Shown here: positions 1-30,223 of the stretch, in pieces
Layout: the number at the start of each line of letters is the position of its first letter
Position numbering within the stretch: position 1 is the stretch's first letter
Virus record (IMG/VR): IMGVR_UViG_3300010151_000092
Span: 1 to 30,223 of that record
Length of the DNA stretch: 30,223 bases
Source of the DNA: a virus
Strand: one strand, 5' to 3'
Notes under the pieces: model-generated
Database searches by the model: none
Told to the model about the DNA's origin: nothing
What the model saw: the letters and a program-made list of their open reading frames with translations, nothing else
Made by a program: the position numbers and the translations under genes

Positions 1-2562
1 ATTTTTTGAGCCATCTAAAACTACTGCTTTTGATGCTGCTGCTGTTCCAGCAGTAATTCCATCTATCATTTCTAATTCTGCTTCTGCTATAACTGCACTT
101 CCGATTGTAAAGCCAGTTGCAGTAACTACTCCAGCACCTAAAGTTCCAGAGGTTGATAAATTTTCATTTCCAAAATCTATTGCACCACTTGAATCTGTTA
201 TAGATCCTGTGGCTATTGTCATTGTGCCATCTATTGAAATTGTGTCTGTTATCGTAGCATCATCGGTTGATGTTAAATGTTCAGCACTAAAAGTTCCTGT
301 AGTTGTAAGATTTTCATCTCCAAAACTTATTGCACCAGAAGAATCTGTTATAGATCCGTCAGCTAAAGTTAAGTTGCCAATCGTAGAGCCAGATGCTCCA
401 GTAATTGTACCTTCTAAGTTTGCTACGATCGTTCCCGCGGTTCCAGATACTACACTTGAACTAAATGAGGCGTCTGGTATATAAGTTAATTTTGGTGCGG
501 AGGCTGAGGTACTTACATCTACTCCTAAGAAAGCCGTTTTAGCTCCAGAGCCAGTATGCCAATGAGGTACGATACCAAGATCAAAGCCGCTATCAGCGCT
601 TGGCGCTGCCCCATTGGTCAATCCCATAGCGATCGTGGCATTATCTACCACTAAATTATCAGCTTTAACCTCGGAAGAATCGCCCGTGATTAAAAGATTT
701 CCGCTGATCGTTACATTGCCCGTTACAGATAAATTATCTGCTACTGTAGTCTCTGAAGTTGAATGACCTAAAGTAATTACCGTTCCAGAAATACCAGTTC
801 CGATTGAAACCGATTCACTACTGTCCGCAGTATCTACGATCAAATAAGCATCAGATCCCTGTTTGATCGTAAGGGCCGTTGCTGAATTATCGCTTACTGC
901 TACATTAATATCAGTACCATCTGCGCTAATAGAATCCAGGGCTATGTCAGCTACGTTTGTAATGTTTCCATCAGATACACTTAAACTATCTACTGTAGTT
1001 GCACCAAAATTAGCGGTGCTTGAGCCGTTATCTATTGCGCCGAATCCGCTACTAATAGCTCCCGTTGCGAGTGTTCCAACGGCAGTTATTTGAGTTTGAC
1101 TTGCATCTACACCTATAACCGCGCTTGATGCGGTAAGACCCGTACCAGCAAATAAAGTAGCTACATCATCGATTGTTTCCCGATTGGCTGGATCTCCAGA
1201 TTCGCCTTCATCTGAGAATGCGATGTAATCGCCACTTGCGATTGCATCCTCTGTTAATCCTTTTATATCTAATTCTAATGTAACCGCTGCGGATTCAGAT
1301 CCGCTATTAGCTACTGTAATTCCCCCGCCGCCAGAATCAGCGACAGTTGCTACATAATTTCCAGTTGTATCAGTACCTAAAGCGACTGAATTTGCCTGGA
1401 TCGTAGCTGCGCCATCTTCTGCAATCGCTATGTCTCCACTTACAGATGCAAATATTGCATCTTCTAAATTTTCAAAAGTTATTTTGCCAGAGCCGTCATC
1501 TGTAGCATCTACCATCGCGATAAAGTCTGCATCTGCGATGGAAGATTCTGTTCCAAGCTCATTTAGATCTAAGGCAAAAGTAACGGTATTTGATGTAGCA
1601 GAAGTGTCTACACCAGTTCCGCCAGTTAATGTTAAAGTTTCTGAATCGAGATCTATCGCAATGGTCCCGGAATCAGTTGTTAAGTCTAGATCTTCAGCCG
1701 TTACCTTCGTATCTACATAATCTTTAACGGCTGCGGATGTTGGGACCGTAGTATCATTGTCATTGCTTGCGATTCCATCGCCTTCATCGACAAACTTTGT
1801 GACTGCTATCGATTCGCCAGAGTCGGTTAAAGTTCCGAAACTGACTATCCCAGTAGTAGTTAAATTTTCATCTCCAAAGCTTATAGCTCCACTTGTGTCT
1901 GTAATAGAGCCATCGTTCATTACTAAGGCTCCTGTACTTAATCCCCCATTGTGTACTGATTGTGCTGTAAAAGTTGCCACCCCTGTTACTGCAAGGGTTT
2001 CGCCAATAGTTGCTAATCCAGAAACCGTTAAATCATCGGTTGTGGTTAGTTGTTCGGCCTGGACAGTCCCCGATGCAACTACATTGCCTGTTACTGCCTG
2101 ACTTCCACTATCAATCGTGCCTGTAGTGGTTAAATTTTCGTTTCCAAAAACAATTTCGCCTGATCCAGCGTTTATTGTAAGGTCCCCCGCTGTAGTGGCT
2201 ATTGTGCCAGCATCCGATAGTGTTATGTCACCTTCTAAAAATAAATCTTGCCATGCGTAAGTCGCACTACCAATATCATAAGTATCGTCTGCTGCTGGAA
2301 TTAAGTTTGAATCAATACTGCCGGTAATTGTAACCGTATCTCCGCTCGCGTCCCCTAAATCTACGTTGCCCGTGAGGCTTACGTTTGCTGCGGTTACGGT
2401 CCCAGTAGCCGTAATATGGCGAAAGCCGGTAATGTCTTTGTTAGAATCAACAACGACTGCTTTGCTTGCGGCTACGGTCCCGGCCGTTACATCTGTTGAG
2501 TTTGCGCGACTGACTGCCGAATCAATTTGGACTCCGGTATAGTCGCTATTATAATTTGCGAT
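1..2562 (-). CDS. Long repeat-rich phage structural (tail/fibre-like) protein, 3' end beyond window
   Basis: An open frame of 854 codons runs without a stop from 2562 to the window edge, so the C-terminus is missing. The product is rich in Gly, Thr, Ser, Asp and Ala and built from diverged repeats: variants of FGDENLTTTG recur at least four times, with phrases such as LTLADGSITDSSGAI and AASKAVVVDS between them. This is typical of beta-structured fibre or head-decoration proteins in marine phages; the exact role is unknown. It follows the zinc-ribbon gene in the late operon. The start is odd: a good Shine-Dalgarno (GGAG, 2572-2569) sits 6 nt before ATC GCA AAT, where relatives would be expected to have ATG GCA AAT. 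An in-frame TGA lies just upstream, and the first in-frame ATG, GTG or TTG I find is roughly 200 codons downstream. AUC is therefore the best start, unless the base is an error. No membrane segment or signal peptide is seen. Confidence 0.85.
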   Translation of the reverse strand, partial: MANYNSDYTGVQIDSAVSRANSTDVTAGTVAASKAVVVDSNKDITGFRHITATGTVTAANVSLTGNVDLGDASGDTVTITGSIDSNLIPAADDTYDIGSATYAWQDLFLEGDITLSDAGTIATTAGDLTINAGSGEIVFGNENLTTTGTIDSGSQAVTGNVVASGTVQAEQLTTTDDLTVSGLATIGETLAVTGVATFTAQSVHNGGLSTGALVMNDGSITDTSGAISFGDENLTTTGIVSFGTLTDSGESIAVTKFVDEGDGIASNDNDTTVPTSAAVKDYVDTKVTAEDLDLTTDSGTIAIDLDSETLTLTGGTGVDTSATSNTVTFALDLNELGTESSIADADFIAMVDATDDGSGKITFENLEDAIFASVSGDIAIAEDGAATIQANSVALGTDTTGNYVATVADSGGGGITVANSGSESAAVTLELDIKGLTEDAIASGDYIAFSDEGESGDPANRETIDDVATLFAGTGLTASSAVIGVDASQTQITAVGTLATGAISSGFGAIDNGSSTANFGATTVDSLSVSDGNITNVADIALDSISADGTDINVAVSDNSATALTIKQGSDAYLIVDTADSSESVSIGTGISGTVITLGHSTSETTVADNLSVTGNVTISGNLLITGDSSEVKADNLVVDNATIAMGLTNGAAPSADSGFDLGIVPHWHTGSGAKTAFLGVDVSTSASAPKLTYIPDASFSSSVVSGTAGTIVANLEGTITGASGSTIGNLTLADGSITDSSGAISFGDENLTTTGTFSAEHLTSTDDATITDTISIDGTMTIATGSITDSSGAIDFGNENLSTSGTLGAGVVTATGFTIGSAVIAEAELEMIDGITAGTAAASKAVVLDGSKN

Positions 2563-2568
2563 GACTGT

Positions 2569-2572
2569 CTCC
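2569..2572 (-). promoter_or_regulatory. Shine-Dalgarno that fixes an AUC start
   Basis: On the minus strand AAAGGAG ends 6 nt before ATC at 2562-2560. The reading frame that starts there is the long structural gene. The in-frame stop TGA immediately upstream of the site excludes an earlier start, so this site is the main evidence for initiation at AUC. Confidence 0.65.
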
Positions 2573-2611
2573 TTTCAATCTAGACTTCATTTAAAAGGAA
2601 ATAAGACTACA

Positions 2612-2827
2612 TCAAATAGTCTTGCCGTTCGCCATAGCTTTACAGTCAGATTGAGCTTTGAACTCTTTTCCTGGCCAGCCGTTTCCTTTTAATTTAAATA
2701 GGGGGGCGCCCATTAAGCGCTCAAGGTTGGTATTGCCGCATTGACAAACTGGGGCCTCATCGACCTTTGTCATCAGTTCGAATACGGTTTTACATTTTTT
2801 ACATTTATAATCGTAGGTTCTAAACAT
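2612..2827 (-). CDS. FmdB-family-like zinc-ribbon small protein
   Basis: A 71-residue protein with an N-terminal zinc ribbon: CKKC at residues 9-12 and CQC near residue 28, in the FmdB-type context YDYKCKKCKTVFE...PVCQCG. The tail is basic and polar with no second domain. The four-cysteine pattern suggests structural zinc binding. Proteins of this type commonly follow capsid genes in marine phages, but their role is not established. It lies 58 nt after the MCP stop, separated by a strong hairpin, and upstream of the long fibre-like gene, so it is a late-operon member. The start at 2827 is ATG. The family call is firm; the function is unknown. Confidence 0.8.
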   Translation of the reverse strand: MFRTYDYKCKKCKTVFELMTKVDEAPVCQCGNTNLERLMGAPLFKLKGNGWPGKEFKAQSDCKAMANGKTI

Positions 2828-2833
2828 AATTAA

Positions 2834-2861
2834 AGAATAGGGACCAAAAGGCCCCTATTCT
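2834..2861 (-). terminator. Hairpin between MCP and zinc-ribbon genes (attenuator or partial terminator)
   Basis: On the minus strand AGAATAGGGGCC, TTTT and GGTCCCTATTCT form a 12-bp stem (one G-U pair) with a 4-nt loop, followed by TTTAATTA. The U-tract is short, so it may be a leaky terminator or an mRNA-stabilising 3' end for the capsid message rather than a full stop. Downstream virion genes continue in the same direction. Confidence 0.6.
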
Positions 2862-2885
2862 AGATCCATAGTTAATGATTAAGAA

Positions 2886-4214
2886 TTAAGGATTCTTGAA
2901 TTCTTGAATTCTTCCTTCAAAAACTGTAACCGCTCCATAGAGCATATCGCAAACAACTTTAGTCCCTAAGAAGTCCACGCTGTATTCAGCTTGAACTCTT
3001 GGCTCTAGTTGTCGAGCTGCGCTAACTGCGCTTGGATGGAATATATATCCCACTTCCACGCCGGTAGACGTTGATGCTCCCATGACTGTAGAATGGAGAA
3101 CTGGCATACCGTAAAGCATTCCAATTTGACCATTCTTTAATCCAGAAGGACCAGCGCCCATTTTAGACGCATCTACGAAGTCGCTGATTCCTAGCATTGC
3201 AGTATACAATGCTGGAGAAACAACAAAATTACACTCATTAGTGTCTACGTCAGCTTCCATCAGAGTTTTCATTCCGCCTCTGATTTCTGCTGCTGTAATT
3301 GTGTTGTCGCCAGCTAAAGCTGTACTGTTTGTGGTAGCTGCTTCGACTTTAGATTCTATGTAAGCATCATAAGTCTTAGCAAGCGCGTAAGCCATCATTT
3401 GTTGCACCAGGCTTTTTATCCTGGATCTTGTCATTTCTAACAAGTATCGGCATATCTTTTCAACTTAGTAAGTTGTCGGAGTCTCTTGGCTGAATTATAT
3501 CTTTTCATCAGCTATGCTCTGCCCCTGACTATGATTATCATAGCCTTCGGTTCGGATTGCCTTACCATCTCTGGTTTAGGTTTCCCGCTTAATACTCCAA
3601 TTTCAAATTGCATAATCACTTATGCACTCGGCATATCCATACCGGAAACTTCTTTCTCAAAAAGCCCTGGAATTGACTGTACAGATGCTATATCTTCTAC
3701 CAATTTTGCAGCGTAACGATGCTGATCGATGCTAAGATCGGATTTCGCATGAGTTGAGGCTGCGTATGTTACAAGTGTTTCTGCTGCTTTAGCCGCATCA
3801 CTTACTTCTGCTAACTTGGGAATATGAAAAGTATCTCCCTTGCCTTTAACAAGACCGTTAAGAGAAGTGTCCACACATTGTTCGAACACAAGATTGCGTT
3901 CTAAATATGCTTTAACTCCATCGGTCCAAATCTCAGGTATAAAATTCAGTTGTTACCGTAAAGGCTTTTTATCCTTTACTTCTTTAAGTTTCCCTAAAGT
4001 TCGGCATATCTTTTCAATCATTTAGATTGTCGCGGCCTCGTGGATCTGTTATTTCAAGATCTATGCTCTGCCCCTGGCTTTCGCCTTCGGTTCGGATTAG
4101 CTTATCTTACGACTTAGCCTTCCCGCTTAATTCCGCGATTTAACGCTGCCAATTTTATTTAGCAGCGGTGGTAGTGGTTACGGATGCACCAGAAAAATTT
4201 TCACTTAGTGCCAT
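2886..4214 (-). CDS. Major capsid protein, three exons interrupted by two group I introns
   Basis: Read as join(4214-4161, 3946-3641, 3395-2886) on the minus strand, the gene encodes 289 residues (18 + 102 + 169). Exon 1 begins MALSENFSGAS and ends at ...TTTTAA. Exon 2 continues NFIPEIWTDGVKAYLERN, a pattern typical of the N-terminal arm of this tailed-phage coat family. Exon 2 ends at VSG and exon 3 resumes MAYALAKTYDAYIESK, the usual conserved helix. All three junctions fall on codon boundaries. Without splicing, translation stops one codon into intron 1 (AAA TAA). It lies between the scaffold gene (4236-4766) and the zinc ribbon, the expected MCP position. Exon 2 has no start of its own except a fortuitous GTG at 3889, so independent fragments are unlikely. 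The start ATG at 4214 has a moderate AAAGG upstream. HK97-fold membership is inferred from family resemblance. Confidence 0.9.
3396..3640 (-). ncRNA. Group I intron 2 in the MCP gene (245 nt, no ORF)
   Basis: On the minus strand the 5' exon ...CCGGT pairs with AUGCCG in the intron (P1, with the U-G at the splice site). A 7-bp P2 hairpin follows (TGCATAA/TTATGCA). P3 is TTGGAGT (3600-3594) with ACTCCGA (3482-3476). P4/Q-like sequence AATCCGAACCGAAGGC and a CTATGA/TCATAG P6 hairpin come next. P7 is GCATA (3517-3513) with TATGC (3454-3450). P8 is CAACTT/AAGTTG (3475-3461) and J8/7 is AAAAGA. The extra hairpin between P7 and P3' suggests subgroup IA. P9-type hairpins include CCAGG/CCTGG. The intron ends in G at 3396; ending 3 nt later (3393) would also keep frame, but P10 favours 3396. 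No endonuclease ORF fits inside. Confidence 0.88.
3947..4160 (-). ncRNA. Group I intron 1 in the MCP gene (214 nt, no ORF)
   Basis: On the minus strand exon 1 ends GCTGCT, pairing with the internal guide GGCAGC (P1, U-G at the splice site). The guide is preceded by AAAATT, which is exactly complementary to AATTTT at the start of exon 2: a perfect 6-bp P10 that fixes both splice sites. P3 is TCGCGG (4138-4133) with CCGCGA (4035-4030). P6 is GGC-GAAA-GCC. P7 is GCATA (4066-4062) with TATGC (4008-4004). P8 is CAATC/GATTG, J8/7 AAAAGA, and P9 GTAAAGG/CCTTTAC. Small hairpins ATCT/AGAT and CC-ACGA-GG between P7 and P3' resemble the P7.1/P7.2 of subgroup IA. The intron ends in G at 3947. It shares several core blocks verbatim with intron 2, so the two are sister introns. 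Confidence 0.92.
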
Positions 4215-4235
4215 GTGGTTTATAACCTTTCTATA

Positions 4236-4766
4236 CTATCGCTTAGTATAATTTTCGAGTACCTTACCCCAGTTATTTTGCCGTTGTTCCTTCTTCATCT
4301 CCGTAAACGGATTCACCTTAGTATCTGGCATAGGCCTGGAATAAGCCTCGTTTGTTTCAACTTTAATTTTAGCTTGCCGTGCTACGAACTTTGTCAGTTT
4401 TTCTGTACTCAGATCGATGGCAAACTCTTTATCATCATCAGAAAGTTGGTCCAGAAGATTTTTGCGGGTAGACTCTTTTAAAGCCTTCCCCTCTTCTGCA
4501 AGCGATTTATACTCGTCCCGTTCGGACTTATACTTAGTAGCAAGATCTTTCCACTCGTTATTCTTTTGCATTTCTGCCTCGTCCCGCTGAGTCATTTTAT
4601 CTTGCAAGGCCGTTACCGTTTTCTCCAATTCCTGGCGCTGGTGTCTGTATTTTTTCGCATCTGCTATAGCATTTGAAAGAGCGCTAGTTTCGCTGCCATC
4701 TTGAACATTACCCTGTTCGACGGGTTGAGCTTGCTGCTCTACACTAGCTTTAGTGTCCGGTTCCAT
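4236..4766 (-). CDS. Scaffold/head assembly protein
   Basis: A 176-residue, highly charged protein. Residues about 35-100 are Lys/Glu/Gln-rich with heptad-like spacing (KYRHQRQELEKTVTALQDKM), indicating a coiled coil; the N-terminus is Gln/Pro/Ser-rich and disordered, and the C-terminus is basic. Length, composition and position immediately upstream of the MCP gene fit a scaffolding protein that guides coat assembly and is absent from the mature head. A strong SD (AAGGAG) precedes ATG 4766. No protease domain is visible, so any removal would not be by a fused protease. The role comes from synteny and composition, not from a conserved motif. Confidence 0.75.
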   Translation of the reverse strand: MEPDTKASVEQQAQPVEQGNVQDGSETSALSNAIADAKKYRHQRQELEKTVTALQDKMTQRDEAEMQKNNEWKDLATKYKSERDEYKSLAEEGKALKESTRKNLLDQLSDDDKEFAIDLSTEKLTKFVARQAKIKVETNEAYSRPMPDTKVNPFTEMKKEQRQNNWGKVLENYTKR

Positions 4767-4776
4767 AATTTTCTCC

Positions 4777-5268
4777 TTATATGGATATAATCTTATAACC
4801 CATTCCGCTTCTCTGGATCTCTTTCGTTAAATTCTTAACTAATTGAGCTTGCAATGATTTTGCAATAAAATCTTGCAGATCTGGGGTCGTAGGATTAGTT
4901 ACTGTTGATACATATCTTAATTTTGATTTCTTCTTTTTTCTTGGTCCTTGAAACTCCATTCTTTCGGCCATTACTGGATCAGAGATTCCATACTCAAATC
5001 CATCTTTAGTCGCCTTGAAATGGCTAAATGATTTTTTCATTTGACCAGTTAGAGTTAAATCTGGCGTCCCACTCCTACTTACTTGTTTCGGCGCAGCCGT
5101 GCCGGCCATCTTGCGTTTTTTATACGCATCGGTATAAGGTAAGAATTTCTTACCGGCTGCATTTAGGCCCTTATCAAAGATATTGGCCTTGTGTCTTTTA
5201 AAAACCATTTTACCCACTCGCTTAAAAAATGAGCGGTTAATTCTGAATGCGTTTTTAAAATTAATCAT
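4777..5268 (-). CDS. Phage virion morphogenesis protein (Mu gpG-like)
   Basis: A 163-residue basic protein. It shows the order typical of the Mu gpG/virion morphogenesis family: a helical N-terminus, FDKGLNAAGKKFLPYTDAYK, then LTLTGQMKKSF followed by FEYGISDPVMAERMEFQG (the family usually has L..TG.L..S and YA..hq.G), then a C-terminal helix. Such proteins act at head-tail completion. It overlaps the MuF gene by 8 nt and precedes the scaffold gene, so it is translationally coupled. Being placed before the scaffold is slightly early for a joining protein but is seen in some phages. An HK97 gp10-like function is the alternative. Confidence 0.65.
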   Translation of the reverse strand: MINFKNAFRINRSFFKRVGKMVFKRHKANIFDKGLNAAGKKFLPYTDAYKKRKMAGTAAPKQVSRSGTPDLTLTGQMKKSFSHFKATKDGFEYGISDPVMAERMEFQGPRKKKKSKLRYVSTVTNPTTPDLQDFIAKSLQAQLVKNLTKEIQRSGMGYKIISI

Positions 5269-6061
5269 TATAATATTGTTCTAAAGTTTTTGGCGATTTC
5301 CATGTTCGCCCCTTTTTCTTAGCCTTAGCTTGCATACCTTGATAAGCTACTTTAGCTTTATCGCGTATGTCCTTATTTTGCGTCTTAGGTGACAAAGCGA
5401 CCCATTGATGCCTACAATTAAAGCCTCCGCCGTCTCGTAAAGCGCCTGGATATTTTAATTCTATCTGGGATTGCGTCATCCCTCCTTCTTTTAACATTCG
5501 TATACAAACGGGCCTGGTCTTTGAATCCATTGGCCCCTGGTAGATCAGCCTTTGGTCCGGAGAATCTTCTAACTGTAATAATGTTAAGGACCTGGAATAT
5601 GTAGCCATTGATGTTGAAACAATCGTATCTACCTGGTAAGGTTTAATTGATAGATCTTGCATTAACATTCGCTTTAATTGGCTTTTAGACTTCTTTTGCA
5701 GAACTCCCTGGACCAGGGATAATCTGACGCGCTCTCCAATGTCGTCAGCGTATTTTAAGATCGAAGATTGCTGCATATTACGCAACGCGATTAATTGTGT
5801 TTCAGATACTTTGCCAAAGAATACCGCATCATCTAATAATGTATCAAAACTAACCATTAGGCGATTGACCGCTTGCTGCATTTGTACATCCTGGAGCCAG
5901 TAGTCTACCATTGAGATCCCAGCAAGCACCGCCAGGATCTCCTCAGTAGATAGACCTTCATCCCTCAATGCCTCTATATCTTCAATAAATAAATCTTGAG
6001 ATTGTTCTAGCTGGTCCTCGAAATCGGCTATTGCTTTATCAATGGTATTTGATAATGGCAT
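5261..6061 (-). CDS. MuF/SPP1 gp7-like minor head protein
   Basis: A 266-residue protein. The N-terminal 150 residues are helical (IEALRDEGLSTEEILAVLAG). The C-terminal half holds the MuF signature: YQGPMDSKTRPVCIRML, then GALRDGGGFNCRHQW, with the conserved Cys/His/Arg pattern. In SPP1 and Mu this protein binds the portal, is carried in few copies in the head and helps DNA delivery. The start ATG overlaps the portal stop (TAATG), and the end overlaps the next gene, as usual for portal-MuF pairs. No toxin-like C-terminal extension is present. Confidence 0.85.
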   Translation of the reverse strand: MPLSNTIDKAIADFEDQLEQSQDLFIEDIEALRDEGLSTEEILAVLAGISMVDYWLQDVQMQQAVNRLMVSFDTLLDDAVFFGKVSETQLIALRNMQQSSILKYADDIGERVRLSLVQGVLQKKSKSQLKRMLMQDLSIKPYQVDTIVSTSMATYSRSLTLLQLEDSPDQRLIYQGPMDSKTRPVCIRMLKEGGMTQSQIELKYPGALRDGGGFNCRHQWVALSPKTQNKDIRDKAKVAYQGMQAKAKKKGRTWKSPKTLEQYYND

Positions 6062-7389
6062 TAGCTTTGCAATCTATTTAATAACCTATTTTGCTCCGGT
6101 TTACCCTCTGACTCATCGACCTCGGCTAATAATTTTGTAGCCTCTTCTGGTAATAGATCTGGATTTTTCCATAGAAGGTATTGTTCACGAGTAGCTAGTT
6201 TATTTTGGAATAGCCAGGTATACATTTCACGCTCTTCGCTAGGAGACATGATCTTTGGCTCTTCAAAATCGACAAAATATTCATCTGAAAGTGCCTGGCC
6301 GGTCTGGACCTCAATAATACGTTTGTCTACCTGGTATCTTCTATGTTCCCAGGGACGCCATATATCTTCAATGTTAGATGAGATCTCAGATGTATGGTCA
6401 ATATCCTGGACCCGTAAGGCCTCAGCAGACTCAGCGTTACCGTGGCTATCTATAAATTTTACGCGTAGCTGATTATTGTTTAAAGTTGTCTCTACTAAGT
6501 ATTTAGCGCCTTTGATCAGGTCATCAATGCTTGCAGATGGTCCCGTAACGCCAAAATTGGCTCCTTCGGGCAAATAAATAAGTTTATCTACGCCCATTGA
6601 GATCCTGGATCGGTCATCTACGCCGGTTACGAACTTGACTCCGATCGCTCCTAGGCGAATACATAATGAGATCTCCATTGCGGCTACTGACAAAGCTAGA
6701 TCCGCTCTAACGACATCTGAGGCATCTCCTACCCAGAAATCTCTTAATGGAGAATAGCGCGAGGCGAAGGTTACTGGTAAAATTTGGTATGGATTAAGAT
6801 CTGAATCGTTAAATGAGAACTTTTCGCCGTTAGCGTGAATACCAAAGTGTCGTCCAGGGACATTATCCCTTGTTTCGGTCCATACGACAAACTTTTGATC
6901 GGTAAGCTTTGCTAGGCCCTGGTTCTCTATGGCGTAAATACATCCGAAGGGTACGTTTTCCCCTTCTAAGAAAATTGGCTCCATATGGCTTAATATCTCA
7001 TACTCTACGCGATTATGTCTCGCGTTCCATAAGCTGCGAAAGCCTTGAGTGCCAAGTAGGAAAGTGGTCTGCTCTAATTGTTTGCGCTTTGCATTTAGAT
7101 CTTGAATGTCTGCTAATTCACGGTAACGCTCATCTACTGACATACGCACGGGCCTGGCGTATGATTTTCCCCTAGCCTTGCAAACGCGTCTTGTTAAATT
7201 TTGTGTAAAAATTGGTACTTGCTGCAAACTTTCACTACCAAAATATTCTTTTACGTAATGATCTACGTTTATGCCCTCATAGAAATCTAAAAGGTAATCG
7301 CGCTCGCGACTTCTCCTATTTTCTATAGTGTTCAAATAATCGGATAGGCCGTCTACAATAAGTTGTTCGGAAATATCTTTTATAATCAT
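6061..7389 (-). CDS. Portal protein
   Basis: A 442-residue protein between terL and the MuF gene, the standard portal position. It has the SPP1 gp6-like lengths and composition: an acidic N-terminal region with RRSRERDYLLDFYEGI, a central beta-rich part (YEILSHMEPIFLEGE, DQKFVVWTETRDN), and a long C-terminal helical region (NNNQLRVKFIDSHG, EDIWRPWEHRRYQVDKRI) fitting the stem/wing helices. It would form the 12-subunit ring at the packaging vertex and bind the terminase. It starts 4 nt after the terL stop without a clear SD, so coupling is likely. The call rests mainly on order, size and composition. Confidence 0.85.
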   Translation of the reverse strand: MIIKDISEQLIVDGLSDYLNTIENRRSRERDYLLDFYEGINVDHYVKEYFGSESLQQVPIFTQNLTRRVCKARGKSYARPVRMSVDERYRELADIQDLNAKRKQLEQTTFLLGTQGFRSLWNARHNRVEYEILSHMEPIFLEGENVPFGCIYAIENQGLAKLTDQKFVVWTETRDNVPGRHFGIHANGEKFSFNDSDLNPYQILPVTFASRYSPLRDFWVGDASDVVRADLALSVAAMEISLCIRLGAIGVKFVTGVDDRSRISMGVDKLIYLPEGANFGVTGPSASIDDLIKGAKYLVETTLNNNQLRVKFIDSHGNAESAEALRVQDIDHTSEISSNIEDIWRPWEHRRYQVDKRIIEVQTGQALSDEYFVDFEEPKIMSPSEEREMYTWLFQNKLATREQYLLWKNPDLLPEEATKLLAEVDESEGKPEQNRLLNRLQS

Positions 7390-7393
7390 ATAT

Positions 7394-8695
7394 CTACCAG
7401 TCTATTACTCCTGCTTGTCTACTTTTAATCGGAAATAGGTTACAAAAGAAATAGCGAGTGGCATCGTTGCTATGATCGAAAACCCCATCTTTAAGTGGCT
7501 CTTCCTTTAGTCTCTGGTCCGCTTTTTTCTCTGGATAGCGATAGTTCTCATAGCTTTGTATCGCTCTTTTACATTTTGGATCTACAAAAAAGTGTGAATT
7601 TCCATTTGCATCCTCGAACCAGGTCCGCATATGAGTTACACCGTTGGGGATGTTCCTGGAAACCTTATCACGCCTAAAATCACAGCGCATTCCATAACGC
7701 TTAAATATCTCAATATCACTTACGCCACTTTGGCCCTGGGTGTTACTACCGGCTGGATCTGCGAAATAGCGGATGATCGGGAAAGGTTTTGCTTTTATCA
7801 TTTCAGCAAAACTCTCGGTCTTGATGTTTTCTTCCCAAATTTCATCTATTTGGTAGACTTTATCTTTTTCGCCTGGTTTAGATTCCACTTGAAAGAAATT
7901 TGCGCACGCGGTTCGATAACCAAAGTCGATTCCGACGTATGTTGGTAAACTGGGATTGGGCTTGAGTTTCTGAATGTGAATGGAGCGATCAAAGGGTAAG
8001 ACCCTACCAGAAAAGCTGGTGAATTGCGCTCCGAATTCTTGTTGCCAGGTTTCATAAGTTAAAGTTTGTTTTAACTCCTCAATATCATCTTTAAAAAATG
8101 GAGATTCCCAGGATGGGTGCTGCCAACTGTCCCAATCGGGAAATTCCTTCGATTCGCCCCTGAGCCATAGTTGATGGATCCAATTAAATCCCTCTGGAGT
8201 GGTTGTAAATAAGGCCCAGCCCTCGCGGTCCGATAATGTTGGTCTTAAATATTGTTCCCATACGATCTTTCTAATTTTTGCTGCCTCTTCGACAATCAAA
8301 CAATCTACGCCATCTCCTACTAATGACTCTGGCCGGTCCGCTGACTTTGCTGAGATCTCACTATTAAGACCCGCTAGTTTCATATAGTGGAGTTGGCCAC
8401 TAATTTCTTTTTTGTAGGCGATCGGCAGTTTCAGTTTCGTCATTACGTCTACCTTGACTTCTCTAACGATCTTATCGGCTAAATCTAACGTAGGAGCCAC
8501 TACCCATATTCTGTTTCCAGGACTGAGTAGATATGGCAAGATTTCTTTAGCCGCGCTGTAACTTTTTCCGCTACGTCGCCCTTGAATATTTACGCGAAAT
8601 CTTTTTTTGCTATTATGTACTGCTAGTTGGCTCTCGCTAGGCGAGTACCCTAGTATCTTCCATAGGTTCGCTTTGTTTAATACTCTTTTTTTCAA
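7394..8695 (-). CDS. terL: Terminase large subunit
   Basis: A 433-residue DNA-packaging motor. The ATPase domain has Walker A GRRSGKS (residues 39-45), Walker B DCLIVEEA (131-138) with the catalytic Glu, and the coupling motif TTTPEG (164-169). The nuclease domain begins at VGIDFGYR (Asp 257) and has further acidic sites at YFADPAG and FDHSNDATRY. Together these support ATP-driven packaging and head-full or site-specific cutting. It overlaps terS by 59 nt. The start used is TTG 8695; no good SD or ATG is available in frame, so initiation probably depends on coupling to terS, and the exact start is uncertain. Confidence 0.93.
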   Translation of the reverse strand: MKKRVLNKANLWKILGYSPSESQLAVHNSKKRFRVNIQGRRSGKSYSAAKEILPYLLSPGNRIWVVAPTLDLADKIVREVKVDVMTKLKLPIAYKKEISGQLHYMKLAGLNSEISAKSADRPESLVGDGVDCLIVEEAAKIRKIVWEQYLRPTLSDREGWALFTTTPEGFNWIHQLWLRGESKEFPDWDSWQHPSWESPFFKDDIEELKQTLTYETWQQEFGAQFTSFSGRVLPFDRSIHIQKLKPNPSLPTYVGIDFGYRTACANFFQVESKPGEKDKVYQIDEIWEENIKTESFAEMIKAKPFPIIRYFADPAGSNTQGQSGVSDIEIFKRYGMRCDFRRDKVSRNIPNGVTHMRTWFEDANGNSHFFVDPKCKRAIQSYENYRYPEKKADQRLKEEPLKDGVFDHSNDATRYFFCNLFPIKSRQAGVIDW

Positions 8696-9017
8696 TAGGA
8701 GAATCCTCGTAACCGCATTCTTTTAATAAGTTTTCTAAGTTTCCGACTAATTCAAGCTCATTACGGTCTGATTGGCCTAAGTATTGCTTACCTAGGAAGA
8801 TTAATAGACTGGTATTGCCGTTCTCGGCTTGTTTCCATTGTAATTGCCGTAGTTTGATCTTCATGTTTTCTCTCCCACGTTCAAGCTCATTCTTAAAACG
8901 TAATCTAACTGTAGATTCGTCGCAATTATGCAAGCGGGCAATTTCAATCGTTGAACATCCAAAGCTGGCGAGCATCTCTACCTTGTCTGGATCTATATCT
9001 AATTTAGGTCTGGCCAT
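8637..9017 (-). CDS. terS: Terminase small subunit
   Basis: A 126-residue protein directly upstream of terL. The N-terminal half contains a helix-turn-helix (KVEMLASFGCSTIEIARLHNC followed by ESTVRLRFKNE), as expected for the packaging-site DNA binding domain. The following helix-rich stretch (MKIKLRQLQWKQAENGNTSL) resembles the oligomerisation and terL-contact region of terminase small subunits. A strong SD (AAGGAG) precedes ATG 9017. It overlaps terL and follows the region-4-like regulator. The call is supported by HTH, size and position. Confidence 0.85.
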   Translation of the reverse strand: MARPKLDIDPDKVEMLASFGCSTIEIARLHNCDESTVRLRFKNELERGRENMKIKLRQLQWKQAENGNTSLLIFLGKQYLGQSDRNELELVGNLENLLKECGYEDSPIEKKSIKQSEPMEDTRVLA

Positions 9018-9044
9018 AAAATCTCCTTATTCAATAATACTCGA

Positions 9045-9356
9045 TTAGATTACATCGAACAGCGCCCAGCACTTCCTCACGCTGCGGCGCCAGTAGGTTT
9101 TGGCGGAAGATTCAGAGATCTCCAGGGACTCGGCGATCATTGGAAACGTATGCTGTTTTAGGCGCATCTTAAAGACCTGAAGTTCTCGCTGGGAGAGACT
9201 GTCGTATGCCTCATGGGCCGATAGTTGCCAATGGCGCATACTTGGTTCGATGAGTCCGCTGCGGAATACGCATAGTTTTCTAAAGAATTCATCACCCAGA
9301 TCGATTGATTCTATCAGTCGTTCGTAGTCATCTTCTGTGATTATTGGCCAGTCCAT
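9045..9356 (-). CDS. Sigma-70 region 4-like HTH protein, probable late-gene regulator
   Basis: A 103-residue protein whose C-terminal half, LSQRELQVFKMRLKQHTFP followed by MIAESLEISESSAKTYWRR, is a classic sigma region 4 / LuxR-type HTH. Residues 1-50 are acidic and match no family I recognise. It is the first gene of the minus-strand late operon, immediately before terS. That is the place where many phages carry a late activator (ArpU-, RinA- or sigma-like), so it may drive late transcription, possibly its own promoter. A packaging-related DNA-binding role is the alternative. The start ATG 9356 has no strong SD. Confidence 0.7.
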   Translation of the reverse strand: MDWPIITEDDYERLIESIDLGDEFFRKLCVFRSGLIEPSMRHWQLSAHEAYDSLSQRELQVFKMRLKQHTFPMIAESLEISESSAKTYWRRSVRKCWALFDVI

Positions 9357-9722
9357 AGATGTTACACTTCTTGTTGCATATAAATACTTAAAAAAAATTT
9401 AGGCGCGAGGTTTGTCGCAAGCATATTTGGCTCCTTGTGGACCCGGATTGATTCCAGGCCAGGCGGCCAAATTCCAGGCCATTTAAACAATGGCGTTCGT
9501 GTGGTTCGATAAACACCCTCTAAGATATATTAAATCGGCACTAAAACGGCACCAAAACCGAAAAAATCGAAACTAGATTTTAATCCGGTTCAATCTGTTT
9601 GTTCGCACGCGCTCGAAAAAACTCTATCAAATACACCATATATATAGTATTTGTAATAATAGTTGTAACATATGCAACGATAGACTATATTGTATACAAC
9701 TTAAATAAGAGGTTATAATTAG
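9357..9722. promoter_or_regulatory. Divergent control region between late operon and ardA operon
   Basis: A 366-bp gene-free region between divergent operons. It contains half-sites ATGTTACA (9359-9366) and TGTTGCAT (9372-9379) by the late-operon start. It also has a direct repeat ATTCCAGGCCA (9451-9461, 9471-9481), and a run of CGGCA-type repeats around 9533-9553 (ATCGGCAC, AACGGCAC) resembling the attP arm repeats. An AT-rich promoter follows at 9663-9691, and a perfect palindrome TTGTATACAA lies at 9690-9699. It probably holds promoters for both operons and repressor or activator sites. No ORF is convincing here. Confidence 0.6.
9663..9691 (+). promoter_or_regulatory. Sigma-70-type promoter of the ardA operon with overlapping operator
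   Basis: TTGTAA (9663-9668) and TATATT (9686-9691) are separated by 17 bp, a good -35/-10 pair pointing into the operon that starts at 9723. The -35 lies inside the imperfect palindrome TGTAACAT-ATGCAACG (9664-9679). The palindrome TTGTATACAA (9690-9699) overlaps the -10. This architecture suggests repression by a phage HTH protein; no binding data can be read from sequence. Confidence 0.55.
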
Positions 9723-9920
9723 ATGTTTAAAATAAAAATAAATAAAACGGCGATTGTTTTGGGTGTTACCCTATATAATATAGACCAGGTTTTTGTTAAG
9801 CGCGACGAGGTCCGGACCCTGGCCAGTAGTGTATCATACAAGGGCGCGTTAAGAATGGCTGCAGCATTTGCCAGGGCGTTTAATACTAAGGGCCGGCCAG
9901 CGGTGGAGGTGGTGATATGA
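9723..9920 (+). CDS. Small hypothetical protein
   Basis: A 65-residue basic protein with no recognisable family. It begins MFKIKINKTAIVLGVTLYNI and has a short amphipathic helix (GALRMAAAFARAFN). It is the first gene after the promoter at 9663-9691; AGAGG lies 11 nt before ATG 9723. Its stop overlaps the next start (ATATGA), so it is a real operon member. Being in the same operon as ardA, it may be an early, host-takeover type gene, but that is inference. Confidence 0.6.
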   Translation: MFKIKINKTAIVLGVTLYNIDQVFVKRDEVRTLASSVSYKGALRMAAAFARAFNTKGRPAVEVVI

Positions 9921-10096
9921 GGGACCAGGATATTTTGAAAACTAGACCATTAATAAAAAAAATAAAGACACTAGAAGAAATTTACGCTAAAAATAAAGCG
10001 CTAAAAATGTATGAGGCTTGTAAATCAAATATGGAATTAATACATAAATATGAATATGATTTAAAAGAACTAAAAAAAGGAGGATATTTTGAATAA
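9917..10096 (+). CDS. Small Lys-rich hypothetical protein
   Basis: A 59-residue protein, MRDQDILKTRPLIKKIKTLE..., ending KKGGYFE. It is predicted helical, with charged heptads suggesting a short coiled coil. ATG 9917 overlaps the upstream stop (ATGA) and its 3' end overlaps ardA by 8 nt. The ardA SD (GGAGG) lies in its GGY codons. No family is recognised. The coupling on both sides is the main evidence that it is real. Confidence 0.55.
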   Translation: MRDQDILKTRPLIKKIKTLEEIYAKNKALKMYEACKSNMELIHKYEYDLKELKKGGYFE

Positions 10097-10643
10097 GGAA
10101 TATAAAAATCAAATTTGCTTTAATGACTGGGCCAGCTATAACGCCGGACGCTTAAATATTAAATGGTTCAAAGCCGGGACCAAGGCCGCGGAAGTTATAA
10201 AGTTTTTAACGCCTCGCAGCCCGTCGTATGATCTGGAAATTTACGTGGCGGATACTTCCCTAAATTGGCCAGAAGAGATTGAAAGCCCCCCCACAATAAT
10301 AAGTGAGCATTGCGGAATAGATGACGCGCTTAATATCCTGGACCTATTCGACGCGGCCAGCGAGGACGAACTGAAGGCGGCGGCGTTCCTATTATATCAA
10401 GGGATAGCCGAGGAATTCGAAGAGGCTCTTGAAATGGTGGATGATGTTCAGATTATAGCATATGACTATTCCACTTTCAAAAGTGAGGAAGAGGCGCTTG
10501 GCTATTATTGGGCAGATAATGGCTGTATTGAGGTCCCGGACCATTTACAGAATTATATCGATTGGGAGCAAATAGGGCGTGAGCTGTTTTACGATGGCCA
10601 TTACACCAAATTCGCCGGCGATATATACGAGTATATTAATTAA
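10089..10643 (+). CDS. ardA: ArdA-like antirestriction protein
   Basis: A 184-residue acidic protein. The N-terminus ICFNDWASYNAGRLNIKWF is the ArdA signature (usual form: YVADLAAYNNGRL.G.W). The C-terminus has HLQNYIDWEQIGRELFYDG, matching the conserved end of the family. The many Asp/Glu residues between fit ArdA's DNA mimicry, by which it occupies and blocks type I restriction enzymes. The length is close to the usual 165-185. The start is TTG 10089, chosen because GGAGG stands 6 nt upstream and no other start gives the conserved N-terminus. The gene is in the plus-strand operon expected to be expressed early after DNA entry. Confidence 0.88.
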   Translation: MNKEYKNQICFNDWASYNAGRLNIKWFKAGTKAAEVIKFLTPRSPSYDLEIYVADTSLNWPEEIESPPTIISEHCGIDDALNILDLFDAASEDELKAAAFLLYQGIAEEFEEALEMVDDVQIIAYDYSTFKSEEEALGYYWADNGCIEVPDHLQNYIDWEQIGRELFYDGHYTKFAGDIYEYIN

Positions 10644-10660
10644 ATAAAAGGAGGATATAA

Positions 10661-10849
10661 ATGCTATTCACAAGCACGATAAAACTTGAATTTATAATCA
10701 ACATTCAAGCAAGGTCTATAGATGAATATCTTAAAAAACTGAGAAGCAAATTTAAAGATGATTACAATATTAAATTGGCTGATGATGAAATTACTAATAT
10801 TCAAAACGTTAATATTGAAGAATATAAAGAAGAGGCACCGAAGAAATAA
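10661..10849 (+). CDS. Small hypothetical protein
   Basis: A 62-residue protein beginning MLFTSTIKLEFIINIQARSI, with a predicted beta strand then helix and a Lys/Glu-rich tail (EEYKEEAPKK). A strong SD (AAAAGGAGG) precedes ATG 10661, 17 nt after the ardA stop. It is the last gene before the terminator at 10923-10969. It belongs to no family I recognise; its beta-alpha pattern and acidic tail do not allow a functional call. Confidence 0.6.
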   Translation: MLFTSTIKLEFIINIQARSIDEYLKKLRSKFKDDYNIKLADDEITNIQNVNIEEYKEEAPKK

Positions 10850-10922
10850 CGCGTTAAAACAATTTAAGGCCTACGCTGACTAGGTAGCTCCTGGTATAAC
10901 GCCCCGGCCTTAATTGCTGCGC

Positions 10923-10969
10923 AGCCCTGGGCCTGGAGGTTTATCCTCTAGGTCTAGGGCTTTTTTTTT
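10923..10969 (+). terminator. Strong rho-independent terminator of the ardA operon
   Basis: A long hairpin with arms starting AGCCCTGGGCCTGG (10923 on) and ending CTAGGTCTAGGGCT (to 10961) pairs over about 17 bp, allowing G-U, around a TTTAT loop. It is followed by nine T residues (10961-10969). It ends the plus-strand operon 74 nt after its last gene. Just upstream AAGGCC (10866-10871) and GGCCTT (10906-10911) could close another structured element. Confidence 0.85.
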
Positions 10970-11448
10970 ACTTATGATTATAATTAATAAATTTATTTTA
11001 CGGCCATTAAAGGCCATTTTTAGGCGTTTTTTAACCCTATTTTCAAGCGGTCCGGTGGTCCGGTGGCCATCATTAATTAAATTTGGCCTTTATAGACGTG
11101 AAACGGCTTTTTTATGGTCCGGTGGCCAATGGGTATTATTTGCGCTTATTTTGGGGGCTTTTGGATTCTTGACGCTGTTTTTAAATCCTTATTTCTCCTA
11201 TTCGCTATTTTTAGCCGCCATTCATTCCGAGCGGTCAGAAAACAACGGCCCAGGCCTTGAACTTCTAGGTTTTTGGTCCATCCAATCATTGCGGAGCAAA
11301 GCAGCGGGCCGCTGCCTGATCTATAGGCCAAATTACAATAAAAATCCAGTTCCGGCCGGCCCAGTTTACAACGTGTTAAGCGGCCCTTATTTTCTAGGTA
11401 CTTTTGGAGCTTTTCATCTAAAGGGTCCATATATGGGCCTATTTTTTA
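10970..11448. other. Gene-poor spacer with GGTCCGGTGG repeats
   Basis: Between the terminator and the iterons I see no convincing gene. GGTCCGGTGG occurs three times (two overlapping copies in 11049-11069, one at 11116-11128), the two 3'-most followed by CCA. GGCC-containing palindromes occur around 11002-11016. Two opposing frames span the region (see 11146-11430 and the rejected list). It may be a flank of the replication origin. Confidence 0.45.
11146..11430 (-). CDS. Possible small basic protein (doubtful)
   Basis: A 94-residue reading frame beginning MDPLDEKLQKYLENKGRLTR. It is charged, helical at its N-terminus and soluble in character, whereas the overlapping plus-strand frame is hydrophobic in the way antisense frames usually are. 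It lies downstream of the helicase in the same direction but beyond the iteron array, with no good SD and no family match. I list it as a low-confidence candidate. Confidence 0.25.
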   Translation of the reverse strand: MDPLDEKLQKYLENKGRLTRCKLGRPELDFYCNLAYRSGSGPLLCSAMIGWTKNLEVQGLGRCFLTARNEWRLKIANRRNKDLKTASRIQKPPK

Positions 11449-11594
11449 TATATTTGGGCCTAGGAATTTTATATTTCCAGGCCTAGGAATTTTATTTTTA
11501 CGATTTCTAATAAAAATTTTTATATTTCCAAGTCTAGGAATTTTTTTTACCAAAATGGTCCAAATTTTTTTATATTTCTAGATCTAGGAATTTT
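11449..11594. repeat. Four 22-24 bp iterons, candidate replication origin
   Basis: Four copies of a repeat of form TATATTTCC-AGGC-CTAGGAATTTT lie at 11449-11470 (shorter by 2), 11470-11493, 11521-11544 and 11571-11594. The last 12 bases, CTAGGAATTTT preceded by a pyrimidine, are nearly constant; the centre varies (AGGC, AAGT, AGAT) but usually keeps a TTCC...GGAA dyad. Spacing is irregular. Position next to the helicase-primase genes and the AT-rich context suggest an origin bound by an initiator. Confidence 0.65.
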
Positions 11595-11597
11595 CAA

Positions 11598-11642
11598 AGT
11601 ATCAATAGTATCAATAGTATCAATAGTATCAATAGTATCACT
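11598..11642. repeat. Tandem 9-bp repeat AGTATCAAT x4 plus variant
   Basis: AGTATCAAT is repeated head to tail at 11598, 11607, 11616 and 11625, followed by AGTATCACT at 11634. The same unit recurs near 11707-11722 (AGTATCAT twice) and at 11743-11760 (AGTATCAATAGTATCACT), reaching into the 3' end of the helicase gene. The period is 9 bp, slightly short of one helical turn. This is likely a second set of initiator or regulator sites. Confidence 0.75.
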
Positions 11643-11686
11643 TGAAAGCTAAAAATTAGTGTTTTCTATGCCTATATAGGTGATAT

Positions 11687-11715
11687 TATGATACTTTGGG
11701 GTAGATAGTATCATA
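11687..11715. repeat. 9-bp inverted repeat (hairpin) in the origin region
   Basis: TATGATACT (11687-11695) and AGTATCATA (11707-11715) are perfect inverted copies separated by 11 bp. The palindrome CCTATATAGG lies just before it (11671-11680). The hairpin uses the AGTATCA unit in both orientations. No T-run follows in either direction, so it is more likely an origin or operator structure than a terminator. Confidence 0.6.
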
Positions 11716-11755
11716 GTATCATCTTACACACCCCTAGGGCAAAGTATCAATAGTA

Positions 11756-12892
11756 TCACTCAACGGCGTCATAATCACTTAAATTTTCATTTTTAACTAA
11801 ATACTTACCATGACCTAATTTCTCAATTACGTTCCACTCACTTAGCCTTTTTAGCCATCTTTTTGCCGTAATTATTGAAACATTATTGAAATTATTGCTC
11901 TCCGCAACAAAAGTAGTAAACTCCTGAGTGTAGAATTCAGCGCCATCTGGCAGCCTAATATCAATAAATGACTTAAGCGCCTGGATCTCCATCTTTTCAG
12001 ACATATTAGTAAAGTAAGCTATCTCACTTTTTATGATCCCGCGCCTGGTATAAAGCAAATTATCATCCAGGGTCAATTTGAGCGGTTTATTATGCAAACT
12101 GGACCCGCTATATCTACTTTTGGTCCACTTAAAACATTTAACTGTTTCATCATTCACATTTGCAGCAATTTGCATAACACTATCCGCATTCATCGTTAGC
12201 TGCTTACCGCCCTGGATATGATTGATATTTATCGGCTCTGGGACCGTATTCTTATTATGATGACCCACTAGAATAAAGCATATCTTAAATTCATCAGAGA
12301 TCTCGCGGATCCTTTTCAAAACCGGGCGCAGCTCACTATTATCGCTCAAATTTCTCTCAGTAGAGGTATACATATTATCAACAATAACAACTGCGCCCTT
12401 AGAATCCTTTAGGCGGCAATAATTCTCTATACTATCCCAGCGTTCGCTAAAAGCTCCGCCGTCATAAGTCTTATAGAAAAACAAAGATGTATCAACTTTA
12501 TTAAGTTTCTCAGCCATTTTTTGGTATTGCAGCCTAACCCGTCTTGCGTACTCTTCGTCAGTTAATTCAAAATTAAATATCATTATCTTGCGCCTGGATC
12601 CCATTTTAAAGTCTAAAAAGCTTTCTCCAGTAACAATACATAAAGCCAACTGGGAACATAGAATACTCTTTCCGCTACCCTCGGTCCCCGCAAGTACAGT
12701 AATTCCAGACTTAGGTAATATCGGCTCGACCGTAAACTCATGCTTACCTTCAGATCTATTCATCAGCTCATCTAGGCCTATCATACCATTAGAGGTAGGC
12801 TCTACGCTTGGGATCTCTTTATTCTGTTTTTCGAGATCTGTAGCATCAGCACCTTCCGGTACACTTGAGTAATCTGGCTTACGTAATCGCAT
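11756..12892 (-). CDS. RepA/DnaB-like RecA-fold replicative helicase (AAA_25 type)
   Basis: A 378-residue protein. A short N-terminal region is followed by a RecA-fold ATPase: Walker A GTEGSGKS (residues 69-76), Walker B VVIVDNMY (Asp 173), and the sensor-like VGHHNK. The C-terminal 90 residues (TAKRWLKRLSEWNVIEKLG) look like a winged-helix. This fits RepA/AAA_25 helicases that unwind DNA as hexamers in plasmids and phages. It overlaps the primase by 14 nt and ends in the origin repeats. The C-terminal winged-helix could bind those iterons, which would make it also the initiator; that is inference. Confidence 0.85.
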   Translation of the reverse strand: MRLRKPDYSSVPEGADATDLEKQNKEIPSVEPTSNGMIGLDELMNRSEGKHEFTVEPILPKSGITVLAGTEGSGKSILCSQLALCIVTGESFLDFKMGSRRKIMIFNFELTDEEYARRVRLQYQKMAEKLNKVDTSLFFYKTYDGGAFSERWDSIENYCRLKDSKGAVVIVDNMYTSTERNLSDNSELRPVLKRIREISDEFKICFILVGHHNKNTVPEPININHIQGGKQLTMNADSVMQIAANVNDETVKCFKWTKSRYSGSSLHNKPLKLTLDDNLLYTRRGIIKSEIAYFTNMSEKMEIQALKSFIDIRLPDGAEFYTQEFTTFVAESNNFNNVSIITAKRWLKRLSEWNVIEKLGHGKYLVKNENLSDYDAVE

Positions 12893-13640
12893 ATCTTTCG
12901 AACCGTTCTATAAATTTCTTACTAGCCTTACGCCCAGCCTCATCATTATCAAAATAGGGGAACACCTCATCGAATGTATTGGCAATTAATTGCACCAGGT
13001 CATTTGGCCAGCGGGCCATTGCACCGTTATTCAATGTGATCGCTTGTTTGCCGCTAGATATTAAACTAACCACATCCTTCTCTCCCTCTGCTACATATAA
13101 TGTTTTTGTTATATCATACTTCTGGATCATATGCCACATTGGAAATATAAATGTACCGGCATGGCCAGTAACTTGTTTTTTCTTATGCCATTTAATATTT
13201 ACCAGGTCCCCATCTTCATTTAGATATGGAAACGTAAAGGTATCTTCATCCCAGCCAATACATAACTTTTTAACGATCGATTTACTCCAGGGCAAGTCTC
13301 CAATTATATTATCATAGTCCAGCAGCAGCCGATCCTGGGCCTCACTCACAATATCAAAATACTCTTCACCAAGCACTTTTGGGGGTGACCATACATCCGC
13401 CTTAACCTTAGTTCTCTCCATATTCGACGTATTTGGGAGCTGTTCTCCGACCAATTTCGCAAAAGTTACCGCATTACCCTTAGATCCACATCCAAAGCAA
13501 TTATATAAACCTTCATCAGTAAAATAGAAACTTGGCATCTTATCATCATGGAATGGACAAGTCCCAAACCAATTCCCTGGCTTGTTTGTCTTTTTGATAT
13601 TATGGACATATTTTGAGAATAGATTATCTTTATATTCCAC
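12879..13640 (-). CDS. DnaG-type primase (CHC2 zinc finger plus TOPRIM)
   Basis: With the GTG start at 13640 the protein has 253 residues. A CHC2-type zinc finger lies at the N-terminus: CPFHDDKMPSF (Cys 28, His 31) and YNCFGCGSKGNAV (Cys 48, Cys 51). A TOPRIM core follows: LYVAEGEKD (Glu 185) and FPYFDNDEAG (Asp 231, Asp 233). It should make RNA primers for the helicase encoded next. GTG 13640 has AAGAGG 6 nt upstream and overlaps the PP-loop gene by 11 nt; a longer TTG start at 13700 would overlap by 71 nt and lacks an SD. It is shorter than cellular DnaG, lacking the helicase-interaction domain. Confidence 0.88.
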   Translation of the reverse strand: MEYKDNLFSKYVHNIKKTNKPGNWFGTCPFHDDKMPSFYFTDEGLYNCFGCGSKGNAVTFAKLVGEQLPNTSNMERTKVKADVWSPPKVLGEEYFDIVSEAQDRLLLDYDNIIGDLPWSKSIVKKLCIGWDEDTFTFPYLNEDGDLVNIKWHKKKQVTGHAGTFIFPMWHMIQKYDITKTLYVAEGEKDVVSLISSGKQAITLNNGAMARWPNDLVQLIANTFDEVFPYFDNDEAGRKASKKFIERFERYAIT

Positions 13641-14397
13641 AATAACCCTCTTCGCACATAAATAATTCTTCTTGATCTTCTTGTAAATAAGCTTCGTCAA
13701 TCGGAACTAATGTTCGATGTAAATACAGTTTATCATCTAATCCTCGCTTTGACGAATCTCGTATGGCATCATCAACCTTTTTAACCTTTTCCCATTCTTC
13801 TGGGTAATTTTGTTTTATTTCTTTCCAGTTCTTATTACTATGATATGGACAAAAAATACACGATGACTTTTTAATATTATTAAATGATCTATCTTCTAAA
13901 AACTTTACACAATCACCACGAGTGATCCTTTGGTCTATTAAAGGGTATTTATACGTTATATTCGGCAGCCGAGATTCTTTCATCCTTCGTATCTCATCTA
14001 ATGAAATACCTAAGTACAAAATTGTTGGTTTCATACGAGCATATTTCTTTAATCCATATAACTCACGAATCGCTTTTACAACTACATCAATTTTATATTC
14101 CTTCGTACATTGCCTTCTAACCATACCCTCGGATTCAGTAAAAGCTGGAATACTTGCCAATCTTTTACCATTGTTATTAATTATATCATCATATAATGAC
14201 TTCTTTTTCTTAATAAGCGGAATCCCATTATTATATTCTTTCCAATCGCTCAAATAATCCCAAAGCTTATAAGTATCTGGCAACTCTGCGCCAGGATCAG
14301 CAAATATCGCATAATCAGCACGGTCTATATATCCCAATGATGACATTAAATACATCGCAGTTGATTGCACCCCTAACCCTAGGCTAATTATTTTCAT
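13630..14397 (-). CDS. PP-loop ATPase, phosphoadenosine phosphosulfate reductase family
   Basis: A 255-residue protein opening with the PP-loop SLGLGVQSTAMYLM (residues 5-18), followed by RRQCTKEYKI, GISLDEIRRMKESRLPN, YPLIDQRITRGDCVKFLE and SCIFCPYHSNKNW. The paired Cys residues (SCIFC) and the second-half motifs are those of the phage PAPS-reductase-like/DndC-like branch. Such proteins activate substrates by adenylation; in phages their role is not settled, and nucleic acid modification is more plausible than sulfate assimilation, since no sulfur-assimilation partners are present. The neighbours are replication genes and a DNA methyltransferase. The stop overlaps the primase start. Confidence 0.82.
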   Translation of the reverse strand: MKIISLGLGVQSTAMYLMSSLGYIDRADYAIFADPGAELPDTYKLWDYLSDWKEYNNGIPLIKKKKSLYDDIINNNGKRLASIPAFTESEGMVRRQCTKEYKIDVVVKAIRELYGLKKYARMKPTILYLGISLDEIRRMKESRLPNITYKYPLIDQRITRGDCVKFLEDRSFNNIKKSSCIFCPYHSNKNWKEIKQNYPEEWEKVKKVDDAIRDSSKRGLDDKLYLHRTLVPIDEAYLQEDQEELFMCEEGYCGI

Positions 14398-14402
14398 TCA
14401 TC

Positions 14403-14552
14403 CTATCCCCTCCACCAGCCGTTACCATTTTCTGCAAAGGTTTCATTCCGCTCTTTTATATACTTGGGATCATCCAGGCCTTTATATGGCCAGCCACTCT
14501 TCCATTGTTTCCAATCGTCATTCTGCACTTTGTTCTTGCGCTTTCCTCGCAT
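14403..14552 (-). CDS. Small Trp-rich hypothetical protein
   Basis: A 49-residue protein beginning MRGKRKNKVQNDDWKQWKSG and ending GNGWWRG, with six tryptophans and a basic N-terminus. It overlaps the 3' end of the upstream 43-residue gene by 35 nt; its stop is 5 nt before ATG 14397 of the PP-loop gene, and GGATAGG in its last codons supplies that gene's SD. AGAGAGAGGA precedes its own ATG. The dense packing supports it; no family is recognised. Confidence 0.55.
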   Translation of the reverse strand: MRGKRKNKVQNDDWKQWKSGWPYKGLDDPKYIKERNETFAENGNGWWRG

Positions 14553-14649
14553 CTTTCCTCTCTCTTCTTTTTTTAGCTTTATACTCGGCTATTCTCTTCC
14601 TAGCCACTCTCTTCAAATATTTCCTACGTTTTGCAGCTTTATTTGGCAT
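14518..14649 (-). CDS. Very small Arg/Lys-rich protein
   Basis: A 43-residue protein, MPNKAAKRRKYLKRVARKR then more Arg/Lys-rich helix, ending AQEQSAE. It is almost entirely one basic helix, so nucleic acid binding is plausible. ATG 14649 lies inside the last codons of the methyltransferase motif-X frame (11-nt overlap), which suggests translational coupling and indirectly supports expression of that frame. No homologous family is known to me. Confidence 0.5.
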   Translation of the reverse strand: MPNKAAKRRKYLKRVARKRIAEYKAKKRRERKDARKAQEQSAE

Positions 14650-14962
14650 TCAATTTCTCCAATAAAATTCTGATCGCTCTTTCAGCCATCTGCGGCACTA
14701 CACCATTCCCTAGTAATCTCAATCTGTCCACTCGATTGGTAATTGGGTCCACCCCACCGGTAGTCCCATTATCTGTTCCACCCAATTCGGATTGAGTTTC
14801 CCTGACGATTGATTGCTCAACGCTGTCCCCCCTTGCTTGTACCTCTTCTTTCGATACCCTGTATCGTCCGAGCATGGAGTGGTCCACGACTCTTGGCTCT
14901 TCCCACTCGTGTTGCTCTTGCCCTGGTCTTGCAGGCCATCCATCATTCTCTTTGGTTTCCAT
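14639..14962 (-). CDS. C5-cytosine methyltransferase, C-terminal motif X segment
   Basis: The last 35 or so residues, TNRVDRLRLLGNGVVPQMAE, are the conserved motif X end of phage C5-cytosine methyltransferases. They lie in the same frame as the catalytic N-terminus (15737-16282) but a different frame from the segment between. In the family, ...MGLPVGWT is followed directly by a TNRVDRL-type sequence; here the two halves overlap in different frames near 14755-14770, and reading CCA after GGG TGG ACC, a one-base step back at CCC, would join them. ATG 14962 has AAGAGG 7 nt upstream, so separate translation is formally possible, but its first 70 residues look like a shadow of the middle frame. 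Confidence 0.55.
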   Translation of the reverse strand: METKENDGWPARPGQEQHEWEEPRVVDHSMLGRYRVSKEEVQARGDSVEQSIVRETQSELGGTDNGTTGGVDPITNRVDRLRLLGNGVVPQMAERAIRILLEKLNAK

Positions 14963-15795
14963 TCGATAACCTCTTCGTATATTAGTTCATCATTAAATCT
15001 TATATCGCTTAGAAATGGCTTTATGGTATACCAATCCTCAATAGATGGGTAGCTAAATCCAGAGGTGTCGTATCGAAACCAATGTTCTATAGTGCTTTTT
15101 TTTATATCTGTTTTATCATCTAATTCTTTAATACTGGTTTGTCCTCTTAAATAATCCACAAACTCTTTTTGCTCTGGCAACCGAGTCCTTTGTTTCATTA
15201 TAGATATATTTTGTATTAATATGTCTAAATCTGGATGATTTCTTAACTCTTCCATAGTTACATGATCACCTAAAGTAATTTGCACGCTTTCCCCACTATG
15301 CCTTATAACCTTACCACTAAGTAGTCTAAGCGCGTAATTGAACCGATCTTTATTCTGAGCATCCATCTGAGTTGGTGTTCTCCAGTTTTTAACCTCTTCA
15401 CCTAAAACTTTACCACCAGTTCCAGGTTTTCTGCTCCCTGGATTTCCTGCTCTTGGTGTCGGCCAATTCTTTTCATTTTCGTACTCGACTACAGCATCAA
15501 GCCTTGCTCCAAACTTCGTTCCAGTTTTATTACTAACTCTAGCATATCCTCTTTCTGTTTCTTTAATAGTACCATGCCCGCCTTTATAATCTCTACCTGC
15601 TGGTGTAGGCCAATTCTTTTCCTCATAAGTCTCCACCGCATCCCTCAGTTTTGCACCAAAGTATTGATTAGATTTCTTTCGTAAACTCTTAAATCCACCT
15701 TCAGTTAAAATTGTATTAATTCTACCGCCCTCACCATCACTCAGCTTTGCTGTAGGCCATGATAAACACTCTCTTCCGCTGGTGTGGAGCGCCAA
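14719..15795 (-). CDS. C5-cytosine methyltransferase, variable/target-recognition segment in a shifted frame
   Basis: The coding signal starts near 15759 and runs about 345 codons. It shows repeated WPTP-type phrases (SWPTAKLSDGEGG, NWPTPAGRDYKGG, NWPTPRAGNPGSR, NWRTPTQMDAQNKDR) normally found between motifs VIII and X of phage Dcm-like enzymes. It then has a small HTH-like recognition region (TSIKELDDKTDIKKSTIEHW, FSYPSIEDWYTIK) and ends LNPNWVEQIMGLPVGWT. It is +1 relative to the catalytic frame. The frame is open all the way to ATG 16284, but its N-terminal third is only a shadow. The TTG at 15795 is an arbitrary upstream limit, not a supported start. It is either a recoded or broken single gene, or a separate recognition subunit. 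Confidence 0.6.
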   Translation of the reverse strand: MALHTSGRECLSWPTAKLSDGEGGRINTILTEGGFKSLRKKSNQYFGAKLRDAVETYEEKNWPTPAGRDYKGGHGTIKETERGYARVSNKTGTKFGARLDAVVEYENEKNWPTPRAGNPGSRKPGTGGKVLGEEVKNWRTPTQMDAQNKDRFNYALRLLSGKVIRHSGESVQITLGDHVTMEELRNHPDLDILIQNISIMKQRTRLPEQKEFVDYLRGQTSIKELDDKTDIKKSTIEHWFRYDTSGFSYPSIEDWYTIKPFLSDIRFNDELIYEEVIEWKPKRMMDGLQDQGKSNTSGKSQESWTTPCSDDTGYRKKRYKQGGTALSNQSSGKLNPNWVEQIMGLPVGWTQLPIEWTD

Positions 15796-16282
15796 CTTCA
15801 GCCGCAGAGAATACTCCCCACGCAGTCTTGTAACCTCTTTCTTCCAAATCTCCGAGGACATACTTGAGTACCGACTCCCCATCGGCTGTTTTGCTTGAGA
15901 TAATCCCTTCGACATTTTCGAGAATAACATAAGTTGGTCTGCACTCTGAGATTCCTCTTGCGATAAAGGGGTAAAGGTGTCTAGGATCTTCTGTGGAACC
16001 TCTGCGACCAGCGGCGCTGAATGGCTGGCAAGGGAATCCCGCTGATAAGAAGTCCACTCTGCCACAAAATTCTTTATATGGGAAGGTTTTAAGATCCGTG
16101 TAGATAGGCGCTGGATGTAAGTGACCCTCTTCCATCTTCGAGACCAGGTTTGCCACTGCGTAAACTTCGATTTCGCAGTAAGCGACCTCTCGGACATTCG
16201 GGAAAATTCTTCGCAGTCCTCGACCAATCCCTTCGTAGCCAGTACAGAGTGATAAGTGGGTAAGTTCTTGGGTATTATCCAC
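15737..16282 (-). CDS. C5-cytosine DNA methyltransferase, catalytic N-terminal segment
   Basis: A 181-residue frame with motif I (SLCTGYEGIGRGL, residues 11-23), motif IV GFPCQPFS with the catalytic Cys 85, motif VI ENVEG (Glu 122), and motif VIII QRKRVF (168-173). These residues bind S-adenosylmethionine and attack C6 of cytosine. The frame stops soon after motif VIII (MAYSKAE then TGA), where family members continue into the variable region; that region is present just downstream in the +1 frame. GTG 16282 overlaps the exonuclease stop. In a phage this enzyme would protect its DNA from host restriction. Whether it is active as encoded depends on the frame breaks. Confidence 0.85.
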   Translation of the reverse strand: MDNTQELTHLSLCTGYEGIGRGLRRIFPNVREVAYCEIEVYAVANLVSKMEEGHLHPAPIYTDLKTFPYKEFCGRVDFLSAGFPCQPFSAAGRRGSTEDPRHLYPFIARGISECRPTYVILENVEGIISSKTADGESVLKYVLGDLEERGYKTAWGVFSAAEVGAPHQRKRVFIMAYSKAE

Positions 16283-16283
16283 A

Positions 16284-16931
16284 TTATATCTCTTTATGCA
16301 GCTTATCTAATTCCATGCAGCATTGAAAAACCTTCCATCCCCAGTCAAGCTGCTGCTTACTAACAAAATGATGCGAGAAGGCACCAGAATTCTTATCCAA
16401 CTTCAAGATCATCGCAGATCCTATCTTCGCCTTCGGCTGCAACTCAATATACATTTTACGGTAAGCGGCCAGTTGGCACGTCATTTCTGGGTAGATTCCG
16501 CGAGACGTTTTAAAATCGCCTAAGACCAAAGCGCCATTGATCCTGGCTACAAAATCTGTGGTCCCACCAACCTCATATTTTTCACTAACCATCTTTAGTT
16601 CTATTGCCTCATACTTCGGTCTTGTCATCTTCTCCCATTCCAAATATCCTAAAAAAGCATTCTCAGCTTTTTCTATTTGCTCCGCAGAATAATCAGTCAT
16701 ATCTGGCTCTTCGCCCTTAATATGGCTCTCGCATAAATAATGAGCTAGGGTCCCTATGGTCCCAGCCTCTTTTAATACTGCATCTGGATCCTCTCCAGCT
16801 AAGGCCGTTCGTTTGGCCCAGGCCATCAATACATTCTTATTCCAGCCCAGGTTATTTAATATGGTCGTTACGCCTTTGACCCTTCGGCCATCTTGTAGTC
16901 TATACGCTGTATGCGCTTTCGTTTTTGCCAT
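16284..16931 (-). CDS. PD-(D/E)XK exonuclease (RecB/Cas4-like)
   Basis: A 215-residue nuclease. The conserved order of the family is visible: IGTLAHYLCE (His 64), Glu 111 in EAIELKMVSE, VGGTTDFVA (Asp 126), LVLGDFKTS (Asp 139, Lys 141), and CQLAAY (Gln 153, Tyr 157). This is the RecB/Cas4-type site for metal-dependent end resection. With SSB and a resolvase in the same operon it suggests phage-encoded recombination or DNA-end processing, though no annealing protein is recognised. Its stop overlaps the methyltransferase start. ATG 16931 has a weak SD. Confidence 0.85.
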   Translation of the reverse strand: MAKTKAHTAYRLQDGRRVKGVTTILNNLGWNKNVLMAWAKRTALAGEDPDAVLKEAGTIGTLAHYLCESHIKGEEPDMTDYSAEQIEKAENAFLGYLEWEKMTRPKYEAIELKMVSEKYEVGGTTDFVARINGALVLGDFKTSRGIYPEMTCQLAAYRKMYIELQPKAKIGSAMILKLDKNSGAFSHHFVSKQQLDWGWKVFQCCMELDKLHKEI

Positions 16932-17055
16932 TATTCATTATTGCCCACAATCGCTTGCGCAACCGTTGGCATTCCTTTCCTTCTTCGGTCCTCTTACGAA
17001 TAAGTGTCTTGTATACTCTAACTATCTGGTAATATCTAGTTGGCTTTTTTCGCAA
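16900..17055 (-). CDS. Possible small basic protein
   Basis: A 51-residue frame from TTG 17055, MRKKPTRYYQIVRVYKTLIR then KRTEEGKECQRLRKRLW, ending NESAYSV. It is highly basic and predicted helical. It overlaps the GIY-YIG gene by 20 nt and the exonuclease by 32 nt, filling an otherwise empty gap. No family is recognised, and the start lacks a strong SD. Confidence 0.33.
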   Translation of the reverse strand: MRKKPTRYYQIVRVYKTLIRKRTEEGKECQRLRKRLWAIMNNGKNESAYSV

Positions 17056-17473
17056 TTTGAATCCATTTTTTTAAACTTTTTCTTAGCGCATCATTAACAA
17101 TGCGGCTTACTGGTACATCTTTGATCGCAGCCTTAATCTTTAGCGCATTATAAACATCAATATTTATTTCGCTATTGAATCGCTTGGTCTTATTCTCGAA
17201 TGTCTTTATATATTCTTTATTTTGAGCTGGTTTTAATCTTTGAATTAGCCTTTTTTCTATAGCCTGAGCCTTTTCAAGACTTACACAAATTTTAAATTTT
17301 GCGTACTTATGTTCTTTTTCATGTGTTTTAATTCGATCAAAAATCCGAGTGGAATGACCAATATATATAAGGCCACTTTCATCGTATAAGGCATAAACTC
17401 CGGTCATTTTTTTATGACCAAGGCTCTCTTCATTAAGACTGCCATATGTATACCAGCGATGAAACAATATCAT
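17036..17473 (-). CDS. GIY-YIG nuclease with C-terminal ribbon-helix-helix domain
   Basis: A 145-residue protein. Residues 24-86 form a GIY-YIG domain: TGVYALYDESGLIYIGHS gives the GVY and YIG elements, Arg 47 lies in RIFDRIKTH, Glu 73 in AQAIEKRLIQRL, and Asn 85 in KPAQN. These are the expected catalytic and metal-binding positions. Residues 98-136 (KRFNSEINIDVYNALKIK, VPVSRIVNDALRKSL) form an RHH/Arc-type DNA-binding motif. This layout of nuclease plus DNA-binding tail is that of homing endonucleases and Seg-type freestanding nucleases. It overlaps the DUF1599 gene by 1 nt. A repair nuclease is the alternative. It could act in trans on the intron-bearing capsid locus. Confidence 0.78.
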   Translation of the reverse strand: MILFHRWYTYGSLNEESLGHKKMTGVYALYDESGLIYIGHSTRIFDRIKTHEKEHKYAKFKICVSLEKAQAIEKRLIQRLKPAQNKEYIKTFENKTKRFNSEINIDVYNALKIKAAIKDVPVSRIVNDALRKSLKKWIQIAKKAN

Positions 17474-17817
17474 TATCTACCCCACTTTGAAGTCGAAACT
17501 AAAAATGCTATTATAGAATAATTAGCCAGGTCATAAAAAATATCTTCAAGTGGATCATCTTTAACTGCGGCCTCGGCGCGCTCAATTAGATTGTCAAACC
17601 TTTGCATCTTATCATTCATTCTAAACCATAGGCCTTGTAATGATTTTTTAATATTTTTTGATTTAGTGAGATCTAAGCCTAAACTTATATTATTTTCCCC
17701 GTAATCATGTTGCTTGCGACAGAATAGATTATATTGCCTCTTTTGAAAGTCTTGAAAATCTTTCATCATTTCTGGGTATTCCTTTTCGATAATCTCTATT
17801 ACTTTTTTATCTTCCAT
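17473..17817 (-). CDS. DUF1599/Nmad1-like nucleotide-modification-associated protein
   Basis: A 114-residue all-alpha protein. HDYGENNISLGL, the central Arg/Lys in GLWFRMNDKMQRFDNLI, and DPLEDIFYDLANYSIIA match the pattern of DUF1599 (Nmad1), in which charged residues resemble the metal site of MazG/dUTPase-like pyrophosphatases. The family is associated with phage nucleotide or DNA base modification gene sets, but no activity is established. Here it lies in the early operon between a 59-residue gene (11-nt overlap) and the GIY-YIG gene (1-nt overlap), upstream of a methyltransferase and a PP-loop protein. Confidence 0.75.
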   Translation of the reverse strand: MEDKKVIEIIEKEYPEMMKDFQDFQKRQYNLFCRKQHDYGENNISLGLDLTKSKNIKKSLQGLWFRMNDKMQRFDNLIERAEAAVKDDPLEDIFYDLANYSIIAFLVSTSKWGR

Positions 17818-17986
17818 CGGCCTCCTCCATAAATTCGTGTACTGATTGTTTAATTTCTTTTTTTGTAACCTCGCCTAACTCAGCTAAAGCATTTTGACAG
17901 TCTATATTAGCCTGGAGTATTTCAGCCTCTAGAGCAACTATCTCTTGTTGAAGTTCGGTATCTAATATTTTATCTATATCACTCAT
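17807..17986 (-). CDS. Small acidic coiled-coil protein
   Basis: A 59-residue protein starting MSDIDKILDTELQQEIVALE and ending EFMEEADGR. Leu/Ile spacing and acidic charge predict one long helix or coiled coil. Its ATG overlaps the stop of the upstream 47-residue gene (ATGA) and its 3' end, which includes GGAGG, provides the SD of the next gene. No family is recognised; the tight coupling supports it. Confidence 0.6.
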   Translation of the reverse strand: MSDIDKILDTELQQEIVALEAEILQANIDCQNALAELGEVTKKEIKQSVHEFMEEADGR

Positions 17987-18126
17987 ATTTTATGCCATAA
18001 TCTCCAGAGTTTTAATAACCTAGGATGCTCTGTTAATTTTAAGAACCATTCAACTTGCCTGACTTGGCCAGGGGCGCCCCCGCTTTTTATATATCTCCAA
18101 AAATAAATGATATACCATTTGGTCAT
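17983..18126 (-). CDS. Small Trp/Arg-rich protein
   Basis: A 47-residue protein, MTKWYIIYFWRYIKSGGAPG then QVRQVEWFLKLTEHPRLLKL, ending RLWHKI. It is basic and aromatic, with an N-terminal segment that could be membrane-surface active but is too short and charged for a clear transmembrane helix. The start overlaps the upstream stop (ATGA) and the stop overlaps the downstream start. No family is recognised. Confidence 0.5.
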   Translation of the reverse strand: MTKWYIIYFWRYIKSGGAPGQVRQVEWFLKLTEHPRLLKLWRLWHKI

Positions 18127-18419
18127 ATATCCATTCCGTAATCATCAGGGATCTCCTCTCCACAGTCTCCGCAATACCAGTATGTAGTATACTGGTCCTC
18201 TTGAAGTCCATAATACATTTCGCCCATTATTATATTCCCTATCGGATGATCGCAAGTATTAGCGCCAGTTGGTGGCGAGGATGTGGAGGAGGACGTTCGA
18301 CATAACGAAACGATACCACCAACCAGCGCGTTGTAAATATAAGCGAAAAGATCAGTCAGCCAATACCAACCAAGTATTATCGCCTTTTTCTCTTCGCTTT
18401 TTTTAGTTCGAGGCCACAT
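18123..18419 (-). CDS. Small protein with C-terminal zinc-binding Cys/His site
   Basis: A 98-residue frame. Residues 14-40 (AIILGWYWLTDLFAYIYNAL) are hydrophobic enough for one membrane segment. A Ser/Thr-rich linker follows, and the C-terminus has CDHPIGN then YWYCGDCGEEIPDD, a Cys/His set suggesting a zinc ribbon of a kind seen in small phage proteins. The first 43 nt overlap the upstream Cys-rich gene, so the true start could be internal (for example the ATG in NIIMGEMYYG, which would lose the CDH). The stop overlaps the next ATG. The function is unknown. Confidence 0.5.
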   Translation of the reverse strand: MWPRTKKSEEKKAIILGWYWLTDLFAYIYNALVGGIVSLCRTSSSTSSPPTGANTCDHPIGNIIMGEMYYGLQEDQYTTYWYCGDCGEEIPDDYGMDI

Positions 18420-18538
18420 ACCTTTAGGTCCCGAACCTTATTTGGATTAGTTGCAAAACCGCAGCGCAACTCTTTATTTTTATCATATCCAGCATAAGGG
18501 CATATCCTATTATCCTTTAAGGGGCATCTTTCAAACAT
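18377..18538 (-). CDS. Small cysteine-rich basic protein
   Basis: A 53-residue protein beginning MFERCPLKDNRICPYAGYDK, with five Cys in all (...LRCGFA..., ...LKVCGLEL...) and a strongly basic end (LKKAKRKRR). The Cys spacing allows one zinc site; the basic tail suggests nucleic acid contact. It overlaps the 3' end of the resolvase-like gene by 22 nt and the next gene by 43 nt. No family is recognised, but the Cys pattern and position argue it is coding. Confidence 0.55.
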   Translation of the reverse strand: MFERCPLKDNRICPYAGYDKNKELRCGFATNPNKVRDLKVCGLELKKAKRKRR

Positions 18539-18924
18539 CTTACCCAATCATCGAACGTCATCATAACAAACGTAAGTCCGCGGTCCTCTCGGAACATTAC
18601 TGCATCACAATTTCCTAGCCTTAACCACTTAGGTATTACCTTACGCCTCTTAGCCTGGATCTTATAATCTTCAGCTACAATATCTACATCAGGCTCCAGG
18701 CCTAAAGAGCGGCCATCAGATCCCCAGGCGCGTTTTACGTTCTTAAATCCAGCGTCTATTAATCTTTTAACCAGCTCATTTTCATAGCCAGTTCCTTTGC
18801 GTTTACTATTAGCCAAAGCGCGGTCCCATTCTTGTTGTAATTTCTGTATTTCCTCTTTAGATCTATTTTCTTCTTTAAAACGGCAGATCTTTGTCAGGTA
18901 CGGGTCCGGATTTTTTATTTGCAT
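18517..18924 (-). CDS. Holliday junction resolvase-like PD-(D/E)XK nuclease
   Basis: A 135-residue protein. After a charged N-terminal helix comes the nuclease core: GTGYENELVKRLIDAGF (Glu 48/50), LEPDVDIV (Asp 79/81), and IQAKRRK (Gln 90, Lys 92). This E-D-(Q/E)xK order matches archaeal Hjc and phage resolvase-like enzymes that cut branched DNA. It would resolve recombination or replication intermediates before packaging. It overlaps the SSB gene by 50 nt; GAGGAG lies 10 nt before ATG 18924. Hjc-type specificity is inferred from the core motif only; another PD-(D/E)XK nuclease is possible. Confidence 0.75.
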   Translation of the reverse strand: MQIKNPDPYLTKICRFKEENRSKEEIQKLQQEWDRALANSKRKGTGYENELVKRLIDAGFKNVKRAWGSDGRSLGLEPDVDIVAEDYKIQAKRRKVIPKWLRLGNCDAVMFREDRGLTFVMMTFDDWVRCLKDAP

Positions 18925-19450
18925 CGAATGTAGTCTCCTCTTTTTGGGGTTTAGCGAATGTTACTTTGCTCCCGCTATTTTTTTCGACTATCTGGACCTC
19001 ATTGAGGTATACGCTAATAGACTCTTTGCCTTGCATATCCCATACCTTTGGCCTAACCACTAAATTGACCACATCTCCGCCAAAAGGATTGTCCATAGTT
19101 CGCTGGCCATCTATATCAAATACATCTGGAAACCTCTCTACTCCATCGCTTGAGTATAGTGCGTTTCTAAACTTGACTTGTACTGGACCATCTTTCAGTT
19201 GGCAGCTCTTTAACTTGCCATCGTTATTAGGAGCGCTTAATCCATTTATTTTTTTAACTCCAGATTGCTTAACGATCTCGTCAAACATTTTACCCATATC
19301 TTTATTCCACTCTACTGTAACGCTATGACCCGTATTATACTCCAGGTCCGGTTTTTGTATATGCGAATAGGTAACTGTTACCTTCTCCAACGTCAATGGA
19401 GAAAATTTGACGGGCGATTTCATTGTACCCGATTTTTTATTTACGGCCAT
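18875..19450 (-). CDS. ssb: Single-stranded DNA-binding protein
   Basis: A 191-residue protein with a beta-rich central region (FSPLTLEKVTVTYSHIQ, VVNLVVRPKVWDMQG, ESISVYLNEVQIVEK) consistent with an OB fold. It ends in a polar linker and acidic-hydrophobic tip DKDLPF, analogous to the DDIPF tip by which SSB recruits partners. It lacks the classic E. coli SSB sequence and is closer to phage SSB types. Position among recombination nucleases supports the call. A good SD (AGGAG) precedes ATG 19450. Binding is inferred from fold and tail. Confidence 0.72.
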   Translation of the reverse strand: MAVNKKSGTMKSPVKFSPLTLEKVTVTYSHIQKPDLEYNTGHSVTVEWNKDMGKMFDEIVKQSGVKKINGLSAPNNDGKLKSCQLKDGPVQVKFRNALYSSDGVERFPDVFDIDGQRTMDNPFGGDVVNLVVRPKVWDMQGKESISVYLNEVQIVEKNSGSKVTFAKPQKEETTFDANKKSGPVPDKDLPF

Positions 19451-19545
19451 AATAGACTCCTATTGTTTATTAATACTGCGATCAGCATTATTGCTAAGAT
19501 CATTTCTATACAATAATTTTTGATATACCAGAGTAAATGTTTCAA
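19441..19545 (-). CDS. Possible 34-residue membrane peptide
   Basis: From TTG 19545 the frame gives MKHLLWYIKNYCIEMILAIM then LIAVLINNRSLLWP. Residues about 15-27 form a short hydrophobic helix. The TTG overlaps the upstream stop (TTGA), AGG lies 7 nt upstream, and the stop overlaps the SSB start. An internal ATG would give only 20 residues. It is too short for a family call; coupling at both ends is the evidence. Confidence 0.4.
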   Translation of the reverse strand: MKHLLWYIKNYCIEMILAIMLIAVLINNRSLLWP

Positions 19546-19772
19546 ATAATAACCTCGTAATGAAGATTAAGCGTGTCGAGTTTTCGGCACGTTTCAGTTA
19601 TGAGATGTAACCTATGATATAAATCTTTTGAGTTAATTGTAAATCTGGTAGTTAATACACCATTTATGACAGCCGAGTCGCCAGGTAAAGAGGAGCCACC
19701 TAACGACTCGACATAAGAGAGAAGATCTTTTTTAGATAATTTCTCGCTATCGGATATTATTATTTTGCTCAT
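19542..19772 (-). CDS. Small hypothetical protein
   Basis: A 76-residue protein beginning MSKIIISDSEKLSKKDLLSY and containing VINGVLTTRFTINSKDLYHR. It has an alpha-beta pattern with no motif I recognise. It overlaps the upstream 57-residue gene by 26 nt and ends at the TTGA junction with the next small frame. Its position in the early operon, upstream of SSB, suggests a DNA-metabolism or regulatory accessory role, but nothing in the sequence shows it. Confidence 0.6.
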   Translation of the reverse strand: MSKIIISDSEKLSKKDLLSYVESLGGSSLPGDSAVINGVLTTRFTINSKDLYHRLHLITETCRKLDTLNLHYEVII

Positions 19773-19920
19773 TTTGGTATGTGGTGTTTATATCTAATAC
19801 AATATTCCTTTTATCGCGCTTAGGACTGTCAAGATATTTTCTCCTGGCCTTGCGCTTGTTTTTTGCTTTTAAAACTTTGGACCAAGCTATCTTTTTTCTA
19901 GGGTGCTTACTTATCGGCAT
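19747..19920 (-). CDS. Small basic hypothetical protein
   Basis: A 57-residue protein beginning MPISKHPRKKIAWSKVLKAK, with a dense basic stretch (KNKRKARRKYLDSPKRDKR) and a polar tail. Nucleic acid binding is plausible. ATG 19920 or the in-frame ATG at 19926 could be the start; both overlap the 3' end of the upstream gene. It resembles the basic 43-residue protein at 14518-14649 in composition only. Confidence 0.5.
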   Translation of the reverse strand: MPISKHPRKKIAWSKVLKAKNKRKARRKYLDSPKRDKRNIVLDINTTYQNEQNNNIR

Positions 19921-20101
19921 CGTCATATAAAATGTTAATTGTTAAATGTAATTCATCTATTTTTGCTGCCATTTCATATATAATACCCTCCAGGCACTCT
20001 TCCCTGGTCGCATCTTCATAAATAGCCATCTCTCTAATCTTCTTAATAGATCTATTGGCCACTCTGGAGCGATCCTCTATATATGAATACTCGCGTGCCA
20101 T
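19907..20101 (-). CDS. Small hypothetical protein
   Basis: A 64-residue acidic helical protein starting MAREYSYIEDRSRVANRSIK and ending LHLTINILYDDADK. Its ATG overlaps the stop of the excisionase-like gene (TAATG), so it is the third gene of the early operon. The C-terminal half (LEGIIYEMAAKIDELHLTI) looks like a coiled-coil dimer segment. No known family. Confidence 0.6.
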   Translation of the reverse strand: MAREYSYIEDRSRVANRSIKKIREMAIYEDATREECLEGIIYEMAAKIDELHLTINILYDDADK

Positions 20102-20280
20102 TATTTGGTCCTTATTCTTTTGAGGTCATCGATGCTACTTTTTAAGATCCGCGTCCGCCCGCCTATCTTCTTAGTTTGTAGATCTGGATTTTTTCTGCTA
20201 TTTAACATTCTATATACAGTATGTCTCGATACCGATAAATATGTTGCAGTTTCAACAAGTGTTAACCAATAGTCTTTCAA
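20101..20280 (-). CDS. Excisionase/AlpA-like helix-turn-helix protein
   Basis: A 59-residue protein, MKDYWLTLVETATYLSVSRH then TVYRMLNSRKNPDLQTKKIG, GRTRILKSSIDDL. This is a MerR-type winged HTH (HTH_17): ETATYLSVSRHTVYRM is the recognition unit and GGRTRILKSSID the wing. Proteins of this size and type are excisionases or AlpA-like activators, which bend attachment-site DNA to direct the integrase to excision. The start is TTG 20280, overlapping the upstream stop (TTGA); no ATG precedes the HTH. It is in the early lytic operon opposite the integrase, as expected. Confidence 0.75.
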   Translation of the reverse strand: MKDYWLTLVETATYLSVSRHTVYRMLNSRKNPDLQTKKIGGRTRILKSSIDDLKRIRTK

Positions 20281-20543
20281 ACAAAAAGCTCCTCGCGTGT
20301 TACATCAATATTAAATCTTTGAAACGCGAATAATATGCGATCCGCTTGCGCATTTTGTAATCTACGTTTGCCAGTTGTTATTTGATGTAATAATGGATAA
20401 GTAATTGAAGATTCTCGTGAAAGCCAAGCTAAGTTCCTTTGGACGTCCTCCCTGGCCAGCACCCTTTTAATCTTCGTTTGAGCTTGAATTGGTAAATCAA
20501 TTTTGGGACGTCCCATATATTTTTGTTCCTTATATTGTTGCAT
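20277..20543 (-). CDS. HTH regulator, first gene of the early operon (Cro-like candidate)
   Basis: An 88-residue basic protein. LAWLSRESSITYPLLHQITT followed by GKRRLQNAQADRILFAF is a lambda-repressor-type HTH: AWLSRES is helix 2 and ITYPLLHQIT the recognition helix. It has no protease or dimerisation domain. As the first gene of the lytic-direction operon, divergent from the integrase operon, it is placed like Cro. ATG 20543 has no SD; ATG 20516 (MGRPKIDLPI) has AAGGA 11 nt upstream and is the likelier start. A lytic-lysogenic role is inferred from layout. Confidence 0.65.
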   Translation of the reverse strand: MQQYKEQKYMGRPKIDLPIQAQTKIKRVLAREDVQRNLAWLSRESSITYPLLHQITTGKRRLQNAQADRILFAFQRFNIDVTREELFV

Positions 20544-20665
20544 ATTTTATAAAAAATAAAATTATACAAGCAATAGTTATTCTTACTTTTTACAATATTG
20601 TTGCATAAATGTTACATTAATTATAACTTATATGATGTTATTTATAAATAATGGAGGATATTTAA
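20544..20665. promoter_or_regulatory. Lysogeny switch: divergent promoters and operator-like palindromes
   Basis: A 122-bp AT-rich region between divergent HTH genes. It holds the imperfect palindrome TGTTGCAT-AA-ATGTTACA (20599-20616), whose half-sites recur in 9357-9722, and the palindrome ACAATATTGT (20592-20601) directly beside it. TATAAT-like hexamers occur in both orientations (for example TATAAC 20622-20627 on plus and a TATAAT on minus in 20560-20575), but -35 boxes are not clear. GGAGG at 20652-20656 is the SD for the plus-strand gene. Confidence 0.6.
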
Positions 20666-21097
20666 ATGACTCAATTATCTCGTAAGGAAATTGCTGAGAT
20701 TATTATTAACCGAAAAGAATGGTCAGATCAAGAATGGACCAACGCTACTGGTATTTCACGCCAGACTTTTTGGAGGATGCGGAACAACAAGATCAGGGGT
20801 GTTGAATCAAAAACTCTTGAGCTAATGGCTCGCGCGAGCGACCAAAGAATAACGTGGAAAGATCATACTAAAAACCAAGGCCAGATACAATCTCGTAACC
20901 CGGAAAAACAAGGAAAAAGAATGACTGATATAGAATATACATTAGAGTTATATAGAGAGACTATCTCGCTACAGAGAGAGAAAATAAAATACTTAGAAAA
21001 CAAATTAAAGCTTATTGTAAGTGATTATTCTTCTGGTCTAAGTGCTTTATTAGATAAAGAAGTAATTGCTGCAAATAAAGAAAAGGAGATTAATTAA
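20666..21097 (+). CDS. HTH protein with coiled-coil tail, probable lysogeny repressor
   Basis: A 143-residue protein. Residues 5-50 form an HTH: SRKEIAEIIINRKEWSDQEW then TNATGISRQTFWRMRNNKI, where GISRQTFWRMR is the recognition helix. Residues 88-143 (IEYTLELYRETISLQREKIK, YLENKLKLIV) form a coiled coil suitable for dimerisation. There is no LexA-type peptidase, so induction would not be by RecA-driven self-cleavage. Its stop overlaps the integrase ATG (TAATG), so the two are co-expressed, as with repressor-integrase modules. GGAGG precedes ATG 20666. A transcriptional activator of int is the alternative. Confidence 0.65.
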   Translation: MTQLSRKEIAEIIINRKEWSDQEWTNATGISRQTFWRMRNNKIRGVESKTLELMARASDQRITWKDHTKNQGQIQSRNPEKQGKRMTDIEYTLELYRETISLQREKIKYLENKLKLIVSDYSSGLSALLDKEVIAANKEKEIN

Positions 21098-22206
21098 TGG
21101 CAAAAATAGTAAAGAAAAAACCTGGCGATAAATTCGTCATTAAATATGTACCGCAAGGTTATAGAGATCTATATCCTAAGCAGCCATATAGACATACTAC
21201 TGTTATTGGTAAGGCTGAGGCGGACCAGACCGTAGCTGAATTAACGGCTATAGAGATCATAGATAAGAATGAAAGAAAACTCGGTAAAACCGATCTTCCC
21301 GAAGTTTCTCGCGAAATTAGTATTGGAGAATTATTTGCATTCTTTAAAGATGAAATAATGCCCTGGACCGATTACGCGGACAAAACTGAGGAGCGCTATC
21401 ATCGCATTATGGAACGATTAATTAATGACTTTGGCGAAACATTCTTATTTAAGAATATTAGCTATAAATTAATCTTATCCAATTACGCTACCGGCAAACG
21501 TAACCAATGTATTACAATGATTAAATGTATTAATCACATTGGAGCTGTAGGCCGCCAGGCTATCGCTGGCCAGCTAGATCTACCCTTAAAAGGATATAAG
21601 TTAAGCTCACATCCGATCAAGACGCCTAAGATCGTTAAGGCTAATAAGAATCCATTAAGTATAGAACAATTAGAAGAGATCTATGCTAATCAGCAAATAG
21701 AGGATGTAACTAAAGACATAATTCGTCTTTATATTATAACCGGATGCCGCGTATCTGAATTGGCTCGCCCATATTTTGAATGGGGCCAGATTGACCAGGC
21801 GAATGGAGTCGCTTTTATTCGCAATAAGGGTAATAAAAAAGAACATTCGACTATGTTTGAAATCCCTTGGTTAGACCAGCATCAAGAGCTTTTAGAGCGC
21901 ATAGCGGCGTATTATAAGCCTTGGCATGAATTAGCTGAGTATTACCCTATCCCTATAACCAGTCAAAATGTATATGACCGCATTAAGACCGCTAGTCGGA
22001 TCAGCGGCATTCATTTTACGCCCCATGATCTTAGAGATACTGGCGCAACGCTAATTCTTAGATCTACTGGTAATATATATGCTGCAAAAGAATTTTGCGG
22101 CCATAAAAGCGTACGCGATACCGAACAGTCATATGCTGACTATAATATACATGATAAGAAAAAAGCTACTGGTAAGCTTTTAACCCACTTAGGGGCCTTA
22201 ATATAA
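21097..22206 (+). CDS. int: Tyrosine recombinase integrase
   Basis: A 369-residue integrase. An N-terminal arm-binding-like region (about 1-70) is followed by a SAM-like core-binding domain (75-165) and the catalytic domain. Catalytic residues visible are Arg 218 (TGCRVSELAR), a Lys in RNKGNKKEH (245-248), His 310 and Arg 313 (TPHDLRDTGATL), His 336 (FCGHKSV), and the nucleophile Tyr 346 (TEQSYADY), with the usual H-to-Y spacing. It should integrate the phage at a tRNA gene, since a tRNA-like 3' end lies 130 nt downstream. Its start overlaps the HTH gene stop. The gene appears intact. Confidence 0.93.
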   Translation: MAKIVKKKPGDKFVIKYVPQGYRDLYPKQPYRHTTVIGKAEADQTVAELTAIEIIDKNERKLGKTDLPEVSREISIGELFAFFKDEIMPWTDYADKTEERYHRIMERLINDFGETFLFKNISYKLILSNYATGKRNQCITMIKCINHIGAVGRQAIAGQLDLPLKGYKLSSHPIKTPKIVKANKNPLSIEQLEEIYANQQIEDVTKDIIRLYIITGCRVSELARPYFEWGQIDQANGVAFIRNKGNKKEHSTMFEIPWLDQHQELLERIAAYYKPWHELAEYYPIPITSQNVYDRIKTASRISGIHFTPHDLRDTGATLILRSTGNIYAAKEFCGHKSVRDTEQSYADYNIHDKKKATGKLLTHLGALI

Positions 22207-22500
22207 AAATCGGCATAAAATCGGCAGTTTTTAGGCGACTATCAGCTACATTCAGCTACATAAATGGCCTAAAAGACACTAAGAATCTGGCAAGTGGACA
22301 CTTGCTATCTGTTAATATTATTGGAGTTACGGTAATGTTGCGGAGGGGGAGGGATTCGAACCCCCGATTCTTAGTGTTCTCGTCGTGAAAAAGTCCAATC
22401 GGCATAAAATCGGCATTTTTTTTTATTTCCCAAAACCTCTCCTCGGTGAATTTTTTAAATGTCAGTTTCTCTAGCTACACTCAGATACAACTAGCTACAT
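22207..22500. other. Attachment site region (attP) with integrase arm repeats
   Basis: This 294-bp region between int and the tail operon has no gene. It contains AATCGGCATAAAATCGGCA twice (22208-22226, 22397-22415), each with two ATCGGCA units. AGCTACA(T/C) occurs at 22244, 22254, 22473 and 22493, with a degenerate copy at 22483. A 12-bp inverted repeat ACACTAAGAATC (22276-22287) / GATTCTTAGTGT (22366-22377) is also present, plus a tRNA 3' end. The two repeat families flank the core on both sides, as P and P' arm sites do. Confidence 0.82.
22341..22379 (-). other. tRNA 3'-end sequence (Ser-like), attP core
   Basis: On the minus strand GGGGG-TTCGAAT-CCCTC (22365-22349) is a T-arm with the standard TTCGAAT loop, followed by acceptor strand CCCCTCC (22348-22342) and discriminator G (22341). 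There is no CCA (CAA follows) and no D- or anticodon arm upstream, so this is not a functional tRNA but the piece that restores the 3' end of a host tRNA after integration. CCCCTCC plus G resembles tRNA-Ser; the isotype is not proven. Confidence 0.78.
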
Positions 22501-23256
22501 TTATGAAAGCTGCTCAGTTAGCTCAATCTGAGTGTCATATACTCCATAAGCAACTTCATTAAATTTTAAACTGTCATCAGACATACGAACATAATAAAAA
22601 GATGAACCATCATAGTACAAGAATTTTTTATGAGATCCATATAAAGAGTTTCGCATAGTTTCTAAACTTGTTTTATAGCTGGAGCTAACATATTTCAGAT
22701 TAAAACTCCAAAATTTCTTACCATCATGCCTCTTCTTTGAATAAGTTTGTCCACCTTGGCTGGTAGTGACCTTATTCCCGTGTATCTTACCCTCTGTAAT
22801 TGAAAGTTCCACATTCGTAAGAAGTAGCTTTTTACCAATAATTACCTCTGTTATGTCATCTATTGTACCCGTTGTAGATTGGATAAACTTATACCGTCCA
22901 GAGGCCTCGGATCCAAAACTTAGCTCATTCCAGCCCTCTACCCAATCATCAGTTTTATTAACATTCGCTGTACCCATAGCAGTTGCAGAGGCGGCTGAAA
23001 ACACTTTCATATCGTGGCCATGGGCGGATGTAAAGTAAAAAGCAGCCCTATCGCAGTTAGTTGAAGAGTTATCGGTCCCAACGTCAAATCTAAGCGCGTC
23101 ATTAGCTCCGAATGAAGTAAATGTTGTACTAATAGACATATCATTTGCTCTTTCCTCATTCGTAATTGAGCTTGATGCGGAGAATGTTGTTGAAGATACA
23201 GTTCCATCGGCCGTTGTAGCCTCTGAGAATCCACAATTATCATAAATAAAATACAT
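22501..23256 (-). CDS. Tail-associated protein, paralogue of the upstream gene
   Basis: A 251-residue beta-rich protein. The C-terminal ~100 residues (GKIHGNKVTTSQGG, HDGKKFWSFNLKYVSSSYKT, FYYVRMSDDSLKFNEVAYGV) are closely similar to those of the 23256-24038 product, while the N-terminal halves differ in sequence but share a YFIYDN/YFIYPN start and Ser/Thr-rich composition. This is a tandem duplication with diverged distal part. Being last in the tail operon, the pair may be tail-tip or receptor-contact proteins. The start overlaps the upstream stop by 1 nt. No enzyme motif is seen. Confidence 0.75.
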   Translation of the reverse strand: MYFIYDNCGFSEATTADGTVSSTTFSASSSITNEERANDMSISTTFTSFGANDALRFDVGTDNSSTNCDRAAFYFTSAHGHDMKVFSAASATAMGTANVNKTDDWVEGWNELSFGSEASGRYKFIQSTTGTIDDITEVIIGKKLLLTNVELSITEGKIHGNKVTTSQGGQTYSKKRHDGKKFWSFNLKYVSSSYKTSLETMRNSLYGSHKKFLYYDGSSFYYVRMSDDSLKFNEVAYGVYDTQIELTEQLS

Positions 23257-24038
23257 TATAATACTTCCGTAAGTTTTATAGTAGTCTCATATACGCTCTT
23301 GGCTATTTCTTTAAATTGTAAAGAGTCATCAGACATCCTTACATAGTAATAAGCAGATCCATCGTAGTATAGAAAATTATAATGAGATCCATAAGTTGCC
23401 GTTCTCATGGATTCCAGGCTTGTTTTATAGCTAGAGTTAATAAGTTTGAGATCAAAGTTCCAAAATCTTTTACCATTATGTTTTTTGTTTGAATATTCTA
23501 AACCACCTTGGCTCGTAATAATCTTATTGCCATGTATCTTACCCTCTTCGCCAAATAACTCTACATTCGTTAAAGATAGCTGAGTACCTAAGATCACTTC
23601 AGTAAGCGTGTTATTCGCTCCTTCACTTTGTCTCATATAATAATATCTCGTTGCTGGAGATGCGCTACTAACAGTTACTCCAGTCTTAACGGTCCATCCT
23701 TCGTTAATCGTTGTCATACTTGAGCCAGTAATCCCCGTAGTATACGCATTAGTAGTGGCGCTATCATTAGCATACCAATCTATATTATCAGAATCTTCAG
23801 CGGTACTATAGACCGCAATACTATCTATTGTATTCCCAGATGCAGTAAGATCAAATTGGACCGTATCATATTGAGCTGGCATACCAGCAGCAGCGCCGAT
23901 CGAAATATCAGTTAATCTACTTTCATTAGTAGCGGACGTTGCATCAGCAGCAAAGTTATTAGTACCTCCAGTTTGGTCGCCTCCTACCGGATCTGCTGAA
24001 TATAGATTTGCATTTGGATAAATAAAATATTTTGCCAT
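23256..24038 (-). CDS. Tail-associated protein, first of a duplicated pair
   Basis: A 260-residue protein beginning MAKYFIYPNANLYSADPVGG. It has a Ser/Thr/Ala-rich N-terminal half and a C-terminal half (GKIHGNKIITSQGG, KRFWNFDLKLINSSYKTSLE, YYYVRMSDDSLQFKEIAKSV) shared with the next gene. The C-terminal half probably anchors the protein in the tail tip and the N-terminal half is exposed, but that is inference. It lies 12 nt after the large tail-tip gene. There is no signal peptide or enzyme motif. Confidence 0.75.
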   Translation of the reverse strand: MAKYFIYPNANLYSADPVGGDQTGGTNNFAADATSATNESRLTDISIGAAAGMPAQYDTVQFDLTASGNTIDSIAVYSTAEDSDNIDWYANDSATTNAYTTGITGSSMTTINEGWTVKTGVTVSSASPATRYYYMRQSEGANNTLTEVILGTQLSLTNVELFGEEGKIHGNKIITSQGGLEYSNKKHNGKRFWNFDLKLINSSYKTSLESMRTATYGSHYNFLYYDGSAYYYVRMSDDSLQFKEIAKSVYETTIKLTEVL

Positions 24039-24050
24039 AGTTATACTTTT

Positions 24051-26111
24051 TTAACTGATTACTCCGACTTCCCTTACTTTAATTTTTAACTTACCTGGCG
24101 TACGTGATAAATAGATAACCATAAAAGCTTTATTGGTCCAGGCAGCACCAAAAGCCTTTGCCGGGTACATATCGCTATTATCAAACGTGACTATATCGCC
24201 TACTTCGATTCCAATATGAGCTGGATTTACAATGGTTGTTTCAACAATAAGATTAACATTAGACACTAAATGGCCATAATAATCAGCGAATCCATCATTA
24301 GGATCGCCGCCAGTTAGATCCGTAGCGCCTACTGTACCAGCGCCATTTTGAACTATGTAATCAAGATTGACCTGGGCGATATTTTCTTTTGCTGCAATAT
24401 TATAATTTGTTCTTGTAGTCCCGTTTGTACAAGTTTGTGAATTAATATAATTACCGTTACCAGGGTTTCTTTCGTAATTCACAATAAACTTACTTACTAA
24501 GTTCGCGATCGGAGTATTATTAATAATAACATCTGAAATATCATCTTTAGAAAAAGTGTAATTAACATCTCCCGAAGAATATGAATCTTTTATATAGATA
24601 TATTGTGGACCGTCATCTGCTTTAAATCTGAAGGCGAACCCACCTTCGAATTGTAGCCGTTCTAGCGTTTCTCGTAGCATTTTCGGCCCCATTTGCCAAA
24701 ATCTGGCGTACCATTCTTTATTAGATTGGGAACGAGCCGTATTTAAGTCCGAATAATTTGTTGGTGTAGAAGTTGTAACTCCAGCATATCGTATCAGCAT
24801 ATCGCGATGAATATCATGGACATAAGTAATTGCTGAAGAATCCCAGGAATTAATTAAGCCGTCATTACCTGAGTAAACTGTATCTAAGCTCACTTCTCGC
24901 AAGTCTGCTGCATTTGGCTCATTTGTATAATCTTCTTCTACTGTAAGCCCTAAATAAACATCTTTTATTGTACAAGTTGCTTCGGTTCCATCTTCAAGGC
25001 TTGATAACTGAAAACGTAAAACATAATCATCTGGAAGTCGATTACTACTATTTTGTATATCAGATAAAATATTTCTAGTTCCAGATGCTTCTGTAGTGGT
25101 TCCATTCGAGGATCTTGAAATTAATGTCGTACTTGCACCAAAAGAGCGATCATATATTACTGCTTCTGAAGTGCCGTTAAGATTAGACACCACTATTACT
25201 GCTGAATAATATAAATAAGCGCTAGTAAGTTTTCCAGTTATCGAAGGAAGCTCAAGTGTAAGATCCGCAGTTTGCGCATTACTAGCAGCAGTAAAAGACT
25301 GCGTTGCTCCATCTGAAGTGTTTGTGTTAATTGCATACCCAGGGTTTGTAAACCCAGTTCCGCTCGCGGTTGCTGGGGGTCTAAAGTTATAAGTTCTCTT
25401 AACCTTACCTTTTACCTCAAAGGCATCCTTACCATCCCTGGTTTGAGTAGCAGCATTATTAAGCTCAAGATTAGCGAACATATCAGCGCGAGAGTCATAG
25501 TAATTAACTACCGATCCACTACCTTCGCTTTTAGCGGATAAGAAGTATATATTTTGTCCAGAGTTACTAGTTCTAGGTGCAGGGTATAGAGCCTTCCCGG
25601 TCATAAAATCTGTAGAACTATGCCCTGTATAATTACCATATATAACGGGAACATAAGTTCCAGTTGTACTTTTATCAGTAGGTAGTTCAATATTATCCCA
25701 GGGTCTTTTAGCTGCTAACTGCATCGTAATCTGATCGCCATTATACTTAATATCTAAAATACGAAATGTACCGACCACTACTGGGTTATCTGAGTCAATC
25801 TGAATAGATGCGGAGACACTTCTATTTATATAGTGATTAGATCCACCAAAGAATTCTTGAGATATTGGACTGCCATTATATTCAAAATCTGCTATATTTA
25901 ATGTTATATTGCTCGTATTTGCTTTAGATCCAACAAGATCAAGGCTCTCTCTAATACTTGGATTATTTGTAATTGCTCCATAGTAAAAATTCGAGCTATA
26001 TGTAACATCAGCTAACGCTAAATATAGGTTCCCGCCAGAGTGTGTTATATTAAAAAGCCAATTCTCGCTAATACCATGAGAATTTTGAGCGCCATTAAAA
26101 GTTAAGCTCAT
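24051..26111 (-). CDS. Large tail-tip/baseplate protein
   Basis: A 686-residue protein directly after the tape measure gene. It begins MSLTFNGAQNSHGISENWLF; the N-terminal third is beta-rich with FRILDIKYNGDQITMQLAAK followed by RPWDNIELP, like a distal hub domain. A Thr/Ser-rich middle holds a jelly-roll-like stretch (TADLTLELPSITGKLTSAYL), and the C-terminal third (ETLERLQFEGGFAFRFKADD, PQYIYIKDSY, GIEVGDIVTFDNS) resembles hub proteins such as gp27/J-type. It probably forms the tail tip that closes the tube and carries the receptor-contact proteins encoded next. It overlaps the tape measure by 4 nt (ATGA). Confidence 0.72.
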   Translation of the reverse strand: MSLTFNGAQNSHGISENWLFNITHSGGNLYLALADVTYSSNFYYGAITNNPSIRESLDLVGSKANTSNITLNIADFEYNGSPISQEFFGGSNHYINRSVSASIQIDSDNPVVVGTFRILDIKYNGDQITMQLAAKRPWDNIELPTDKSTTGTYVPVIYGNYTGHSSTDFMTGKALYPAPRTSNSGQNIYFLSAKSEGSGSVVNYYDSRADMFANLELNNAATQTRDGKDAFEVKGKVKRTYNFRPPATASGTGFTNPGYAINTNTSDGATQSFTAASNAQTADLTLELPSITGKLTSAYLYYSAVIVVSNLNGTSEAVIYDRSFGASTTLISRSSNGTTTEASGTRNILSDIQNSSNRLPDDYVLRFQLSSLEDGTEATCTIKDVYLGLTVEEDYTNEPNAADLREVSLDTVYSGNDGLINSWDSSAITYVHDIHRDMLIRYAGVTTSTPTNYSDLNTARSQSNKEWYARFWQMGPKMLRETLERLQFEGGFAFRFKADDGPQYIYIKDSYSSGDVNYTFSKDDISDVIINNTPIANLVSKFIVNYERNPGNGNYINSQTCTNGTTRTNYNIAAKENIAQVNLDYIVQNGAGTVGATDLTGGDPNDGFADYYGHLVSNVNLIVETTIVNPAHIGIEVGDIVTFDNSDMYPAKAFGAAWTNKAFMVIYLSRTPGKLKIKVREVGVIS

Positions 26112-27940
26112 GCGAGATTAAACCTTTGTGTTCTCTCTATTGCTGGTATTATATGGTCCACTACTGTTTCATCTACCATTGGCGCTGAAATATTAACTGT
26201 TACAGAATTCGACTGCCCCGTTTGATTCATGCGATGAAGTTGGTCTAAGCCTATACTTTGTACGGCATCTCTTCGCATAATAAATTCTCCAGACTGAGCC
26301 ATTATAGGTACGTTATCTCCCCCGCCTACCATACCGCCGCGTGCGAATCTTTGTATACCTTTAGAAGTAATAGCTCCGCCGCTATGACCGAATACTGAGG
26401 CAAATAAATCAAAACCCATCTTAGAGGATGAAACTCCACCAGGGATAAACATATTTAATAACAATAATGATGCTGCCTGGGCTGCTAATTCAGCGACAAT
26501 AGCTTTAAGTGAATTAACAACGGCTGGTCCTAGGGCCTGGCCATCTGCAACTGATCGTCCAAGCTGATCGCTAAACTGTTTATAAGCACCAGCCGTTTTC
26601 ATTATTTCAGCTTGTTCTTTCCTAGCCGCCGCTGATTTGATTGCAGCTCTATTTGCAATAATATCGCTTTCAGACATAAGCATATCAAGTTGGGAATCCA
26701 ATAATTCATTTACATAATCTATATGCCCTTGCTCCGCGTCCCAAATAGCTTGAGTTTCCTCAAAGTCTTTTCGATGCTCATTCCACTTTTCTAAAGACTT
26801 AGCGGCGTGGTCAATTCCATCGTGCATAAAAAGAAAAGCGTCAGTATTTGGAGGGTCCACCTTTAAGCCATCAGCAAGCTTTTGAAGATCATCCATAGCG
26901 TTAGTAAGATCTCTTAATTCGCCTTCAGCTTCATCTGCCTCTTCACCAGTAAATATAAATTTATTTGCTAATTCGCCTAGAGCTATAACTGCAATGCCCC
27001 ATCCACTCTTAACTAAAGCAGCTCGCGATTTAAGCATAGCTAAACTAGCTGCAATAGCTTGTCTTTTTACATATAGAAAAGCTAGGCCAACTAATGTCAA
27101 TCCAGTAGCATAACCTTTTAATCTACTGACCTTACCAAACTCTAACATAGCTTGAGCCATAGGAAGTAAAAAGTTTCCAATTTCTATAGCTAAATCTTTA
27201 TAAGCAGCTTGCGCAGCTCTAACTCGATTCGCAAACTCATGCTTAGTGTTATTATAATCACCAAGAGTATCTTTAGCTCCATTAATAATTAAACTGGTTC
27301 TAGCTAAAACTTTTTGCTGAGAAGTAAGACCGCCACTTGCATTATCAATTCCTAAGCGCATAGCTGCCAGTTTGACCTCAGCCTCAGTTATTGATATAGC
27401 AAATTTTCTGACAGCTTCGTGATTTCCTACGATTGCTGACGTAAATGCTGCGGAAACTTCACCGCTTTGCGCATCTTTAAAGGACTCAACGTCAAAAGAT
27501 AGTTGCGCTAAGGTTTCAGATAAAGCCCGTGCCTCTGCACGAGAAAATCCTAATGGAACAAACGTATCTTGTAAAGCTGCCATTAAGGCGATTACATCAT
27601 CTTTTGATTTATCAAACGCGACTGAAAGAGTATTTGCAAAACCCATTGCAGCATCGGCTTGATCGCCAAATACGACTTTAAATTGATTTAATTGCTCTTG
27701 GCCACTAGAGGCAAGTTTTATAAACTTACCTAAAACATTAGTAGCGCCCGTTAAAGCAAAGGTGTATAAAAGTAGGTTATTTCTAACTAACGCAATCTGT
27801 TTCCGAAATTCATTAGTCTGGCGTCCAGCTCTTTGACTGCTATTGCCATAATTTTTCATTGTCTCATCTGAGCGTTTTAACTGACTATTTAAATTGTTAA
27901 AACCCTTAGCTTTAACTTCGATTACGAATCTATTTGCCAT
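26108..27940 (-). CDS. Tape measure protein
   Basis: A 610-residue, mostly helical protein. The N-terminus MANRFVIEVKAKGFNNLNSQ and the following region (KLASSGQEQLNQFKVVFGDQ, SVAFDKSKDDVIALMAALQD) are typical of phage tape measures. A hydrophobic segment lies around residues 280-330 (GLTLVGLAFLYVKRQAIAAS, GWGIAVIALGELANKFI), long coiled coil follows, and a second hydrophobic Ala/Leu-rich stretch (VNSLKAIVAELAAQAASLLL) comes before the C-terminal region. It sits after the frameshifted chaperone pair, the conserved order. The length suggests a tail of roughly 90 nm by the usual 0.15 nm per residue. Its start overlaps the chaperone extension by 11 nt. Confidence 0.9.
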   Translation of the reverse strand: MANRFVIEVKAKGFNNLNSQLKRSDETMKNYGNSSQRAGRQTNEFRKQIALVRNNLLLYTFALTGATNVLGKFIKLASSGQEQLNQFKVVFGDQADAAMGFANTLSVAFDKSKDDVIALMAALQDTFVPLGFSRAEARALSETLAQLSFDVESFKDAQSGEVSAAFTSAIVGNHEAVRKFAISITEAEVKLAAMRLGIDNASGGLTSQQKVLARTSLIINGAKDTLGDYNNTKHEFANRVRAAQAAYKDLAIEIGNFLLPMAQAMLEFGKVSRLKGYATGLTLVGLAFLYVKRQAIAASLAMLKSRAALVKSGWGIAVIALGELANKFIFTGEEADEAEGELRDLTNAMDDLQKLADGLKVDPPNTDAFLFMHDGIDHAAKSLEKWNEHRKDFEETQAIWDAEQGHIDYVNELLDSQLDMLMSESDIIANRAAIKSAAARKEQAEIMKTAGAYKQFSDQLGRSVADGQALGPAVVNSLKAIVAELAAQAASLLLLNMFIPGGVSSSKMGFDLFASVFGHSGGAITSKGIQRFARGGMVGGGDNVPIMAQSGEFIMRRDAVQSIGLDQLHRMNQTGQSNSVTVNISAPMVDETVVDHIIPAIERTQRFNLA

Positions 27941-28600
27941 TACTTACTTCCCTTTGTCTATTTTCACAAGCAGTCATCTCTTCACTAATAATGCGAAAGA
28001 TGTCAAGAGTGTGCGCATCGGCGTCTGGTAAGCTTGGAGCGATAGGTAAATTGAATTTTGTCATATAAAAATACTCCAGTATATAGAACTCGATCTCTGA
28101 ATCATTAAATATCTTAGGATTGCAAAAGAACGATAGATTATAGTATATATTCTGGCCAGGCGTAAATTTCCCTCGCTCGTCCTCAAGTAAGATTCGATCT
28201 ATTTCATTCCAGATCTCATCTTTATCAAAAGTAATTACCTTGGAAAGCGTTGGACTTTGGGCCTGGTAAGATTCAAACTTGATGGGAAGTAAACTGTTTC
28301 CCCAGCCGAAAAAATTACACCAGGTTGCAATTCTTATTTTGTAGGCTTTTTTTTGGATATGCCCTTATAATGAAAGTAAAATTCGTTTAGGATCTCATCA
28401 ATTTGCCCATCGTCAAGGTCTTTTAATACTGCCTCTGGATCTTCGAATGCTTTTTCCATAACCCAGTTAAGCAAATTAAAGTATTCATCTTGATCGACTT
28501 TTTCATCCCAATACACTTTCATTTCTAAGCGATGCAGTTCTCTACGATCAGCAAAGCTAATAGGGCGAATATCGAACTCGCCGTGTTTTGTTTTTATCAT
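27930..28600 (-). CDS. Tail assembly chaperone frameshift product (gpGT-like)
   Basis: A -1 shift at A AAA AAG (28352-28346) moves ribosomes from the 88-residue chaperone frame into an open 138-residue frame that ends at TAG 27930. The product is about 223 residues: 85 shared, then AYKIRIATWCNFFGWGNSLL and onward to EVSNGK. The extension has no start codon or SD of its own at its beginning; the only ATGs are late. Order (tail tube, G, GT, tape measure) is the same as in lambda, where gpG and gpGT chaperone the tape measure while the tube assembles around it. Confidence 0.88.
28334..28600 (-). CDS. Tail assembly chaperone (gpG-like)
   Basis: An 88-residue, acidic, helical protein beginning MIKTKHGEFDIRPISFADRR and ending HYKGISKKKPTK. 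Size, acidity and position between the tail tube gene and the tape measure gene fit the short form of the siphovirus tail chaperone. The slippery heptamer lies in its last codons, so the in-frame stop TAA (28336-28334) is reached only by ribosomes that do not shift. ATG 28600 lies 13 nt after the tube gene. Confidence 0.88.
   Translation of the reverse strand: MIKTKHGEFDIRPISFADRRELHRLEMKVYWDEKVDQDEYFNLLNWVMEKAFEDPEAVLKDLDDGQIDEILNEFYFHYKGISKKKPTK
28346..28352 (-). promoter_or_regulatory. Slippery heptamer A AAA AAG for -1 frameshifting
   Basis: Zero-frame codons are TCC AAA AAA AAG CCT ACA AAA TAA. A AAA AAG is the classic efficient bacterial -1 site (as in dnaX). The zero frame ends four codons later, while the -1 frame stays open for 138 codons to the tape measure start. 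No strong downstream stem-loop is obvious by eye. Confidence 0.88.
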
Positions 28601-28612
28601 TTATTATTATTT

Positions 28613-29617
28613 TTAGTAATGAATAGCGAAAAGCGCAGTCGTGCCGCTTGCGACAAATTTTGTACTCACATCGAGCATCATCGCATTAGCCTCATTGTAA
28701 CTGACATCAGTTATCTTACCATATCCAGCCTCAAAGCCGAATGTAGTAGATGCGTTAGATAAAGCATCATGAGTACATAATAAAGCGTCCGCATTAGCGC
28801 CAGTTACCATTGAATTCATTAACCCACCAGTATTGACGTCGTATTTAACAGTTGCATCTAATGTAACTGCTATTTCTGGCACGGCCCGAACAATACAATC
28901 CGGATTACCATTCGTATCATTTTGACCAACAAATTCTGCTGGGTTATCGATAGTCAATGAAAAGCTTTGGATAACTGAATCATCACATCCAGCTATAGTC
29001 TTAACTCCAGATAAGGTAGCTAAGGAATAAAATGTAGTATTATAAGTAGTGACCGTTGGAGCTGCCTGATTGTAAGCTCCGGCATAGCCGGTCTTAGCAG
29101 TAGCAGTAAATTTTAATCGTCCAGATTCATCTCCCATGTCCCCGGTAATTGTGAGGCTGGAAATCACGCAGCCCTTAAAGACCATATTTTGGTTACTACC
29201 AGTAGATGGGTTAATTAAGCATATCGTAATAGTATCTGCAATCGTAATAGAAGAGCTATCGCCAGTTTGCAATTCGGGCGGCTGATAATCATAAGCTATA
29301 GTAACTATATTTGAGGAATCTTCTTTGGCAATACAGTTTTGAATAAGTAAAGCTGCAACATCAGTAGTTAGTACACCAGAAAAAGTGATCTCTTTTACGG
29401 TCCCCTTCTCATCTATTAAAACGTCATCTATATCTGCAACTCGACCGCTGGACCCACTTCGCGCATCTAATACTTGTGTTAAATTAAATCCTGGCATTTC
29501 TACGCTATCGACATTAACGCGGGTCATACCACTTACTACTCCCGTGCCGATTGCTGCCTCTGCTTGTATAGCTAGGCCAAACTCTTTTGGACTAAATGCT
29601 GCTCCATCTAAAGCCAT
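28613..29617 (-). CDS. Major tail tube protein
   Basis: A 334-residue beta-rich protein starting MALDGAAFSPKEFGLAIQAE. It contains GTVKEITFSGVLTTDVAALL, SSLTITGDMGDESGRLKFTA and SFSLTIDNPAEFVGQ, a pattern typical of siphovirus tail tube subunits, with an extended C-terminal region that may be an Ig-like or tube-decorating domain. It precedes the chaperone genes, the standard position. Its ATG overlaps the stop of the 59-residue gene (TAATG), with AAAAAGGAG as SD. The call rests on composition and synteny. Confidence 0.8.
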   Translation of the reverse strand: MALDGAAFSPKEFGLAIQAEAAIGTGVVSGMTRVNVDSVEMPGFNLTQVLDARSGSSGRVADIDDVLIDEKGTVKEITFSGVLTTDVAALLIQNCIAKEDSSNIVTIAYDYQPPELQTGDSSSITIADTITICLINPSTGSNQNMVFKGCVISSLTITGDMGDESGRLKFTATAKTGYAGAYNQAAPTVTTYNTTFYSLATLSGVKTIAGCDDSVIQSFSLTIDNPAEFVGQNDTNGNPDCIVRAVPEIAVTLDATVKYDVNTGGLMNSMVTGANADALLCTHDALSNASTTFGFEAGYGKITDVSYNEANAMMLDVSTKFVASGTTALFAIHY

Positions 29618-29796
29618 TATTCAGACTCCTTTTTACTACTACTTTTATTTGTTTTTTCTAAATACTCTTTGGCCAACTTTGGGACCTCTTTAAGTTCGAC
29701 CGACTCACCTCTATTTAAGGCCTCCCAATTTTCTCTACCAAGGTCTTTATAACTATCCCATTGTGGAATAAATTTTTTTGATTTGTAACTTGCCAT
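29617..29796 (-). CDS. Small protein upstream of the tail tube gene
   Basis: A 59-residue basic protein, MASYKSKKFIPQWDSYKDLG then RENWEALNRGESVELKEVPK, with a Ser/Lys-rich end. The stop overlaps the tail tube ATG. Comparable small proteins sit at this place in related marine phages; the role is unknown, perhaps linked to tube or head-tail assembly. Confidence 0.6.
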   Translation of the reverse strand: MASYKSKKFIPQWDSYKDLGRENWEALNRGESVELKEVPKLAKEYLEKTNKSSSKKESE

Positions 29797-29815
29797 CTAT
29801 TAATACCTTATTAGT

Positions 29816-30223
29816 TTACGCGTATAATTCCTCGACTAAACACTTGAATTCTGCGGTAGCCGTAAGATAGTTCGGTCTTTCACTTTCTATATCATAGTTT
29901 ACAGATTCTAAACGGGCATTATGAAAATCATATGTATACGTCGCCGGGTAGACTGCAAACGATTTACCGTCTGAGGTTATTAAGAAATCATCCTGGCTTG
30001 TTATTAGCAATGGCCTTCTTGTAATAAGTATATCTTCGCCATCGCTAGTTAAGAAATTTTTACCATCGCTCGTTAAATAATATAAAAATAACTCAATACT
30101 TGCAGTTGCACGCCTCAAGATCTCTTTTAAGCGCTCGACCGTATTGACGCGATTATCTAACCCACTCCTTCTTGTATATCGACCAGACCGTCTTTCAGAA
30201 TACTGTATTTCAATAGTGTACTC
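29816..30223 (-). CDS. Virion protein, 5' end beyond window
   Basis: The open frame ends at 29816 and extends upstream without a stop to the window edge (136 codons visible), so the start is missing. It reads EYTIEIQYSERRSGRYTRRS at the edge, then VERLKEILRRATASIELFLY and a Ser/Asp/Gly-rich repeat (TSDGKNFLTSDGEDILITRR, ITSDGKSFAVYP), ending AEFKCLVEELYA. The three TSDG units are a short internal repeat. The position just before tail genes suggests a head-tail completion or tail terminator protein with an inserted repeat region; no family is recognised. The internal TTG at 30118 is not a likely start, since the frame continues upstream. Confidence 0.65.
   Translation of the reverse strand, partial: EYTIEIQYSERRSGRYTRRSGLDNRVNTVERLKEILRRATASIELFLYYLTSDGKNFLTSDGEDILITRRPLLITSQDDFLITSDGKSFAVYPATYTYDFHNARLESVNYDIESERPNYLTATAEFKCLVEELYA

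Follow-up and report, generated by a model that had tools for sequence, protein, structure and literature searches.

Reading frame and exons of the capsid gene

How can a small uncultured phage obtain its major capsid protein (MCP) from a gene whose reading frame closes almost as soon as it opens? The question is raised by the minus strand of the window, the whole stretch of DNA analysed here (an IMG/VR virus record of 30,223 bases), where the frame that starts at position 4214 meets a stop after 18 codons and one intron codon. In the explanation that we favour, with a probability of about 90%, the MCP gene is interrupted by two compact, mobile group I introns (A and B) lacking open reading frames (ORFs), whose self-splicing would restore the protein. 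The gene is composed of the following parts, with scores for introns from Rfam RF00028 and from a covariance model, R1, described below.

4161-4214, minus strand: MCP exon 1 (E1), 54 nt, 18 codons, MALSENFSGASVTTTTAA
3947-4160, minus strand: intron A, ORF-less group I intron, 214 nt, codon 18, phase 0; R1 218 bits, RF00028 28.3 bits
3641-3946, minus strand: MCP exon 2 (E2), 306 nt, 102 codons, NFIPEIW...EVSG
3396-3640, minus strand: intron B, ORF-less group I intron, 245 nt, codon 120, phase 0; R1 240 bits, RF00028 21.0 bits
2886-3395, minus strand: MCP exon 3 (E3), 510 nt, 169 codons plus stop, MAYALAK...FKNP; phrog_267 E=5e-22

Joined, the three exons form a frame of 870 nt, stop codon included, that stays open throughout and specifies 289 residues. 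A preliminary description of this DNA had placed the exon ends at 4161/3946 and 3641/3395 and predicted a single 289-residue protein upon exact removal of both inserts; the ends are right to the base and the prediction is borne out, as is the identification of the split gene as that of the major capsid protein. The phrog_267 major head protein is matched separately by exon 3 and by exon 2 (E=6e-6), 297 phage records cover at least 80% of the joined MCP, and alignments with annotated capsid proteins from cultured phages span about 90% of it, no cultured isolate exceeding about 32% identity. A terminase gene lies upstream of the MCP gene and an integrase gene is also present in the window. A search of the window for tRNAs found none, and a scan of genome contigs for a host gave no relative. 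An AlphaFold model of an intronless MCP, with 18 relatives as input, reached a pLDDT of 38.8 and was too poor for use.

Empty sites and intron positions in relatives

A search of IMG/VR with exon 3 yielded 63 loci, mostly 75-100% identical, all of them on metagenome contigs, some of which are short. Comparison with intronless relatives had been set beforehand as a check on the exon joints, and the same MCP is indeed found uninterrupted in relatives about 95% identical; splice-aware protein-to-DNA alignment gives a one-piece MCP in many of them (for example L009, L010, L015-L017 and L022). Exact empty versions of the two junctions of the window, with third codon positions left free, occur in 8 and 15 contigs, which indicates that the inserts are precise.

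In other relatives the MCP contains inserts, 211-258 nt long, that follow codon 17 or 18, 20, 23, 57, 100, 120, 131, 216, 234 or 264; the exon before each insert ends in T and the insert itself in G, in L004 after resolution by hand. There are about 11 intron sites in the MCP of this phage group and up to four introns in one gene, a number reached in both L053 and L059. The joints on codon boundaries that had been pointed out in the window are real, but they are not a rule, since the relatives have four phase-2 sites.

Individual copies show some peculiarities. The intron at 688-928 of L004 looks recombinant, with a 5' part resembling the codon 17 type of L005 and a 3' part resembling the codon 18 type of L001; the predicted MCP of this contig is one alanine short, and an assembly chimera is possible. 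The codon 20 intron of L030, L035 and L038 is of a clearly different group I type, 25-37% identical to the rest, which suggests that the capsid gene was entered by more than one intron lineage. Immediately ahead of the 3' splice site, an extra hairpin of about 30 nt is seen in the L058 introns at codons 18 (1846-2097) and 57 (2205-2470) and in the codon 57 intron of L053 (2564-2829), while the codon 18 intron of L053 is devoid of it.

Fold and class of introns A and B

Both inserts contain the core elements named in the preliminary description: P3, P7 in the form GCATA/TATGC, P8, J8/7 AAAAGA, the U.G pair at the splice site and a terminal G. The strands of the putative guanosine site are located as follows.

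4062-4066, minus strand: intron A, P7 5' strand GCAUA
4004-4008, minus strand: intron A, P7 3' strand UAUGC, with J8/7 AAAAGA just before it (4009-4014)
3513-3517, minus strand: intron B, P7 5' strand GCAUA
3450-3454, minus strand: intron B, P7 3' strand UAUGC, with J8/7 AAAAGA just before it (3455-3460)

When 28 related introns are aligned and P3, P4, P5, P6, P6a, P7, P7.1, P8 and P9 are treated as stems, pairing holds in 96.7% of the core cells and 22 of the 34 pairs show double-sided changes; as the structure was written from intron B, the percentage is favoured, the double-sided changes much less so. Compensatory changes are found in P3, P4, P6, P7, P7.1, P8 and P9. Pairing reaches 99-100% in P3, P4, P6, P7 and P8, each with compensatory changes, and the P7.1 stem is 100% paired with covariation in all four of its pairs. 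P7, the pseudoknotted guanosine site, is paired in 100% of cells in spite of its several forms (GCAUA/UAUGC, GCGUA/UACGC and GACUA/UAGUC). The covariation score is 0.545, against 0.183 after shuffling (0/500) and at most 0.111 with the partners slid.

The covariance model R1 was built from this alignment without P7, and introns A and B both belong to its training set. It finds exactly two introns in the window, with 240 bits for B and 218 bits for A, scores that are if anything too low because the P7.1 register of the model was off by one. The Rfam check proposed for the two inserts had a mixed outcome: no match to either intron is obtained at the gathering score, while below the cut-off of 50 bits RF00028 recovers both from the 861-nt region, intron A with 28.3 bits (E=4e-5) and intron B with 21.0 bits (E=0.0065). 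The gathering score is the sensitivity cut-off of one generic model and not a structural defining feature. A search of the genome containing intron A with an exact, fixed-spacing pattern of that intron gave no match, owing to a difference in spacing.

A U precedes each intron and would form the U.G pair with the guide, and the terminal G (omega G) ends all resolved introns. No nuclease ORF, hence no homing endonuclease, was found inside the MCP introns, which at 211-258 nt have no room for one. The fold, the covariation, the pairing between guide and exon and the empty sites agree in supporting the earlier reading of A and B as ORF-less group I introns. The P7.1 stem and the general shape, though not a subgroup-specific model, provisionally point to subgroup IA. 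Introns A and B would be two members of one compact, ORF-less, IA-like family found mainly in phage capsid genes. Each would fold around P3-P8/P4-P6, with its guanosine site in P7, and would probably excise itself from the MCP transcript in the two standard transesterification steps, precise ligation restoring the single 289-residue MCP. Certain phage introns undergo splicing in cells only.

Guides, splice sites and in-frame stops

The elements that would define the splice sites, and the stops that follow the 5' splice sites, are these.

4144-4150, minus strand: intron A, internal guide GGCAGCG, 7 bp with the exon end CGCUGCU, U.G at the splice site
4151-4156, minus strand: intron A, P10 strand AAAAUU, pairing with the exon 2 start AAUUUU
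4155-4157, minus strand: intron A, in-frame stop UAA, 3 nt after the 5' splice site
3629-3632, minus strand: intron B, internal guide GCCG, 4 bp with the exon end CGGU
3620-3622, minus strand: intron B, in-frame UAA stop within the P2 hairpin, 18 nt past the 5' splice site

At all sites a U.G pair is accompanied by a guide complementary to the exon, P1 averaging 5.4 bp at the introns' own sites against 3.1 bp at random U sites. The guide tracks the exon: at codon 18, in the window and its relatives, the combinations CGCUGCU/GGCAGCG, AGCUGCU/GGCAGCU and UGCCGCU/GGCGGCA are found, and in the wider family GCC guides occur at GGU sites and GGC guides at GCU sites. In most codon 18 copies P10 amounts to 8 bp of continuous pairing. 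The 5' splice site would be set by the U.G pair that ends a P1 of 3-7 bp and the 3' splice site by the terminal G, with a P10 of up to 8 bp at site 18.

Intron B contains GATATGCCGA in its P1 strand (about 3628-3637) and again in the 3' region of P7 (about 3448-3457), a repeat that may permit mispairing or be a coincidence.

The first stop in the frame of the upstream exon falls 3-19 nt past the 5' splice site, before the core, in 29 of 29 introns, a count that is not one of independent cases because many of the introns share ancestry. The position follows the phase of the site: introns at codons 120, 216 and 264 (phase 0) have the UAA of the P2 hairpin at 18 nt, and those at codons 100 and 234 (phase 2) have a spacer one base longer, which places the UAA at 19 nt, again in frame. 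In a wider survey, where only rows with the motif 90-100 nt before P7 were read as P2, the P2 stop is in frame in nearly all rows, distant MCPs included. Work on introns of phage T4 reportedly pointed to a disturbance of folding by ribosomes that run into the intron. The likely role of the stop would be to halt ribosomes before they reach the ribozyme core, leaving the core able to fold.

Concentration in capsid genes

In MCP-centred loci totalling 383 kb R1 gives 40 matches, every one of them within the MCP gene and in its orientation, and in 33 whole contigs (10-38 kb) the 25 introns found, distributed over 21 contigs, are all at the MCP. A motif scan of IMG/VR, blind to the MCP but using a motif itself derived from MCP introns, gave at least 131 loci, with the intron within an MCP gene in 105 among the matches listed; owing to the origin of the motif and to its basis in the matches listed, this share of 80% is a biased estimate. 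Among the matches listed, the MCP loci comprise 82 of the phrog_267 type, 12 distantly related (hhalign 86-95%), 9 of the SU10 type, which is a separate family (phrog_1328, Pfam SU10_MCP), and 2 others. The other 26 loci, partly judged by eye, concern terminase, reductase, polymerase, dUTPase, tape-measure and other genes, and some of them adjoin nuclease ORFs. The two introns of the window are one instance of a capsid-gene intron hotspot, a context that the preliminary description had no means of seeing.

Among the loci recovered, the SU10-type capsid genes of L110, L112, L116 and L125 have tandem introns separated by exons of only about 22 nt, and L113 has three introns in a short gene for a membrane-protein-like product. 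The same intron family is also seen near the terminase genes of window-related phages (L065, L142 and L150); in L142 and L150 the intron appears to interrupt the gene for the small terminase subunit.

Gain, loss and movement of the introns

An encoded endonuclease is commonly regarded as a requirement for the spread of group I introns, and the case for reverse splicing in nature has come largely from the phylogeny of introns in ribosomal RNA genes. On a tree of 47 non-redundant MCP genes intron presence is patchy, with 26 of the 47 free of introns; codon 18 alone accounts for eight state changes, among which gain and loss are indistinguishable on the tree. Presence also varies at very short range, some of the entries being very recent. 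The contigs L030, L035, L037 and L038 are about 99.6% identical over an overlap of almost 5 kb, yet they differ in their introns: codon 20 alone is occupied in L030, codons 20 and 131 in L035, and codons 20, 57 and 131 in L038, and L037, which is truncated, has the intron at 131 with part of that at 20. The introns are probably gained and lost as near-neutral mobile DNA.

Intron B is the clearest case of a copy that would have taken up a second site within its gene. It is about 98% identical to the intron that L043 and L044 have at the same site, codon 120. Its twin at codon 216 in L055-L057 is 97% identical, although the MCP of those contigs shares no more than about 70-85% identity with that of the window. 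Codon 216, empty in the window MCP, is the best of 853 positions for a match to the target of intron B, which supports sequence-guided movement to a second site. The two targets, TTTCCGGT followed across the insertion point by ATGGC at codon 120 and TTTACGGT followed by ATGCC at codon 216 (as RNA, UUUACGGU followed by AUGCC), share 11 of 13 bases. P1 requires only GGU or GCU before the splice site, which would occasionally let a copy insert at a further matching position of the gene. Intron B has a P1 of just 4 bp, which is equalled by 72 of the 231 U sites in an intronless MCP; the guide alone therefore cannot explain the choice of codon 216.

The introns may have moved either with the help of a nuclease acting in trans or by reverse splicing, both of which are possible. 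A plausible route, to which we give somewhat less than an even chance, is movement between sites and phages at the DNA level by a homing endonuclease encoded elsewhere (collaborative homing), with ORF-less introns hitching on its cuts and relaxed specificity producing the ectopic sites. The match between the codon 120 and 216 targets extends beyond the needs of P1, which could point to a DNA endonuclease, insertion sites fall in conserved stretches (p=0.009), and related introns in larger phages adjoin nuclease genes. The window also has a free-standing GIY-YIG gene (17036-17473, PF01541), but it lies far from the MCP, and among the relatives represented by long contigs it occurs whether or not the MCP has introns; a resident nuclease was for this reason rejected as the explanation for which contigs hold introns. 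Few HNH genes are present (in 3 of 34 contigs at E<=0.001, two of these over the cut-off) and the MCP introns themselves are without a nuclease ORF.

Spread by reverse splicing of the excised intron RNA into abundant MCP mRNA, with reverse transcription and then recombination, is a more tentative proposal. It would account for the minimal GGU or GCU target rule with its matching guide, for twins that occupy two sites in one gene, of which the second is the position with the best match, and for the concentration in what is presumably the most abundant late transcript. On the other hand, it requires a reverse transcriptase and does not predict the target similarity upstream of P1. In a review, reverse splicing is treated as a proposed route that needs four to six complementary bases (PMC3984707). 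A stronger version, rather unlikely in our estimation, would have a nuclease-less lineage specialised on phage capsid genes and multiplying there by RNA-level reverse splicing, with the abundant capsid mRNA as target, a loose guide of 3-4 nt (GGU/GCU) and a stop matched to the phase of each site.

It is improbable that the introns are kept as regulators, a need for guanosine and for free intron RNA delaying capsid output or tuning it to the state of the host. The in-frame stops would let unspliced RNA give a truncated product only, and introns of other phage genes have been proposed to work as a GTP-sensing switch (PMC11878797). Against this, the sites vary freely, about half of the non-redundant relatives have no intron, as noted above, and near-identical phages do without the same introns, for which last reason regulation was rejected as the main reason for their presence. 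That the inserts are not spliced at all, the MCP gene being decayed or giving a split-protein or frameshift product, would agree with Rfam scores below the cut-off but is highly improbable, since the exons keep uninterrupted coding and conserved protein sequence, the ribozyme cores covary, exon 1 has merely 18 codons and the architecture recurs in independent samples.

Comparison with known systems

The preliminary description considered a capsid gene dependent on two introns unusual, a judgement tempered by capsid introns already published (PMC7886860, PMC3706429). The MCP gene of the Cluster J mycobacteriophage LittleE contains a probable group I intron whose splicing in vivo was established by RT-PCR and protein sequencing, and the tail intron of BAKA, of the same cluster, is 265 bp long and ORF-less (PMC3706429). 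The introns described here resemble the first in their host gene and the second in being short and without an ORF, but that of LittleE is about 820 bp long with a nuclease ORF and is the only one in its gene, and no multi-site hotspot was described (PMC3706429). The lactococcal phage Tuc2009 also has a group I intron in a capsid subunit gene, according to a citation in PMC3706429.

The crAss-like phages of the Delta and Zeta groups have group I introns in the MCP gene, which in one Zeta phage is in five fragments, and thus share with the window an MCP split by several such introns (PMC7886860). In that example nuclease signatures revealed domains characteristic of group I introns in three of the four intervening segments; the family is intron-dense, with genomes of 145-192 kb and introns across many core genes (PMC7886860). 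Here, by contrast, the sequence is about 30 kb long and the introns are ORF-less, located in the contigs scanned in the MCP alone. The introns of Twort and the Bastillevirinae are of IA type, the subgroup provisionally assigned to those of the window, with several per gene and some without a homing endonuclease gene (HEG), but they occupy polymerase, reductase and terminase genes rather than capsid genes, average 802 nt and mostly bear a HEG (PMC11878797). The 3' part of intron A is up to about 87% like introns of split terL genes in Staphylococcus phage SA2 and related cultured phages (blastn), a likeness that covers part of the intron only and concerns another host gene; it suggests the same broad ribozyme lineage.

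Introns in capsid genes are therefore already known (LittleE, Tuc2009, crAss-like phages), and what is new is a compact ORF-less family concentrated in them; no published family of this kind was found in the literature searched, outside which most subscription journals lie. With one gene of 870 nt, eleven sites, near-identical phages with and without introns and a twin at the best-matching target, the MCP constitutes a compact natural system in which the ectopic movement of ORF-less group I introns can be put to the test. In uncultured phages, gene callers and marker-gene surveys may break up capsid genes or overlook them, and the general Rfam model, used at its cut-off, misses introns of the MCP type.

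Elsewhere in the window, at 14639-16284, a cytosine-C5 methylase is apparently spread over three frames, with an N-terminal part at 16282-15737 (PF00145), a 521-aa ORF in another frame extending to 14719 and a motif resembling the C-terminus in 14962-14639; this could represent a decayed gene, frameshifts or another insertion.
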